From Akkermansia sp. (GTDB lineage Bacteria; Verrucomicrobiota; Verrucomicrobiia; Verrucomicrobiales; Akkermansiaceae), in NCBI GenBank assembly GCA_017521405.1, contig JAFXCP010000027.1, forward strand, positions 1 through 64,000: a stretch of 64,000 nucleotides of DNA. Reading direction: 5' to 3'. The translations under genes and the position numbers were made by a program. Below, in pieces: positions 1-64,000 of the stretch (position 1 is its first letter; each line of letters begins with the position of its first letter). The notes under the pieces were generated by a model. The model saw nothing but the letters and a program-made list of their open reading frames with translations. It made no database searches and was not told where the DNA came from.

Positions 1-260
1 AAATCCGAAAGCGTACGCGCCCGCCTATCCTTGCGCGCCTCCAGCGCCTCCTCCACCGCCCGCTCAAAGCTCACCGTCCGCTCCTGCTGCTCCAGCGCCG
101 CCGCCCCCGCCGCCACACACCTCCGCGCCCGCCCCGGCTTCCCCCTCCCCGCCTCCAGTGCCATTTTCGCCAGCAGCGCCGCCTCCAGCACATCCACCCC
201 CGTACTCCGCAGCAGCTCCAGCGCCGCCGCCTCTTTCTTGTTCACCTTCATCTTCTTCAT
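1..260 (-). CDS. Probable tyrosine recombinase/integrase, N-terminal part (cut by window edge)
   Basis: The minus strand is open from an ATG at 260 to the left edge of the window (86 codons), starting MKKMKVNKKEAAALELL. The translation is helical and charged. It contains a segment (TVSFERAVEEALEARKDRRA followed by RTLSDF) that resembles the N-terminal core-binding (SAM-like) part of phage-type integrases, where a helix of this sort precedes the catalytic domain. The catalytic R-H-R-Y residues would lie outside the window, so the call is an inference. It is strengthened by the 16-bp inverted repeats starting 18 bp upstream of this ORF, the arrangement seen where a recombinase flips a neighbouring promoter. 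It could instead be another DNA-binding protein. Confidence 0.5.
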   Translation of the reverse strand, partial: MKKMKVNKKEAAALELLRSTGVDVLEAALLAKMALEAGRGKPGRARRCVAAGAAALEQQERTVSFERAVEEALEARKDRRARTLSD

Positions 261-277
261 ACGCTCCAGTCTACCCT

Positions 278-293
278 GCGGTTTCTAAAACCG
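278..293 (+). repeat. Left arm of 16-bp inverted repeat (putative recombination site)
   Basis: The sequence GCGGTTTCTAAAACCG is repeated exactly in inverted orientation at 436-451. The arm is itself a near-palindrome: CGGTTT and AAACCG flank a 3-bp centre, as expected of a site bound by two tyrosine recombinase protomers. It lies between the start of the probable recombinase (260) and the segment that would invert. Confidence 0.75.
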
Positions 294-435
294 TAGTCAA
301 GCACGAAAGATGGGAAAAATCAACATTGAGATGTAAGAGAGTTATATTTTTCATCTATGGGCAATATATGTCACATGGGCTTTGAAAAAGAAAATGCAAG
401 CTGAGGTGTACCTGAGTGTTAGAAAAGAATTCTTG

Positions 436-451
436 CGGTTTTAGAAACCGC
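436..451 (-). repeat. Right arm of 16-bp inverted repeat (putative recombination site)
   Basis: The sequence CGGTTTTAGAAACCGC is the exact reverse complement of 278-293. It lies 94 bp upstream of the MBOAT start codon and directly abuts a -10-like TATCAT at 452-457. Confidence 0.75.
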
Positions 452-545
452 TATCATCGGGCTGCTGTGCAGGGTTATGAATTCTTAGAGTGATATAGCT
501 CATCGATTATAGGAATATATATGTAAATAATTACGAAATACTCTT

Positions 546-1877
546 ATGCTGTTTACTTCTTTTGAATTCTTAGTATTTTATCTCGTATTGTATGCATTGG
601 TCTACCTGATGAACAGGTATGATAAGGTTTTCATTCGAAATTTCCTTTTATTGGTAGGGTCGTATTTTTTTTATGGTAATTTACACGAGTGGTATCCTTT
701 ATTGTTGTTATATGTAACTGTTGTGGGGTATGTAGCCGGGAAGGTTCTGGAAAGGTTTTCTTCGCATCGCAAGGCGGTGGCTGGTGTAAGTATAGGGGTT
801 TCTCTTTGCCCATTGTTTTTTTTCAAATACGCACCGCTTTTAAATGAAAGCATATGGTTGCCTGTGGGGCTTTCATTCTTTACGCTCCAATCTCTTACTT
901 ATATATGGGATTGCTATCGTCGGAAGATAGAGAAATCGTTTGGCTTGCTGGATGTGGCGTTGTTTGTGGCTTTTTTCCCCACGTTGCTCTCAGGTCCTAT
1001 CGAGCGTGCGCGGAATTTAATTCCCCAGTTGCAACGTGGGTTCACCTACAAATGGTGTAATATTGTATCTGGTGTGCAGATATTTATATGGGGTGCTTTC
1101 AAGAAATTGGTGATTGCGGATAATTTGGGGCAAATTGTAGATGTAACATATACGGATTTAGAGACGGCTGGTGGATTAAATTTGGCGTTGGCCGCACTGC
1201 TCTATGCAATTCAAATATACGCCGATTTTAGCGGATATGCTAGTATGGCAGTGGGGATAGGACGTAGTTTTGGTATTCAATTGACTGATAATTTTAATTT
1301 CCCCTATTTTGCGGGGACGATTAAGGAATTTTGGAAACGTTGGCATATTTCTCTTACCAGCTGGTTTACAGAATATGTGTACATTTCTATGGGGGGGAAT
1401 CGTTGTAGTAAATGGCGCTGGATGATAAATATCTATACTGTGTTTTTGTTGAGTGGTATATGGCATGGTGCTACATGGGCCTTTGTGATATGGGGTGCCA
1501 TGCATGGCATGATGTATTTGCTGGAGCGAGCAGTAAGTGATAAGCTGACACATACGATTTTGTATCGTGTGGTGATGCTGATGGGGGTGGTTACAGCTTG
1601 GATTTTTTTCCGAATTCCTCATTCGGGAGATGCATGGTATGTGGTGAAATGTATTTTTGCAGGGCCATGGTTGCCTTTTACGGCTATGGGGCAATTGCCA
1701 TTTAGTTTTGTGGGGACAATATGTTTAGCAATTTTATTCCTTATATTGGAGCTAATGTTGTATCACAAGTGCTATCCCAAGGGAATAGTGTGGCATTGGT
1801 TTGGTTTTGCTCTACTTATTTGTCTAATTGCAATATTTGCGATTCCAGACAATAAATTTGTGTATTTTAATTTTTAA
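546..1877 (+). CDS. MBOAT family membrane O-acyltransferase (AlgI/DltB-like)
   Basis: This 443-residue polytopic membrane protein probably moves acetyl groups across the inner membrane for O-acetylation of a surface or exported polysaccharide. MBOAT hallmarks are visible: DFSGYASMAVGIGR, the FWKRWHISLTSWF motif, and GIWHGATW with the presumed catalytic His307. Its length is close to that of AlgI-type proteins. It is followed after 14 bp by an SGNH-type partner, which fits an AlgI/AlgJ-like or DltB/DltD-like pair. The start ATG has no Shine-Dalgarno sequence. The gene is much richer in A+T than the dcw operon next to it, which suggests acquisition. Expression probably depends on the invertible promoter at 278-457. 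The target glycan cannot be read from the sequence. Confidence 0.85.
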   Translation: MLFTSFEFLVFYLVLYALVYLMNRYDKVFIRNFLLLVGSYFFYGNLHEWYPLLLLYVTVVGYVAGKVLERFSSHRKAVAGVSIGVSLCPLFFFKYAPLLNESIWLPVGLSFFTLQSLTYIWDCYRRKIEKSFGLLDVALFVAFFPTLLSGPIERARNLIPQLQRGFTYKWCNIVSGVQIFIWGAFKKLVIADNLGQIVDVTYTDLETAGGLNLALAALLYAIQIYADFSGYASMAVGIGRSFGIQLTDNFNFPYFAGTIKEFWKRWHISLTSWFTEYVYISMGGNRCSKWRWMINIYTVFLLSGIWHGATWAFVIWGAMHGMMYLLERAVSDKLTHTILYRVVMLMGVVTAWIFFRIPHSGDAWYVVKCIFAGPWLPFTAMGQLPFSFVGTICLAILFLILELMLYHKCYPKGIVWHWFGFALLICLIAIFAIPDNKFVYFNF

Positions 1878-1891
1878 TCTGAATATAATTC

Positions 1892-2773
1892 ATGAAGAGA
1901 TATATAGGTTGTATACTAGGCTTCCTTTTGATTTTATTCTGTACGGACTATTTGATTGACCGGGTTCTCTATTATGGGCTGGAGCGCTATTATGGAATGA
2001 GGAAGGATGCAGAGTTACTGATTGTTAGTAACTCGTATCTTGAGAGTGGGCTGGATTCCGATGCACTTGAGGAGGCCACGAATCTTTCTACTGCAAAGTA
2101 TACGGTGTCTGGCACAAGTTTTCCGACTCGCTGTGCCATGCTTGCTCATTTTATGAGCCACCAGAGTAATGCCGGGGTGAAGTATGTGCTATTCTGCTCT
2201 GACATTTTTATGCTGACTCAAAAGGAGATTAGTATGAATGAGCACGTACATTTTTATCCATTTTTGGATGCACCCGTGATGAGAGAGTATCTTTCACAGT
2301 TCGATACACCATTGAACATGGTGAAACATACTTTGCTTCGTTCGACTCGTTATACGATACTTTCTTTATATTATTCCCTCCGTGGGTATTTGAATGATAC
2401 CAACTCATATATTGATGATGTTGCAAGTATCGAGTTGTGGAACGCAAAGCCAAATTATTCTACAACTCTCAACGAGAATAATATGAAGCATTTGAAGGAA
2501 ATGGCTTTACAATATGCACAGGCGGGCGTGAAATTCATCCTAGTGACCCCACCCACCAATCCACAATATCTTCGTCATTATTCAACTACCTGCGATAGTA
2601 TATACAAATTCTATAGAGAGTTGGCAGGTTTGCATCCTAATATCGTTTATCTAGATTACACAGAACTTGCTCGCCGAGAGTTGTTTTTCGATCGTGCTCA
2701 TCTAAATAACTCAGGGCGTACGATGTTAACGACGCGCTTAGCTGAGGATTTGAATTATTTGCTAATCAAATAG
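1892..2773 (+). CDS. SGNH/AlgX-J-like or DltD-like partner of the MBOAT protein
   Basis: This 293-residue protein has an N-terminal hydrophobic segment (about residues 5-19), so it is probably anchored in the inner membrane with the rest in the periplasm. A block-I-like motif with S46-N-S48 (SNSYLESGLD) and a C-terminal FDRAHLN motif (Asp267, His270) suggest an SGNH-hydrolase-like Ser-His-Asp site, as in AlgX, AlgJ and DltD, which complete acyl transfer started by an MBOAT partner. Which serine is catalytic is uncertain. It sits 14 bp after the MBOAT gene, shares its low GC, and ends 48 bp from the convergent GH36 gene. The family assignment comes from motifs and context only. Confidence 0.65.
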   Translation: MKRYIGCILGFLLILFCTDYLIDRVLYYGLERYYGMRKDAELLIVSNSYLESGLDSDALEEATNLSTAKYTVSGTSFPTRCAMLAHFMSHQSNAGVKYVLFCSDIFMLTQKEISMNEHVHFYPFLDAPVMREYLSQFDTPLNMVKHTLLRSTRYTILSLYYSLRGYLNDTNSYIDDVASIELWNAKPNYSTTLNENNMKHLKEMALQYAQAGVKFILVTPPTNPQYLRHYSTTCDSIYKFYRELAGLHPNIVYLDYTELARRELFFDRAHLNNSGRTMLTTRLAEDLNYLLIK

Positions 2774-2821
2774 CATCTGTGGTGTTTTATTCTTTCTTTA
2801 TCATCCCCAAAAAGAGGAGAA

Positions 2822-4918
2822 CTACGAGACCGGGGTGAGGAGGAGGACGCAGGATTGGTGGGGGCGGTTCCAGCGGAGGGGGAGGCCGTTGTGCATGAGG
2901 GTGTCTCCGCCGAGGGTGTGGTGGTGCAGGGGGCAGTGGTGGCCTGTGGTGTCCGGGAGGAGTTCTTCGATGTGGTAGCGGCGTGTGGTTTGCAGGCCGC
3001 GCAGGGGGATGCGGGTGTGCTGGTCCGTGTAGGGGCGTTGGGTGGTGTAGGCGAGGAGGAGTGCTTGCTCTCCATCGGTGTAGAGGAGGGCGGCATCCGG
3101 GCCGTCGTAGGGGGAGATGAGGCGGTAGAGGTCTCCGAGTTGGGTGAGGGGGCGGAGGCGGTGTGCGAGGGCGATGCGGGTGCGGTATTCTTCCTGTTCC
3201 TGCGGGGAGAGGGTGCGGGGGTCGAGTTCCAGGCCGAGGCGACCTGCGAGGGCAACGTCGAAGCGGAATTTAGTGGTGGTGTGGCGGCCGGTGTAGAGGT
3301 TGGGGCTGGCGGTGACGTGGCAGCCGATGGCGTTTGCGGGGAGGAAGTGGGAGGCGGCCCATTGCATGCGGAGGCGGTCGTGGGGGTCTGTGTTATCGCT
3401 GAGCCAGAATTCTTCGTGGAGGGAGGCGGCGGCGGCATCGATGCGGCCGCCGCCGGCGGAGCAGCCTTGGAAGGTGATGTGGGGGTGCTGCCGGCGGAGT
3501 TGGCGGAGTTGGTGGTAGTAGGCTTGGATGTAGTCGAAGTAGAGGTTGCCTTGGTGTTCTGCGGGGCGAGCGGCGGAGGCGGGGTCTGTTATTTTGCGGT
3601 TGCAGTCCCATTTGATGTAGGAGATGCCGGGGTTTTGCCGCAGGAGGTGGTGAATGGGTGCGGCAATGGGGGTGGAGGTGGCATCCAATACGAGTTGGTG
3701 GCGTTCTTGGCGGGGGTGTATGCCGGGGAGGCGGAGGGCGGCTTGCGGGTGCTGGGTGTAGAGCTTGCTGGCGGGGGAGACCATTTCCGGTTCTACCCAG
3801 AGGCCGAAGTTGATGCCGCAGTGGCGGGCGTGTTCGATGAGGGGGGTGAGGCCGTGGGGGAGTTTATGGGGTGCGGGGGTCCAATCGCCCAGGGAGGTGG
3901 TATCGTCGTCTCTGTGGGCAAACCAGCCGTCGTCCAGTACGAAGAGTTCTGCGCCGAGTTGGGCGGTGGCGGAGATGATGTGTTTGAGGGAGGCTTCGTC
4001 CATTTGGAAGTGGACGCCTTCCCAGCTGTTGAGGAGGGTGCGGCGAGTTTCTTCACCGCGCGGGATGATGCAGCGGCGGAGGTGCCTGTGGAGGCAGCGG
4101 CTGGCATGGCCGCGGCCCTGCGTACTGAGGGTGAGGATGGCTGCGGGGAGTTCGAGGCTGCTGCCGGGTGGGAGGAGGTAGGGGCTGTGGGGGAAGTGGT
4201 GCCCCATGTGGAGTTGCAGGTGGCCGTATATGCTGCGTTTGAATTGGAGGTGGTAGTTACCGCTCCAGGCCAGGAGGCCGAGCAGGCAGGTGCCGCTTTC
4301 TTCCTGTACGGGTTCCCGGCCCAGTTCCAGAAGGAAGCCCGGGAGGCCTTCCTGCGCGGTTTTAATGCCTGTGGTGGAGGAGAGGGAGATGGTGCTGCCG
4401 GGGGCTATGGGCTGGCGGTGCAGGTAGTGTTCTCCGGCCCAGGAGCCGCGGAAGGTGAGGAGGTGGTAGTTCTGCGCGTGGAGGGAGAGGGCGGCACTGG
4501 CGGCTTGCAGCAGGGTGATGGGGTGTTCCAGAGCGTTGTGCAGGGTGGTTTGGAGGGTGTAGGTGTCCTCCTCCGGGGCGGCGGTAAGGTGGCAGTGGGC
4601 GCGGAGTCCGGGCCAGCGGGGGTCCTCCAGTATGGCGAGGATGCTGTGCTCGGATTCGCGGCGGAGGGGGTGGAGGAGGTGCGGGTTCCAGGCGGTGGTG
4701 CCATCCGGCAGGCGCAGGTGCAGGGCGTATTCTCCGCTGCGGTTTTCCGGGGTGCCCAGGGCATCGAAGTCTGTGGGGAGGAGGGGGTATTCGCAGGGGG
4801 GCTCGGTGTAGGCATCATCCGGGTGGAGGAGGCGTGCGCCAAGGTAGGAGAGGAGGAGTTTTCCTTGTTCGGAGCAGCGGAGGCTCAGCTGTGTGTGCCG
4901 GGTGAGGAGGTGGGGCAT
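2822..4918 (-). CDS. Alpha-galactosidase, glycoside hydrolase family 36
   Basis: This 698-residue enzyme should release terminal alpha-linked galactose from oligosaccharides, with retention of configuration. The GH36 nucleophile motif KWDCNR carries Asp438, and the acid/base motif LSDNTDPHDR carries Asp508. An N-terminal beta-rich domain precedes the barrel, and the length fits bacterial GH36 enzymes of about 700 residues. No signal peptide is visible, so it is probably cytoplasmic. It begins 9 bp after the L,D-transpeptidase gene on the same strand and therefore appears to be the last gene of the dcw operon, an unusual place for a sugar hydrolase. A conserved shadow frame on the other strand (2855-5254) is not real. 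Confidence 0.93.
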   Translation of the reverse strand: MPHLLTRHTQLSLRCSEQGKLLLSYLGARLLHPDDAYTEPPCEYPLLPTDFDALGTPENRSGEYALHLRLPDGTTAWNPHLLHPLRRESEHSILAILEDPRWPGLRAHCHLTAAPEEDTYTLQTTLHNALEHPITLLQAASAALSLHAQNYHLLTFRGSWAGEHYLHRQPIAPGSTISLSSTTGIKTAQEGLPGFLLELGREPVQEESGTCLLGLLAWSGNYHLQFKRSIYGHLQLHMGHHFPHSPYLLPPGSSLELPAAILTLSTQGRGHASRCLHRHLRRCIIPRGEETRRTLLNSWEGVHFQMDEASLKHIISATAQLGAELFVLDDGWFAHRDDDTTSLGDWTPAPHKLPHGLTPLIEHARHCGINFGLWVEPEMVSPASKLYTQHPQAALRLPGIHPRQERHQLVLDATSTPIAAPIHHLLRQNPGISYIKWDCNRKITDPASAARPAEHQGNLYFDYIQAYYHQLRQLRRQHPHITFQGCSAGGGRIDAAAASLHEEFWLSDNTDPHDRLRMQWAASHFLPANAIGCHVTASPNLYTGRHTTTKFRFDVALAGRLGLELDPRTLSPQEQEEYRTRIALAHRLRPLTQLGDLYRLISPYDGPDAALLYTDGEQALLLAYTTQRPYTDQHTRIPLRGLQTTRRYHIEELLPDTTGHHCPLHHHTLGGDTLMHNGLPLRWNRPHQSCVLLLTPVS

Positions 4919-4927
4919 GGCGTGTTC

Positions 4928-5398
4928 CTAGAGGGGGTGTTCCGCGATGTGGACTTGCGTGCCGATGCGGACGAGGGGGAAGAGGGTGCAGACATCCTGC
5001 GGGGAGAGGCGGATGCAGCCGTGGGATACGGGGGTGCCGAGGCGGGCGGTATCTGCTGTGCCGTGGATGTAGATGTAGCGCGCGCGGGTGTTGGCGTTGT
5101 GCGGTTCCAAGCCGTGCAGGCAGAGGATGCGGGCGAGGATGGCATCCTCCCCCCGGGCGGCGGCGGGGTACAGGCCCACGGGGAGGCGGCCGCGAAAGAC
5201 GGTGTGCGCGGGGGCGTTTTCGCCGTGTTTGCTGCAAATGGAGAAGTGGCCTAGGGGGGTGCGGCCGCTGCCTTCTTCGCTGCCGGTGCCGGCGGCGCCT
5301 GTGGAGCAGGGGAAGCGGTGCAGAAGTTTGCCGCCGGGCTGCCGGCGTACTTCCAGCTGCTGGGTGGCAATGCAGATGCGAAGGATGATGCCTTGCAT
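4928..5398 (-). CDS. L,D-transpeptidase (YkuD/ErfK family)
   Basis: This 156-residue protein carries the YkuD catalytic signature SHGCIRL (Cys128) near the C-terminus, preceded by IHGT, which supplies the usual upstream His. Such enzymes make 3-3 crosslinks in peptidoglycan or attach proteins to it. I chose the ATG at 5398 because the translation MQGIILRICIATQQLEV matches the beta-strand start of the domain; the open frame extends further upstream only as an overlap with murG. No signal peptide is evident, which is odd for an enzyme acting outside the membrane. It lies 7 bp downstream of murG and 9 bp upstream of the GH36 gene, as part of the dcw operon. Confidence 0.88.
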   Translation of the reverse strand: MQGIILRICIATQQLEVRRQPGGKLLHRFPCSTGAAGTGSEEGSGRTPLGHFSICSKHGENAPAHTVFRGRLPVGLYPAAARGEDAILARILCLHGLEPHNANTRARYIYIHGTADTARLGTPVSHGCIRLSPQDVCTLFPLVRIGTQVHIAEHPL

Positions 5399-5405
5399 GC
5401 GGGGG

Positions 5406-6506
5406 TTATGCCGTGGTGGTGATGACTTGGGCAATGCTTTGTGCCGCATCCGGGCGGGAGAGGGTGCGCATGGCTTCCTCCATGCTGCGGCGGGCGGCGG
5501 GGTCCAGTACGGTGTGGTGGACAAAGTGGTGTACTTTTTCCGTGGTGAGGTCCGCTTGCCGGTGCATGATGGCGGCTCCGCAGGTGGTGAAGGCGCGGGC
5601 GTTGTGGCTCTGGTGGTCGTCCGCCGCAAAGGGGTAGGGGATGAGGAGGGTGGCTTTGCCGATGAGGGAAAGCTCTGTGAGGGTGGAGGCGCCGGCGCGG
5701 GCGATGACGCCATCCGCAGCGGCATAGGCGGCTGCCATATCGGCGCAAAAGCCCAGTACGGTGATGTTTTCTGCGCCGGCGGCGAGTTCCTGCACGCGGG
5801 GGAAGTCCTGCTGACCGGCGATGACGAGGTAATGGACGGCGGGGTCCGCCTTGGCGGCATCGATAAGGAGGCTGTTGAGGTTGCGTGCGCCTTGGGAGCC
5901 GCCGGTGACGAGGATGAGGGGTTTATCCTGCGGGAGGTTGAGGCGTGCGCGGGCTTCCTGCGGGGAGGGGAGGTGGCGGAGTTCTTCGCGCACGGGGGTG
6001 CCGGTAAGTTCGCATCGTATGCCGGGGAAGTAGGGGATGGCTTCCTTAAGGCCAACCAGCACGCGGGTACACCAGCGGGCGGTGGTGCGGTTTGCTTTGC
6101 CGGGCAGGGCGTTGGAATCATGCACATAGGTGCAGAGGCCCATATCGTACCCGGCTTTAACGGGGGGCAGGCTGGTAAAGCCACCCATGCCCAGTACCAC
6201 ATCTGCCCGCTCTTGGCGGATGATGGCGCGGCAGCGGCGGTATGTGCAGAAGAGTTGCCAGAGGAAGCGCGGCATGCGCAGGGAGAAGGTGGGCGGCTTG
6301 GCAATGGCGGGTACGGTGTGGAACTTGAGGTCGCCGTATTTGCGGGAGGCTTCGGCATCTACCTCTTTGCGGGAGATGAGCAGCACGGGGTGGTGCCCCA
6401 TGCTGCGGAGCTGCTGTGCCACGGCAATGCCGGGGAAGAGGTGGCCGCCTGTGCCGCCGCAGGCGATGATGATGTTCATGGGTTGAGAGGAGGGGGCAGA
6501 GTTCAT
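5406..6506 (-). CDS. murG: UDP-GlcNAc:lipid I N-acetylglucosaminyltransferase MurG
   Basis: MurG converts lipid I to lipid II on the cytoplasmic face of the inner membrane. The 366-residue protein shows the N-terminal glycine-rich GGTGGH (residues 17-22), the middle TGGSQGA loop, and the C-terminal region with GASTLTELSLIGKATLLIPYP that binds UDP-GlcNAc in this GT28 family. The start at 6506 overlaps the ftsW stop by 4 bp (ATGA), which suggests translational coupling. Met10 (6479) lies closer to the conserved core and is an alternative start. Confidence 0.97.
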   Translation of the reverse strand: MNSAPSSQPMNIIIACGGTGGHLFPGIAVAQQLRSMGHHPVLLISRKEVDAEASRKYGDLKFHTVPAIAKPPTFSLRMPRFLWQLFCTYRRCRAIIRQERADVVLGMGGFTSLPPVKAGYDMGLCTYVHDSNALPGKANRTTARWCTRVLVGLKEAIPYFPGIRCELTGTPVREELRHLPSPQEARARLNLPQDKPLILVTGGSQGARNLNSLLIDAAKADPAVHYLVIAGQQDFPRVQELAAGAENITVLGFCADMAAAYAAADGVIARAGASTLTELSLIGKATLLIPYPFAADDHQSHNARAFTTCGAAIMHRQADLTTEKVHHFVHHTVLDPAARRSMEEAMRTLSRPDAAQSIAQVITTTA

Positions 6507-7648
6507 GGTTGGATGGAGTCCTGCAATCTGCGGGTGGGCCAGTAATTCGGGCGGATGATGGGGGCATGCCTTTGGATGCTGGTTAGCACGCCAATGGAGG
6601 CAATGGTGAAGATGAGGTTTGTGCCGCCGTAGCTGATGAAGGGTAGCGGCAAGCCTGTGTTGGGCAGTAGGCTGGTCACAACCATCATGTTGAGCGCGGC
6701 CGGCCAGAAGATGATGCAGGTGGCACCGGTGGCCAGCAGGCGGCCGAAGGTGTCCTGCGTTTGCAGGGCAAGGCTAATGCCGGCGATGGTGAGGATGGTG
6801 AAGAGAATCAGCACGGCCACAGCACCGAGGAAGCCCCATTCCTCACCGATTTCCGCATAGATGAAATCGGTGTGGGCATAGGGGAGGCTGCCGTATTTTT
6901 CGATGCCGTTGCCCAGGCCCACGCCTGCAAGGCCACCGCGAGCAAAGGCGAGCATGGCAATCCACTGCTGGCGCCCGGCGCCTTGGGCATAGGCTTGGGG
7001 GTCGTGCCAGGCTTCGATGCGGAGCATGCGGTTGGGGCTGCTGGTGGTAAGCACGTATAGAGCAAGAAAGCCCAGGATGATGGCCAATAGCAGCAGCCAA
7101 CTGCGCGTGCCAGCCACGAACATGACGCTGAAGCCGGATACGGCTAGGGCGGCGGCGGTGCCCATGTCTTTCTCGAAGAGGATGAGCAGCAGCGGAATGC
7201 CGAAGAGGATGCCCCCGGGGATGGCAAAGCCGCGCCAGAAGGTGCCGGCCATCTCGCGGTGGGTGGTGTACCAGTGTGCCAGCGTAATCATGAGGCAGAT
7301 TTTAGCCAGCTCGCTGGGCTGGAAGGGAATCCCGAGGTTAATCCAGCGGGATTCGCCGTTAATGTTCATGCCGATGAAGGGGGCATAGCACAAGGCCAGC
7401 AGGATAACGCAGCCTATCCAGATGGGTTTAATCCAGTGCCGGAGGATGCGGTAATCCGTGCGGCTGATGAAGAGGGCACCCGCCAGCCCGATGCAGGCAC
7501 ACTGGCACTGGCGCACCAGAAAGTGCGTGGGGGCGGCGTTTTTGGGCGGGGTGGCGGCCAGGCCCGTGCTGGCTACCATGATGATGCCCAGCACCAGCAG
7601 GCAGATAAAGCATACCCAGATGCAGATGATGCTGAGGCGGGGAGTCAT
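6503..7648 (-). CDS. ftsW: Lipid II polymerase FtsW (SEDS family)
   Basis: This polytopic 381-residue SEDS protein should polymerise lipid II during septation with its partner penicillin-binding protein FtsI, encoded upstream in the same operon. Recognisable SEDS features are the NGESRWINLG and FQPSELAK segments, GNGIEKYGSLPYAHTDFIYA (the conserved loop near the active site), and the C-terminal LPFISYGGTNLI. RodA is the alternative member of the family, but the position between murD and murG favours FtsW. Confidence 0.95.
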   Translation of the reverse strand: MTPRLSIICIWVCFICLLVLGIIMVASTGLAATPPKNAAPTHFLVRQCQCACIGLAGALFISRTDYRILRHWIKPIWIGCVILLALCYAPFIGMNINGESRWINLGIPFQPSELAKICLMITLAHWYTTHREMAGTFWRGFAIPGGILFGIPLLLILFEKDMGTAAALAVSGFSVMFVAGTRSWLLLLAIILGFLALYVLTTSSPNRMLRIEAWHDPQAYAQGAGRQQWIAMLAFARGGLAGVGLGNGIEKYGSLPYAHTDFIYAEIGEEWGFLGAVAVLILFTILTIAGISLALQTQDTFGRLLATGATCIIFWPAALNMMVVTSLLPNTGLPLPFISYGGTNLIFTIASIGVLTSIQRHAPIIRPNYWPTRRLQDSIQP

Positions 7649-7668
7649 GGCAGAGCGCGGGAGTGGGG

Positions 7669-8616
7669 TTATTTGATGATTTTGATTTCCTGGCCGATTT
7701 TGAGTTGGTCGGCCTGTTTTTTGCTCATGTTATTATCCTTCATCACTTTTTTGAGGGATACTTTGTACTTGGCGGCGATTCTGCCAAGGCTTTCGCGGGG
7801 AGCCACTTTGTGGATGATGATGGTGGGGGTGTCTTGGGGCTGCGCGGCGGGTTGTTCCTTGGCTGCCTGAGCTTCCTTTACAGCGGGGGAATTAGCCGGT
7901 ACGGGGATGGCGAGATAGCTGCCGCTGGAGGGGTTGGGGCGTGCGGCGGAATCCGGGTTTGCCGCTTTAAGCGCATCCACGGAGATGCCGTACTGGGCAG
8001 CAATGCGGCCCCATGTATCGCCGGATTTGGTGTGGTATGGCAGGGTAACGGTGCCTTGAGCCGGCTCCGCAGCCGGGGCAGGCTGGGCTACAGCCGGTGC
8101 CGGGGCGGGTGCCGGGGCAGGTTCTGCCGCCGGGGCGGGGGCAATTTCCGCATGGGTAATGCGGAGGGGCTCGGGGTTAGCCGGGCTGTTGCCCAGGGAG
8201 GGGGCTGTTTGGCTAATGTGGTTTTCCTTGGGTTCTGCCGGGGCGGGCTGGGGGGCAGGCTGCACGCTTTGAGCCAGATTCAGCGGGGCGACGGGTTGGG
8301 GTGTTGCCTGCACGGCGGGGGCAGCGGGGGCAGCCGGGGGCGGGGTAATGGTGGGAGCCATGGCGGTGCCGCCGTGGTTGCGCACGATGTTGCCGCGGAG
8401 CATGACGCCGCCGATGACGAGGAGGTGGATGATGACCAGCCCGAGAATGATGCGAAGGACGGCGGCGGGGTTGGTGCGGTCTTCCACAAGTCCTGCGTTG
8501 CTGTGCAGGCGTTTCTGCTTCATGGTATCATTCACGAAGGTGCGTAGGAAGTGGCGTTTGGGGCGTGCGCGGTCGAGGGAGGAATCGCGGAAGGAGGCTC
8601 GGATATCTTTTTTCAT
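7669..8616 (-). CDS. Membrane-anchored double-LysM protein within the dcw operon
   Basis: This 315-residue protein has a basic cytoplasmic N-terminus, one transmembrane segment (about residues 52-74), a long Ala/Pro-rich linker and two C-terminal LysM domains. The first is near KSGDTWGRIAAQYGISVDAL, the second near APRESLGRIAAKYKVSLKKV, and the protein ends in IGQEIKIIK. LysM domains bind N-acetylglucosamine in peptidoglycan, so it is probably a bitopic periplasmic wall-binding protein. It lies between murD and ftsW, with gaps of 31 and 20 bp. That is not a standard dcw gene, and it could be a lineage-specific division or wall factor; no enzymatic domain is seen. Confidence 0.85.
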   Translation of the reverse strand: MKKDIRASFRDSSLDRARPKRHFLRTFVNDTMKQKRLHSNAGLVEDRTNPAAVLRIILGLVIIHLLVIGGVMLRGNIVRNHGGTAMAPTITPPPAAPAAPAVQATPQPVAPLNLAQSVQPAPQPAPAEPKENHISQTAPSLGNSPANPEPLRITHAEIAPAPAAEPAPAPAPAPAVAQPAPAAEPAQGTVTLPYHTKSGDTWGRIAAQYGISVDALKAANPDSAARPNPSSGSYLAIPVPANSPAVKEAQAAKEQPAAQPQDTPTIIIHKVAPRESLGRIAAKYKVSLKKVMKDNNMSKKQADQLKIGQEIKIIK

Positions 8617-8647
8617 AAAATGTTCGTTCTGCTAAAGGAAGGTGGGA

Positions 8648-9976
8648 TTATAGGTTGAGTGTGCGGCGCACGGCATCGCGGAAGCATTGGCCGCGCTGCA
8701 CATAGCCGGTAAATTGGTCAAAAGAGGAGGTGCCGGGGGAGAAGAGGACCACATCCCCTTGCTGCGCTTGCGCGGCAGCAGCGGTTACGGCTTCTTCCAC
8801 CGTTTCTACGCGCAGCACCGGGCATACCGGGGTAAAGGTTTGCTCCAGCTGGGCGGCTATTTGGCCAAAGACGATGCAGAGGCGTGCTTTATCCCGGAGG
8901 AGGGGGGTAATGGGGCTGTAATCCAGGCCTTTATCCTTGCCGCCGGCCAGCAGGATGATGGGGCGTGTTTGGGAGCGCACGGCGGCTTCCGTGGAGTGCA
9001 GGTTCGTACTCTTGGAATCGTTGAGCCAGAGGATGCCGTCTTTTTCCGCTACGGTTTCACAGCGGTGGCCGGGGGGGGAGAAGGAGCGAATGCCCGCTGC
9101 AATGGAGGCATCCTCCAGCCCGGCAGCGCGGCAGGCCAGCAGGGCAGCCATGCAGTTTTCCGCGTTGTGGGCTTGTTCCATGGTGGTGCCGCGCAGGGAG
9201 AGCAGGGGGATGCCCTGTTCGGTAATGTTTTGGCCATCGAAGGCGAGCTGCCCTGTGGCTACGACGGAGGAGAAGCCGAGGCGGCGGGGGCGCAGGTCGG
9301 GGAGTATCTCGCCTTCGCGCACGATGGCTGTTTGGGAGGCATCCATGTTTTCAAAGATGCGGCGCTTGGCGTTGTAATAATCCTCCACGCGTGTATAGCG
9401 GTCCATGTGGTCCGGGGCAAAGTTGAGCCAGATGGCTATTTCCGGGCGGAAGTGGACGATGGTTTCCATTTGGAAGGAGGAGACTTCCAGCACGGCGAAT
9501 TCCGGCTGCGGTTCCATAAGTACAACCTCGGAGAGCGGCAGGCCGTAGTTGCCGCAGGCCACGGCGCTGTGCCCGGCATGTGTGAGGATGTGTTCCAGCA
9601 GGGCAGTGGTGGTGGTTTTGCCGTTCGTGCCGGTAATGGCGATAATGCGCCCGGTGTAGAAGTGCCATGCCAGCTCGGTTTCTGCAATGATGGGGGCATT
9701 CTTCGGGGCGGCAAAGGAGAGGGTCCAGGGGATGTCCGCTTCGATGCCGGGGGAGAGGATGATGAGGTCCGCCGCATAGGCGCGGGCATGCTCCTCTGTG
9801 GCACCGGGGCAGAACTCCACCCCGGGCAGGGGGCGGCAGGTGGCCGCAGGGTTTGCATCGAAGATGCAGATGCGGGCAGCACCCCGGGCGGCAGCCAGTT
9901 TTGCGGCGCTTACACCGCTGCTGCCGCAGCCCAGAACGGCTATTTTTTTACCTTCGGGAAGGAGTTTGCTCTTCAT
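8648..9976 (-). CDS. murD: UDP-N-acetylmuramoyl-L-alanine--D-glutamate ligase MurD
   Basis: MurD adds D-glutamate to UDP-MurNAc-L-Ala in the cytoplasm. The translation begins with a Rossmann-like IAVLGCGSSGVSAAKLAAARG, followed by the ATP loop TGTNGKTTT, and has the Mur ligase C-terminal domain with LLAGGKDKGLDY. I chose the ATG at 9976 (442 residues) because it directly precedes the conserved core. An in-frame ATG at 10018 overlaps the mraY stop (TGATG) and would add 14 residues by translational coupling, so it is a credible alternative. Confidence 0.95.
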   Translation of the reverse strand: MKSKLLPEGKKIAVLGCGSSGVSAAKLAAARGAARICIFDANPAATCRPLPGVEFCPGATEEHARAYAADLIILSPGIEADIPWTLSFAAPKNAPIIAETELAWHFYTGRIIAITGTNGKTTTTALLEHILTHAGHSAVACGNYGLPLSEVVLMEPQPEFAVLEVSSFQMETIVHFRPEIAIWLNFAPDHMDRYTRVEDYYNAKRRIFENMDASQTAIVREGEILPDLRPRRLGFSSVVATGQLAFDGQNITEQGIPLLSLRGTTMEQAHNAENCMAALLACRAAGLEDASIAAGIRSFSPPGHRCETVAEKDGILWLNDSKSTNLHSTEAAVRSQTRPIILLAGGKDKGLDYSPITPLLRDKARLCIVFGQIAAQLEQTFTPVCPVLRVETVEEAVTAAAAQAQQGDVVLFSPGTSSFDQFTGYVQRGQCFRDAVRRTLNL

Positions 9977-10017
9977 GGTGGGGGAAAGGGATGGGGGAAT
10001 GGTTGAGGGTGAGAACA

Positions 10018-11034
10018 TCAGGCGGTAAAGGCGCAGAGGATGCCGGTGGCCGCCAGCAGTAGGGCGATAATCCAGAAGCGCAGGCAAACTTGGGTTTCGC
10101 TCCAGCCGCATTTTTCAAAGTGGTGGTGAATGGGAGCCATGCGGAACAGGCGGCGCCCTTCTCCATACAGTTTGCGGCTCAGCTTAAACCAGCCCACTTG
10201 CAGCATGACGGAGGTGGCCTCCGCCACAAAAACACCGCCCACCAGCACCAGCAGCAGCTCTTGGTGGCAGCATACTGCTACGGTGCCTAAGGCTCCGCCA
10301 AGAGAAAGGGAGCCGGTATCCCCCATGAATACTTTGGCCGGATGGGCATTGAACCACAGGAAACCTAAGCAGGCGGATACGATGGCCAGCAGGAAGGGGG
10401 AAAGCAGCAGTACTTCGCTCCCCAGCAGGAGGATGAAGGTGAGGGCGGCAATGGCCATGCAGCCACTGGCCAAACCATCCAAACCATCCGTCAGGTTCAC
10501 GGCGTTGGAAGCACCGATGATGACGAGCATGGCAAAGGGGATGAAGAAGGGACCGATATCCCACATGCCGCAGAAGGGAACGTACACGAGGGAGGCATTC
10601 GGCAGCAGGAAGTACAGGTATGCTCCGCAGCCCAGAGAGGCTACGGCTTGCAGGGCAATTTTGAACCAGCCGCTCACGCCGTCCGTATTTTGGCGGGTAA
10701 TCTTGGCGTAATCATCCATGAATCCCAGAGCGGCTGTGACGGTGGTGACCACGAGGCAGCATTGAATGCGCGGGTCCGCCAAGTCCGCCACCAGCAGGGT
10801 GGTGAGCAGCACAAGGCCGATAATCATGATGCCGCCCATGGTGGGGGTGCCCACCTTGGCGGAATGCTCCGGCGCATTGGCACACTGGGTGGCCACGCGG
10901 ATGGGCTGCCCGGCTTTCATGGCCCGCAGAATAGCAATGAGGCGCGGCCCGATGAGCATGGAGCCCACAAAGGGAATAAGCAGGGATAACAGGATGACCC
11001 AAAGCGGATCCGGTGTGGTGAGAAGTTGAATCAT
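10018..11034 (-). CDS. mraY: Phospho-MurNAc-pentapeptide-transferase MraY
   Basis: MraY makes lipid I by moving phospho-MurNAc-pentapeptide onto undecaprenyl phosphate in the inner membrane. The 338-residue polytopic protein shows the family motifs HSAKVGTPTMGG, GFMDDYAKI, NAVNLTDGLDGLA, KVFMGDTGSL and the histidine cluster APIHHHFEK. The ATG at 11034 (MIQLLTTPDP) is preferred to the upstream in-frame start at 11130, whose extra residues overlap murF and look non-coding. The result is slightly shorter than the usual 360 residues. Confidence 0.96.
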   Translation of the reverse strand: MIQLLTTPDPLWVILLSLLIPFVGSMLIGPRLIAILRAMKAGQPIRVATQCANAPEHSAKVGTPTMGGIMIIGLVLLTTLLVADLADPRIQCCLVVTTVTAALGFMDDYAKITRQNTDGVSGWFKIALQAVASLGCGAYLYFLLPNASLVYVPFCGMWDIGPFFIPFAMLVIIGASNAVNLTDGLDGLASGCMAIAALTFILLLGSEVLLLSPFLLAIVSACLGFLWFNAHPAKVFMGDTGSLSLGGALGTVAVCCHQELLLVLVGGVFVAEATSVMLQVGWFKLSRKLYGEGRRLFRMAPIHHHFEKCGWSETQVCLRFWIIALLLAATGILCAFTA

Positions 11035-11056
11035 GGCTTGGTGGTGGTGGGAGGGT

Positions 11057-12442
11057 TTAAAGGGTGGGGAAAAGGGTGTGAATGACGCGCTCCATGCCTG
11101 CGGAGCGGGAGCCTTTGAAGAGGAGTACATCGCCTTCCTGCATTATGCTCCGCAGCAGGCGGGCGGCTTCCTCCGGGGTGGGGGTGCTGTATGTGTGCGG
11201 CACTCCGGCGGCAGCGGCTTGCCGCAGGGCTTCTGTTTCCGCACAGGGGCTACCCACAACCAGCACGGCAGCATAGCCCAGTTCTGCGGCGCAGGAGCCC
11301 ATTTCCGCATGGGCTTGGATGCCGCCGGGACCAAGTTCGCCCATGCGCCCCAGCACGGCAATGCTGCGGCCCTTGCCGCGCAGGGTGGCTACGGTTTGCA
11401 GGGCTGCTTTCATGCTTTCGGGGTTAGCATTGTAGGTATCGTCCACCACGGTGTAGGCTTCCGCTTGGCGGCAGGCAAGGCGACCATGGGTGAGGGATGC
11501 TGCGGAGAGTCCTGCGGCGATTTCCTCCAGTGTGCAGCCCAGTTTCCAGCCTGCGGCGGCAGCCAGGAGGCTGTTGCTCACCATGTGGGCACCGGGAATG
11601 GGCAGGTGGATGTCCACCTCTCCCAGCCCTGCAATGGAGAGGGTATACTCTGTACCCAGGAGGGAGGGACGGGGGCGGAGGGCTTGTACGGCACAGCCCT
11701 CTGCGCCTACGGGCAATGGGGTGGCGGCGGTGCTGGCGGCAATGGTGGCGGCAAAATCATCCTGCGCCGGGTAAATCATGAATCCCTCCGGCGGCAGGGC
11801 GCGAGCCACGGTGCATTTTTCCCGGGCAATGGCCTCCCGGCTGCCCAGGTACTCCATGTGGGCGGAGCCGATGGTGGTGATGATGCCGATGTGTGGGCGG
11901 GTCATGCCGCAAAGGGGGGCAAGTTCTCCGGCGTGGTTCATGCCCATTTCCCAGATGGCGGCTTGGGTGCCTTGCGGGGTGGAGAGGATGCTGAGGGGGA
12001 CTCCGATGTGGTTATTCAGGTTCCCTTTGGTGGCAAGGGTGCGGAAATGGCGGCTCAGCACGGCCAGGCACATATCCTTGGTGCTGGTTTTACCACTGGA
12101 GCCGGTAAGGCCGATAACGTGCAGGGGTTCCAAGCGCTGCCGCCACCAGGAGGCAAGTGCTTGCAGGGCCAGCAGGGTATCCGGCACGAGCACAATGCTG
12201 CATTCCGGGGCGAAGTCCCCTTCTTCCAAGCGGGAGACGACAACGGCGGCTGCACCTTTTTGCGAGGCTTCTGCCGCAAAGCGGTTGCCATCGAAACGCT
12301 CCCCGCACAGGGCCAGAAAGATGCAGCCGGGGGTAATGGCACGGCTGTCCGTGGTGAGACCGGCGCAAATGGCACGGCTACCGCAAACCACGGCCTCGCC
12401 GGCGGTGGCTTCCAGCAGTTCACGGAGGGTAAGGTGCGTCAT
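11057..12442 (-). CDS. murF: UDP-MurNAc-tripeptide--D-Ala-D-Ala ligase MurF
   Basis: MurF adds D-Ala-D-Ala to the UDP-MurNAc-tripeptide. The 461-residue protein starts with the MurF-type N-terminal domain (TTDSRAITPGCIFLALCGER), has the ATP-binding TGSSGKTSTKDM, the EMGMNHAGEL segment typical of MurF, and the DDTYNANPESM motif near the start of the C-terminal domain. It sits 20 bp after murE and 22 bp before mraY in the dcw operon. The last step fits the canonical operon order murE-murF-mraY-murD. Confidence 0.96.
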   Translation of the reverse strand: MTHLTLRELLEATAGEAVVCGSRAICAGLTTDSRAITPGCIFLALCGERFDGNRFAAEASQKGAAAVVVSRLEEGDFAPECSIVLVPDTLLALQALASWWRQRLEPLHVIGLTGSSGKTSTKDMCLAVLSRHFRTLATKGNLNNHIGVPLSILSTPQGTQAAIWEMGMNHAGELAPLCGMTRPHIGIITTIGSAHMEYLGSREAIAREKCTVARALPPEGFMIYPAQDDFAATIAASTAATPLPVGAEGCAVQALRPRPSLLGTEYTLSIAGLGEVDIHLPIPGAHMVSNSLLAAAAGWKLGCTLEEIAAGLSAASLTHGRLACRQAEAYTVVDDTYNANPESMKAALQTVATLRGKGRSIAVLGRMGELGPGGIQAHAEMGSCAAELGYAAVLVVGSPCAETEALRQAAAAGVPHTYSTPTPEEAARLLRSIMQEGDVLLFKGSRSAGMERVIHTLFPTL

Positions 12443-12462
12443 ATGGCTGCTTGGTGTGGGGA

Positions 12463-13992
12463 TTAGCGGCGGGGTTGCTCCGGCTTGCGGGAGGGTACGC
12501 TAATGCCTTCCGGGTTTTTTTCCGCATAGTATTTGCGGATGACGGCGGCATCGGAGAAGTTGATGGTTTCTTGGGCGAAGATTTGGTAATTTTCGTGTCC
12601 TTTACCGGCCACCAGTACCACATCCCCCGGGCGAGCTTGTTGCAGTGCCGCGCGGATGGCTTCCTCGCGGTCGGTAATGCGGTGCTGCTTGCCGGTGGGG
12701 ATGCCGGGCATGATTTCATCGATAATGGTTTCCGGGTCCTCGGTGCGGGGGTTATCGCTGGTAACGAGGCAGAGGTCGGAGTAGCGGGCGGCGGCTTCCC
12801 CCATGAGCGGGCGCTTGGTGCGGTCGCGGTCGCCGCCGCAGCCGAAGATGGTGATGAGGCGGCCTTGGCGGCACATGGATTTCATGGTGCGGCACACGTT
12901 TTCCACGGCATCCGGCGTGTGGGCGTAGTCCACAAAGCATTGCACGTTGTTCACGCTGGCTACCAGCTCGATGCGGCCCGGTACCTGTGGGCTTTGGGCC
13001 AGGGCGTTAATGGCATCCGGGAGGGGAACGCCCGCGCTTACGGCACCGGCCAGTGCGGCCAGACTGTTAGAGAGGTTGAATTCTCCGATGAGGGGGGTAC
13101 GCACCAAGTAGCTGCGGCCGTTGTAGCTCAGCTCGTACTGGCTGCCTTTGAGGGTGACTAAGCGCGGCGTGGCCAGAAAATCCGCCCCGGGGCGTGTGCC
13201 GAAGGTGCGTACACGCATAAGGGGGCGCAGCTCCTCCGCCAGGCGGCAGCCGTACTCATCGTCCGTGTTGATGACGGCGGTGGCTTTTTTATCCCCTTCT
13301 GCGGCCATGCGGGTGAAGAGGAGTTTTTTGGCTTGGTAGTACTCCTCCATGCTGTGGTGGTAGTCCAGGTGGTCCTGCGTGAGGTTGGTGAAGATGCCCA
13401 CGCGGAAGTTGGTGCCCGTGGTGCGGTGCTGGTGCAGGGCGTGGGAGGATACTTCCATGCTCACGGCGCGGCAGCCATTGCGGCGCATGGTGGAGAGCAT
13501 TTCCTGCAAGCGGGCGCAGCCCGGGGTGGTGTTGGAGGATGGGGTGCGGCTTTCTCCATCGTCGTAAACGATGGTGCCGATGAGGCCCGCACGCTGCCAA
13601 GCGGCGCGGAAGATGTGATTCACCAAATAGCTGATGGTGGTTTTCCCATTGGTGCCGGTAACGCCCAGTACCAGCATGTCCCGGCTGGGGGTGCCGTTCC
13701 AGCGGCTCATGAGCAGGCCGTCCGCCTCGCGGGTGTCCGGCACTTGCACCCAGCAAAGCCTGCGCGTTTCCGTATCTGCCGGGGCGGGTTCCTCCGCCAC
13801 AATGGCAACGGCTCCGGCGGCTATGGCGGCGGGAATGGCCGTATGCCCGTCGAACTGTGTGCCGCGTACGGCTATGTAGCAGCTGCCGGGCTGCACTTGG
13901 CGGCTGTCATCGGTCAGGCTGCTGAGCGGGGCCCGGAGGCTACCGGTGATGCGGGCGCCGGGTAGGCAGTGGAAAAGTTGGTTGTGGGACAT
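12463..13992 (-). CDS. murE: UDP-MurNAc-L-Ala-D-Glu--meso-diaminopimelate ligase MurE
   Basis: MurE adds the third residue of the stem peptide. The 509-residue translation has the Mur ligase ATP loop TGTNGKTT, the SSNTTPG segment, and the DNPR motif (TSDNPRTEDPE) that in characterised MurE enzymes marks the meso-diaminopimelate-adding type rather than the lysine type. The organism therefore probably has meso-DAP peptidoglycan. I chose the ATG at 13992 (MSHNQLFHCLPG), 25 bp after the ftsI stop. The open frame continues to 14091, but that part overlaps ftsI and is basic and low in complexity. Confidence 0.96.
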   Translation of the reverse strand: MSHNQLFHCLPGARITGSLRAPLSSLTDDSRQVQPGSCYIAVRGTQFDGHTAIPAAIAAGAVAIVAEEPAPADTETRRLCWVQVPDTREADGLLMSRWNGTPSRDMLVLGVTGTNGKTTISYLVNHIFRAAWQRAGLIGTIVYDDGESRTPSSNTTPGCARLQEMLSTMRRNGCRAVSMEVSSHALHQHRTTGTNFRVGIFTNLTQDHLDYHHSMEEYYQAKKLLFTRMAAEGDKKATAVINTDDEYGCRLAEELRPLMRVRTFGTRPGADFLATPRLVTLKGSQYELSYNGRSYLVRTPLIGEFNLSNSLAALAGAVSAGVPLPDAINALAQSPQVPGRIELVASVNNVQCFVDYAHTPDAVENVCRTMKSMCRQGRLITIFGCGGDRDRTKRPLMGEAAARYSDLCLVTSDNPRTEDPETIIDEIMPGIPTGKQHRITDREEAIRAALQQARPGDVVLVAGKGHENYQIFAQETINFSDAAVIRKYYAEKNPEGISVPSRKPEQPRR

Positions 13993-14017
13993 AGCAGGAA
14001 TTTGTACGCTGAAAGTT

Positions 14018-16204
14018 TTATTTTTTATCAGATTCGGAGGATTTTTTGTTTGCGAGGTACTTTTCGTACGCTTCCGGGTCGCTTGGGGCAATGTTCAGCA
14101 CGTTAATCATGCGTTCTGCGGCGGCGCGGAAAATGGGGGCTGCCACTGTGCCGCCGCCCACGTTTACATCCCGGGGGTGTGGCTCGTCAATCACCGTCAT
14201 GACGACCAAGCGGGGTTTATCGATGGGGAGGATGCCGGCAAAGGATACGGTGTAAATGCCATCGTAATATCCGCCGCTTTCCTTTACTTTTTTGGCGGTA
14301 CCGGTTTTACCGCCGATGCGGAAGCCGGGGATGGCGGCGGCTGTGGCGGTACCGCGTCCGCATTCGCCTTTGGCGTGGGTGACGGTTTCCAGGGCGAAGC
14401 GCAGGTCTGCGGCGGTGCGGGGTTTCATTACGCGGCAAATTTCCACGGGGGCGCACTCATCGTACACGGAGCCATCCTCCGCGATGATTTTATCGATGAG
14501 GCGGGGTTTCATACGGATGCCATCGTTTGCGATGGTGGCGTATACCATGGCCATGTGGAGCGGGGATACGGCCACGGAATAGCCGTAGGCAATGCGGGAG
14601 AAGTTGACGATGTTGTTACCGTTGGAGAGGATGCAGGTTTTATCGGTATCGAGGTCGATATCGGTACCCTGCGTAAGCCCGTAGCGCTCCACGTATTCCT
14701 TATACACGGGCCATTTGCATTTGAGTGCAATGTTTGCCGCGCCGGGGTTACTGGATTTTTTCAGTACGCCCCATACGGGGAGAGTGCCGTAATTTACCCG
14801 GCCATCGTTAATGGCTTTGCTCCCGCCGCCCACGGAGAAGGGGTGGCAGCTCACCCAATCCCGAATGCCCATAATGCCTTTATCCACTGCCGCCGTAACG
14901 GCAATTACCTTGAAGGTGGAACCAGGCTCGTAGCGGGTTTGGCAGGCAAAGTGGAAATCGCCGGTAATGTCATTCCCCTTATCGTCCTTTAACTCCCCGC
15001 GTTTGAATTTGCCTTGGTGGGTGATGACTTCTTTGGTGTTGAGGTCGAAGGAGGGGCGGCTTACCATGGCCAGAATATCCCCGTTTCTGGGGTCCACCAC
15101 AATCATGCAGCCGCGTTTGGCGCGGAAGTGGCGCAAGCCTTTATCCAGCTCCTGCTCCACGATGGTTTGCAGGCGCATATCGATGGTGAGGCGCAGGTTC
15201 AGCCCGTGTTTGGGGGGGAGGTAGCGGTCGTCCTCATTGGGGAGTACTTGCCCGCGGGCACCACTGCGGTATTCGCGCATGCCGTCCACCCCGGCCAGAT
15301 AACTTTGGAAATAGCGCTCCACGCCGGCTTTTCCTTTTTTCTCGTGGCCCATGTAGCCCAGCACGTGGCTGAGCATTTCCGGCATCACATAGGAGCGGCG
15401 CATATCCTCCTGTACGATGAGGCCGCGAATGCGGGCATCCTTGAGGGCTTTTTTGATGCGGTCCGCCGTATCGAAATTCAAGCCTTTGGCAAGGTAGATG
15501 TTACGGACGATTTTTTTGGGGGGGAGGCCTTTGGCTTCGGCCTCGCGGTTGTAGGCTTCGATTTCCGGCTGGGCAATGCGGTTGATGATGTCCTGGCGGG
15601 TCATGAAGCGGGAGCGGGTTATACCGTCCGCGCCGGTTTCCTCGATGCGGTTATTCTTCAGGAAAGGGTAAAGCACCTCTGCCACGAGCTTATCGTGCTG
15701 CTCGAAGTAATGCTGCATGATGGCGAGGTCGTAATCCAGCAAGCGGTTAGCAGCGGCATCCTTGGGGTCGATGAATTTGCGGCGGGCTTCCTTGTCCTCC
15801 GGGGAGGATTGGGCATTAGCCAGTAGCTTGGCGCGGCATTTCAGCACGAGTTGGCGGCGTTTTTTATCATCGTGGCGCACCTCTTCCCAGGTGGGGTCAT
15901 GCTGGGCTTGGTTATAGGCCAGGCCATCCACCACCACGGTAATTTCCCGCAGGTGGTAGTGGTTGGCAATCAGCTCGGCACTTTGGATGTTGTTGGTAAG
16001 GATTTCCTCGTTCCTGTCCATGATGATGCCGCGCTGGGCAGGGATGTTTTCCCGCTCAATGAGTTCATCTGCGGCGGAGCGTCCGGCGTTGCGGGAATCC
16101 AGCATCTGCAAATCGACGAGCTGCTTGGCAATGGCACTACTGAATAATAGCACAAAAATGCTCAGTAGCAGACTGCGGCCAGCAAAGGGAATTTTGGTCT
16201 TCAT
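14018..16204 (-). CDS. ftsI: Division transpeptidase FtsI (class B penicillin-binding protein 3)
   Basis: This 728-residue protein crosslinks septal peptidoglycan with FtsW. A short cytoplasmic N-terminus is followed by a transmembrane anchor (about residues 10-26), the PBP dimer domain with the RGIIMDRN signature, and a transpeptidase domain with all three active-site motifs: GSTFK with nucleophile Ser429, SSN, and KTG with Lys633. It is longer than Escherichia coli FtsI (588 residues); the extra residues lie mainly in the non-catalytic domain. It is preceded by the ftsL-like gene and followed by murE, as expected. Confidence 0.95.
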   Translation of the reverse strand: MKTKIPFAGRSLLLSIFVLLFSSAIAKQLVDLQMLDSRNAGRSAADELIERENIPAQRGIIMDRNEEILTNNIQSAELIANHYHLREITVVVDGLAYNQAQHDPTWEEVRHDDKKRRQLVLKCRAKLLANAQSSPEDKEARRKFIDPKDAAANRLLDYDLAIMQHYFEQHDKLVAEVLYPFLKNNRIEETGADGITRSRFMTRQDIINRIAQPEIEAYNREAEAKGLPPKKIVRNIYLAKGLNFDTADRIKKALKDARIRGLIVQEDMRRSYVMPEMLSHVLGYMGHEKKGKAGVERYFQSYLAGVDGMREYRSGARGQVLPNEDDRYLPPKHGLNLRLTIDMRLQTIVEQELDKGLRHFRAKRGCMIVVDPRNGDILAMVSRPSFDLNTKEVITHQGKFKRGELKDDKGNDITGDFHFACQTRYEPGSTFKVIAVTAAVDKGIMGIRDWVSCHPFSVGGGSKAINDGRVNYGTLPVWGVLKKSSNPGAANIALKCKWPVYKEYVERYGLTQGTDIDLDTDKTCILSNGNNIVNFSRIAYGYSVAVSPLHMAMVYATIANDGIRMKPRLIDKIIAEDGSVYDECAPVEICRVMKPRTAADLRFALETVTHAKGECGRGTATAAAIPGFRIGGKTGTAKKVKESGGYYDGIYTVSFAGILPIDKPRLVVMTVIDEPHPRDVNVGGGTVAAPIFRAAAERMINVLNIAPSDPEAYEKYLANKKSSESDKK

Positions 16205-16236
16205 CGTGCGGCAGGTGGAGGATGGATTCCGGAGCC

Positions 16237-16608
16237 TTAGTGCCGGTGCGGCGTTTTGGTGGGAAGGTGGATGGCCATATCACCCGTGCGGCTCATACGG
16301 CGGGCAATTTCAATTTGGCTGCGGTCGATATCGCGGAGGGTGGAATGGTCCTGGCTCAGGCGGTCGCGCATGGCCCAGCGGTTGGTAAGGGCATTGGTTT
16401 TAGCGCGGTGCTGGTTGGTATTCATGGTGCAGGTGGCGATATCCCTGTGCAGCTTGCGGATTTCCGTGCGCACCACCACTTGGCTGCTCTTGAGGCAGGC
16501 ATAGGTAATGCCGCCGGAGCATACCAGTACAGCAAGCAGCACCATCCATACCAAGAAGCTGAAGCTCACTTGGTCGGCATAGCGCGGACTGTGGTGGGTG
16601 GGTGCCAT
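16237..16608 (-). CDS. ftsL: FtsL-like bitopic division protein
   Basis: This small protein (123 residues) has a cytoplasmic N-terminus, a single transmembrane segment (about residues 15-37), and a periplasmic helical part rich in charged residues that could form a short coiled coil, ending in a His-rich tail. FtsL sequences are poorly conserved, so the name rests on topology, size and the position between rsmH and ftsI, where ftsL is normally found. In other bacteria FtsL joins FtsB and FtsQ to activate FtsWI. It lies 27 bp after rsmH and 32 bp before ftsI. Confidence 0.7.
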   Translation of the reverse strand: MAPTHHSPRYADQVSFSFLVWMVLLAVLVCSGGITYACLKSSQVVVRTEIRKLHRDIATCTMNTNQHRAKTNALTNRWAMRDRLSQDHSTLRDIDRSQIEIARRMSRTGDMAIHLPTKTPHRH

Positions 16609-16635
16609 AGAGGGGGGGAGGAGGAAAATCAGGAA

Positions 16636-18108
16636 TCAGAGTTTTTCGATAACACGCAGTTTGGCGCTGCGGGCGCGGGGGTTGGAGGCCAGCTCGGCCT
16701 CCCCGGCGGTAAGGGGTTTGCGGAAGATGCTGCGGGCGGCGTATTCCGGGTTGGGGCGCGGAGACGGCCATTCCGGGCGGTCTATTTCCGGGCGGGTTAC
16801 GCGGTCGAAGTAGCGTTTTACGGCGCGGTCCTCCAAACTGTGGAAGGTGATGATGGCGAAGCGGCCACCGCTTTTCAGCAGGCTGAGGCCGCTTTCCAGC
16901 AGAGCTTCCAGAGCGCCCAGCTCATCATTCACGGCAATGCGGAGTGCTTGGAAACTGCGGGTGGCAGGGTGCTGCTTACCCTTGCGGGGTAGCACGGAGG
17001 AGATGATGGCCGCCAGCTGCGTGGTGGTACGAATGGGAGCCTTGGCACGTTCTTGCACGATGCGGCGGGCAATGGCGCGGGAGGCACGTTCCTCCCCGTA
17101 TTGCCAGAGGATGTCCGCCAGTTCGGCCTCCGTGGCGGTGTTCACAATATCGGCGGCGCTGCGCGGGGCGGCAGGATTCATCCGCATATCCAGCGGGCCT
17201 TCTGCCAAAAAGGAGAATCCGCGTTCTGCACAATCCACTTGCGGGGAGGAAATGCCGATATCCGCCAGCAAGCCATCCACCTGCTCCACGCCATGTTCTG
17301 CCAGCAGGGTAGCTGCATTCCGGAAATTGCCTGCCACAATATGCAAACGCTCTCCATAGGCTGCCAGGCGTTTGCGGGCTGCTGCACGAGCGGCGGGGTC
17401 TTGGTCAATCCCCCACACTGTGGCACCTGCCCGGAGCATGAGCTCGCTGTGGCCGCCACCACCCAGTGTGGCATCCACCAGTACACGCCCTTCCGCAGGC
17501 AGCAGTGCATCCACCGCCTCGCGAGCCAGTACCGTTACATGGTGGAAAGGCCGGGTTTCCGCCTCCTCCTCCGCTTCGCGGGCGGCGGCTTGCTCCATGG
17601 CGGCCACGCGGCAGCCGGCCTGCCATTCCATAGCTTCCCGGGGGCTAAGGCATTCCACCAGCGGGGCGGGGTACCAGCAAACATCCGTTGCGGCGGCTTG
17701 CCAGTGAGCCACAAGAGCATCTACTCCCAGCTCCCCTTGCAGTTGTACCAGCAGCTCCAGAGCTGCCGGGTGGAAACGATATGCTAACACGCCGGAATCC
17801 GCCCGCAGTGCTGCCTCCAGCGCGCCTACGCGCGTAATAAGGCGCGCGCTACGGGCACACGTGACCAAGGGCGCCTCCACGGCGCGGGCTGTGAGTTCTC
17901 GCAGCTCGTTTTCCAGCTGCGCCAGCATACCCCGGGAGCCTTTGATGCCGGCATCGCGCATGCGTGCCAGCAGCTCTTTGCGGGCAGTGGCCCATTGTGC
18001 CAGTGCTTCCGGCGCCAGAGCATCCTGCTCCCACATAAGCACTCGGTAGCATGGCCCGGTGGGCGAGGAATCCGCTGCATGGCATAGGCTGTTCGGAGCG
18101 GGCATCAT
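16636..18108 (-). CDS. rsmH: 16S rRNA (cytosine1402-N4)-methyltransferase RsmH with ~187-residue N-terminal extension
   Basis: Residues 188-490 form a normal RsmH (MraW) domain: HHVTVLAREAVDALL, the SAM-binding DATLGGGGHS, DLLADIGISSPQVD-like LLADIGISSPQVD and GPLDMRMNP, then FHSLEDRAVKRYF. It methylates C1402 of 16S rRNA. Residues 1-187 are an unrecognised Ala/Leu/Glu-rich, mostly helical extension. The ATG at 18108 overlaps the mraZ stop by 4 bp (ATGA), which supports translation of the long form. An internal Met171 (17598) would yield a normal-length enzyme but leave over 500 bp of open frame unexplained. Confidence 0.92.
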   Translation of the reverse strand: MMPAPNSLCHAADSSPTGPCYRVLMWEQDALAPEALAQWATARKELLARMRDAGIKGSRGMLAQLENELRELTARAVEAPLVTCARSARLITRVGALEAALRADSGVLAYRFHPAALELLVQLQGELGVDALVAHWQAAATDVCWYPAPLVECLSPREAMEWQAGCRVAAMEQAAAREAEEEAETRPFHHVTVLAREAVDALLPAEGRVLVDATLGGGGHSELMLRAGATVWGIDQDPAARAAARKRLAAYGERLHIVAGNFRNAATLLAEHGVEQVDGLLADIGISSPQVDCAERGFSFLAEGPLDMRMNPAAPRSAADIVNTATEAELADILWQYGEERASRAIARRIVQERAKAPIRTTTQLAAIISSVLPRKGKQHPATRSFQALRIAVNDELGALEALLESGLSLLKSGGRFAIITFHSLEDRAVKRYFDRVTRPEIDRPEWPSPRPNPEYAARSIFRKPLTAGEAELASNPRARSAKLRVIEKL

Positions 18109-18575
18109 GAGAGCATGTGGAAGAGTTTGTCGAGTTCCAGTTTCGCCAGAGCTTCGGGGCTGTTGGTGGCCTCGAAATCGGCCGGGGCCCAGATTTCAAA
18201 ATAGTTACCCCGCCCCACAATGGTGGCACTTTCCGCCAGCTTTATACGCTCGCGCTGTGCTTTGGGGATAAGCAGTTTACCTTGGCTGCTTACCTCTGCA
18301 TCAAAACTGCGGCCGGTGATGATGCCCAGATAGCGGTCAATCTCGCCGGGCTCGGCTCCGCGAGCCTCTGCCTGCTGCCGAATGGTGGCAATTTTCTCCG
18401 CAAAAGCCTCTCGGGTGTAGCATTTAAGCACGGGGTAGCCATCGCTGCTCGCATCGATGAGCGTGAGTATGCTCCCCTGTGCTGCACGCCAATTCGCCGG
18501 GATTGCCACCCGGCTCTTGGGGTCCAGTTTATGGGTCACATTACCCGTAAACATCACTGTGGGTACATTGCTCAT
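18105..18575 (-). CDS. mraZ: Transcriptional regulator MraZ
   Basis: MraZ is the first gene of dcw operons and encodes a ring-forming AbrB-like regulator. Two copies of the fold are visible: MFTGNVTHKLDPKSRVAIP near the N-terminus and DAEVSSQGKLLIPKAQRE in the second half. The frame is open to a GTG at 18599; I prefer the ATG at 18575 (156 residues), and the ATG at 18554 that opens the conserved MFTG motif is equally possible. It overlaps rsmH by 4 bp. Direct repeats overlapping its promoter (18596-18632) are candidates for autoregulation. Confidence 0.93.
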   Translation of the reverse strand: MSNVPTVMFTGNVTHKLDPKSRVAIPANWRAAQGSILTLIDASSDGYPVLKCYTREAFAEKIATIRQQAEARGAEPGEIDRYLGIITGRSFDAEVSSQGKLLIPKAQRERIKLAESATIVGRGNYFEIWAPADFEATNSPEALAKLELDKLFHMLS

Positions 18576-18595
18576 TCCGATGGGTACACTATGCG

Positions 18596-18632
18596 TCACC
18601 CCCAGTACACCTCAATACACCTCGAAAGTCAA
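18596..18632 (-). promoter_or_regulatory. mraZ/dcw operon promoter with overlapping putative MraZ operator
   Basis: On the minus strand TTGACT (18632-18627) lies 17 bp upstream of TGTACT (18609-18604). Overlapping this region is a direct repeat of GAGGTGTA at 18623-18616 and 18613-18606, exactly 10 bp apart, followed at the same period by a weaker GGGGGTGA (18603-18596). MraZ of Escherichia coli binds G-rich direct repeats with a 10-bp period upstream of mraZ, so this is a plausible autorepression site. Confidence 0.5.
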
Positions 18633-18678
18633 TCAAAATATGAATTTTTTTGCAACTAACAGTGGCATGCAAGCGGAA

Positions 18679-19185
18679 TCAATCCTCGCGCTTGCGTTGC
18701 AGCGCACCATCCCCCACGGAAAGCACCTCCACTTTCACTTGGTGAACGCCGGAAAAACCCAATTTACGAGCCACGGCGGGGCTCACATCAATAATGCGGC
18801 GGCGGTGGAAAGGGCCGCGGTCATTCACTCGCACCTCGCAGCTTCGGCCATTGGAAACGCTGGTGATACGCACCACGGAGGGGAGGGGGAGAGTGGTGTG
18901 GGCGGCATACATAGCGCCATAGGGCAAGCGCTCTCCGAGGGCACCGCGAGTATTAGCACCTTCATACACGCTGGCCTCGCCGGTGGCGGTGTATCGGAGT
19001 GCCTCCATCACGCCCATGGGGCGGTAGCGTTTACCATTGATGGAGTAGTTAGAATTTTTCACTTTGGGCAGGGGGCGGGTATCCTCCTGCTTGTGAAAAA
19101 TGTTTCCGCGCCAGCTGCAGCTCACCCCCGGCAGGAAGAGACCGGCCAGCATAAGGAGCAGCAGTGTGTGGGAAGCTCGGCGCAT
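18679..19185 (-). CDS. rlpA: RlpA-like septal-ring lipoprotein
   Basis: The 168-residue protein has a lipoprotein signal peptide with lipobox PGVSC (Cys23) and a double-psi beta-barrel domain with the RlpA signature: ATGEASVYEGANTRGALGER and VRVNDRGPFHRRRIIDVS, containing the Asp of the presumed lytic transglycosylase site. RlpA proteins act on septal peptidoglycan lacking stem peptides. There is no C-terminal SPOR domain, unlike the long enterobacterial form. It lies just upstream of mraZ on the same strand and has its own promoter (19198-19226). Confidence 0.9.
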   Translation of the reverse strand: MRRASHTLLLLMLAGLFLPGVSCSWRGNIFHKQEDTRPLPKVKNSNYSINGKRYRPMGVMEALRYTATGEASVYEGANTRGALGERLPYGAMYAAHTTLPLPSVVRITSVSNGRSCEVRVNDRGPFHRRRIIDVSPAVARKLGFSGVHQVKVEVLSVGDGALQRKRED

Positions 19186-19197
19186 AAGGGGAGGCGC

Positions 19198-19226
19198 ATT
19201 CTAACATAACAGCCTCCCCACTGCAA
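19198..19226 (-). promoter_or_regulatory. rlpA promoter, near-leaderless
   Basis: TTGCAG (19226-19221) and TAGAAT (19203-19198) are 17 bp apart on the minus strand. The -10 box ends 12 nt before the rlpA ATG (19185), so the 5' leader would be only about 5 nt. Confidence 0.5.
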
Positions 19227-19297
19227 CACTTTTTTCTCAAAAAGCGCGTTCTATAAACTGCTTGTGTGGGGCAGCGGGCGGAAGGGCGGTGGGGAGA

Positions 19298-20041
19298 TTA
19301 CGCATCGAGAGCGTAGCGCGTGGCGGCCACGGCAAGGAAAGCAGCCGTTTCCACCCGCAGGATAATGGGACCGAGGGAGAGGGGAAGGTAGCCTGCCTGC
19401 TCCGCAGCAGCGTATTCTGCCGGGGAGAAATCGCCCTCCGGGCCGATGAGTAGGAGAGCCTCCTTGTGTCCGGCGGCGCGAGCCTCTTCCAGCGCGGCGC
19501 GCATGGGGCGTGCATGCGGCACAATAGCGCATTGCAGGCGCAGGGCGGGCAGCTCTTGCCGCTGCAAAAGCCGGGTGTATGTTTGCGGGCACTCCACTAT
19601 GGGCAGGGTATTCACACCGCACTGCTTGCAGGCTTCCAAAGCCGTGCGGTTCCACTTGGCGGTTTTTGCCTCGGCATCCTTGCCGCTCAGGCGTACGATG
19701 GTACGTTCTGTGAGCAGGGGAATAATGCGGGAAACGCCCATTTCCACGGCTTTTTGGACGATAAGCTCCATGTTTGCCCCCTTAGGAATGGCAATGGCCA
19801 GAGTAATGCGAGCTACCGGGGGCAGCGGGGGCAAGGGCTCCAGCCGGTGCAGGGTGAGGGAGCTGCTGCCTTCCACAGCGCAAATACTACCTCGCACGGC
19901 ATGGCCGGCACCATCGAACACCTCGCACACATCCCCCACGCGCAGGCGCATTACCCGCAGGGCATGCCGCGCTTCCTCTCCCTCCACCACCAGTTGGCTG
20001 GCGGTGGAAAAATCAATGCCGGGCAGGTAGCAGCGGTGCAT
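19298..20041 (-). CDS. rsmE: 16S rRNA (uracil1498-N3)-methyltransferase RsmE
   Basis: This 247-residue SPOUT-class methyltransferase should modify U1498 of 16S rRNA. The C-terminal knot signature LLIGPEGDFSPAEY followed by LSLGPIILRVETAAFLAVAA is clear, and KGANMELIVQKAVEMGV and NRTALEACKQCGV also fit the family. It follows dnaJ by 18 bp in the grpE-dnaJ-rsmE unit, a linkage of dnaJ and rsmE common in bacteria. Confidence 0.95.
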   Translation of the reverse strand: MHRCYLPGIDFSTASQLVVEGEEARHALRVMRLRVGDVCEVFDGAGHAVRGSICAVEGSSSLTLHRLEPLPPLPPVARITLAIAIPKGANMELIVQKAVEMGVSRIIPLLTERTIVRLSGKDAEAKTAKWNRTALEACKQCGVNTLPIVECPQTYTRLLQRQELPALRLQCAIVPHARPMRAALEEARAAGHKEALLLIGPEGDFSPAEYAAAEQAGYLPLSLGPIILRVETAAFLAVAATRYALDA

Positions 20042-20059
20042 GGCAGTGCGGGGATTTTT

Positions 20060-21202
20060 TTACTTGAGGTAGCGCGCGGCGCGCTTGCGGAAATCGCTCA
20101 CTTCGGGTTGGTTAGCCTCCTTGAGGGAATCGCGGAAGGCTGCCAGTGCTTTGCTTTGGGCGGAGGAGAGTTTGGTGGGCGTTTCCACCTGCACTTCCAC
20201 CATCAGGTCTCCCCGGCTGCTGCCTTTGAGGGAGGGCATGCCCTTGCCGCGTACGCGGAAGATGGTATTGCTCTGTGTGCCGGCCGGGAGTTTCAGCTTG
20301 GTGGGACCATCCAGCGTGGGTACGGTAATTTCCCCGCCCTCCACGGCTTGGGCAAAGGGCACCGGTATGGTGCAGTGCAAATCCCCGCCATCGCGGGTGA
20401 AGATATCGTGCGGTTTGACTTCCAGGAAGACATAGAGGTCGCCTGTTTCTCCGCCGTGTACCCCGGCATCGCCATTGCCGGTGGAACGTAGTTTGGTGCC
20501 GGTATTTACCCCGGCGGGCACGCGCAGGTGGATTTGGACATCCTTGTGTACACGGCCCTCCCCGTGGCATTTGCTGCATGGGTTGGCAATGGTTTGCCCG
20601 GCGCCTCGGCAGTTCGGGCAAGTGCTTTGCTGCACAAAGAAGCCGCTCTGGCGGGTTACCACGCCGGTGCCTCGGCAGGTGGGGCATTCTTTGAATCCCT
20701 CCCGGCCATCCTTGGAGCCCGTGGCGTGGCAGCTTTCGCAGGGAACAAGGCGCTCAATCTCCAGTGTTTTGGTGCATCCGTTGGCGGCTTCCTCCAGCGT
20801 GATTTCCAAATCGTAACGCAGGTCGGAGCCGGGGCGGCGGGGATCCGCCTTGCGGCGGGCTCCACCACCCATGCCGCCAAAACCGCCGAAGCCTCCGCCG
20901 AACATCTGGGCAAAGATGTCCATGGGGTCCGTAAAGCCTCCGAAGCCGCCGGCACCGCCGGCACCGCCCATGCCTCCGTTTTTGAAGGCCTCGTGTCCCA
21001 TGCGGTCGTAGGCGGCGCGTTTATCGGCATCGCTCAGCACCTCGTACGCTTCCCCCAGTTCTTTGAACTTCTCTTCCGCTTCCTTATTATCGGGGTTGCG
21101 GTCGGGGTGGTACTTCATGGCCAGCTTGCGGTAGGCCTTTTTAATGGTGGTATCGTCCGCATTGCGGTCCACACCGAGTACCTCGTAGTAATCCTTGGAC
21201 AT
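20060..21202 (-). CDS. dnaJ: Chaperone protein DnaJ
   Basis: DnaJ is the Hsp40 cochaperone that delivers substrates to DnaK and stimulates its ATPase. The 380-residue protein has the J domain with HPD ([10 protein letters not shown]), a Gly/Phe-rich linker (about residues 75-110), four zinc-binding CxxCxGxG repeats ([32 protein letters not shown]) and the C-terminal substrate domain. I chose the ATG at 21202 ([10 protein letters not shown]); the start three codons upstream (21211) is unlikely. It lies 22 bp after grpE. DnaK is not in the window. Confidence 0.97.
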
Positions 21203-21224
21203 AGGGAACAAATGGTGTTAGGGC

Positions 21225-21770
21225 TTACTGGGCGGGATTCTCCTTTTCCGGAGCGGCAGCCGTTACCACATTCACCGGGCGCAGCAAGCGACCGCGCAGC
21301 ATATATCCCTTGCGGAGAATGCGGATAATGGTACCTTCCGGCTGGTCGGAGGCTTCACTCATAATGGCCTCGTGCAGATTGTGGTCGAACGTTTGCCCCA
21401 CGGTGGCCTCAATGGGCTCCACGCCTTGGGAGCTGAGGAAATCCACCAGCTGTTTCTGCACCATGCTCATGCCGATGTAAATCATGGAGGAGGTATCCTG
21501 CTCGGCCATCTGCATGCCCATTTCAAAATTATCAATCACCGGCAGCAGCTCCTCCAGCAGCCCACGGTTAGCGTATTTAATGAAATCCTCGCGCTCCTTC
21601 ACACAGCGCTTACGGTAATTATCGTACTCGGCGGCAGTGCGTAGCGCAGTCTCGCGCCACTTTGTCAGCTCATCTTCCGGCTGCCGGGGCGTATCCTCCA
21701 CGACCTCTTGGGGGGAGGTCTCGGCGGCAGCGGCTTCAGCTTCGGCATTCTTAGTCTCTTCTTCGTTCAT
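21225..21770 (-). CDS. grpE: Nucleotide exchange factor GrpE
   Basis: GrpE releases ADP from DnaK. The 181-residue protein has an acidic, Ala/Glu-rich N-terminus, the long central helix (ALRTAAEYDNYRKRC), and the C-terminal beta domain with VEPIEATVGQTFDHNLHEAI. The promoter at 21777-21805 ends 6 nt before the ATG, so the mRNA would be leaderless. I see no CIRCE element, so HrcA control is not supported. Confidence 0.96.
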   Translation of the reverse strand: MNEEETKNAEAEAAAAETSPQEVVEDTPRQPEDELTKWRETALRTAAEYDNYRKRCVKEREDFIKYANRGLLEELLPVIDNFEMGMQMAEQDTSSMIYIGMSMVQKQLVDFLSSQGVEPIEATVGQTFDHNLHEAIMSEASDQPEGTIIRILRKGYMLRGRLLRPVNVVTAAAPEKENPAQ

Positions 21771-21776
21771 GCCGCC

Positions 21777-21805
21777 ATCTTAGCTCTCTCGCGCGTGCGA
21801 GTCAA
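21777..21805 (-). promoter_or_regulatory. grpE-dnaJ-rsmE promoter, leaderless geometry
   Basis: TTGACT (21805-21800) and TAAGAT (21782-21777) are 17 bp apart. The -10 box is separated from the grpE ATG (21770) by only 6 nt, so the expected transcription start falls on the start codon. Confidence 0.55.
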
Positions 21806-21883
21806 CGCCCCACTGTGACATTATCCCCCAATGCCCACGCCCGGGCATTGCTCCTGAACATGCAGCGGTATACCACAGTAGTC

Positions 21884-21912
21884 TTGCCAAACAGAGACTT
21901 CCGTGCTAGAAT
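21884..21912 (+). promoter_or_regulatory. dnaB promoter
   Basis: TTGCCA (21884-21889) and TAGAAT (21907-21912) are 17 bp apart. The -10 box ends 16 nt before the chosen ATG at 21929, so the leader would be about 9 nt. It also supports choosing 21929 over the in-frame codons upstream, which would precede the transcription start. Confidence 0.6.
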
Positions 21913-21928
21913 ACGCATCCCCGCGCAT

Positions 21929-23365
21929 ATGAGCAATGATACCCGAGAGAAACCGGACCTGAAAGCTGGCAGCCCGCTCCCCACAGCAGAACATGGGGTG
22001 ATGCCGCAGGCTCCCCAGATTGAGAAGAGCTTGCTCTCGATGATGACGATTGACCCGGCCACTGTTATCTCCCAGTGCATTGCGGAAGGCATGACCGGAG
22101 AATACTTTTACATCCCCGCGCACCGCATCTTGTGGGAAATCTTCCGCTCCCGGTACGATAAAGGCGTGCCGATAGATTCCACCTCCGTTATCCAAGAGCT
22201 TACGGACCATAACCAACTGGAAGCCGTGGGCGGTGCCCCGGGGCTAATGGACGTGTTCTCCTACACCACGAACACCGGCCTTTTCCGCCTGCATTTCGAT
22301 ACCCTGCGTGAGAAGTTCATCCGCCGCAGCATCATCCTCACCGCGCACCGTGCTGCCGGTGCGGCATATACCAGCGAGGCCGAGGTGGATACCCTCTTGG
22401 ACGAAACAGAGCAGGAGGTTCTCCAAATCCGCCAGAGCATGGATAAGGGAGAGGATTGGAGCCTGAATCGCGATATTAAACAGGCCATGGATAACCTGGA
22501 GCGCATGATGAACAGCAAAGGCGATATCCTGGGTCTCTCCACCGGCTACCCCAAGCTGGATAAGATGATTAACGGCCTGAAAGCCGGGGAGCTCTTCGTT
22601 ATCGCTGCCCGCCCCTCCATGGGTAAAACCTCCTTCCTGCTCAACATCGTGGAGCATTTGGCCCTGAACGAGAAAAAACCCGTCCTTTGCTTCTCCTGCG
22701 AAATGCCCAGCGTGCAGCTGGTGGAGCGTCTTCTTTATGCCCGCAGCGGCGTGAGCAAGCAGCAACTTGTTGCTAAGCAAGGTACCCTCTCCATGGAGGA
22801 GATGAAACGCCTGAAACACGCCATCAACGAACTGCGAAACAGCAAACTCGTCATCGATGATACCTCCGGCATCTCCATCTCCGCCTTGCGTGCCAAAGCA
22901 CGCCGCGTGCAGCGCGAACACCCGGATCTCTGCTGCATAGGTATCGATTACCTGCAGCTTATGCGCTCCCACACCAAGCAGGCCCAGAATAGCCGCGAAC
23001 GCGAAATCGCAGAAATTTCCGGCGGCTTAAAAGCCCTTTCCAAAGAGCTTAAAGTACCCATCCTCGTGCTTGCCCAGCTGAACCGCGGCCCGGAAAACCG
23101 CCCCGGTAAAAATAAAGGCGTACCCATGATGAGCGACCTCCGCGAATCCGGCGCCATTGAGCAGGATGCCGATATGATCGGCCTGCTATACCGCATGGCT
23201 TATTACGCCGAGGACGATGAGGAACGCGAGGAGAAAGGCTCCGATGCGAACTTGGCGCTTGCCAAGAATCGAAATGGTCCCACGGGGGATGTGCCCCTCA
23301 CCTTCATTGCAGAACTCATGCGCTTCACCACCCGCATTCCCAGAGAGGACGATGGCGAGGAATAA
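21929..23365 (+). CDS. dnaB: Replicative DNA helicase DnaB
   Basis: The hexameric 5'-3' helicase of the replication fork. The 478-residue translation has the N-terminal helical domain (QIEKSLLSMMTIDP), the Walker A motif ARPSMGKTS, the Walker B-like CIGIDYLQLM, and the C-terminal arginine-finger region SDLRESGAIEQDADMIGLLYR. The start at 21929 (MSNDTREKPD) lies 16 nt after a good -10 box; the frame is open upstream to 21815 but without support. It overlaps the amidase gene by 14 bp, which suggests one operon. Confidence 0.97.
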   Translation: MSNDTREKPDLKAGSPLPTAEHGVMPQAPQIEKSLLSMMTIDPATVISQCIAEGMTGEYFYIPAHRILWEIFRSRYDKGVPIDSTSVIQELTDHNQLEAVGGAPGLMDVFSYTTNTGLFRLHFDTLREKFIRRSIILTAHRAAGAAYTSEAEVDTLLDETEQEVLQIRQSMDKGEDWSLNRDIKQAMDNLERMMNSKGDILGLSTGYPKLDKMINGLKAGELFVIAARPSMGKTSFLLNIVEHLALNEKKPVLCFSCEMPSVQLVERLLYARSGVSKQQLVAKQGTLSMEEMKRLKHAINELRNSKLVIDDTSGISISALRAKARRVQREHPDLCCIGIDYLQLMRSHTKQAQNSREREIAEISGGLKALSKELKVPILVLAQLNRGPENRPGKNKGVPMMSDLRESGAIEQDADMIGLLYRMAYYAEDDEEREEKGSDANLALAKNRNGPTGDVPLTFIAELMRFTTRIPREDDGEE

Positions 23366-24242
23366 AACATCCTGTCTACTGCTCCTGAGTGTGGCATGCC
23401 TCGGAATGCTACTGGCATCCTGCAGCCAGCAGCGCTTCATGTTCGGCCGCAAGGGTAGCCCCGCCGTGGTGCTGGATATCGGCCATTGCGAGCAGGCCAA
23501 AGGCGCATACACCCCCGGGCGCACCAAAGGCCGCGTGCTGAATGAGTACGATTTTTGGCACGAAAATGCCGTACATACCCGCCGTGTGGTGGAAGAGGCC
23601 GGCTACCCCTGCGTTATCTGCAACCGTGGGGATGAACCGGAGGATGAGCAGCTGCGCGCGCTGGGAGAACAGGCCGGGGTGGAATACCTAGGCCGCCCGG
23701 ACGATGCCGCTTCCCCCCGCTACCGCTCCTACTACTCCCGCGACCGCGTGGCAGCCGGCATCATCAGCGCGGATTATGCCGTATACCGCCAAGCCCCCGC
23801 TGCCGTATTCCTGCACCACAACAGCACCGGCCGCCGCTGGAATAAGCGCCGCAGCATGCCCTCCCTCCTCATCACCAACCGGTACAACGGCACACCCTTG
23901 GCAGAATCCATTGCTTGCGAGCTGGAGCGCCGTGTGCTGAACCACGGTCTGCCTAACGGTGGCCGGCGCTGCACCATCCAAGTGCGCTGCAAGGATGCCT
24001 CCCGCGCCGCAGGCTGGATGAACGTGTGCGACGATGCCGGCATACCCGCCGCTGTAATCGAAACCGCCTTTCTGAACAACCGCCGCCACGCCGCATGGCT
24101 GGCGGATAAGGAAAACGCCCGCCGCTATGCGGAAAGCATCGGCCATGGCATTGTGGCCTACCTCCGCTGGCAGGAAAAGCCCGCCCCTCACATCCGCACG
24201 AACCACGATGTTCCCGATGAGGGTACTTACCAACCTGAATAA
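23352..24242 (+). CDS. N-acetylmuramoyl-L-alanine amidase (Amidase_3 type), lipoprotein
   Basis: The 296-residue protein begins with a lipoprotein signal peptide (lipobox LASC, Cys24) and contains an Amidase_3-like domain: LDIGHCEQAKGA provides the first zinc His and an acidic residue, FLHHNST a further His, and AVIETAFLNN the catalytic Glu motif. It should cleave the bond between MurNAc and the stem peptide, tethered to a membrane. The ATG at 23352 overlaps the end of dnaB by 14 bp. The mature domain is more divergent than AmiA/AmiC, so the activity is inferred from motifs. Confidence 0.8.
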   Translation: MARNKTSCLLLLSVACLGMLLASCSQQRFMFGRKGSPAVVLDIGHCEQAKGAYTPGRTKGRVLNEYDFWHENAVHTRRVVEEAGYPCVICNRGDEPEDEQLRALGEQAGVEYLGRPDDAASPRYRSYYSRDRVAAGIISADYAVYRQAPAAVFLHHNSTGRRWNKRRSMPSLLITNRYNGTPLAESIACELERRVLNHGLPNGGRRCTIQVRCKDASRAAGWMNVCDDAGIPAAVIETAFLNNRRHAAWLADKENARRYAESIGHGIVAYLRWQEKPAPHIRTNHDVPDEGTYQPE

Positions 24243-24258
24243 CAACATTACCTGAGCA

Positions 24259-25785
24259 ATGAAACGAATAGGAACATGGGGCATAGCCACTCTTCTGCTG
24301 GCCGGTCTGCTGGCAGCGGGCTGCCGCTCCACCATACACCGTGCCGCCGTGCGGGGAGATATTGCCGCCGTGCAGCATGAGATTACTCATGGTGCGGATG
24401 TGAACGATAAACCGCACCCGGCACACATGCTGTGGATTATTCCGGCCATGCCGGTAGCCATCACCACGGATATTGCCCAGCTGTGTTTAGCCATAGGCAC
24501 ATTGGGAATATACCCCATTACCATGGATGCCATATTCGGAGAACACGAATGCTTGCTCACCCACCGCTTATCCTGCTTCATGAATACCCCGGCCGAGGTG
24601 GCGCGTAGCTATGGGCACGAGGACATCGTATCCCTCCTTGTCCGCTCCGGTGCCACGCCGCCCACCAATAAATGCCACCTGCGCGGCAAGAAAAACATGG
24701 CGGAAGGCAACATTGCCGCGCAAACACAACCCGCCCACCCCCACGAAGCCACTGCCCCCGCAGCAGTGCCGGAAGCAAGCTCCACACCGCCCGCCACGCC
24801 CTCCGTGGCTACCGCTCCTGCTGCCCCTGCCACCAAAGTCCTCACAGCGGATTGGGAGGAAGAAGTTTCCCGCCCCCACACTGATTCCGGGGCACTTACA
24901 TTCTCCGGCCCGGATTTTCATCTGGGAGCCCGCTCCCTGCATTGGAACAATAGGAACAGTATTGCCCGTATGCTGAAGAATGGCCGTTTTTCCAGCCTTA
25001 GCAGCATAGAGCAGGCTCTCGGCTGCAAATCGGATGGCCATGCGAGCGATGCCGCCGGCAGATACGATATGTGGTATTACACATGGTTCTCCCCGGACCT
25101 TACGAATTTTTGCATGGGCGTTTTAGCCACACGCAGCCACAATGGGGCAGTGCAGGAGGTGGCGTACATGGGAATACCCGTCGATGCACGCTCCCGCTTC
25201 TATGGGGACGAGGCAATGATTCAGGAATTAAAAGTACTCCCCACAAAGAACTACCGCTCCAAAGCCCTCCGAAAGGTATACGAGGAGGTGAGCCAAAAAC
25301 ATACCCGGCAGAGTACGGCCTATATGAAACGCCGCTCCACTGCCATGGTGGCAGAGACTAAGCAAAAAGCCGCCCGGGAATTCCGGCAGGGCGTAAGCCG
25401 GGCACTTGTGGAAGGACTGTCCGCCGGGGTGCAGAGCTATGCTGCCCCCGTTTCCTCCGGGGATGCCGGGGGTGCGGCATCGGGTAGTTCCTCCTCGTCC
25501 TCCTCCTCCGGCGGCGGAAAGACTGTTACCAAGCGAGTCGATTGCTCCACATGCAGCGGAAAAGGTTCCATGCGCGGCACTCTCGGTACCACGGTTACCT
25601 GCCCGAATTGCAGAGGCAGTGGTAAACTCTCCATTACGGAAACCACCGGCTCCTCCGGCGGTGGTTGGCAGCTCAAAAAAGAAACCTGCACCATGTGCAA
25701 AGGGGGTAAAACCATCCGCAGTGGCGGCACTGTCAAAGCCTGCCCCGGTTGCCGAGGGCGCGGTTATAACCATTCTATTCCATAA
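24259..25785 (+). CDS. Lipoprotein with ankyrin-like segment and C-terminal DnaJ-type zinc fingers
   Basis: This 508-residue protein has a lipobox (AAGC, Cys22), then sequence resembling ankyrin repeats (IHRAAVRGDIAAVQHEITHG, and AEVARSYGHEDIVSLLVRSG), an Ala/Pro-rich linker, an unassigned central domain (about 200-390), a Ser-rich stretch, and a C-terminal segment with four CxxCxG-like repeats (CSTCSGKG, CPNCRGSG, CTMCKGGK, CPGCRGRG). These look like the zinc-binding region of DnaJ but without a J domain. The presence of such fingers in an exported lipoprotein is unusual. It starts 16 bp after the amidase gene and is followed by a terminator. Function unknown. Confidence 0.8.
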   Translation: MKRIGTWGIATLLLAGLLAAGCRSTIHRAAVRGDIAAVQHEITHGADVNDKPHPAHMLWIIPAMPVAITTDIAQLCLAIGTLGIYPITMDAIFGEHECLLTHRLSCFMNTPAEVARSYGHEDIVSLLVRSGATPPTNKCHLRGKKNMAEGNIAAQTQPAHPHEATAPAAVPEASSTPPATPSVATAPAAPATKVLTADWEEEVSRPHTDSGALTFSGPDFHLGARSLHWNNRNSIARMLKNGRFSSLSSIEQALGCKSDGHASDAAGRYDMWYYTWFSPDLTNFCMGVLATRSHNGAVQEVAYMGIPVDARSRFYGDEAMIQELKVLPTKNYRSKALRKVYEEVSQKHTRQSTAYMKRRSTAMVAETKQKAAREFRQGVSRALVEGLSAGVQSYAAPVSSGDAGGAASGSSSSSSSSGGGKTVTKRVDCSTCSGKGSMRGTLGTTVTCPNCRGSGKLSITETTGSSGGGWQLKKETCTMCKGGKTIRSGGTVKACPGCRGRGYNHSIP

Positions 25786-25827
25786 CACTGAAGCTCCTCC
25801 CCCCAAGGGGGAATTCGCAAAAGAATA

Positions 25828-25865
25828 AACCCACCCGGCATTTCTGCCGAGTGGGTTGTTTTTCC
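25828..25865. terminator. Hairpin terminator between convergent genes
   Basis: Arms at 25828-25840 and 25845-25857 pair over 13 bp with one mismatch around a 4-nt loop, followed on the plus strand by a T-rich run. It sits between the lipoprotein gene (plus) and the EF-hand gene (minus) and could serve both. Confidence 0.75.
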
Positions 25866-25890
25866 GGTTGCTAGTGATTTAACGGAAAAA

Positions 25891-26589
25891 TTATTTAGCA
25901 GCCTTGGGGCAGCAAGCGGGGGGCGGGCAGCAGCCGCGCTTGGGGCCGTGGCCACGGCGGCCGCACTTACGCTCGGCACGCTTCTTGTCCCACTCGGCCT
26001 TGGCAGCGGCCTTCTCCTCATCGGAGAGGCGGCCATCCTTATCCGCATCCCAGCGCTCGAGCATCTTCTTCTCGAAGTTAGCCTTCATGGCCTCGTGGAG
26101 GGCCTTCTTCTCCTCGCAGCTCAGCTTGCCATCCTTATCGGCGTCCCATTTGGCCAGGAACTCGGCCTTCTTCTCCGGGGAGAAACGGGGGCCCTTGGGA
26201 CCATGACCACGGCGGCCGCACTTACGCTCGGCACGCTTCTTGTCCCATTCGGCCTTGGCGGCGGCCTTCTCCTCGTCGGAGAGGCGACCATCCTTATCCG
26301 CATCCCAGCGCTCGAGCATCCTCTTCTCGAAGTTAGCCTTCATGGCCTCGTGGAGGGCCTTCTTCTCCTCGCAGCTCAGCTTGCCATCCTTATCGGCGTC
26401 CCATTTGGCCAGGAATTCGGCCTTTTTCTCCGGGGAGAATCGGGGACCCTTGGGGCAGCAGGGTAAGCAGGGGCGGTTTTCAGCATAGGCGCAGTCCGGC
26501 ATGGGGCAGCAGGCATTTTGGGCAGGGGCGGCATCCTGAGCCATCAGTGGCAGGGCTGCCAAAACGGCAAACATGAGTGATTTTTTCAT
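25891..26589 (-). CDS. Exported EF-hand protein with duplicated 85-residue unit
   Basis: The 232-residue protein has a signal peptide (MKKSLMFAVLAALPLMAQD), a Cys-rich segment after cleavage (NACCPMPDC), then two nearly identical 85-residue units. Each carries two calcium-binding EF-hand loops of the type DADKDGKLSCEE and DADKDGRLSDEE, joined by highly charged helices. The C-terminus is again Cys/Pro-rich. It should bind calcium in the periplasm or outside; no enzymatic domain is present. I chose the ATG at 26589 because it opens the signal peptide; the frame is open to 26655. The function is not known. Confidence 0.85.
   Translation of the reverse strand: MKKSLMFAVLAALPLMAQDAAPAQNACCPMPDCAYAENRPCLPCCPKGPRFSPEKKAEFLAKWDADKDGKLSCEEKKALHEAMKANFEKRMLERWDADKDGRLSDEEKAAAKAEWDKKRAERKCGRRGHGPKGPRFSPEKKAEFLAKWDADKDGKLSCEEKKALHEAMKANFEKKMLERWDADKDGRLSDEEKAAAKAEWDKKRAERKCGRRGHGPKRGCCPPPACCPKAAK
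25945..26454. repeat. Tandem 255-bp duplication inside the EF-hand gene
   Basis: Two adjacent 255-bp units (about 25945-26199 and 26200-26454) are nearly identical at the DNA level, in frame, each encoding 85 residues with two EF-hands. The near identity suggests a recent duplication or ongoing homogenisation. Confidence 0.85.
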
Positions 26590-26718
26590 AACGTGTGTGT
26601 AGATGTATTGGTGTTTAAGGGGGATTGCAGTCGGGTGAAGGAAGCACCCCTGCACTCATGAAGAACGCAGGGGCGGAAAATAATCTACAAACTTTTAAAA
26701 AAATGATTTTACCGAGAA

Positions 26719-27498
26719 TTAGCGGCAGAAGAAATTGACCAAGGAAGAAATATCCTCGGCGGAGGGGGCTTCCGCTGCGGCAATGGCCTCTTTTTGGGCG
26801 GCGTTAATCTCTGCAGCTCCCTTAGCGGCCAGAGCCAGCATTTGTGCCATCTCCTCGGCGGTGAACACGGCTTCCTCCCCGGAGCCTTGCACCTCCACAT
26901 ATTCCCCGCGCTCCGTCATCACCACATTCATATCCACCTCCGCATCGCGGTCCTCCACATAGCAGAGATCCAGCAGGGGGGTGCCGGCCAGTTTGCCCAC
27001 GGAAACGGCGGATACCAGCTGGCGCATGGGGCTGGCGGGCAGGGCCCCCTGAGCCACCAGACGATTGAGCGCTATTTGCAGAGCTACGGCTGCACCGGTA
27101 ATACTGGCGGTACGAGTGCCGCCATCTGCTTGGAGTACATCGCAATCCACCCATATGGTACGTGCTCCAAGTGCTTCCAAATCCACGACGGCGCGGAGGG
27201 CGCGACCTATGAGGCGCTGGATTTCCACGGAGCGACCATCCACCTTGCCGGCGGAGCTATCGCGTTTTTTGCGGTCCAGGGTGGAGTAGGGGAGCATGGA
27301 GTACTCCGCCGTGAGCCAGCCGCCGGGTACCTGCTGGACTTTCATCCAGCGGGGCACATCCTCCTCAATCGTTACGGCGCAGATAACGCGCGTGTTGCCG
27401 AAGCAGGAGAGTACGGAAGCGGTGGCATGGGGAGCCACATGCGGAACGAAGCGAAGGCTGCGCATCTCGTCGGCTGCGCGATTATCTTGGCGATTCAT
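26719..27498 (-). CDS. rph: Ribonuclease PH
   Basis: RNase PH is a phosphate-dependent 3' exoribonuclease that trims tRNA precursors. The 259-residue protein shows the family core RDSSAGKVDGRSVEIQRLIGRALRAVVD, DVLQADGGTRTASITGA, and the C-terminal EAVFTAEE region. The ATG at 27498 (MNRQDNRAADEMR) is preferred, as a promoter at 27531-27559 would put the longer ORF start at 27552 upstream of the transcript. Confidence 0.96.
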   Translation of the reverse strand: MNRQDNRAADEMRSLRFVPHVAPHATASVLSCFGNTRVICAVTIEEDVPRWMKVQQVPGGWLTAEYSMLPYSTLDRKKRDSSAGKVDGRSVEIQRLIGRALRAVVDLEALGARTIWVDCDVLQADGGTRTASITGAAVALQIALNRLVAQGALPASPMRQLVSAVSVGKLAGTPLLDLCYVEDRDAEVDMNVVMTERGEYVEVQGSGEEAVFTAEEMAQMLALAAKGAAEINAAQKEAIAAAEAPSAEDISSLVNFFCR

Positions 27499-27530
27499 TT
27501 TAGGAAATGGGGTGGGGATGTGTTTCCCGG

Positions 27531-27559
27531 ATTGTAAACCGAGAGGCTGCACTTGTAAA
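27531..27559 (-). promoter_or_regulatory. rph promoter
   Basis: TTTACA (27559-27554) and TACAAT (27536-27531) are 17 bp apart on the minus strand, each one mismatch from consensus. The leader to the rph ATG at 27498 would be about 25 nt. Confidence 0.55.
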
Positions 27560-27561
27560 TC

Positions 27562-29772
27562 TTAAAGTCCCTGTGCTTGGAGAAGAGCATCCGGGTTCGG
27601 CTCTCGCCCCATGAAGTTGCGGAAGAGTTCCGCTGCCGAGCGGCTATCCCCTTGAGAGAGGATTTCCTTGCGGAAGGCAGCACCTGTGGCGGGATTGAGC
27701 GGTCCCTCCTTAGCAAAGCGCGTAAAGGCGTCGGCGGCCAGTACCTCTGCCCATTTGTAGGAGTAATACCCTGCGGCATAACCTCCGGAAATGCAATGCT
27801 CCAGATTCCGCATAATGGAGGGCATCCGTACGGAGAAGGGCATGCGCCACGGATCCAGCAGCTCCGCCGAAGCCTCATCCAAGGGGCGCCCTTTGAACTT
27901 CTCATCGTAGAACATATGCATCTCCAAATCCAATTTGGCAATGCACAACTGGTTCATATTATCCATGGCCGGCATGGTGTAACGTGTCTTCTGCAATTTT
28001 TCCAAAAGCTCTTGGGGCATGGGCTCTCCGGTTTGCCAATGGCGGGCATAAGTGGTAATGCCTTCGGGAATCCAGGTCCAGTTCTCCTGCAGCTGGCTGG
28101 GCAGCTCCACAAAGTCCCAAGCCACACCGGTTCCGGCATGGGAAGTAAGCTCCGTATGGCTGAGCATGCAGTGCATCATGTGCCCGAATTCGTGGAAAAT
28201 TGTTGTCACATCATATTGGGTAAAGAGTGCGGGCTTATCTTCCGTGGGCATAGGGTGGTTACCGATGAGTACCCCCAGATGCGGGGAGTGCGGTTTACCC
28301 TCCTGCCCGTAGCCATGGAAATCCAGCCCCAGCACCCAAGCACCGCCGCGCTTGGAATCTCGCGGGAAGAGATCCATGTAGAACGAGCCGAGGTGCTGCC
28401 CTGTGGCGGTATCGTGTACGGCAAAGAGTTTTACATCCGGGTGCCACACCTCTGCCATGCCTTCCGGCAGCTCCTGCCCGGGCAGGAGCCATATGGTGGG
28501 TATCTCGCTAATCCGGATGCCGTACAACTTTTGGTAGATGGAGAACATACCCTGTACCACATTCTCACAGCTCAGGTAGGGGCGCAGGGCATTTTGGTCG
28601 AATCGGAAGCGTTCTTCCTTGTAGCGTGTGTTGTAATAAGTTGTTTCCCAAGGCTTAATTTTGCTTACCTTTTGCCCTTTGCATTCGGAAACAAATTGCA
28701 GGAAATCCGCCACCTCGCGATCAAAGGCCGGCTTTACCTTTCGCATCATCTCATCCACAAAGTGGAGGGCATTCTGCCCACTGCCCACCATGCGGCGAGC
28801 TGTTTGTAAATCGGCAAAGGTGCCGAAACCCAGCAGGGTGGCCAGTTCCCGCCGCAGCTCCATTACCCGTGCTACAATAGGCGCATTATCGTACGGCGCA
28901 TAACTGCCGATACCGGAGCGTCCCAGCCAGCACAATCGGCGGGTTTCCTCCACATCGCAATGCTTTAGCACTTCCAGCACGCTGGTATCATCCAGCGTGA
29001 TGAGCCAGTTTGGTTTTTCCTGTGTGCCATAGCCTGCTTCCTGAGCGGCTTTGGCAGCTTCCTCCAGCCAAGAGTTGCTTACTCCGGTTAATTCACTTTT
29101 TTCTGTAATGAGCAATTGCCATGAGTTGCGGGCATCCAGTACATTTTTGGAAAACTTGTGGGAAAGCCGGGAAAGCTCTTTAATAATTTCCACCTTGCGA
29201 GCTTTTTTATCGGCGGGGAGATCTGCTCCGCTGTCCTTAAAAGAATCTACCACCTGCTGCACATAACGCTGGCGAGCGGGAGAAAGCGAGCGCACCCAAG
29301 GTTGGTTTGCTGCATGGCGGATGACTGCCCACAGTTGCTCGTTTGTGCTAAGGGAGGCGGAGAATTCTGTTTCCTCCGGCAGCAGCGTTTCCTGCACTTG
29401 GCGCAGCTCCGTATTATCCATCACAGAGCTGAGGTGATACATAAGCATCTGAGCGCGGTTCATTTCGCGGTCCAATTGCTCCAGCACGGCAAAGGTATTC
29501 TCGTAGGTAGCATCCTCCGGCTTCACTTGGCAGAGAGCCTCCAGCCGCTTGCGAGCCAGTTGCATGCCGTAGCGAACATCCTGCAAACCTTGCTGCGGTG
29601 TAAGGAGGGACCAGCGTGGGTACATTCCCTCCCAATCGCAGTAGGGGTGTGAAACCGCAGAGGAAATGGTGGCCTCTGCCGGTGCAGGAGTTTCCTGTGC
29701 GCGGACACTATTTGGTAAAAGCGTGCCTGCCAGACAGAGGGAAAGAATCAGTGCGGAGCTGCGTAACATCAT
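27562..29772 (-). CDS. M3 family metallopeptidase (oligopeptidase/Dcp-like), exported
   Basis: This 736-residue zinc peptidase has a signal peptide (MMLRSSALILSLCLAGTLLP, cleavage near SVRAQE), a long helical region, and the M3 active site FHEFGHMMHCML with the HExxH zinc ligands and catalytic Glu. The region around LGVLIGNHP and the later ISGGYAAGYYSYKWAE are typical of the PrlC/Dcp group. It should cut short peptides in the periplasm, unlike the cytoplasmic PrlC. It stands alone between rph and trmD; the end lies just before the rph promoter. Confidence 0.92.
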   Translation of the reverse strand: MMLRSSALILSLCLAGTLLPNSVRAQETPAPAEATISSAVSHPYCDWEGMYPRWSLLTPQQGLQDVRYGMQLARKRLEALCQVKPEDATYENTFAVLEQLDREMNRAQMLMYHLSSVMDNTELRQVQETLLPEETEFSASLSTNEQLWAVIRHAANQPWVRSLSPARQRYVQQVVDSFKDSGADLPADKKARKVEIIKELSRLSHKFSKNVLDARNSWQLLITEKSELTGVSNSWLEEAAKAAQEAGYGTQEKPNWLITLDDTSVLEVLKHCDVEETRRLCWLGRSGIGSYAPYDNAPIVARVMELRRELATLLGFGTFADLQTARRMVGSGQNALHFVDEMMRKVKPAFDREVADFLQFVSECKGQKVSKIKPWETTYYNTRYKEERFRFDQNALRPYLSCENVVQGMFSIYQKLYGIRISEIPTIWLLPGQELPEGMAEVWHPDVKLFAVHDTATGQHLGSFYMDLFPRDSKRGGAWVLGLDFHGYGQEGKPHSPHLGVLIGNHPMPTEDKPALFTQYDVTTIFHEFGHMMHCMLSHTELTSHAGTGVAWDFVELPSQLQENWTWIPEGITTYARHWQTGEPMPQELLEKLQKTRYTMPAMDNMNQLCIAKLDLEMHMFYDEKFKGRPLDEASAELLDPWRMPFSVRMPSIMRNLEHCISGGYAAGYYSYKWAEVLAADAFTRFAKEGPLNPATGAAFRKEILSQGDSRSAAELFRNFMGREPNPDALLQAQGL

Positions 29773-29829
29773 ACTACCCCTATGTACGCTCCTCGAAGGT
29801 AGATTCTTTCAAAAAAAGTGAAGCTGCCT

Positions 29830-30630
29830 TTAATTCTGGGGCGGCGGGGGGGGCTCCTGTCCGGGGCGCGGTTTGTAGCTCGTGAGGCGTGTTTTTTTGC
29901 GTTTTTTAGGGGCAAAGTACTCCGGGTGGGCAGCGGCCCAAGCCTCGTACAAATCCGGGCGATTTTTCCGGGTGCGTTCTATGGAATGTTCCAGTTTCCA
30001 CTCTTCCATAGCCTTGTGGTTACCGGAGAGGAATACAGCCGGCACCTCCATGCCCCGGAACACATTCGGCTTGGTATAGGCCGGAGCTTCCAGCAGCCCA
30101 TTGGAGAAGGACTCATCTACGCTGCTGCGGGCATCCCCCAAGGCACCGGGCAGCAGGCGGGCAACGGCATCCACCACTACCACGGCGGCAATGGCTCCAT
30201 TGGTCAGAATATAATCCCCGATGGAAAGTTCCATATCCACCAGTGTATCAATAACTCGCTGGTCTACTCCCTCGTAATGCCCGCAGAGGATAATGTAGTG
30301 CGCTTCCTCGCCTGCGGTACAGGGAGCTGCCAGTTCTTCTGCCACGCGCTGGGAGAAAACACGCCCTTGTGGTGTCATCAGAATGACCTTGGTATGTTCC
30401 TGCCGCAGCTCTTCAACGGCTTCGAATATCGGTTCGCACTTCATCAGCATACCTTGCCCGCCGCCGCACAGGTAGTCATCCGTGCGGCGGTACTTATCGT
30501 GCGTCCAATCCCGCAATTGGTGTGCCCGCACCTCCACTAAGCCGGCTTCTGCCGCTCTGCCCATAATACTTTGGGAAAGCGGCCCGGTAATCATCTCCGG
30601 AAAGAGGGTGAGTACATCAATGCGCAGCAT
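29830..30630 (-). CDS. trmD: tRNA (guanine37-N1)-methyltransferase TrmD
   Basis: TrmD methylates G37 next to the anticodon and prevents frameshifting. The 266-residue protein has the SPOUT knot signatures ILCGHYEGVDQRVID and SIGDYILTNGAIAAVVVVDA, then the ELLEAPAYTKP-like GLLEAPAYTKPNVFRG and the C-terminal LSGNHKAMEEWK. The C-terminus carries an extra basic, Pro-rich tail. It follows prfB by 19 bp, likely in one transcript. Confidence 0.96.
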   Translation of the reverse strand: MLRIDVLTLFPEMITGPLSQSIMGRAAEAGLVEVRAHQLRDWTHDKYRRTDDYLCGGGQGMLMKCEPIFEAVEELRQEHTKVILMTPQGRVFSQRVAEELAAPCTAGEEAHYIILCGHYEGVDQRVIDTLVDMELSIGDYILTNGAIAAVVVVDAVARLLPGALGDARSSVDESFSNGLLEAPAYTKPNVFRGMEVPAVFLSGNHKAMEEWKLEHSIERTRKNRPDLYEAWAAAHPEYFAPKKRKKTRLTSYKPRPGQEPPPPPQN

Positions 30631-30649
30631 CGCGTGCTAAGCCGGGGCA

Positions 30650-31763
30650 TTATTGGTTGGCATTATGGCGGAGCATGGCCTCGATGTAACCATCGATATT
30701 GCCATCCATCACGTCCTGAATGTTGCCGGATTCGAAACCGGTACGCAGGTCTTTCACCATTTGGTAGGGCTGGAATACATAGGAGCGGATTTGGTTGCCC
30801 CAAGCAATATCGCCCTTTTCGGAGTATTGGCGGTCGGCTTCGGCGCGTTTGCGGTCTTCCTCCAGCTGGATGAGGCGTGCCTTGAGCATGCGCATGGCTT
30901 CCTCTCGGTTGCGGAGCTGGGAGCGCTGGGTCTGGCAGGCTACAATGATACCTGTGGGAAGGTGGGTAAGGCGCACTGCGGTTTCCACCTTATTCACGTT
31001 TTGACCGCCCTTACCGCCGGAGCGGTAAGTATCCATTTTCACATCGGCCTCTTTTACTTCGATTTCTATATCGTCGGAAATATCGGGGGTGGCATCCAGA
31101 GAGCAGAAGGAGGTATGGCGTTTGCCGGCGGAATCGAAGGGACTCATGCGCACCAAACGGTGGATGCCGCGCTCGTTCTTCAGGTAGCCGTAAGCATATT
31201 CACCATCAATCTTAATCGTTACGGAACGAATGCCGGCCTCATCGCCATCCGTGCTTTCCATAATTTCCGTGGTAAAACCATGGCGCTCGCAGTAGCGCAG
31301 GTACATACGCAGCAGCATGCTTGCCCAGTCGCATGCTTCCGTGCCACCGGCGCCTGCATGGATGGTCACGTAGCAGCCGGCATCATCGTGGGCACCGTTG
31401 AGCAGAGTGAGCAGCTCGAACTCTTCCAGACGCTTCACCCACGCATCGTATTCGCTCTTAGCCTCCGCAGCCATATCCGGCTCTTCGGAGGCCATTTCGA
31501 GAGCCACCTCCACATCCTCCAATCCGCTTTCCAGAGCGCGGTATTGCTCCAGGCGGCGTTTGAGGGGGTTCACCTCATTCATCAGGGTGCGGGCGGCTTC
31601 CGGGTTATCCCAGAAATCCGGGGCACTCATGCGGGCATCCAGCTCCGCCACTTTTTCTTCCAGTGCTGCGAGGTCAAAGATAGCTCCCGAGCTCGGAAAG
31701 ACGGGAGCGCATGGCTTCCGTGTCGAGCGCCGAGAGATCGATATTGGTCGTCTGGTTCTCCAT
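30650..31763 (-). CDS. prfB: Peptide chain release factor 2, with programmed +1 frameshift
   Basis: RF2 releases peptides at UGA and UAA. The coding sequence needs a +1 shift: a first frame from ATG 31763 ([18 protein letters not shown]) reaches an in-frame TGA at 31676-31674, and the second frame continues with [16 protein letters not shown] to 30650. RF2 motifs are present: SPF (RMSPFDSAG) for stop-codon recognition and GGQ ([13 protein letters not shown]) for hydrolysis. The promoter at 31774-31802 lies 10 nt before the ATG. It is followed by trmD. The shift site is given separately. Confidence 0.95.
31670..31689 (-). promoter_or_regulatory. RF2 programmed frameshift site
   Basis: On the minus strand CGGGAGCTATCTTTGACC contains the slippery CTT-TGA-C (CTT 31679-31677, TGA 31676-31674) preceded by a Shine-Dalgarno-like GGGAG at the usual distance. 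This matches the known autoregulatory prfB element, where low RF2 at the UGA lets the ribosome shift +1 to GAC. Confidence 0.93.
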
Positions 31764-31773
31764 AACGGGCGGG

Positions 31774-31802
31774 AGTATACAGACAAATGGCTGCATTGTC
31801 AA
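31774..31802 (-). promoter_or_regulatory. prfB promoter, near-leaderless
   Basis: A perfect TTGACA (31802-31797) lies 17 bp from TATACT (31779-31774). The -10 box ends 10 nt before the prfB ATG (31763), so the leader would be about 3 nt. This is the strongest promoter match in the window. Confidence 0.75.
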
Positions 31803-31833
31803 GCCCTCCGCACCGAGGGGGAGAGGCGGCGAA

Positions 31834-32445
31834 TCAGAGTAACCCGCTGCGTCCTTGGAGGGCGCGCATGAGGGTAATGGGATCCGCATGTCCCAGCCCG
31901 GCACCTGCGGGCAGCCCTTGGGCAAGGCGGCTCACTTTGCAGGGAAGAGGGGAGAGTTGTTCCGCTAAATAGAGGGCGGTGGCCTCTCCCTCCACATCGC
32001 TGCTTAGAGCCAGAATCACCTCGCAACCGGGGAGGGCGCGCACTCGCTCCAAAAGTTTTTCCACAGATAAATCCTCCGGCATCACTCCATCCAGAGGGGA
32101 AATTTTGCCTCCCAGGCAGTGGTATAGCCCGCGGAAGATGCCGCAGCGTTCGATAGGCAGCACATCCGTGGGCTGTTCCACGAGGCAAAGCAAGGAGGAA
32201 TCGCGCGTGGTATCCGAACAAGCTGTGCAGAGTTTCCCCTCCGTGGAGAAGAACCCGCAGCAAGGGCAGTAGCCTACAGTTGAGACGGCCGTGGAGAGTG
32301 CCGCCGCGAGGCGTTGCGCCTCGTTGCGCCCCTGCTGCAGGAACCAAAGTGCCAAGCGTTCTGCCCCTTTACTGCCCACCCCCGGCATACGTTTGAGGGA
32401 GGCCAGCAGCTCCAGCACTTCCGGGGGGTAATCCTGTGCTTTCAT
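31834..32445 (-). CDS. recR: Recombination mediator protein RecR
   Basis: RecR works with RecO (and RecF) to load RecA at gaps. The 203-residue protein shows the helix-hairpin-helix near MPGVGSKGAERLA, the four-Cys zinc finger CPCC...CTAC, and a Toprim domain (EVILALSSDVEGEATALYLA). The ATG overlaps the stop of the upstream membrane protein gene by 4 bp, so the two are probably translationally coupled. Confidence 0.96.
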   Translation of the reverse strand: MKAQDYPPEVLELLASLKRMPGVGSKGAERLALWFLQQGRNEAQRLAAALSTAVSTVGYCPCCGFFSTEGKLCTACSDTTRDSSLLCLVEQPTDVLPIERCGIFRGLYHCLGGKISPLDGVMPEDLSVEKLLERVRALPGCEVILALSSDVEGEATALYLAEQLSPLPCKVSRLAQGLPAGAGLGHADPITLMRALQGRSGLL

Positions 32446-32915
32446 CGGCGAGCGGGGAGGGGAAAAAGGTGCAGCAGCTCACTGCCCGAATAACAAAGCA
32501 GAGTGCAAAGCATGGGGCCGCTCATATTCAGCACACCATCCCACAGCACACACAGCAGCCCGGGCAGCCCTAAGGCTAACAGAAACAACAGTGCCAGCTG
32601 CAAGCGCCGGGAAAACTTTTTCTCCCGCAGCAGCAGCATATTCAAATACAGGCACACCCCCACGCAGAGCAGAAAAAGCCCCTGCGGCTCCAGCAGGGAA
32701 ACCTGCGCTGCTTCCGCATCGATATAGAAAGGGTGTCCCCCCAGAAAACGTATCTGCTCCAGTTCCAACTCTGCCAGCAGGCCGGTAAACCCAAGCACCG
32801 TTACCATTCCCAGCACTGTAATGCACAGCCCGGCCCAGCGCAGCAGCAGCACATCCCGCCTGCCCAGCGCAGCGCGCGGGGTGGGGGTATCCGGTGTGGG
32901 AGTGGGGGAATCCAT
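32442..32915 (-). CDS. Small three-helix membrane protein of unknown function
   Basis: From an ATG at 32915 the frame gives 157 residues: a Pro/Thr-rich cytoplasmic start (MDSPTPTPDTPTP) and three hydrophobic segments near WAGLCITVLGMVTVLGFTGL, GLFLLCVGVCLYLNMLLL and LALLFLLALGLPGLLCVLW. I recognise no family. The ORF is open upstream to 33125, but that part overlaps fabF. It lies between fabF and recR, with a 4-bp overlap with recR that supports its being translated. Confidence 0.7.
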   Translation of the reverse strand: MDSPTPTPDTPTPRAALGRRDVLLLRWAGLCITVLGMVTVLGFTGLLAELELEQIRFLGGHPFYIDAEAAQVSLLEPQGLFLLCVGVCLYLNMLLLREKKFSRRLQLALLFLLALGLPGLLCVLWDGVLNMSGPMLCTLLCYSGSELLHLFPLPARR

Positions 32916-33004
32916 GGGGGAAGGGGGATAATAGGGCGGCGGCGGGGTGTTCCCCCTGCCGCCGCATGCCTGAATGAAATACAGGGATGGTTTGCAAGTG
33001 GGCT

Positions 33005-34258
33005 TTAGTCCACGTAGCGCTTGACGATGAGGGAAGCGTTGTGACCACCGAAACCGAAGGAGTTGCTCAGTGCCACATCCACTTTCATGGCGCGTCCCAC
33101 ATTCGGGCATACGTCCAAATCGCATTCGGGGTCCTGGTTAAACACGTTGATGGTGGGCGGTACGAAGTTATCCTGAATCGCCTTCACGCAGGCCAGCAGC
33201 TCAATAGCACCGGCGGCGCCGAGTAAGTGCCCCGTCATGGACTTGGTGGAGCTTACCACCAGACCATTCTTGGCGTATTCGCCAAAGCTCTTCTTAATGG
33301 CTTTTGTTTCGCAGATATCGCCCAAGGGGGTGGAGGTGCCGTGGGTGTTGATGTACTGCACGTCCGTGGGCTTGAGTCCGGCGTGAGCCAGGGCCATATC
33401 CATACAGCGGCTGGCACCTTCGCCATCCGGCATGGGGGAGGTGAGGTGGTAGGCATCGGCGCTCAGCCCATAGCCCACCAGCTCTGCCAGAATGTTGGCA
33501 CCACGGGCCTTAGCATGCTCCAGTTCCTCCAGAATGATGATGCCGGCACCTTCTGCCATCACGAAACCATCGCGGTCCACATCGTAGGGGCGGGAAGCGG
33601 TGGCGGGGTCATCATTGCGGGTGGAGAGAGCCTTCATGTTAGCAAAGCCGGCAATGCCCACGGGCAGAATGGCAGCCTCTGCACCGCCGCAAATCATCAC
33701 ATCCGCATCGCCGAACTTCATGATGCGCCATGCCTCGCCAATGCAGTGGTTTGCTGTGGCGCAGGCGGTGGAAATGCTCATGTTCGGGCCTCCGAAGCCG
33801 TGTTCGATGCTCACCATGCCGGAGGCCATGTTCGTAATCATGTAGGGGATGCAGAAGGGGCTCACACGGCGGGGACCGGACTGCAGCAGGGCGGCACAGC
33901 CATCGCCGTGAATTCCCAAACCGCCGATGCCGGAGCCAATCATTACGCCCACGCGGGTCTTATCCACCTTCTCCAAATCCAGACCGGAGTTTTCCAGAGC
34001 CTCATCCACGGCTCCCATGGTAAGCTGTTCGAAGCGGTCGCATCGGCGTACGGACTTGGGGTCTTTCTTAAAGTGAGGTGCCGGGTCGTAACCGCGCACC
34101 TCGCCGGCAATGTGGATGCTCAGCGCGCTGGAATCGATATTCCGAATTTCGGCGATACCGGAGCGCCCGTTCTTCATGCCCTCCCAAGTCTCCTCCACAC
34201 TGTTGCCAAGAGGAGAGAGGGCACCCATACCGGTAATGACAATGCGACGTTCTTTCAT
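33005..34258 (-). CDS. fabF: Beta-ketoacyl-ACP synthase II FabF
   Basis: FabF condenses malonyl-ACP with acyl-ACP in fatty acid elongation. The 417-residue thiolase-fold enzyme has the nucleophile Cys166 (ISTACATANH), and the two active-site histidines in NTHGTSTPLGD and KSMTGHLLGAAG, followed by NSFGFGGHN. No acpP gene is adjacent. It has its own near-leaderless promoter and may be co-transcribed with the membrane protein gene and recR downstream. Confidence 0.97.
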   Translation of the reverse strand: MKERRIVITGMGALSPLGNSVEETWEGMKNGRSGIAEIRNIDSSALSIHIAGEVRGYDPAPHFKKDPKSVRRCDRFEQLTMGAVDEALENSGLDLEKVDKTRVGVMIGSGIGGLGIHGDGCAALLQSGPRRVSPFCIPYMITNMASGMVSIEHGFGGPNMSISTACATANHCIGEAWRIMKFGDADVMICGGAEAAILPVGIAGFANMKALSTRNDDPATASRPYDVDRDGFVMAEGAGIIILEELEHAKARGANILAELVGYGLSADAYHLTSPMPDGEGASRCMDMALAHAGLKPTDVQYINTHGTSTPLGDICETKAIKKSFGEYAKNGLVVSSTKSMTGHLLGAAGAIELLACVKAIQDNFVPPTINVFNQDPECDLDVCPNVGRAMKVDVALSNSFGFGGHNASLIVKRYVD

Positions 34259-34271
34259 AACTTACGCCTAT

Positions 34272-34300
34272 ACACTAGCGGAGAGGTGGAGTTAAGTCAA
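34272..34300 (-). promoter_or_regulatory. fabF promoter, short leader
   Basis: TTGACT (34300-34295) and TAGTGT (34277-34272) are 17 bp apart. The -10 box ends 13 nt before the fabF ATG. The -35 context GCTTGACT is the same as in the invertible segment near 300. Confidence 0.5.
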
Positions 34301-34353
34301 GCATAAAATGGAATGTCTTGGGTATGGAAGTCTCCTTTTCGTCGGCATGGAGA

Positions 34354-34404
34354 GCAAAAAAGGGCAAAAAAGCGGAGCCGCCCGGTGGTGAAACCGGGCG
34401 GCTC
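34354..34404 (-). terminator. Intrinsic terminator of the prc gene
   Basis: Arms 34375-34386 and 34393-34404 pair perfectly over 12 GC-rich bp around a 6-nt loop. On the minus strand the stem is followed by two runs of six T (34374-34354), which is the classic layout for transcription ending after the S41 protease gene. Confidence 0.88.
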
Positions 34405-34436
34405 CTCGTTTGCATTCACTAACTAACAGGAAAAAC

Positions 34437-36665
34437 TTAGGGAATATCAATCATATCGCGCACGATGAAGAGGCTTTCGCGCAGCACCGGGTCCAGGTTG
34501 GAGGGGTACTCGGGAGTTTCTGCCAGTTCATCTTCCGGGTCCTTGGCTTCGTCCATAAACTCGGATTTATCCTCCTTGGAGGCAAGGGGCAGGGTATCGG
34601 CCTTCACATCGCTCAGATTCAGGCGGTAGATGGTGAGGTTTTTTTCATCCTGCCGTGCCATTTGTTCGTAGCGCACTTTGCGTTCGGCATCAATGGCTTT
34701 CTTGCGTGCGAGCAGGGTGGCACTTTCCTCCTGGCGGGTTTCTTTGTTGAGGGATACGCTGTTTTTCTCCTGGCGTTCGTTGGAGCGTGCAATATCCTCC
34801 CGCATATACTTCATGTCCATATCAGCATCGGTGCGGGCCTTGCTGAGAGCCATGAGTTTCGGCAGGATGGTGGAGATGCGGTTACTCTTTACATAGCCGC
34901 CTGCGCGGGGAATCTCATCGTAAGGCATGGCATAATCATGCTCTCCCTCGCCAATGCGGAATCCGGCTGTGAGAGTGGGCAGTACAATATCGCTGCTTAC
35001 GCCGCGCAGCTGGGTGGAAGCCCCGCCTACGCGGTAGAATTTCTGCGTGGTCACCTTAATCATTCCGCATCCCTCGCGGGCGTAAAAGTAGGGCATGTAA
35101 TCCGCCAAGCTGCGGGGCACTTGTACTGTGCCTTTGCCGAAGCTGGATTCATCTCCCACGATGACGGCGCGGCCGTAATCGGCCATGGCTCCGGCAAAAA
35201 TCTCGGAGGCGGAAGCACTCAGTTTGTTGATGAGTACCACCAGCTGACCGTCAAAAATCGGGCGTCCGCTTACGGTAAGGCGTTCCACGTGGCCGCGGGA
35301 ATCCTTCACTTGCACCACGGGGCCGGCTCCGGTAAAGAAGCCCACCATTTTCCGAACTTCGTCCAGAGAGCCGCCGCCATTGAAGCGGAGGTCCAGTACG
35401 ATGCCCTGCACGTCCTCCTGTTTCATGCGGCGCAGGATTTTTTTCACATCGGCGGCGCAGTGTACCTCTCCGGCATCCAAATCGATGTAGAACGAGGGCA
35501 GGGTAAGAATGCCCAAGCGGTAAGTGCGGGCGGGTTGCTTATTCGTGGCGGGCTGGCGCATTTCTACGATACGACCGCTGGCCAGTTCTTCGGACATGGG
35601 GATTTCATCGCGCACAATGGTGATGATGCGCTCCTCCCCGCCATCAGCATCGTGTACGCGGAGCTGCACGGGCTTGCCCTTTTGGCCGCGGATGAGGTCA
35701 ATCACCTTGTCGATGGAAAGGAACATAATATCGGTCCACTGGTCATTCCCATGCTGGGAAACGGCTACAATGTGATCCCCGAGTTTGAGCTGGCCGTTTT
35801 TAGCAGCGGGACCGCCCTTCACGATACCCTCCACCGTGGTGGAACCATCGTCCGAAGCCTGAAGACGCGCACCGATGCCCACAATGGAAGCCTTAATCAT
35901 GTCCTTAAAGCGCTGTTCCTCCCGGGCACCCATGTAATCGCTGTGCGGGTCGTACACATGTGCCACGGCATTGAGTAAGTGGGAAACCATATCCTCGCGG
36001 TCAGCTTCCTGAATATCGTTGCGCATGCGCTTGAGGCGTGCCAGCATCTTATCCGTCACGCTCATTTCCTTGGCATTGGGGTCCGGTTTTCCTTTGGCAG
36101 CTGCCAGCTTGGCCACATTCTCGCGACGGATAATTTCGGTCAGGAGCATATCCTCCACTTGGTCTTTCCACACTTGGTCCAGCTCTGCGGCATTGGCTGC
36201 GCGGGGCGTCTTGCGGCGGGAACGCGGAACCGTGCGCTCCGAATCAAAGGCGGGCATGGCCTTAGCATGCCGGCGCAGCAGCCCCTCCGCCTGGGTAATG
36301 CGTGGCAGGGCACGCTCGGAATAGAAGGCATACAGCTCCTCCGCCAAGCGGGTGGTTTGGTTTGCCAGCAGGTAATCTCCGAAGCTGGAGGCATACTTGG
36401 CACGCAGTTGAGCCACGTCCTCCTGCGTCAGGAAGAGGTGTTGGGCATCCAAGCTCTGCACATAGTTCTCCAGAAAGCGCTCGTACATCTCCGGGGAGAA
36501 GCGCTCGCGCGAAAAATGGGCATTTTGCAATACCAGAGAGAATTGCTTGCCGATAATATCATAATCCGGTACGGCCTGACTTACGGATGTGCAGGAGACG
36601 AGAGCTGTGAGAGCTACCATTCCTGCGGCGCGCAGGCGAGTGGGCCATGTGTGGAAAATATTCAT
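34437..36665 (-). CDS. prc: Tail-specific protease Prc/Tsp (S41 family), lipoprotein
   Basis: This 742-residue carboxyl-terminal processing protease should act in the periplasm on envelope proteins and cell wall hydrolases. It has a lipobox (LVSC, Cys25), an N-terminal helical domain, a PDZ domain (IVGIGARLQASDDGSTTVEG), the S41 core with the catalytic Ser motif NKLSASASEIFAG and Lys motif SSFGKGTVQ, and a C-terminal domain like that of the long Prc subgroup. It is slightly longer than Escherichia coli Prc (682). It is monocistronic, with a terminator at 34354-34404. Lipid anchoring is a variant from the soluble E. coli enzyme. Confidence 0.93.
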   Translation of the reverse strand: MNIFHTWPTRLRAAGMVALTALVSCTSVSQAVPDYDIIGKQFSLVLQNAHFSRERFSPEMYERFLENYVQSLDAQHLFLTQEDVAQLRAKYASSFGDYLLANQTTRLAEELYAFYSERALPRITQAEGLLRRHAKAMPAFDSERTVPRSRRKTPRAANAAELDQVWKDQVEDMLLTEIIRRENVAKLAAAKGKPDPNAKEMSVTDKMLARLKRMRNDIQEADREDMVSHLLNAVAHVYDPHSDYMGAREEQRFKDMIKASIVGIGARLQASDDGSTTVEGIVKGGPAAKNGQLKLGDHIVAVSQHGNDQWTDIMFLSIDKVIDLIRGQKGKPVQLRVHDADGGEERIITIVRDEIPMSEELASGRIVEMRQPATNKQPARTYRLGILTLPSFYIDLDAGEVHCAADVKKILRRMKQEDVQGIVLDLRFNGGGSLDEVRKMVGFFTGAGPVVQVKDSRGHVERLTVSGRPIFDGQLVVLINKLSASASEIFAGAMADYGRAVIVGDESSFGKGTVQVPRSLADYMPYFYAREGCGMIKVTTQKFYRVGGASTQLRGVSSDIVLPTLTAGFRIGEGEHDYAMPYDEIPRAGGYVKSNRISTILPKLMALSKARTDADMDMKYMREDIARSNERQEKNSVSLNKETRQEESATLLARKKAIDAERKVRYEQMARQDEKNLTIYRLNLSDVKADTLPLASKEDKSEFMDEAKDPEDELAETPEYPSNLDPVLRESLFIVRDMIDIP

Positions 36666-36758
36666 GTTGTTCTATTGGGGGAGGGCATACATTCCCCATG
36701 CTCCCTTATATACGATTGAAGGCGGGGGGTGCCTTTCAATTTTTCTGAAGATACTGAC

Positions 36759-36783
36759 ACAAGCTGCCGACATGGCAGCTTGT
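36759..36783. terminator. Perfect 10-bp hairpin between prc and the HTH gene
   Basis: Arms 36759-36768 and 36774-36783 pair perfectly around a 5-nt loop. No immediate T-run follows on either strand, so termination of the minus-strand HTH gene (ending at 36822) is plausible but not certain. Confidence 0.45.
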
Positions 36784-36821
36784 GCGGGGTATCTATCTTG
36801 TTGGGTAATAGTATCGGGGCA

Positions 36822-37226
36822 TTAAGCCTTTTTGCTGCGCGGGGTGCGGTTCTTCACCACCTTGCAATCGAGGCTGGCAGCAAGTTGCTGGATAGCTGCT
36901 TCCAGCGTGGCTACACGCTCTTTAGCAAGCTTGAGGGAAGCCTCCAAGCGGGAAGCGCGGGTTTTGGCGATGCGTGCCTCCTTGCGTGCAATGCGGAGGG
37001 CGGAGGGGGATTCGTTCTCAACGGGTTCTGCCTTGCGGCGGTTATGGCGGCGGTTGCTGTAGCGCTCCAAAATGGCATCCTCTGCCTGCTTCTTCCAGAG
37101 GGAGATGAGCGTGGCGGCAATGTTGTTTTCCCGAGCCACTTTCTGGATGGTTGTCTTGCGCTTCATGATGTTCAGAACCATCTCCAGCTTAGCTTCCGGC
37201 GAATAAGTAGTATGTGCTTTTTTCAT
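36822..37226 (-). CDS. Transposase-like HTH protein (IS3 OrfA-like), no partner
   Basis: The 134-residue protein begins with a helix-turn-helix segment like that of IS3-family OrfA (YSPEAKLEMVLNIMKRKTTI followed by QKVARENNIAATLISLWKKQ), then a basic stretch, a predicted coiled coil (about residues 78-118), and a basic tail. In IS3 elements OrfA pairs with an overlapping OrfB carrying the DDE domain; no OrfB or terminal inverted repeats are visible here. It is probably a domesticated or relic transposase DNA-binding protein acting as a regulator. The upstream 220 bp (37227-37446) are AT-rich and hold no gene I can identify. Confidence 0.7.
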   Translation of the reverse strand: MKKAHTTYSPEAKLEMVLNIMKRKTTIQKVARENNIAATLISLWKKQAEDAILERYSNRRHNRRKAEPVENESPSALRIARKEARIAKTRASRLEASLKLAKERVATLEAAIQQLAASLDCKVVKNRTPRSKKA

Positions 37227-37446
37227 AAAAATATCTCGAACGGCATTACATATACCTCATTTCGGAGCACAATGCAAGAAAAGAAAATACATAATGTCAA
37301 AAACTTTTTCTTTCTTAGTGAGTGGATTAGGGAGAAAGATGTACTCTTTCCCGCGCCTGATGAGCATTCTGTAAGGGTTTTTGCTCTGTTAATATGTTTT
37401 ACAATGCACTAACGACGAATAATATATGTGTTATGTAGAGTTTGCT

Positions 37447-38415
37447 CTACTTTGGAGAATCCTTCGCTTTCTGCTCCAGAGAAGGCAGGAGCTGCTTTTC
37501 GTAGTATTGAAGCGCATTGAGCAAGCGAGGAGCCAAACGAGAATGCGGCGCTGCCTCATAGGCCGCGCGGGTGTATTCGTACATGTCCTTATAACGGCGC
37601 AAAAGGGCGTAGGAATCCGCCATGGTGCGGAGGCATTCCTGCTGTAGCTCCGGGTGCAAGTGTGGCGTTTGCAGGAAATCCCGGAGGGTAAGGAGCTGTG
37701 CCTCCAGCTGCGGGCGGGAGAGCTGCCCACGCATACCTGCCAGTAATTCGCGCAGGCGCGCGCGATGCTCCGTGTATTCCCGGTGTGCTGTTAGCGTGCG
37801 AGCGTATCCCAGTGCATTTTGAGAATCCGCTTGGTTAATCTCGTTCACAATATCGGGGTATTTATCCCGGAAATGGGGAGGCAGCAGCTCCAGTGCCGCC
37901 GCCAGCGCACGTGCTCGTTCCATTCCGGGCGTTTCGGGGGCTGCGGCCAAAGCCGCTTCCAGCTTGCGGCGCAGCTTATGCCCCTTTTCCAGCTCTGCCA
38001 AATACTCCGGCACGCTGCGGCGCGTGCCCACAATTTGGTGAAACGGGCGGCCTGCGGCATCCAGCATCAGCATGGTGGGCAGACCGGTGCTGATGCGGTA
38101 GTGCTCCAACAGGTGTTCGTTTTGCTCCCTCTGTTCCGGGGGGAGGGCGGCCACAGCCTCCGGCAAACGGGGGAATACGATTTCCACCAGCAGGTAATCC
38201 TTACCGGCTTTCTGTTCCATCTCCGGTGTTTCCAGAATATGTGTACGCAGGTGAATGCAGGGCGGGCACCATTCCTTCCCCGTGAATTCCAGCAGCACCG
38301 TGCGCTCCCCGGCGCGGGCAAGTGCCTCCTCCACACTCGGAGCCTTCGGCAGACCGGTAGAAAAAACCTGCTCTGCGGCAAACAGGCAGCAGAGCAGGTG
38401 AATAAGGGTTTTCAT
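37447..38415 (-). CDS. Exported thioredoxin-like protein
   Basis: The 322-residue protein has a signal peptide (MKTLIHLLCCLFAAEQVFS) and a thioredoxin-like domain with the redox motif Cys50-Pro-Pro-Cys53 (GKEWCPPCI) and the cis-proline loop TGLPTMLMLDAAGRP. The C-terminal half (about 150-322) is helical and unassigned, possibly TPR-like. It probably works as a periplasmic thiol oxidoreductase; the substrate is unknown. It lies 16 bp downstream of fhs on the same strand. Confidence 0.82.
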   Translation of the reverse strand: MKTLIHLLCCLFAAEQVFSTGLPKAPSVEEALARAGERTVLLEFTGKEWCPPCIHLRTHILETPEMEQKAGKDYLLVEIVFPRLPEAVAALPPEQREQNEHLLEHYRISTGLPTMLMLDAAGRPFHQIVGTRRSVPEYLAELEKGHKLRRKLEAALAAAPETPGMERARALAAALELLPPHFRDKYPDIVNEINQADSQNALGYARTLTAHREYTEHRARLRELLAGMRGQLSRPQLEAQLLTLRDFLQTPHLHPELQQECLRTMADSYALLRRYKDMYEYTRAAYEAAPHSRLAPRLLNALQYYEKQLLPSLEQKAKDSPK

Positions 38416-38431
38416 AAACCACAGGGCGGAG

Positions 38432-40072
38432 TTAGCCTTTCATGCCGCTGATGGTGCCATCTGCTGCCACGCGGAAATCGCAGGCGGAGGGAACCTTCGG
38501 CAATGCCGGCATGCGCAGAATATCCCCGCACAGTGCCACGAGGAAGCCGGCTCCATTCGCAATCTCGAAATCGCGCACCGTAACGGTGAAGCCTGTGGGG
38601 CGTCCGCGCAGGGCTCCGTTGTCGGAAAGGGAGTTCTGTGTTTTAGCCATACAGATGGGTAAATTCGTAAGCCCATTCTTCTGCATCAGCTCCAGTTTTT
38701 TCTGGGCGGGGCGAGTAAGTACCACGCCATCGGCTCCGTAAATGCTGCGAGCAATCGTATTCATGCGCTCCTGCACGCTTTGCTCCAAGCTATACAGGCA
38801 TTGGAAGGGGGGCAGGGGCAGAGCAGCCTCAATGCTTTCCACCACGGTGCGAGCCAACTCTTTGGCGCCCTCTCCGCCTTGGCCGAACACGTTGGCCACG
38901 GCGCAGCCCACGCCTTGAGCTCGGCAGAACTCCTGCACCTCGGCAATTTCCTCCTCCGTATCCGTGGCGGCAAAGAGGTTAATGGCCACTGTAACGGGGC
39001 GCTTATACAGGCGGGCACTCTCAATATGGGCCGCCAGATTAGCCAGCCCGCGTTTTACCGCAGAGGCATCCGGGGTTTCCAAGGCAGTCTTATCCACGCC
39101 GCCGTGCATCTTGAGCGCGCGGATGGTGGCCACAATCACAATCGCATCCGGGGAAAGTCCGCTTTGGCGGCACTTGATGTCCAAGAATTTCTCCGCACCG
39201 AGATCGAAGGCAAATCCGGCTTCTGTCACGGCGTATTCACCGCAGGCCAGAGCCATGCGCGTAGCAATCACGGAGTTGCAGCCGTGGGCAATGTTGGCAA
39301 AGGGACCGCCATGCACAAAAGCGGGTACTCCTTCCAAACTCTGCACCAGATTCGGCTGGATGGCATCCCGCAGGATGGCCAGCAGGGCATCCGTCACCCC
39401 CAGTTCACTGGCATACACTGCCTCATCCTCCGCCGTGAAACCGATAACAATGTTATCAATGCGGCGGCGCAGGTCGTCCAAATCCTCCGCCAGGCAAAGG
39501 CAGGCCATAATCTCGGAAGCCGGGGTGATGTTGAATCCGTCCTCGCGTGCCACCCCATTGCGATTCAGACCCACCACTATGCTGCGCAGGGAGCGGTCGT
39601 TCATATCCATCACACGCTTCCAAGTTACCTTGGTGGCATCCAGGCGGGTGGTTTTGTAAAAAAGAGCGTTATCCAGCACGGCAGCAAGCAGGTTGTTCGC
39701 CGCAGTAATGGCCGGGAAGTCCCCATTGAAACTCAGGTTAATGCTATCCCCCGGCACAATGCTGGAGGCACCGCCGCCTGTGGCTCCGCCCTTGCGCCCG
39801 AATACCGGGCCCATGGAAGGCTCCCGAAGAGCCAAACAAGCACGTTTGCCAATGGCTTGCAAGCCTTGTGCCAAACCAATGGAAACCGTGGTCTTGCCTT
39901 CGCCGGCGGGGGTGGGAGTCAGCGCGCTCACCAAAATAAGCCGTCCGGGTTGCCGCCCGGATTTCAGGGCATCAAGGCTTACCTTGGCTTTATTTCTGCC
40001 GTAGGGAATCACCCATTCTTCATCCAGCCCCAGTTTGGCTGCCATATCTTCCGTAAAGCTTACTCGTGCCAT
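38432..40072 (-). CDS. fhs: Formate--tetrahydrofolate ligase
   Basis: The enzyme makes 10-formyl-THF from formate, THF and ATP, feeding one-carbon units into purine synthesis. The translation shows the phosphate loop PTPAGEGKTT, EPSMGPVFGRKGGATGGG, and the later HGGPFANIAHGCNS and NLFAATDTEEEI. I chose ATG 40072 (MARVSFTEDMA, 546 residues), which lies 8 nt after a -10 box; Met at 40090 would precede the predicted transcription start. Neither FolD nor other Wood-Ljungdahl genes are adjacent. Confidence 0.96.
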   Translation of the reverse strand: MARVSFTEDMAAKLGLDEEWVIPYGRNKAKVSLDALKSGRQPGRLILVSALTPTPAGEGKTTVSIGLAQGLQAIGKRACLALREPSMGPVFGRKGGATGGGASSIVPGDSINLSFNGDFPAITAANNLLAAVLDNALFYKTTRLDATKVTWKRVMDMNDRSLRSIVVGLNRNGVAREDGFNITPASEIMACLCLAEDLDDLRRRIDNIVIGFTAEDEAVYASELGVTDALLAILRDAIQPNLVQSLEGVPAFVHGGPFANIAHGCNSVIATRMALACGEYAVTEAGFAFDLGAEKFLDIKCRQSGLSPDAIVIVATIRALKMHGGVDKTALETPDASAVKRGLANLAAHIESARLYKRPVTVAINLFAATDTEEEIAEVQEFCRAQGVGCAVANVFGQGGEGAKELARTVVESIEAALPLPPFQCLYSLEQSVQERMNTIARSIYGADGVVLTRPAQKKLELMQKNGLTNLPICMAKTQNSLSDNGALRGRPTGFTVTVRDFEIANGAGFLVALCGDILRMPALPKVPSACDFRVAADGTISGMKG

Positions 40073-40080
40073 ACGCGCGT

Positions 40081-40110
40081 ATACTATCATGTCAAATCTG
40101 ATTTGTCCAA
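40081..40110 (-). promoter_or_regulatory. fhs promoter, leaderless geometry
   Basis: TTGGAC (40110-40105) and TAGTAT (40086-40081) are 18 bp apart on the minus strand. The -10 box ends 8 nt before the fhs ATG at 40072. Confidence 0.5.
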
Positions 40111-40173
40111 CAAATTCCGTTTTTCCTTCGGAATGGTGAATGCAAAAAAAACATACAGAACGGAAAATTTTGC

Positions 40174-40201
40174 TTGCCATCGGGGAGGACGGGGGTATAC
40201 T
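40174..40201 (+). promoter_or_regulatory. Autotransporter promoter
   Basis: TTGCCA (40174-40179) and TATACT (40196-40201) are 16 bp apart. The leader to the ATG at 40263 would be about 55 nt, longer than most in this window. Confidence 0.5.
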
Positions 40202-40262
40202 GGCATGGTATAGCTAGGGGTGCCATGTACCCTTGAATCACTTTAAATTTACCTTCCACATT

Positions 40263-43200
40263 ATGAAATTACACCTCCCCAAGCGGCTTTTTGCTGCGCT
40301 TATGGCCACCTTTGCGGTGTGCTTCTCCACCACCATAGGTGCTGATATTATCAGCGTGAATTTCGGCACCTCTGATGAACCTATCGCTGCAGATGCCACA
40401 GAGCCTATTAATGGTTCCACCTCTGCCCGTTGGAACAACATTGTGGGTAATCAGACTGATGTGAACGGCACGCATATCCTTAAAAGTGAAAATGTTGATG
40501 CCGTCGGAACTCTGACATTGAATACACCTCAGAATACATGGGGCTCAAACAATGCCGTGCGTAACGAGACGCTTACTTCCCAGATGCAATCTTCCTATCT
40601 GGATTTAAGTTCCGGCAATAAGTGGCAGATTGATTTGAGTACCGATTTCATGCGTTCCAATGTGGTGCTGTACTTCTCCGGCGATGGCAACAAATACGCC
40701 CCCGTGCTGGTAAATGGTACAAGCTATGTGGGTGGTACGAATGTGAAAGGTAATTCCGAATGGGGGGACCGCTCCTTGGCAGCTTCCGCCACGATTTCCG
40801 ATAACAACCGCATCATCGTTACCGATGTACGCGGATTGATTCACATGGAGAACGTTCCTATGGGCGATTCCGGCAAGCGTGCTACTCTCTCCGGCTTGCA
40901 GGTGGTGGAGGCCGATACGTGGTCTGCCGCTCTCGCTGCGGGTAACAATACCTTCTCCGCCATTTCCTGGACGCTGGGTGAAACCACTTCCGCCGCAGAT
41001 GCTATCACCGAGGGCGACCGCTGGTTGAAAGCTGCGGCCGATGCTTCCGGTAGCACCATCGTCTTCAGCGAAGCTCCCGCTCTTCAGGGCTTGCAGGTAA
41101 GTTCCGGCACGCTCACGCTCAACAGTGCTTCCGGCGTGACGGTGACGCTACCCACCCTTTGGGTCAGTGCCGGAGCTACCATGGATGTGGCCTCCACGTT
41201 AGCTACCGGTTCAGATCTTAATTTGGGGGGCTCCGGCACCATTCGTTTCTCTGCCAATCAAGTGTTGGATGATTTGAACGTCGGCAGCAATATTGCACTT
41301 GCCGATGGCGTTGTTATTGAGGTAACAGGGGCATACACCCATCTGGGCGGTACGATTACCCAGGGGAATGGCTCAGGCATTTACACCAGTGTGGCGGCTA
41401 ATACGGAATACACAAGCGGCAATGTCACCATTCAAAGCACGCAGGACTTCAAGCGCAACTGTATCGACACGCAGAGCAAGAATGTGATGTTGGCGGAGAA
41501 TGCCGATGTGCGCGTCTCATTTGCCGGCTCGGACATCGTGAGCTTCAGCAAAAGTCCTTCGGCTGCGGGAAGTCTTAACGTGAACATGGTCGACCTCTCT
41601 CTGGCCGACAACAGCACGATGGAGCTTCGCGCCGGAGAAGGAGTCTCCGTGGTAGGTAACTATGCCGCCACCGATACCCCGAACCTTTACCTCAATAGCG
41701 GCAAAACCCTCGTTGTAGGGAATGGCGTTAGCCTCACCTATGCTTCCACTCTTACGCCGGAAGAAATCGGCGGCTCGGGAGCTCAATCAGATATCTCTCG
41801 CTTCGGCATTGGCATGAGCAATGCGGTACTTGTGGTGGATGGCGGTACCGTCACATCCGACAGCATCGGGGCAGGCAATGAAGGTTGGCCCAGTACGCTA
41901 GAGGTGAAAAACGGTGGTTTATTGAACATTACCGGCGAAGTGGATGCCGGCCACAAGAATGGTTCGGTTCGTTTGGCTCACTGGGGCGTTACCACTACCT
42001 TCAATATGGATCATGGTGGGGAGTTCCGAGTACTGAATGCCATTGCTAATATTGGCGATGATGGTCGAACCCATCTTACGGCAAATAATGCCTCCGTCAT
42101 TAACCTGAAGGGACTTCGGATGGCGAACGATTGCCGGGTAAACCTCAACTCCGGTTCCATGCTGAATTTGGGCGTGAGCGGGATTACCAATCCCACGAAC
42201 AACGCCAATACAGGCATTACGGTTACCGGCGGTGTACTGGGTGCTCTTTCCTCTGAAGGTTGGAGTGCTGCTCAGGATATCACCCTGAATACCGACTCCA
42301 CCATCCAGCTGGCTGTGTACGATGTGGATACCAAGACGTACTCCGGAGCGGCAAATATTACCCTTTCCGGAGTTTTGAAGGGAGACGGCGGCAGTCTCAC
42401 TCTGGCCGGAGATGGTGTTCTCACCGTTTCCTCCCCCCTCAAGAACGCCGTACATGTAGCGGAAGGAGCCTCTGCCTCCCTCGTTCTGGCAGAAAGTGTG
42501 GATCTGAATAACCTTTACGAGCTGGTCGGCTATGCGGGCTATGGCAGTAGCACCACAGATGGCTATGCCACCTCCGGCGGTTACCGTGTGGCCGGCATCG
42601 GCTCCACCATTTCTCAGGCAACGGTGGGCGGTGTTCTTCGCGATGTGGTGGATGGTGTAGTAGCCGGTGAAATCAGCGAGGCGGATAAAGCCATCTTCCG
42701 CGTGAATACCACCGTGAATCTGACTGATGACTACAAGGATATGGCGGGCGTGACGGCGCTTGTGGCACCGAATGCCACCCTGACACTCAGCGGTACGCAA
42801 GCACACACCTTGGGCACCATCGATGGCAACGGCAGCACCACAGTATCCGTGGATACCACGTTGGAACACCTCAAAACTGCAGCCGGAACTGCTCTGGTGG
42901 TGAATAATGGTGCAGAACTGACTGTGACGGAACGCGATAACTGCTCCATCAAGGGTAATGTTACCATCACCGGTGCCGGTAGTAAGCTCACCATTGCCAC
43001 CCAGGGGCAGAGTGATCACATCATATATGGCCATGATGCGAATAACGCACAAACCATTACCGTGAGCGATGGCGGTACGCTGGATATTGGGGCGAATCGT
43101 TGGACTGTCTCTGCTAACACGACCTTCACCCTGAACAATGGTACCATTACCGGTACCGGGCAGAATGCCACCAACCACCCCTGCGTATTGGATTACATCG

Positions 43201-46200
43201 GGAGTGCCACCATCAATTCCGCCGGCACGAGCCGCATTGAAGGTGGCTTGCGTATTAATGGCGGGCACACGCTTACCCTGAATGTGACGAATGGCTCCCT
43301 CACTATTGAGGATGCCGCCTATACAAGCGATAAGAATGGCTCCATCATCAATAAGTCCGGCAATGGTGCTTTGGTACTCAATCAGGGCTTCATCCTGAAG
43401 GGTGGCTTGAACGTGACTGGTGGTGCCGTGCAGGTGGGTGCCGCGCTGAATCTGGGCGGTACCTCCACTTTGGGCAGTGCTTTTAGCCTTGCTACAGGCG
43501 GCAGCCTTACCACGCAGGATAACGCCGTGCTGAACATCACTACCACTATTGACGGTGCTGCCGGTACAAGTGTGAACCTTGGTGCTGCAAACACCATCAA
43601 CCTCACCTCCTTGGATGGACTTAAAGCCGCGCCTCTTGGCGGGAAAAATGGTTTTGCACAGGCAAATTATTACCTCATCAGTGGAGCCACGGTTACCCTT
43701 AACAACACCACGGTAAAGATAGGCGAGGAAGTACAAACGGTAAACACTGAGGCTGGCGGTCTTTACATCACCGTGGATGATACCGCTACCTATTGGGTAA
43801 CGGAAGCCGGGAACGCCGTCACCTGGAATGCTCAGAATGCGGATATGTCCTCCGCAGAGCTTTTCTACGTAACAGAAACAGGCGTCTTTAATGTGGCCTC
43901 CGGGAGCAACCTCACCAAGAATGTAACGAACTACGGCGTTGTCAATCTGGAGGGCGATGCTTCCTATCTGGAAAAGGTGACCAATGCGGATGATGGTGTG
44001 GTAAACATTACCAGCGGAGGTAACACCGTGCTGAGCCTCAGCGGAGATTTTGCCGGTGGTACCATGCCCATCAGCATCATCACGGAAGATGGTAAAACCA
44101 TCGTTACAGGTTCCGATAATAGCAGCACATTCCTGGGAGACATCACCATTAAGAGTGGGTATACCCTGCGGGGAGGAAGCGATGCCGGTTGCTTTGGTAA
44201 AGACCATTACGAGGCCGCATCCGCAAATCGTTACCTGATTGTAGAGGGCGGTGCTACGCTCGATGCGGGTGGCAAACCCTTATACTACCAAGTGAAGTTG
44301 CAGGACGGTGCCTTGTTGACGAATACGGCGAATGATTCCGGTAGCGATCAACATCGCCAGCTGCCCAAAATTGTGCTGGAGGGCAACGCTACCGTGCATA
44401 CCATAGGCGGCATAGAGGGGGATGAAAACGGCTACGAAATCCGCATGGTAGGCAGTGGCTATGGTGCCACGGAATTGCTGCTGAATGGTCACACCCTAAC
44501 GAAGACCGGAACGGGCTATTTCTACATGAGCAACACCACAGCTAATGCCGGTACCTTGGATATTCAGGAAGGGTCCGTGGAGCTTACCTCCGGCAGATGC
44601 GCTATGAGTGAGGTGGATGTGACTTTGGCAGAGAACACCCAGTTGATAATTAACACCAATCAAAACAACGTCAGCACGGTGAAATCCCTCAGCGGTTCAG
44701 GTACCTTGTTCCTGCGTTCGGCTGGATATCTTACAGTAGCGGGCGGAGATGCTCCCTCAACAGTTGATTTGGGTGGCATTCGCGTTGGGGCTAATGCCGG
44801 GCATTCCGCACGCTTGAATCTGGGGGCAAATGTAACGCTGAATGCCACTACCGTTACAAATGGCACCTTGTGGCTGGGCGGCTCAGGTACGTACGATATC
44901 GGCAGTGCCACCACCCTTACTAAAACCACCCTTTCCGAGGACTGGACCGGTACAGTGAAGGTTTCCAACGCCGTCATCAGTGCGGAAACCAGCCTTGCCA
45001 ATCTTGTACGCACCGATGCAAGCAGCCTGACGCTCAGCGGCCTTACGGTGAATGATGGCGCTGCCCTTACTCTGGCGGGTGATGTCACCCTTGGTGGTAC
45101 TGTCACCTTGGCCGAGAGCATTGCCAACGGCGGTGCCCTCACCTTTGGCAGTGATTTGGTGCTGGATTTGACGGGGATGGACTCCGTAGCCGGCACCGGA
45201 GAGGATGAAAAGATTATTACCTTGTTGACGGGTGCCGGCACCCATAACCTGACCAGCTTGACGGAGAGCATGCTCTCCGCCGCTACCAAGGCTCTGGGTA
45301 CGGATTGGAAATTCAATGCAGACGGCACCATCAGCTTCACGGATCTTCACGCCTCCCCCGATTTGACGTGGAATGGCGGCGACGGCAGCCTGAGCGATAA
45401 TAACTACCAAGGAGGAAACTACGAGGATGGCAGCGATATCACCTTCGGAGCTAATAGAGATGGTAATGCCGATGCCATTGCCGTGGAGGCGGGGGATCAC
45501 CTCAAATCTGCCACCATAACCGGCGGAGAGTATAACTTTACCGGCGAGCAGCTCGCAGTCTCCGGCAATATCTCCATTGCCGAGAGTGCCACGGTGAGCG
45601 TGGAAGGCGGCATTGCCGTGGGCGGCACACTCAGCTCCACCGGTACCCTCAGCACCGGCACCATTAGCGGTGCAGGCAGTGTGGACATCTCAGGCGGCTC
45701 TCTGGAGCTTTCCGGTGCTAATGCCATTGCCACCACCGGTGCCACCAAGTCCATTTCCGGTACTGTGTTGAAGGGTACTTGGGGTGCCACGGGTGTCACC
45801 GTAGGCAGCGGCACTGCTGCTGATGGCACAGGTGCAACTACGGTGGATACCGGTGCTTCCATTACGCTGACGGATACCACTCTGGCCGGCACGATTGCTA
45901 ACAATGGTACCCTCACTCTTTCCGGCACGGTAACGCTCAAGACTGCCGGCTTTAACAAGCAGACCACAGGCGTGGGTTATTCCGATGGCGGTAACGGCTT
46001 CAAATTTGCCACGGCACTCTACACCGTGGCCGAAGGCGGCACGCTGAATACCGATGGGGTCACCTCTTGGAGCGCGGATACTGCCACCCGCGCCACAGGT
46101 GCCATTAGCTATGCCAATGGCATAGTTACCATTCAAGGTGAGCAGCAGGGTACAGGCTACTGGGTGAACACCGGAACCGTTACCTACGATGCCGGTACCG

Positions 46201-47213
46201 CATTCTCCGGTGCCACCTCTTTGGAGCTCAACGGCGGTAAGCTCGTGCTGACCTCCGCCTTGGATGAAGCTCTTACCGGTGGCCTTGTGTTGAATAATAA
46301 CAGTGCTTTGGAAATTTCCTCCGGCATTAGTCTTGCTCGCAGTGCCATCTCTATGGCGGAAAACGTTACGGGCAAGACCCTCACCCTCTCCGGTGCAGGT
46401 ATATATGATCTTGCTGATGCGAGGGATTTGGGCTCCGGCGTGACTCTGGATTCCTCCTGGACCGGTAAGGTGAAACTGACGGGCAGCACGTTGAATGGAC
46501 AGAGCTTGGATATCTTTGCCAATGCCCAATCCACCGTGGAACTTTGCGGGGTGAGCGGCTATCTCGCCCAGGCAAACAATACGGCACGCACGTACGCCGG
46601 TAATATCATCCTTACCAATAACGGCAATACCGTTGCTTGGAATATCAACAATGGTTGGAATAACGATACTCGTACCTTTGAGGGTAGCATCTCCGGCACA
46701 GGTACATTGAAGCGTAGTTCCAATCTGGGTACGGTACAGAATATCATCTTTGCCGGTGATACTTCCGGATGGACCGGTGCTTTGGTACACGAGCCCAACT
46801 ATGCCGCAAACAGTGGTGCTACGGTTAAAACAAACGTCACTTTCAGTGGCTCGCAGCTCATTAATGTGGCTATGTCCACCAATGGCAAGGGCGAATTCAA
46901 CATCACTCTGGACGATGCACATCTGGTCACACCTGCCACAGTCAAGACCATGGCATCCATTAGTGCCACCACTCTCAGTGTGACGGAAGGTACACAGGTA
47001 GAATTGGGTGCATCCACTACGCTTAATTCCATTGCCGGTGCAGCGGGTAGCAGCATTGCTGCCACAGGTGCACTCACCCTGTTGAACGGAGCGAGTTCCG
47101 TGGCAGATTTTGCTACATCCGGTGGTCTTACTCTGGGGAAAGCCGGCACCACGCCGACTCATGCCACGCTGGATGTGGATGGTATGCTTACTCTTGGTGG
47201 TATAATCGGGTGA
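40263..47213 (+). CDS. Giant autotransporter adhesin, passenger part (ends at a frameshift)
   Basis: From ATG 40263 (MKLHLPKRLFAALMATFAV) a signal peptide with likely cleavage after TTIGA leads into about 2,300 residues of low-complexity, Gly/Thr/Ser/Asn-rich beta-helix-like repeats with many TLTL and GG-rich turns, as in passenger domains of type V autotransporters. The frame stops at TGA 47211-47213. The passenger continues in another frame from about 47200 to the barrel at 50578, so one gene of about 3,440 codons has been split. Long antisense frames (for example 41919-44207) are composition artefacts. The role is probably surface adhesion; the ligand is unknown. Confidence 0.85.
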   Translation: MKLHLPKRLFAALMATFAVCFSTTIGADIISVNFGTSDEPIAADATEPINGSTSARWNNIVGNQTDVNGTHILKSENVDAVGTLTLNTPQNTWGSNNAVRNETLTSQMQSSYLDLSSGNKWQIDLSTDFMRSNVVLYFSGDGNKYAPVLVNGTSYVGGTNVKGNSEWGDRSLAASATISDNNRIIVTDVRGLIHMENVPMGDSGKRATLSGLQVVEADTWSAALAAGNNTFSAISWTLGETTSAADAITEGDRWLKAAADASGSTIVFSEAPALQGLQVSSGTLTLNSASGVTVTLPTLWVSAGATMDVASTLATGSDLNLGGSGTIRFSANQVLDDLNVGSNIALADGVVIEVTGAYTHLGGTITQGNGSGIYTSVAANTEYTSGNVTIQSTQDFKRNCIDTQSKNVMLAENADVRVSFAGSDIVSFSKSPSAAGSLNVNMVDLSLADNSTMELRAGEGVSVVGNYAATDTPNLYLNSGKTLVVGNGVSLTYASTLTPEEIGGSGAQSDISRFGIGMSNAVLVVDGGTVTSDSIGAGNEGWPSTLEVKNGGLLNITGEVDAGHKNGSVRLAHWGVTTTFNMDHGGEFRVLNAIANIGDDGRTHLTANNASVINLKGLRMANDCRVNLNSGSMLNLGVSGITNPTNNANTGITVTGGVLGALSSEGWSAAQDITLNTDSTIQLAVYDVDTKTYSGAANITLSGVLKGDGGSLTLAGDGVLTVSSPLKNAVHVAEGASASLVLAESVDLNNLYELVGYAGYGSSTTDGYATSGGYRVAGIGSTISQATVGGVLRDVVDGVVAGEISEADKAIFRVNTTVNLTDDYKDMAGVTALVAPNATLTLSGTQAHTLGTIDGNGSTTVSVDTTLEHLKTAAGTALVVNNGAELTVTERDNCSIKGNVTITGAGSKLTIATQGQSDHIIYGHDANNAQTITVSDGGTLDIGANRWTVSANTTFTLNNGTITGTGQNATNHPCVLDYIGSATINSAGTSRIEGGLRINGGHTLTLNVTNGSLTIEDAAYTSDKNGSIINKSGNGALVLNQGFILKGGLNVTGGAVQVGAALNLGGTSTLGSAFSLATGGSLTTQDNAVLNITTTIDGAAGTSVNLGAANTINLTSLDGLKAAPLGGKNGFAQANYYLISGATVTLNNTTVKIGEEVQTVNTEAGGLYITVDDTATYWVTEAGNAVTWNAQNADMSSAELFYVTETGVFNVASGSNLTKNVTNYGVVNLEGDASYLEKVTNADDGVVNITSGGNTVLSLSGDFAGGTMPISIITEDGKTIVTGSDNSSTFLGDITIKSGYTLRGGSDAGCFGKDHYEAASANRYLIVEGGATLDAGGKPLYYQVKLQDGALLTNTANDSGSDQHRQLPKIVLEGNATVHTIGGIEGDENGYEIRMVGSGYGATELLLNGHTLTKTGTGYFYMSNTTANAGTLDIQEGSVELTSGRCAMSEVDVTLAENTQLIINTNQNNVSTVKSLSGSGTLFLRSAGYLTVAGGDAPSTVDLGGIRVGANAGHSARLNLGANVTLNATTVTNGTLWLGGSGTYDIGSATTLTKTTLSEDWTGTVKVSNAVISAETSLANLVRTDASSLTLSGLTVNDGAALTLAGDVTLGGTVTLAESIANGGALTFGSDLVLDLTGMDSVAGTGEDEKIITLLTGAGTHNLTSLTESMLSAATKALGTDWKFNADGTISFTDLHASPDLTWNGGDGSLSDNNYQGGNYEDGSDITFGANRDGNADAIAVEAGDHLKSATITGGEYNFTGEQLAVSGNISIAESATVSVEGGIAVGGTLSSTGTLSTGTISGAGSVDISGGSLELSGANAIATTGATKSISGTVLKGTWGATGVTVGSGTAADGTGATTVDTGASITLTDTTLAGTIANNGTLTLSGTVTLKTAGFNKQTTGVGYSDGGNGFKFATALYTVAEGGTLNTDGVTSWSADTATRATGAISYANGIVTIQGEQQGTGYWVNTGTVTYDAGTAFSGATSLELNGGKLVLTSALDEALTGGLVLNNNSALEISSGISLARSAISMAENVTGKTLTLSGAGIYDLADARDLGSGVTLDSSWTGKVKLTGSTLNGQSLDIFANAQSTVELCGVSGYLAQANNTARTYAGNIILTNNGNTVAWNINNGWNNDTRTFEGSISGTGTLKRSSNLGTVQNIIFAGDTSGWTGALVHEPNYAANSGATVKTNVTFSGSQLINVAMSTNGKGEFNITLDDAHLVTPATVKTMASISATTLSVTEGTQVELGASTTLNSIAGAAGSSIAATGALTLLNGASSVADFATSGGLTLGKAGTTPTHATLDVDGMLTLGGIIG

Positions 47214-50200
47214 CCCTCAACACCATGGAGAGTGGCATTACTGCCGGTAGCCTGACCATGGCCGATGCTACGGTGGATGTAACCGCCATCCTGAGCTCCC
47301 TTGCCACAGAAAACGGAGCCGCCTGCACGCTGATTACGCTGGATACAGCCTTTGGCAGCACGACTCTTCCCACCCTCACGGGAGTGGATGCCGATACGGC
47401 TAAGCTGTACGATGTGAGCCTTGGCTGGAATACCGCCGGTACGGAACTTTCCGTGACGGCTACCAAGAAGGGGTACACGTGGGATACAGAGACCGCTTGG
47501 TCCGAGCTGGGCGCGAGTGCCGGGGATAATGTATGGCTCTCCGGGGCAGGCAGCAGCACGGTAACGATAGATGCCGCCGGTTCCGCTTCCTCCCTTGTGG
47601 TGAATCCGGATGCCTCTGCTGCCACGCAGGCTTACACCCTCACGGGCGATGCTCTCACCGTCAATGAATTGCAGGTGAACAGCGGAGCCCTCACGGTGGA
47701 TAACATGACCACCGTGAACACGGATGCCACAGTGGATGGTGCCCTCTCCATTACGCAGAACGGAGAGCTGCACATTCTGGGCAGCATGGATGCCGAGGGC
47801 GTGAGCATTACCAACGATGGTAAACTCCTGCTGCACAAGGGCTCTCTGGGTGGCCTCGTCGGCACCGATGGTGCCGCTGCAGGCAGCTTGGAGATTGTGG
47901 ATGCTGTTGTCGCTTCCGGCGTGGAGGATGGCAACGTCTCCATCGATGGCGATGTGGTGCTGAACACCCTTGCCAATGCCGGACAACTTACCGTGGATGG
48001 TTCTTTCACCCTGAACAATGCCACTACGCAGGGCGGCACCCTCACCGCAGAGGAAGTCACCCTCAATGCCGCCGGCAACACCTTCACCTCCATCACCACG
48101 GATACACTCCACATCGGTGCGTTGGATGCCACTAAGACCGTGCTGAAGGCAGATACCCTTGCCGCCGCCACCGAGGGCGGGGACATTACGCTGGTGCTGG
48201 ATGCGCTCGTGCCTGCCACGCCCGCCAAGGGCGCCGCAGAGTATGGCATCATCGAGGCTACGAACGGTCTGGATGCTGTCAACACCGTAGTGAATACCAA
48301 CGAGGAATGGCAGAAATACCTCTACGAGAACCGCAGCCAGAAACTCACGGCCACCGCTCAGAATGGCAAGCTGAACCTTACCGTAGAATCCGACATTCCC
48401 GATACTTGGAATACCTCCAAGCAGTGGTCCGAGAATGGTCTCCTCATCGAAGCCACAGGTTCAACCACCCCGGTGAAGGATTACTACAGCATTCTGGATG
48501 GCATGGCCGGGGTGCATGTGGATGCGGATAAGACCATCGACCTTACCGCCCTTACCGCCGATGCTGATGGCCTCGTTATCAAGAATCTTACCGGGGATTC
48601 CGGTAAGACCCTCACCCTCGTGGGTGATGCTGCGGACAGTGCTACACTGACGAATAGTAAGGAAAGTGCAGGTGCTGCCCTGACGGCAGATGGTCTCAAA
48701 CTGAGTGTGGATACCGATGCTCCGCAGGGACTTACCACCCTTACGGCACAGAATGGAGCTGCCGTAGTGGTAAATGGTCTCATGAATGCCGCCACCATTA
48801 ACCTGGCAGATACTGCTTCCTCCCTCGCAGTGAGTGGTACCGCCAGCACATCCTCCTTAAAGGGAACAGGCAGCATCTCCGGCAAGCTCCTTATCTCCGG
48901 TAATGCAGATGTACCTGCCGGTCATTTCTCCGGTACATACAATGCTGCGGAGATAGCGATGGTGGGCGGACAGCAAACCCTGGCGGCCAAGGACGGCCTT
49001 ACCGTGAGCGGCACCAACGGCACCGCCACCTTGGAATACGACAGCTCCACCCGCATGGATGCCATTAAGACCACCGGCGCCACCGTAGTGCTGGACCGCA
49101 CGGCCGATGCCACCCTCACGCTGGATGAAGCCTCCTCCATGAAGGGCGGCGAACTCAAGTTCAACCTCATTGGCTACGAGTTGGCCATGGGTAGCGTGGA
49201 TGTCATCGATGGTACACTCGACCTGACCAATGGCACGAAGGTAACCATCGGCACCGAAGGCGACGATGCCACCCTCGATATTGACCGCATCGGCGATACC
49301 CTCGCCATCCTCGGCAATGGCAACACTGCCGGCGCAGAAGTCACCCTCGTGGGCGATGCCCTCAACAAGTACTTCGCCAATGCCACCGTGCAGAATGGCG
49401 TGGTGAAGGTAGACCGCAACACCTCCTATGCCAGCAGCCGCATCGAAACCGAAACGGCTAACGGTACAGCCGGTGCCTCCTTGCTGGATGATATCCTCGT
49501 CTCCCTCAACCCGCAGGCCGATCCCACCGGCGCGTACGCCGACCTGAGCCGCCTGATGGATGCCGTGGATGCCGATACCGTGACGGATGAAGCCGCTGCT
49601 GCCGTGGCGGGTGCTTCCACCGCCATCATGAGCGTGGCCCTCTCCGGCGATGTGGAGCGCCAAATGCGCGCCATCCGCAACCGCACCACCACCATGGGTG
49701 TGGACCAGAGCGTGGTGAACGAGGATATGCCCTACCTCAACGCCTGGATTAATGCCGAAGGCGATTACTCCGAGATGGATTCCGATGGCACTGCCGCCGG
49801 CTACACCCTCAACTCCTATGGTGGCACCGTCGGCTTCGATGTGGACTGCACGCCGGAATTCACCTTCGGTATGGCCCTTACCGCCATGTATGGCGATTTG
49901 GAAGCCGATGGCCCGGACAAGGCAGAGGGTAACCTGGATACCTACTACGTCTCCGCCTTTGCCCGCTACGCTGCCAGCGCCTGGACCCACACCTTCGTAG
50001 CCACCATGGGCCTGGCGGATATGAGCCTCGATCGCACCGTGAGCTACAACGGCGGCTCCTACAAGACCCAGGGTAACACGGATGGTACGGCCTTTGGCCT
50101 TATGTACGAGGTAGGTCGTGTCTTCGCCCTCAACGAGGACGCCTCCACCTGTCTGCAGCCCATCCTGAACCTTAGCTTCCGCCACAGCTCCGTGGGTGCT

Positions 50201-50578
50201 TACAGCGAAACCGGCAGCGATGCCGGCCTCAAGGTGGACGACCAAACCTACACCACCTTCACCGCCGGCCTGGGTGCTCGCATCCAGACCATCATCGGTG
50301 AAAGCATCTACAACCGCACCTCCATCCTCGAAGCCCGACTCATGGCCAAGCTGGATGCCGGTGATACCGAGGGCGAAAGCACAGTGCAGTTCCTTAATGG
50401 CGCTCGCTCCGCCAAGGTGAACAGCGCAGAGCTGGGTGCCTTCGGCGCAGAAGCCGGTGTGGGTCTCACCATCCCCGTCGGTCAGGAAGGCGGCTCCATC
50501 TTCCTCGATGCCTCCGCCGAAATCCGCGATGCTTACATCAACCTCAACGGCACGGTGGGTTACCGCATCAACTTCTGA
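47210..50578 (+). CDS. Giant autotransporter, rest of passenger and C-terminal beta-barrel
   Basis: This frame, read from codon GTG 47210, encodes 1,122 residues that continue the passenger (VTLNTMESGITAGSLTMA) and end with an autotransporter beta-barrel of about 280 residues (from AWINAEGDYSEMDSD, ending in GYRINF with the outer-membrane terminal Phe). It has no signal peptide of its own, so alone it could not reach the outer membrane. It needs the upstream frame through correction of a frameshift of minus 1 type at 47200-47213. A strong terminator follows at 50611. Confidence 0.85.
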   Translation: MTLNTMESGITAGSLTMADATVDVTAILSSLATENGAACTLITLDTAFGSTTLPTLTGVDADTAKLYDVSLGWNTAGTELSVTATKKGYTWDTETAWSELGASAGDNVWLSGAGSSTVTIDAAGSASSLVVNPDASAATQAYTLTGDALTVNELQVNSGALTVDNMTTVNTDATVDGALSITQNGELHILGSMDAEGVSITNDGKLLLHKGSLGGLVGTDGAAAGSLEIVDAVVASGVEDGNVSIDGDVVLNTLANAGQLTVDGSFTLNNATTQGGTLTAEEVTLNAAGNTFTSITTDTLHIGALDATKTVLKADTLAAATEGGDITLVLDALVPATPAKGAAEYGIIEATNGLDAVNTVVNTNEEWQKYLYENRSQKLTATAQNGKLNLTVESDIPDTWNTSKQWSENGLLIEATGSTTPVKDYYSILDGMAGVHVDADKTIDLTALTADADGLVIKNLTGDSGKTLTLVGDAADSATLTNSKESAGAALTADGLKLSVDTDAPQGLTTLTAQNGAAVVVNGLMNAATINLADTASSLAVSGTASTSSLKGTGSISGKLLISGNADVPAGHFSGTYNAAEIAMVGGQQTLAAKDGLTVSGTNGTATLEYDSSTRMDAIKTTGATVVLDRTADATLTLDEASSMKGGELKFNLIGYELAMGSVDVIDGTLDLTNGTKVTIGTEGDDATLDIDRIGDTLAILGNGNTAGAEVTLVGDALNKYFANATVQNGVVKVDRNTSYASSRIETETANGTAGASLLDDILVSLNPQADPTGAYADLSRLMDAVDADTVTDEAAAAVAGASTAIMSVALSGDVERQMRAIRNRTTTMGVDQSVVNEDMPYLNAWINAEGDYSEMDSDGTAAGYTLNSYGGTVGFDVDCTPEFTFGMALTAMYGDLEADGPDKAEGNLDTYYVSAFARYAASAWTHTFVATMGLADMSLDRTVSYNGGSYKTQGNTDGTAFGLMYEVGRVFALNEDASTCLQPILNLSFRHSSVGAYSETGSDAGLKVDDQTYTTFTAGLGARIQTIIGESIYNRTSILEARLMAKLDAGDTEGESTVQFLNGARSAKVNSAELGAFGAEAGVGLTIPVGQEGGSIFLDASAEIRDAYINLNGTVGYRINF

Positions 50579-50610
50579 TGCGGCTCACCCCCGTTCCTCC
50601 TTCCTTCCGA

Positions 50611-50640
50611 CCCGCCCCTTACCAAGGGGCGGGTTTTTTT
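50611..50640 (+). terminator. Intrinsic terminator after the autotransporter
   Basis: Arms 50611-50620 and 50624-50633 pair perfectly (10 bp, GC-rich) around a 3-nt loop and are followed by a run of T from 50634. Confidence 0.93.
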
Positions 50641-50842
50641 TAGCTCCCGCCCTTCCTTCCCCCTCCTCACCTCCGTTCTGTCGCGCGACAGAGCGGGGGA
50701 TTTTTTGAGTTCTCCTCCCGACAAGGGCGCGCGCCATGGCGTCAACACAGCATGGGGGGCACTTTCTCTGTACTAAATGCTCATTCTTTTTGCTAATGGG
50801 CAAGAAACAACCCCATGGGATGTGTGAGAAATTTCTTTTTCC
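50641..50842. other. Intergenic stretch with second hairpin (50673-50696)
   Basis: Between the terminator and the GH2 promoter I see no gene. The one structure is a near-perfect hairpin built on the palindrome CTGTCGCGCGACAG (50678-50691), with stem 50673-50696 and a run of six T at 50701-50706, which looks like a back-up terminator. The rest (50707-50842) shows no recognisable element. Confidence 0.6.
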
Positions 50843-55284
<4,442 letters not shown>

Positions 55285-55311
55285 TTGATTATTCTGATTG
55301 GAGAATAATTT

Positions 55312-55341
55312 AGCCGCGCTGCCTATTCCGGCAGCGCGGCT
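55312..55341. terminator. Bidirectional hairpin terminator
   Basis: A perfect 12-bp stem (55312-55323 with 55330-55341) around a 6-nt loop lies between the convergent GH2 and capsid genes, with AT-rich sequence on both sides. Confidence 0.85.
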
Positions 55342-55377
55342 TTATTCTCACTTCATCACTCCCATATTACTCTCCGC

Positions 55378-56286
55378 TTACTCAGCGCAGAGAATCTTGA
55401 CGAAGCCCTCCTCCTGCAGACGGGTGGCGCCGCAGGCAAATTTGGCGCGAATCTGGAGTGCTTCGTCCAAATCATCGCGCACGGAGAGTTTCACCTTGAA
55501 ATCATCCCAAATGCCGAACTGGGCGCGGCTCTTCACCCATGCCAGGCAGGAGCGCACGCCGGAGCTATCCACGGGGAGCTGCTCCGTGCGGATGATGCGG
55601 AAGCCCATAAAGGAATCCAGCTTGCCTTCGGCCAAGGCGCGCACGTTGTTGTAATCGAAGCTGGAAACTTCCGGTTGCTGGAGCAGGGCGTTAATCTGGC
55701 TGCTGGTGCAGGCCAGTACCAGCTCATCGCCGTAAGCGCGGCGCTCCTCGCTCCAAGCCTCGCAGCTTTGGAGCATATGCAGGGCATAGCGCAGCTTGCC
55801 CAACGTCAGATTGCATTCTACGGCACTGCCGCTTTCTGCGAAATCGCTTTCGATGGTCTGGCTACTCGGGAAGTTGACGGCTACGGTGCCGTTTTCCCCG
55901 GTATAGTTGGTACCCAGGAAGGCATCCAGCATGACCTTATCCATGCAGCGGCCGGCGGCAGCACGCATAGCCTCGATGGTTTTGCTTACGGGCACATCAA
56001 TGTTAGCGAGTTTTTTGGCATCAAACTCATCAAAGCCGATGGCTTTGGTAAAGATGTGCGGGTGGATAACGCGGCGGGTGGTGGGGGCTTCATCCAGCGT
56101 GGTGGAGCCCATGCGGCTCGTTTTTTCCGTGAAGGAGAGGAGACCGTACTGATCGAATGCTACCATTTTGCCGGAGAGTCCGGTTTCCACGGTAACGTAC
56201 TTATCCAAGCGGGAGGCTTCCTGCTGCAAGTAAGAGCCCCACTTCTCGGAATACTTAATCTGGTAATTCTGTTCGATGTCTGCCAT
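55378..56286 (-). CDS. Orphan phage major capsid-like protein
   Basis: From ATG 56286 (MADIEQNYQIKYSEKWGSY) the frame gives 302 residues. The layout resembles coat proteins of the Phage_capsid_2 type: an N-terminal helix with EASRLDKYV, then VAFDQYGLLSFTEK, PTTRRVIHPHIFTKAIGFDEFD, an Ala-rich helix with RCMDKVMLDAFLGTNYTGENG, and a closing QIRAKFACGATRLQEEGFVKI. The length and uninterrupted frame suggest an intact coat protein. No terminase, portal, protease or tail gene lies beside it: the neighbours are GH2 and a phosphatase, with terminators on both sides. It may be a prophage relic, part of a transfer agent with genes elsewhere, or a domesticated compartment protein. The family call is from pattern memory only. 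Confidence 0.65.
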   Translation of the reverse strand: MADIEQNYQIKYSEKWGSYLQQEASRLDKYVTVETGLSGKMVAFDQYGLLSFTEKTSRMGSTTLDEAPTTRRVIHPHIFTKAIGFDEFDAKKLANIDVPVSKTIEAMRAAAGRCMDKVMLDAFLGTNYTGENGTVAVNFPSSQTIESDFAESGSAVECNLTLGKLRYALHMLQSCEAWSEERRAYGDELVLACTSSQINALLQQPEVSSFDYNNVRALAEGKLDSFMGFRIIRTEQLPVDSSGVRSCLAWVKSRAQFGIWDDFKVKLSVRDDLDEALQIRAKFACGATRLQEEGFVKILCAE

Positions 56287-56438
56287 AGTGGTAATTGTTT
56301 CTTGAATGTGTTGAATGGCAAATCGGCATAGGCGGGGATTGTCCGCAGGCGGGGTCTCCTGGAACCGCATGGCCGCTTGGCAGCCGTTTCACCCCGTGGG
56401 GGGGCGGAATTGGGCCACCGCAGGCTCTTGCCAAGGAT

Positions 56439-56467
56439 ATTAGAGCATAGAGTGCGCCGTTTGTCAC
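56439..56467 (-). promoter_or_regulatory. Capsid gene promoter
   Basis: GTGACA (56467-56462) and TCTAAT (56444-56439) are 17 bp apart, each one mismatch from consensus. The leader to the ATG at 56286 would be about 145 nt, unusually long for this window, and holds no ORF I can support. Confidence 0.5.
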
Positions 56468-56493
56468 CTGCCGGATAGCCTTGCGCTTTATTG

Positions 56494-56552
56494 CCCATCC
56501 CTTCGGGGATAAAAAGTCCCCCGGAGCAGCACTGCTTCGGGGGAGGGATGGG
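56494..56552 (-). terminator. Nested hairpins; likely terminator of the phosphatase gene
   Basis: An inner stem (56518-56529 with 56532-56543, 12 bp with one G-T pair) is followed on the minus strand by ACTTTTTA, as in an intrinsic terminator. A perfect 9-bp outer stem (56494-56502 with 56544-56552) encloses it, so the RNA could switch between two folds. Confidence 0.7.
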
Positions 56553-56578
56553 AGAAAAGTTGCACCCATGGGGCTGCT

Positions 56579-57109
56579 TTATTCCGCTAATTCGCGGAGT
56601 AGGCGGCGGGTGGAAACGGCCAGCAGCTCCACCACAAAATCGAAGCCGCTTTCCCCTCCGTAATATGGATCCGGCACCTCCTGCAAATCGCTTGTGGGGG
56701 GGAACCATCGGCACATGGGCTGCACGCGGGCAGCCTCCTCCGGCGTGCGGGCAAGGGAAAGAATATCCTGTTGGTTTGATTTGTCCTGTGGGATAATGAG
56801 GTCAAAATTCGCAAAATCTGCCCGGCAGAATTGGCGGGCACGGTGGCCGCCATAGGCATATCCCGCGCGTTTGAGGGCGGCCAGCATACGAGAATCCGGG
56901 CGGCTACCGATGTGGTAGGAGGCAGTGCCGCAGGAATCTGCCCGGAAACTATGCTCCAAGCCTGCTTTTTGCACGGCATGTTGGAAGAGGATTTCTGCGG
57001 CGGGAGAGCGGCAAATGTTCCCCAAGCATACAAAGAGTACCCGGAAGGGAGGCTTTTGTGGCTCAGTTTCCGGTTGACCTGAGGCCTCTGTTCTGGTATG
57101 ACCACTCAT
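56579..57109 (-). CDS. Low-molecular-weight protein tyrosine phosphatase
   Basis: From ATG 57109 the 176-residue protein has the P-loop VCLGNICRSP with nucleophile Cys28 and Arg34 (CX5R), and the C-terminal DPYYGG loop whose Asp is the general acid. Such phosphatases often act on bacterial tyrosine kinases that control polysaccharide export, or on low-molecular substrates; the partner here is unknown. The first 20 residues are variable and polar. The frame is open upstream to 57268 but overlaps queE. It is divergent from queE, with 23 bp between starts. Confidence 0.9.
   Translation of the reverse strand: MSGHTRTEASGQPETEPQKPPFRVLFVCLGNICRSPAAEILFQHAVQKAGLEHSFRADSCGTASYHIGSRPDSRMLAALKRAGYAYGGHRARQFCRADFANFDLIIPQDKSNQQDILSLARTPEEAARVQPMCRWFPPTSDLQEVPDPYYGGESGFDFVVELLAVSTRRLLRELAE
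57074..57102 (+). promoter_or_regulatory. Possible queE promoter inside the phosphatase gene
   Basis: TTGACC (57074-57079) and TATGAC (57097-57102) are 17 bp apart on the plus strand, inside the 5' end of the divergent phosphatase gene. The leader to queE would be about 24 nt. Confidence 0.4.
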
Positions 57110-57132
57110 GACGCTACGCAGCATACCATACC

Positions 57133-57798
57133 ATGATGAAGATTGCACGCTTGAATTCTGAGCCGGAGATATTTTATTCCTTACAAGGGGAGGGGGTACG
57201 CGCCGGTGTGCCTGCGGTGTTTTTGCGGCTGGCCGGTTGCAATTTGAGTTGCCGTTGGTGCGATACAAAGTACTCCTGGCGTGATGGTGTAGAACTGGCG
57301 GTGCCTGCCGTGGCGGAGCGTCTGCATGCCTATGCCTGCCGTAGCTTGGTGATTACCGGCGGGGAGCCTTTGCTGCAACAGCCTGCGCTGGAGGCTTTGC
57401 TCTCCCTGCTGCCGCAGGATTTCTATGTGGAGGTGGAGACGAATGGTACCCTGCGCCCCTCCTCGGTATTGGCTGCGCGGGTAAATCAGTGGAATGTTTC
57501 TCCCAAGCTGCCGCATGCGGGCAATGGGCATGCTTCCCCCCTGCTGCCGGAAGTATTGGCTTTTTTTGCAAGCTTGCCGGGTGCATGGTTTAAATTCGTG
57601 GTGCGGGGGGAGGAGGATTGGCCTGCCATTGCCGCGCTGGGCTTGCCGCTGGAACGGCTGGTTCTGATGCCTTGCGCGGCCTCCCTCCCGGAGTTGCAAT
57701 CTGCCCGCCCTGCTGTGGCAGAGCTTTGCCTGCGGCATCATTGCCGCTTTGGAGACCGCCTGCATGTGGCGATTTGGAACGACCGCAAGGGCGTGTAA
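57133..57798 (+). CDS. queE: 7-carboxy-7-deazaguanine synthase QueE
   Basis: QueE is a radical SAM enzyme that makes 7-carboxy-7-deazaguanine for queuosine in tRNA. The 221-residue protein has FYSLQGEG, the cluster-binding motif Cys36-X3-Cys40-X2-Cys43 (GCNLSCRWCDT), and VITGGEPLLQQ. The second codon is also ATG, so the start may be 57136. Other queuosine genes are not in the window. Confidence 0.95.
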   Translation: MMKIARLNSEPEIFYSLQGEGVRAGVPAVFLRLAGCNLSCRWCDTKYSWRDGVELAVPAVAERLHAYACRSLVITGGEPLLQQPALEALLSLLPQDFYVEVETNGTLRPSSVLAARVNQWNVSPKLPHAGNGHASPLLPEVLAFFASLPGAWFKFVVRGEEDWPAIAALGLPLERLVLMPCAASLPELQSARPAVAELCLRHHCRFGDRLHVAIWNDRKGV

Positions 57799-57815
57799 GA
57801 GCAGTTATAGGGGGC

Positions 57816-58988
57816 TTATGCTTGCAGGATGATGCCTGCTTTGCGTGCCGCACGGCGGATTTCCGGCGTGGGGTGGAAGGCGGCGGTGCCGCACATGACC
57901 ATGGGCACGGGGGGCTTGCTGCTGCGCCCCAGCAGAATGCGGCAAAGCCAGTTTGCCAGCCGTGCAAAACGCAGCCGGTTCATATACGCCCCGGCACGCC
58001 GAATGCACTTGAGGGGACCATCCGCATCGTCCACGTTAATCACAACACCATCGCACACTACGGCGCAGTGGCCAATACCCAGTTTCTCCAGCTCCGCAGC
58101 CATGGCGGCAGCGTGTTCCGCATCGGTGGGGATGTGGCCGGGGTCCTCCCCTTCCTGCGGGGGTAGGGGTACTTGCATGGCATGCAGGGTAATGCCGTGC
58201 TGCTCGCAGAGTTGCAGCACTTCCTCCCGCTGGAAGAGAATGGTGCGCCCGGCTTCGAATACGATGTGGCGCACGTTCGCCTTGATGGCATTCCGAATGG
58301 TGCCGAGACCGATGCAGGGAACATCGAAGCGCATATCGTGCCCGGGTTTGGTCACCTTGCAAAGGGTGACGCTGTATGGGCGGTGACCGCCGGCATGCAA
58401 GCACTCGTTTGTGCCTTTGAATCCCTCCACACACACCACTGTTTGCCCATGTACGATGATGCTTTGACCAATATCGAGCCGGGCGATTTCTCGGGCTTGG
58501 GAGAGTCCGAAACGGGCTTCTTCCATTTGTTGCGGTGTGGGAAGAGGACCCGCCAGATGCCCCTCCCCGGGCAGGCATTCCTCCATAAAGGTGGTGGAGG
58601 GCAGCACGGTGAATCCCCGGGAGTGGATAAAATCGCAAATGGTACCAAAGATGGTGTGTGCATTGCGGCGATCCAGCGTGGCCAGCAGACGCCGCGCTGT
58701 GGCATCCGGCCACATGGTGTATAAACTGGCCGGTTTTATTTGCCCGGTAAGCATCACGTGCGTTACACCCTCTTGCTCAAAAAAATCTGCCGGTCCCTCC
58801 AGCGAGCCTACCCGGAAGCAGGCATAGGCCGCGCAGAGCCCGGGAATGTCCTTTTCCACTGCGCCGCGCATGCCGGCCGCCACCACGCGCACACCTGCCC
58901 GCCGGGCACCCTCTATGACGCGGCGAGAGAATTCTCCCGCTCCGGCAATGACACCGAGGGTGCGGATATGGCTGTAATCGGGGTCCAT
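57816..58988 (-). CDS. lpxI: UDP-2,3-diacylglucosamine pyrophosphatase LpxI, with C-terminal extension
   Basis: LpxI hydrolyses UDP-2,3-diacylglucosamine to lipid X in lipid A synthesis, replacing LpxH in many Gram-negative groups. The first part fits the family: LGVIAGAGEFSRRVIEGA, ITGQIKP-like MLTGQIKPASLY, SIIVHGQTVVCVEGFKGTNE and FDVPCIGLGTIRNAI with VFEAGRTILFQREEV. The family is usually about 270-280 residues; here 390, with about 117 extra C-terminal residues (from PLPPQEGEDPG) that I do not recognise. It lies 21 bp after the E2 gene and may be the last gene of the dehydrogenase operon. Confidence 0.85.
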   Translation of the reverse strand: MDPDYSHIRTLGVIAGAGEFSRRVIEGARRAGVRVVAAGMRGAVEKDIPGLCAAYACFRVGSLEGPADFFEQEGVTHVMLTGQIKPASLYTMWPDATARRLLATLDRRNAHTIFGTICDFIHSRGFTVLPSTTFMEECLPGEGHLAGPLPTPQQMEEARFGLSQAREIARLDIGQSIIVHGQTVVCVEGFKGTNECLHAGGHRPYSVTLCKVTKPGHDMRFDVPCIGLGTIRNAIKANVRHIVFEAGRTILFQREEVLQLCEQHGITLHAMQVPLPPQEGEDPGHIPTDAEHAAAMAAELEKLGIGHCAVVCDGVVINVDDADGPLKCIRRAGAYMNRLRFARLANWLCRILLGRSSKPPVPMVMCGTAAFHPTPEIRRAARKAGIILQA

Positions 58989-59009
58989 GGTCGGGCAGTG
59001 CAGGGGGGG

Positions 59010-60260
59010 TTAGAGCAATTCGGGGTGTTCCAGATAGTGAGCCAAGCGCTGCATGAGGCGGCCGATATCGCCGCCATCCACCACGCGGTGGTCGAAGGAG
59101 GCCACAATCTGCGCTTGCTCCACGGGGATAAAACACTGCACCTCCTCACTCCACACGGGTACTTTCTGCACCGCACCCACGCCGAGGATGAGACTCTCGC
59201 TCGGCAGGGGCATGGGGGTGGCGTGTGTGAGCCCGAAGCCTCCGAAATTCGATACGGTGGCAATGCCGCCGCCTTGGTAGCCGGGGTCCAGGCGGCGCTC
59301 CCGCGCCTGCTGCACCACTTTGTTGAACTCATCCACCAGCTCATCCAGCGTACTTTCGTTCACTCCGCGCATCACGGGCACCATTACGCCATCCGCCACT
59401 TGCACTGCCACGCCCAAATCAATCCGGCGCGGGGTGAGGATGCGACCGCCCACCATATACCCGGCACACTCGGGGGATTCCGCCAGTGCTAAGGCCAAGG
59501 CGCGCACGAAGTAGAGCGTGATGCCCGGCCGCCGGGGGTGGTTCTTGCGGTGCAGGATGATAGGTGCCATATAAATGGGGCGCCCGGCGCTGGCAATGGG
59601 GCGGCGCCATGTGCGCTGCATGCTGCTGGCTACGCTGCGGCGCATGGGGGAGGCTTTGCGGGAGGGCCAGCCATCCACGTAATTCAGGAAATCCTCAAAA
59701 TCATCTATCGTGATGCGGCCACCGGGTCCGCTGCCAATAATGTACGCCAAATCCGCCTCCGTGATGCCCAGCTCATCCATGCGAGCCCGGATGCGCGGGG
59801 AAAGGAAATGGGCACCGCGCATGCCAATGGGTACGGGAAGACCGCGACCGGAGCTTTGCTTCTCCCCACTGCCGGGGCTGGCTTCCCGGTATTCCCCCAC
59901 GGTGCGGAAATGGGCGCCATCCTGTGCAGCTGGACTGCTGCCGGGAGCCGTCTCCGCCGGGGTGGCGGGTTGTGTGCCCTCTTCCAGAATACTGGCACCG
60001 GAGCGTTCAATCTCCTCCTCCGTGGCTTCGATGATGCCCATGATGGCTCCCACGGGTACTACCTCGCCCTCGCTTACGGAGAGGGATAGCACCTTACCCC
60101 CGCAGGAGGTTGTTACCCCCATGACGGCTTTATTCGTTTCTACCTCGAATACTTCTTGGTCTGCCACGACGGTATCGCCGGGCTGCACCAAGGCGTGCAT
60201 GATGGTGGCTTCTGCAATGGATTCGCCCAGCTGGGGCATGAGTATGGGAACTTGCGGCAT
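59010..60260 (-). CDS. 2-oxoacid dehydrogenase E2 (dihydrolipoamide acyltransferase)
   Basis: The 416-residue E2 core has one N-terminal lipoyl domain with the lipoylated Lys44 (EVETNKAVMGV), an Ala/Pro/Glu-rich linker, the peripheral subunit-binding domain (HFLSPRIRARMDELGI), and the catalytic domain with DHRVVDG (His391, Asp395). It moves the acyl group from E1 to CoA. I chose ATG 60260 because it begins the lipoyl domain (MPQVPILMPQLGES). It follows E1beta by 19 bp. The substrate (pyruvate, acetoin or branched-chain oxoacids) is not settled; E3 is not in the window. Confidence 0.93.
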   Translation of the reverse strand: MPQVPILMPQLGESIAEATIMHALVQPGDTVVADQEVFEVETNKAVMGVTTSCGGKVLSLSVSEGEVVPVGAIMGIIEATEEEIERSGASILEEGTQPATPAETAPGSSPAAQDGAHFRTVGEYREASPGSGEKQSSGRGLPVPIGMRGAHFLSPRIRARMDELGITEADLAYIIGSGPGGRITIDDFEDFLNYVDGWPSRKASPMRRSVASSMQRTWRRPIASAGRPIYMAPIILHRKNHPRRPGITLYFVRALALALAESPECAGYMVGGRILTPRRIDLGVAVQVADGVMVPVMRGVNESTLDELVDEFNKVVQQARERRLDPGYQGGGIATVSNFGGFGLTHATPMPLPSESLILGVGAVQKVPVWSEEVQCFIPVEQAQIVASFDHRVVDGGDIGRLMQRLAHYLEHPELL

Positions 60261-60279
60261 GGCAGGATGAAAAATGTAT

Positions 60280-61254
60280 TTAGAGGGAGATGAGGTAGCG
60301 GGCAGCGGCAGCAATACCGGCGGCACTCGGGCGGTGGGCTTTCCATAGCTCCGGATGTGCAGGAATGGGTGTTTCCCGAGAGGTAAGCCGCAGGGGCGGA
60401 GCATCCAGTAGGTGGAAGCCCGCATCCGCCACGCGCGCTACCACCTCTGCTGCGACACCGCCCCATGGGAAATCCTCACTCACCACCAGCAGGCGTGCCG
60501 TGCGTGCCACGGAGGCCAGAATCGTATCCGTATCCAGCGGTTTAATGCTGCGGAGATCCACTACTTCCAGTTCGTACCCGGTGGTGGCGGAAAGTTCCTC
60601 TGCGGCTTTGAGTGCCTCCGGCACCATAGCGGAAAAGGCCACCACAGTGGCATGCTTGCCCATGCGGGCAATGCGTGCCTTGCCCACCGGAAGAGGCTGC
60701 GGGTCCACCCATGTATCCGCCTTGAGCCAGCGGTACAGGAACTTATGCTCCATGAATACAACCGGATCCGGAATCCGCACGGCTTCTTTGAGCATGTAGT
60801 ATGCATCCGCTACCGTGGCGGGGGTGAATACATGCAAGCCCGGATAATGGGCAAACAGGGCCTCCAAACTTTGGCTGTGGAAGGGACCGCCTCCGGGAGT
60901 GCCGCCGCTGGGCATGCGCACGGTAAGATTAACCGGTATGCCGGTGCGGTAATAATGCGCGGCGGCGTTGTTGGCAATTTGGTTTTGTGCCAGTGTGCCG
61001 AAATCGGCAAACTGCATTTCGATAATGGGCTTCATGCCGCCTAAGGCTGCCCCCATGCCCACACCTGCAATGGCATCCTCCGCAATGGGGGCATTAAGCA
61101 CCCGCCCGGGGAAACGCTCTGCCAGTCCCTTGGTGGCTTTGAATGCCCCGCCAAAGCTGCCGGCTATATCCTCCCCCAGCAAGAATACCTTTGGGTCCTC
61201 CTCCAGTAATTCGGCCAAGGCTTGGTGGATGGCATCGATGTAGGTTACGCTCAT
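60280..61254 (-). CDS. 2-oxoacid dehydrogenase E1 beta subunit
   Basis: The 324-residue protein is the beta half of a heterotetrameric thiamine-diphosphate E1. It shows LLGEDIAGSFGGAFKATKGL, the conserved NAPIAEDAIAGVGMGAALGG, the central QIANNAAAHYYRTG and the C-terminal VVDLRSIKPLDTDTI with SEDFPWGGVAAEV, which fits the transketolase C-terminal domain. It lies between E1alpha and E2 on one strand (gaps of 45 and 19 bp). Pyruvate dehydrogenase is the most common function of this layout. Confidence 0.94.
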   Translation of the reverse strand: MSVTYIDAIHQALAELLEEDPKVFLLGEDIAGSFGGAFKATKGLAERFPGRVLNAPIAEDAIAGVGMGAALGGMKPIIEMQFADFGTLAQNQIANNAAAHYYRTGIPVNLTVRMPSGGTPGGGPFHSQSLEALFAHYPGLHVFTPATVADAYYMLKEAVRIPDPVVFMEHKFLYRWLKADTWVDPQPLPVGKARIARMGKHATVVAFSAMVPEALKAAEELSATTGYELEVVDLRSIKPLDTDTILASVARTARLLVVSEDFPWGGVAAEVVARVADAGFHLLDAPPLRLTSRETPIPAHPELWKAHRPSAAGIAAAARYLISL

Positions 61255-61299
61255 GGGTCTTTGGTGTACGGGAAAATAGTGTCTGTAAAAACGGGGAGC

Positions 61300-62295
61300 T
61301 TAGCGCATGGGATGCCAGCTGGTTGCATCCCAATCTTCTTCCTCGGAGCGGGGAGCTGCTTCCTTCTGGGCTTGGGCTACCAGCCGCTGCACCTCATCGC
61401 GGCACTCCTCTTCCCAGGCATTGGCTTCTTCCTCGCTCAGCCAGCCTTTCTCCAGCATTTGGCGGCGCGCTACGGCCAGCGGGTCGCGGTCTGCGTAGGC
61501 TGCTTTGAGCTCGGCGGGAATGTATGAGGCATCATCATGCTCCCCATGGCCGCACATACGCAGCGTTTCTGCCACGACCCACTGCGGTCCCTCCCCGGCA
61601 CGGGCAGCAGCAATGGCTCGCTGCATGGTTTCCAGCGTTTGGAGAAAATCCGTACCATCGCACTCGTGGCAAGCCATGCCGTATCCCTTGCCGCGCTCCA
61701 TCAGGCTCTTGCAGGCAAATTCCTGACTGTTGGGCGTGGAGTATGCGTATTGGTTATTGGTAACAACGATGACGACGGGGAGTTTTTCCACGGCCACAAG
61801 GTTGGCGGCTTCGTGCGTGGCACCCACGGAGGTGGTGCCATCCCCAATGCAGGCAAGCCCCACACAGCCGCTTTGCCCTTGCAGGCGCCGCGCCAGCATG
61901 AGACCGGCTATCACGGAGATGCCGGTACCAAGGTGCGATATAGGAGCGGGGTTGCCATCCCCGGGTATGCCCCAATGCACGTTGCTATCGCGCCCGCGCA
62001 TGCAGCCCTGGGCACTGCCTAAGTAAGAGCGCGCACTCTCCAATACGCTATACCCCCATGCGCAGCGCCCCGCTTGCTCGCGGATGAATGGGGCATAGGC
62101 ATCCCGCCCTTTTTCCAGAAATACACCCTCGCAGGCAGCTATGGCCTCGTGCCCGCGACCAAGGAATACACCACCAAAAATCTTGCCCGCCTTGTACAGA
62201 GCGGAAATCTTGGTGTCGAACGCCCGGGCCATGAGCATGGCCTTGTAGGCACGTTTTGCCGGCTCCTTCATATCGCTGCCATTCACGCTCTGCAT
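61300..62295 (-). CDS. 2-oxoacid dehydrogenase E1 alpha subunit
   Basis: The 331-residue alpha subunit binds thiamine diphosphate through the motif beginning CIGDGTTSVGATHEAANL and ending VVTNNQYAYSTP. HLGTGISVIAGLMLA and MCGHGEHDDASY also fit. The ATG at 62295 is preceded by AGGAG 5 nt upstream, one of few good Shine-Dalgarno sequences in the window. A TTGATT-17-TAGAAT promoter-like pair overlaps this ATG and would favour Met9 (62271), so the start is not settled. It opens the E1alpha-E1beta-E2(-lpxI) operon. Confidence 0.93.
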   Translation of the reverse strand: MQSVNGSDMKEPAKRAYKAMLMARAFDTKISALYKAGKIFGGVFLGRGHEAIAACEGVFLEKGRDAYAPFIREQAGRCAWGYSVLESARSYLGSAQGCMRGRDSNVHWGIPGDGNPAPISHLGTGISVIAGLMLARRLQGQSGCVGLACIGDGTTSVGATHEAANLVAVEKLPVVIVVTNNQYAYSTPNSQEFACKSLMERGKGYGMACHECDGTDFLQTLETMQRAIAAARAGEGPQWVVAETLRMCGHGEHDDASYIPAELKAAYADRDPLAVARRQMLEKGWLSEEEANAWEEECRDEVQRLVAQAQKEAAPRSEEEDWDATSWHPMR

Positions 62296-62370
62296 TCTAC
62301 TCCTACGTGCATGTTAAATCAAGCGGAAATGATACGGCGTGCGATGTTTATATGCACGGAGTCTGTTCAA

Positions 62371-63627
62371 TTATTTGAGTTTGGCAATATAGCGGCCCAC
62401 TGTCATGGCGCAGGCCTCTGCAGCGGGAAGCTCCTTGCGGGCATGGCGTTCTCCCCAGGAATCGGAGTAGATGATGGTTTGCTTGCGGGCGTTGTAGCCG
62501 ATGATGAGGCGGGCATGGCCGCCCCTGATTTGGGGAAGGCTCAGGGGCTCCGGGTAAATACCCACCATCACCATCCAGATAACGGGTGTGCCGGAATCAA
62601 TGCTCTTGCGGATGGGTTTGAGCCATTTGGCTACATTTGTTTTCTTCCCGGCGCGTGCTTGGAGAAGCAGCTGCGGGTTAGCCATCTCGAACGCCATGCC
62701 GGAGTACGGCATGGCCGGGCGGTCCTCCCGGCGGGCCAGTTTGTTGTATTCCCCTATGGTACCCTCCAAACACTGCTGATAATTCTCCAACACGGTGAAC
62801 TTAACCCGGAATTTCCTGCAAATGGTGCGCATGGCAGCCTCCATATCCAGCGAGGAAGTACCCCCCTCCCCGGAGGCGGATTCGCACAGTGCTGCCAGCG
62901 CATGCTGGTCCACCCCTTCCATGCCGTAAAAGGCAAAGACACGAGCCAGAGTGGCCGGCACGCAATACCCCTTCTGCCCTTGGTCCACCATCGGAATATT
63001 CCGGAGCCACACGGTGCCATCCTCTTCCCGCACGATGTTAGCCCTCAGCTCGTTTTTTCGCACGGCACTCTCTGCCCCGCCTCGCTCAATGGCCTTGGCA
63101 TCCGCCCCCAGCGTGAGCCGCACAAACTCTGCCACAAATTGCCCGCCGCGCTTGCCGCCGGAGCTTTCCATGCGGATAATACCATTTTCCCACTGCCATT
63201 CCATGCTTTGCACCTTCACGGCTGTTTTGCGCTTGCTCATCCGGTGCACACGAGGGCGCACCCCTGTAAGCTCAGAGATTTTTTTCTGCGTATCGGCCAC
63301 CACGGCATCGAAATCCTTTTCTTCCAGCTCCCCATCGTCCCCCCGGTTGTATACCATTACCCGCAGGGAGGTACTCTGCCCTTCCTCCATCTCCAGCAGG
63401 CATTCCCCCGTATTCAGCCCTCCCAGTTGCAACTCCCCCGCCGGAAAACGCAGTGTACCCTCCTCCACCCGCTCGCAGCGGGTACCCTTCAGGGCAATTT
63501 TAGCCATCTCCACGAGAGGCTGCTTCCACAGGCTGCCGCTGCGTACACTCTCCCCTATATCCGCACCGGGCGCACTGAAGCTGCACAGCATGACCAAAAG
63601 CAAGCAAAGTAAGCATGGATTCCCCAT
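62371..63627 (-). CDS. Exported C39-like (papain-fold) cysteine peptidase
   Basis: The 418-residue protein has a signal peptide (MGNPCLLCLLLVMLCSFSAPG), about 180 residues of unassigned N-terminal region, and a C39-like peptidase domain: MVDQGQKGYCVPATLARV with the catalytic Cys222 preceded by the oxyanion Gln, and GGHARLIIGYN with the His, then IYSDSWGE with the Asp. Unlike bacteriocin-processing C39 domains it has no ABC transporter. It probably acts in the periplasm; the substrate is unknown. It lies 75 bp upstream of the dehydrogenase operon on the same strand. Confidence 0.8.
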   Translation of the reverse strand: MGNPCLLCLLLVMLCSFSAPGADIGESVRSGSLWKQPLVEMAKIALKGTRCERVEEGTLRFPAGELQLGGLNTGECLLEMEEGQSTSLRVMVYNRGDDGELEEKDFDAVVADTQKKISELTGVRPRVHRMSKRKTAVKVQSMEWQWENGIIRMESSGGKRGGQFVAEFVRLTLGADAKAIERGGAESAVRKNELRANIVREEDGTVWLRNIPMVDQGQKGYCVPATLARVFAFYGMEGVDQHALAALCESASGEGGTSSLDMEAAMRTICRKFRVKFTVLENYQQCLEGTIGEYNKLARREDRPAMPYSGMAFEMANPQLLLQARAGKKTNVAKWLKPIRKSIDSGTPVIWMVMVGIYPEPLSLPQIRGGHARLIIGYNARKQTIIYSDSWGERHARKELPAAEACAMTVGRYIAKLK

Positions 63628-63709
63628 GAATGTATCTTAGCTATTTCGTATGGGTTCTGCAAGGCTTTTCCACCGGAATGATTGTTATGGCAGATGCCCG
63701 AATTAAACC

Positions 63710-63739
63710 TTGACGCCGCAGGGTATCAGGTGGTACGAT
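63710..63739 (+). promoter_or_regulatory. Promoter of the last gene, leaderless geometry
   Basis: TTGACG (63710-63715) and TACGAT (63734-63739) are 18 bp apart. The -10 box ends 7 nt before the ATG at 63747, where transcription would also start. Confidence 0.45.
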
Positions 63740-63746
63740 TCCTCCC

Positions 63747-64000
63747 ATGAACATGCCCTCTCTGCATTGGCGTATGGCGCTTACAGCGCTTGCATGCTCT
63801 CTGGCTTCTCCCGCCGTGGCTCAGGAATCCACGGGAGACCCCTTCCTCGATGCCATGATGAAGGACCAGCAGGAGCAATCCGCATCCACTCCGAAACCGG
63901 CTGCACAGCAACCTGCCCCCGCAGAGGAGGACCCCTTTGCCCGCATGGCGGCAGAACGCAAGGCTCGCCAGCAGAAAGAGGCCGAACAAGCTGCTGCCCC
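63747..64000 (+). CDS. Exported protein of unknown function, 5' part (cut by window edge)
   Basis: From ATG 63747 the frame is open to the right edge (84 codons). The product begins with a signal peptide (MNMPSLHWRMALTALACSLA, cleavage after AVA), then DPFLDAMMKDQQEQSAS and a very similar second acidic motif DPFARMAAERKARQQ, separated by a Pro/Ala/Gln-rich stretch. I recognise no domain in the visible part. The helical, charged composition suggests a periplasmic linker or coiled coil at the start of a longer protein. Confidence 0.75.
   Translation, partial: MNMPSLHWRMALTALACSLASPAVAQESTGDPFLDAMMKDQQEQSASTPKPAAQQPAPAEEDPFARMAAERKARQQKEAEQAAA

Follow-up and report, generated by a model that had tools for sequence, protein, structure and literature searches.

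A short element near the left end of the Akkermansia DNA analysed here (a stretch of 64 kb, in the following the window) is, as judged by sequence comparison, very probably a phase-variation switch whose promoter is split across the recombination site. We suggest that the switch works as follows. A tyrosine recombinase from the adjoining gene, or a related copy encoded elsewhere in the genome, would invert a 142-bp segment at the two arms of an inverted repeat. The segment would carry the -35 element alone, at one of its edges, and the -10 element would keep its place between the arm and the target gene. In the ON form the recombination site would serve as the 17-bp spacer of an assembled sigma-70-type promoter; in the OFF form the -35 element would face the recombinase gene, the side without a -10. 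By this rule the window should represent the OFF form. That this copy flips, and that the assembled hexamers are a promoter, we infer from the comparisons below.

The element in the window

The window starts at base 1 of contig C22, one of the 38 contigs of a genome of 1.985 Mb. The 16-bp inverted repeat that a sequence-only reading had described is exact in all 16 letters, with 142 bp between the arms. Its left arm, on the recombinase side, occupies positions 278..293 (plus strand, GCGGTTT-CTA-AAACCG), and five more copies of the same element exist elsewhere in the genome; the right arm, on the target side, occupies 436..451 (plus strand) and would become the spacer once the segment (294..435) is flipped. 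Throughout the 64 kb it is the sole exact inverted repeat of at least 14 bp with 60-400 bp between the arms. In 100 simulations of first-order Markov sequences, the mean chance expectation was 0.11 for such 14-mers and 0.01 for 16-mers.

Both hexamers lie where the earlier reading had placed them. TTGACT is read leftward from 300 to 295 (minus strand, 295..300), at the inner edge of the segment and facing the recombinase gene, and TATCAT follows directly outside the right arm at 452..457 (plus strand). Inversion would separate them by exactly 17 bp, made up of 1 bp and the 16-bp arm, and the junction would have 10 of the 12 consensus letters. As the segment now lies, the 17-bp partners are AGGGTA on the left and ATTCTT on the right, again as proposed. 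A scan of positions 200-700 revealed neither a rightward sigma-70-like site between 452 and the ATG at 546 nor a terminator-like site. From TATCAT to this ATG the leader measures 88 nt.

The reading had further claimed that the -35 context equals that of prfB and fabF. Indeed, GCTTGAC with TAnnnT at 17 bp is present upstream of the minus-strand ORF 33005-34258 and also at the start of the minus-strand ORF 30650-31786, where the ATG just past this site is a likelier start than the listed one. From their translations we take the two ORFs to be fabF and prfB.

Other regulatory devices were also considered. The segment of the window contains two weak promoter matches (9 of 12 letters), one per strand. 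An attenuator or terminator in the segment was rejected, as the scan gave none. RNA folding of either segment strand or of the leader did not improve on shuffled sequences (z = 0.28, -0.76 and 0.89).

Copies in the same genome

The element is present in at least six related copies in its own genome, the others being located on contigs C30, C27, C21, C11 and C10; a DNA search of 59 genomes detected it in its own genome only. All segments were compared over 138-140 bp, each turned so that its target gene follows on the right. The segments of C27, C30 and C21 then match the window at 130, 127 and 124 positions, respectively, if inverted, and at only 69-75 positions if compared directly. For C10 there are 95 matches inverted against 70 direct. 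The C11 segment gives 95 matches direct against 72 inverted and so has the same orientation as the window. On the gene side the junctions read TTGACT-17-TATCAT in C27, TTGACG-17-TAGTCT in C21 and TTGACT-17-TAGTAT in C10. These three copies would therefore be ON by the same rule, having a -35/-10 pair at 17 bp before the gene.

The proteins encoded downstream of the copies begin with MRLHLP or MKLHLP; the one of C11 matches the POMP repeat weakly and also contains a PEP-CTERM motif. The C30 copy has the same gene start on both flanks, and its contig ends 38 bp past the match. At this right end of C30 (L002, about 1501-1719) both outer flanks carry the same -10 as well as the same gene start. 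Here a single -35 element may toggle two divergent Pmp-like genes, or the arrangement may be an assembly artefact of the contig end.

The recombinase

The open reading frame next to the left arm (3..260, minus strand), which had been called a probable recombinase, corresponds to the 5' end of a tyrosine recombinase gene, and its ATG is 17 bp from the arm. Since the window and C22 share their first base, only 86 aa of the gene are included. This fragment, an N-terminal part only, gave no Pfam match; it is 97% identical to the C11 copy. Contig C11 in turn overlaps the end of C31 by 135 bp, and C31 carries the catalytic part (287 aa), which matches PF00589. At six further contig ends we found recombinase 3' parts which are 92-94% identical. 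It follows that there are several related recombinase copies and that the assembly lacks some of the 5' ends. Seven 3' parts are end-cut in this manner, with the ends of C20, C21, C31, C32, C37 and C38 among the sites. As each 3' part is cut by a contig end, the genome seems to contain more recombinase-inverton cassettes than the assembly shows.

The catalytic set of the tyrosine recombinases (R, K, R, H and the nucleophile Y) is present in the aligned relatives: R154, K181, R240 and Y273 are invariant in all 16 aligned recombinases and H263 is nearly so. The first histidine of the HxxR box is an aspartate (D237) in all 16 sequences. XerA, an XerC-like protein, IntI4 and XerD are the solved relatives according to profile comparison. 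Matches to the recombinase occur in at least 76 of 77 genomes of the genus, the source genome included, and among the best 80 of 101 matches the named relatives all come from Akkermansia or Akkermansiaceae MAGs, which points to Akkermansia as the source of the window.

The switch could be real and nevertheless locked OFF in this strain, with an adjacent recombinase that is broken or silent. Next to the C10 and C21 copies the recombinase 5' fragments appear degraded; at C27 one arm has diverged and the sequence inspected contains no recombinase, and the recombinase copy of the window is cut by the contig end. We regard a locked switch as unlikely, though well worth keeping in mind: the fragment in the window is open over all 86 codons and very close to the C11 copy, and copies such as those represented by the six 3' parts could act in trans.

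Recombinase-linked loci in related species

We fetched the best 80 of the 101 recombinase matches together with their surroundings (L069-L148). In 64 of these 80 loci a repeat pair is found just 5' of the recombinase gene; the other 16 were dropped because the repeat was absent or misplaced or the sequence too short. With the arms placed automatically, 50 of the 64 loci had a TAnnnT beyond the target-side arm, spaced 16-18 bp from the -35, and 2 had one beyond the recombinase-side arm. When the -35 was used to set the register of the arms, 53 loci remained, the 11 dropped ones (L141 and L145 among them) having a -35 at neither or at both edges. In this registered set TAnnnT stands outside the target-side arm in 50 of 53 loci and in none outside the recombinase-side arm. 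Counting only the 49 loci that are non-redundant by flank, the numbers are 46 and 0. The -35-like hexamer at one inner edge likewise recurs in the relatives, both in the linked loci and in the A. muciniphila pairs described below. The proposal of a -35 and a -10 separated by the recombination site is supported by these loci of related species, and less fully by A. muciniphila (see below).

The sequences of recombinase and arms co-vary across the 53 loci (rho = 0.66, reached in 0 of 1000 permutations, phylogeny not removed). The same test with poorly registered arms (60 loci) gave a rho of 0.31.

By the split-promoter rule 50 of the registered loci are assembled OFF and 3 ON, a skew which may mean that the recombinase-linked switches flip rarely. 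The pairs of A. muciniphila are distributed about half and half (12 to 11).

The first in-frame ATG of the recombinase is only 4-9 nt away from the arm in 50 of the 62 loci which have one, and this leaves little room for a -10 on the recombinase side. Complete promoters inside the segments were counted in 60 loci: 10 have the same direction and 19 the opposite one, against 17 in single-letter shuffles, which served as control. A complete internal promoter driving the recombinase, being not enriched above these shuffles, was rejected. On the other side of the element many linked loci have no more than 40 nt between the arm and the start of the target ORF, compared with the 88-nt leader of the window.

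The loci L141 and L145, from two rabbit-gut MAGs, form a natural inversion pair. Both 17-bp arms are identical, as are the 60 bp next to the arm towards the target gene; the flanks are 97% and 96% alike over 150 bp. The inner segments (155 and 156 bp) are 97% identical solely when one of them is inverted. Over 600 bp the similarity of the flanks drops to 404 and 539 identities. The L141 form has TTGCAT 17 bp from TAAACT before the target gene. Paralogues in both orientations within one genome and this orthologous pair together support the earlier claim that the segment is invertible.

The same pair decides about a different origin of the repeats. The six related copies in one genome could suggest a small MITE-like mobile element with terminal inverted repeats that has settled before several genes and undergoes no programmed inversion. 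The flanks of L141 and L145 are, however, nearly identical around a segment present in both orientations, and for this reason we rejected it. Its position just 5' of the recombinase gene in 64 of 80 linked loci and the one-sided -10 in the flanks argue in the same direction, so that a mobile element without programmed inversion is hardly credible.

Beside another inverton of a rabbit Akkermansia (L138:2989-4560) lies a gene which by eye resembles a type I restriction-modification methyltransferase subunit; DNA methylation may thus be phase-variable at L138.

Repeat pairs in a presumed A. muciniphila genome

We also searched genome G059, presumably the type strain of A. muciniphila, for the palindromic motif CGGATTNNNAATCCG. 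If one mismatch is allowed, at least 100 matches are present, each site being counted on both strands, and the reversed control has 0. From the matches listed we picked 39 repeat pairs by hand, using the repeat alone (L280-L318). A strong -35 is seen at exactly one inner edge in 29 of the 39 pairs, at both edges in 1 and at none in 9. Similarly, TA stands directly outside the arm at one end in 29 pairs, at neither in 10 and at both in 0. The 29 pairs with a single -35 comprise 12 in which the TA shares its end, 11 in which it is at the opposite end and 6 without an outside TA. A one-sided -35 with a TA at either the same or the opposite end is expected if the -35 moves and its partner element stays in place.

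The hexamer at the TA ends is TAnnnT in only 6 of 29 cases, and 17 of 29 have A at the sixth place; pair L302, which is out of register, was kept for the -35 and TA-end count and dropped from the hexamer count. An earlier set, partly picked by a pattern requiring TTGAC and TA, had given TAnnnT in 5 of 27 pairs. Thus, of the split promoter the one-sided TA is conserved in A. muciniphila and the full TAnnnT is not. The outside TA could represent a degenerate -10, or be of a different nature. The prevailing TAnnnA differs from the TAnnnT of the linked loci, and another -10 preference or another role is possible.

We further inspected 23 invertons of G059 with TA at one end, a set biased by the fact that its loci come partly from the pattern requiring TTGAC and TA, a bias from which the 39 pairs are free. 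On the TA side 19 of them have an ORF of at least 100 aa beginning no more than 100 nt away, against 4 on the other side. With a limit of 300 nt the counts are 20 and 14.

These data bear on the question whether TTGAC and TA could be accessory bases of the recombinase site, with the true promoters being elsewhere. Both motifs are placed directly at the arms, and G059 keeps the TA and not the rest of a sigma-70 -10, position 6 being T in the 6 of 29 cases given above. Yet each motif is found mostly at one end although both ends must recombine, and in the linked loci the full TAnnnT at 16-18 bp is present in 50 of 53 cases. Moreover, the TA side more often faces a near gene start, and complete internal promoters are not enriched. 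We therefore consider accessory bases an improbable explanation and prefer the split promoter.

A lax regular-expression scan found a repeat pair (1 mismatch in 15) upstream of a wza-type gene in G059, which is taken here as the published cps1 inverton (PMC13343947). It has TTGACA inside and TAATTA outside toward wza, so that the split-promoter rule predicts cps1 to be OFF as assembled in G059. At the published coordinates 2092093-2092283 no such repeat exists in G059. There is one at 2094059-2094248, upstream of an autotransporter, and it may, although this is unproven, be the published element under other numbering.

In G059 the two arms of a pair have complementary central triplets (three bases), which differ between many pairs, some triplets being shared. 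It looks as if the central triplets could act as an address which keeps different invertons from recombining with each other.

Target genes

The presumed target of the switch in the window is an MBOAT acyltransferase gene (546..1877, plus strand). Its product matches PF03062 with an E-value of 2.3e-22 and 80.2 bits against a curated cut-off of 27. It falls short of the DltB equivalog TIGR04091 of NCBIfam (153.4 bits against a cut-off of 375). After 14 bp follows, in the same presumed operon, a gene for a probable acyl-transfer partner (1892..2773, plus strand), called DltD/AlgX-like from its position and from GDSL-like motifs recognised by eye. Its product matches no Pfam family, and the one NCBIfam match is far below the cut-off. 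It is presumably an SGNH-like partner of the MBOAT protein, and the pair would modify a surface polymer. For the earlier claim of a surface O-acetylation cassette the support is the MBOAT match, together with a partner gene whose product matches no Pfam family.

Upstream of the MBOAT orthologues of other species (L182-L186) the inverted repeat was not found, and therefore the switch appears to be an addition at the locus of the window. For the orthologue L187 the scan began at another ORF, and the C17 paralogue was read by eye alone.

For a broader view we surveyed 62 arm-adjoining proteins, namely those of 60 linked loci (of 61, the distal ORF of L109 being omitted), the MBOAT protein of the window and the C11 protein. 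The Pfam families found are Chlam_PMP repeats (12), PEP-CTERM (9), ankyrin repeats (6), Acyl_transf_3 (5) and MBOAT (2). Surface and PEP-CTERM genes beside such arms are therefore found across the set; the window's own target is an MBOAT and not a PEP-CTERM gene.

Relation to known systems

Jiang et al. reportedly published a repeat and a promoter motif of Akkermansia in 2019. The repeat motif is quoted as CGGATT..AATCCG (Jiang et al. 2019, as cited in PMC13343947). For Akkermansia invertons both orientations have been documented by reads and PCR (inverton group 138, PMC11892184; cps1 switch, PMC13343947), and so the existence of these invertons and their flipping is already published. In the passages that describe them they resemble the element of the window in having paired palindromic-type repeats, a short segment and a place beside surface genes including those for PEP-CTERM proteins. 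The arm of the window (CGGTTT-TAG-AAACCG) agrees with the published motif in 10 of 12 letters, one base being off per half. Unlike the published invertons, as these passages present them, the window has a recombinase gene directly alongside. The split of -35 and -10 seen here is not stated in them. The text passages covered, including those of PMC13343947, PMC11892184, PMC9241678 and PMC8278651, describe no inverton with the -35 inside and the -10 outside; the layout may already be in print, for example in Jiang et al. (2019). In PMC11892184 motifs were sought in the inverton sequences including the repeats, and according to its text the Akkermansia promoter motif was below the significance cut-off. 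This may be due to a -10 located outside the sequence searched.

The invertible promoters of the Bacteroides type are likewise short intergenic inversions that toggle surface genes and have invertase genes nearby (in part from PMC11892184). As described there, their promoter motif is inside the segment, whereas in the window the -35 alone is inside. A complete promoter inside the segment characterises neither the 60 linked loci nor the window.

In Mycoplasma penetrans multiple promoter inversions are located before paralogous surface proteins of one genome. The many short promoter inversions are a likeness to the present system; to our knowledge no promoter split across the site is known from this organism. 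Circular insertion sequences have junction promoters in which recombination joins a -35 and a -10 across the junction, just as proposed here. These promoters serve the transposition of a mobile element, whereas the system of the window would be a reversible gene switch.

Implications

We lean towards the view, with somewhat more in its favour than against it, that phase-variable promoters across Akkermansia are split by design, the -35 moving with the segment, the -10 staying outside one arm and the recombination site lying between them as the spacer. If this is true, the DNA used by RNA polymerase in the ON state would also be the recombinase site, and competition between the two proteins would provide a feedback inherent in the design. 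For dozens of loci the sequence of any assembly would suffice to tell ON from OFF, and a simple sequence rule would tell which gene an Akkermansia inverton controls. A search limited to the inverton itself would overlook the -10. Finally, an acylation gene pair and proteins with Pmp repeats of the chlamydial type would join the likely phase-variable surface of Akkermansia, a gut genus under wide study.
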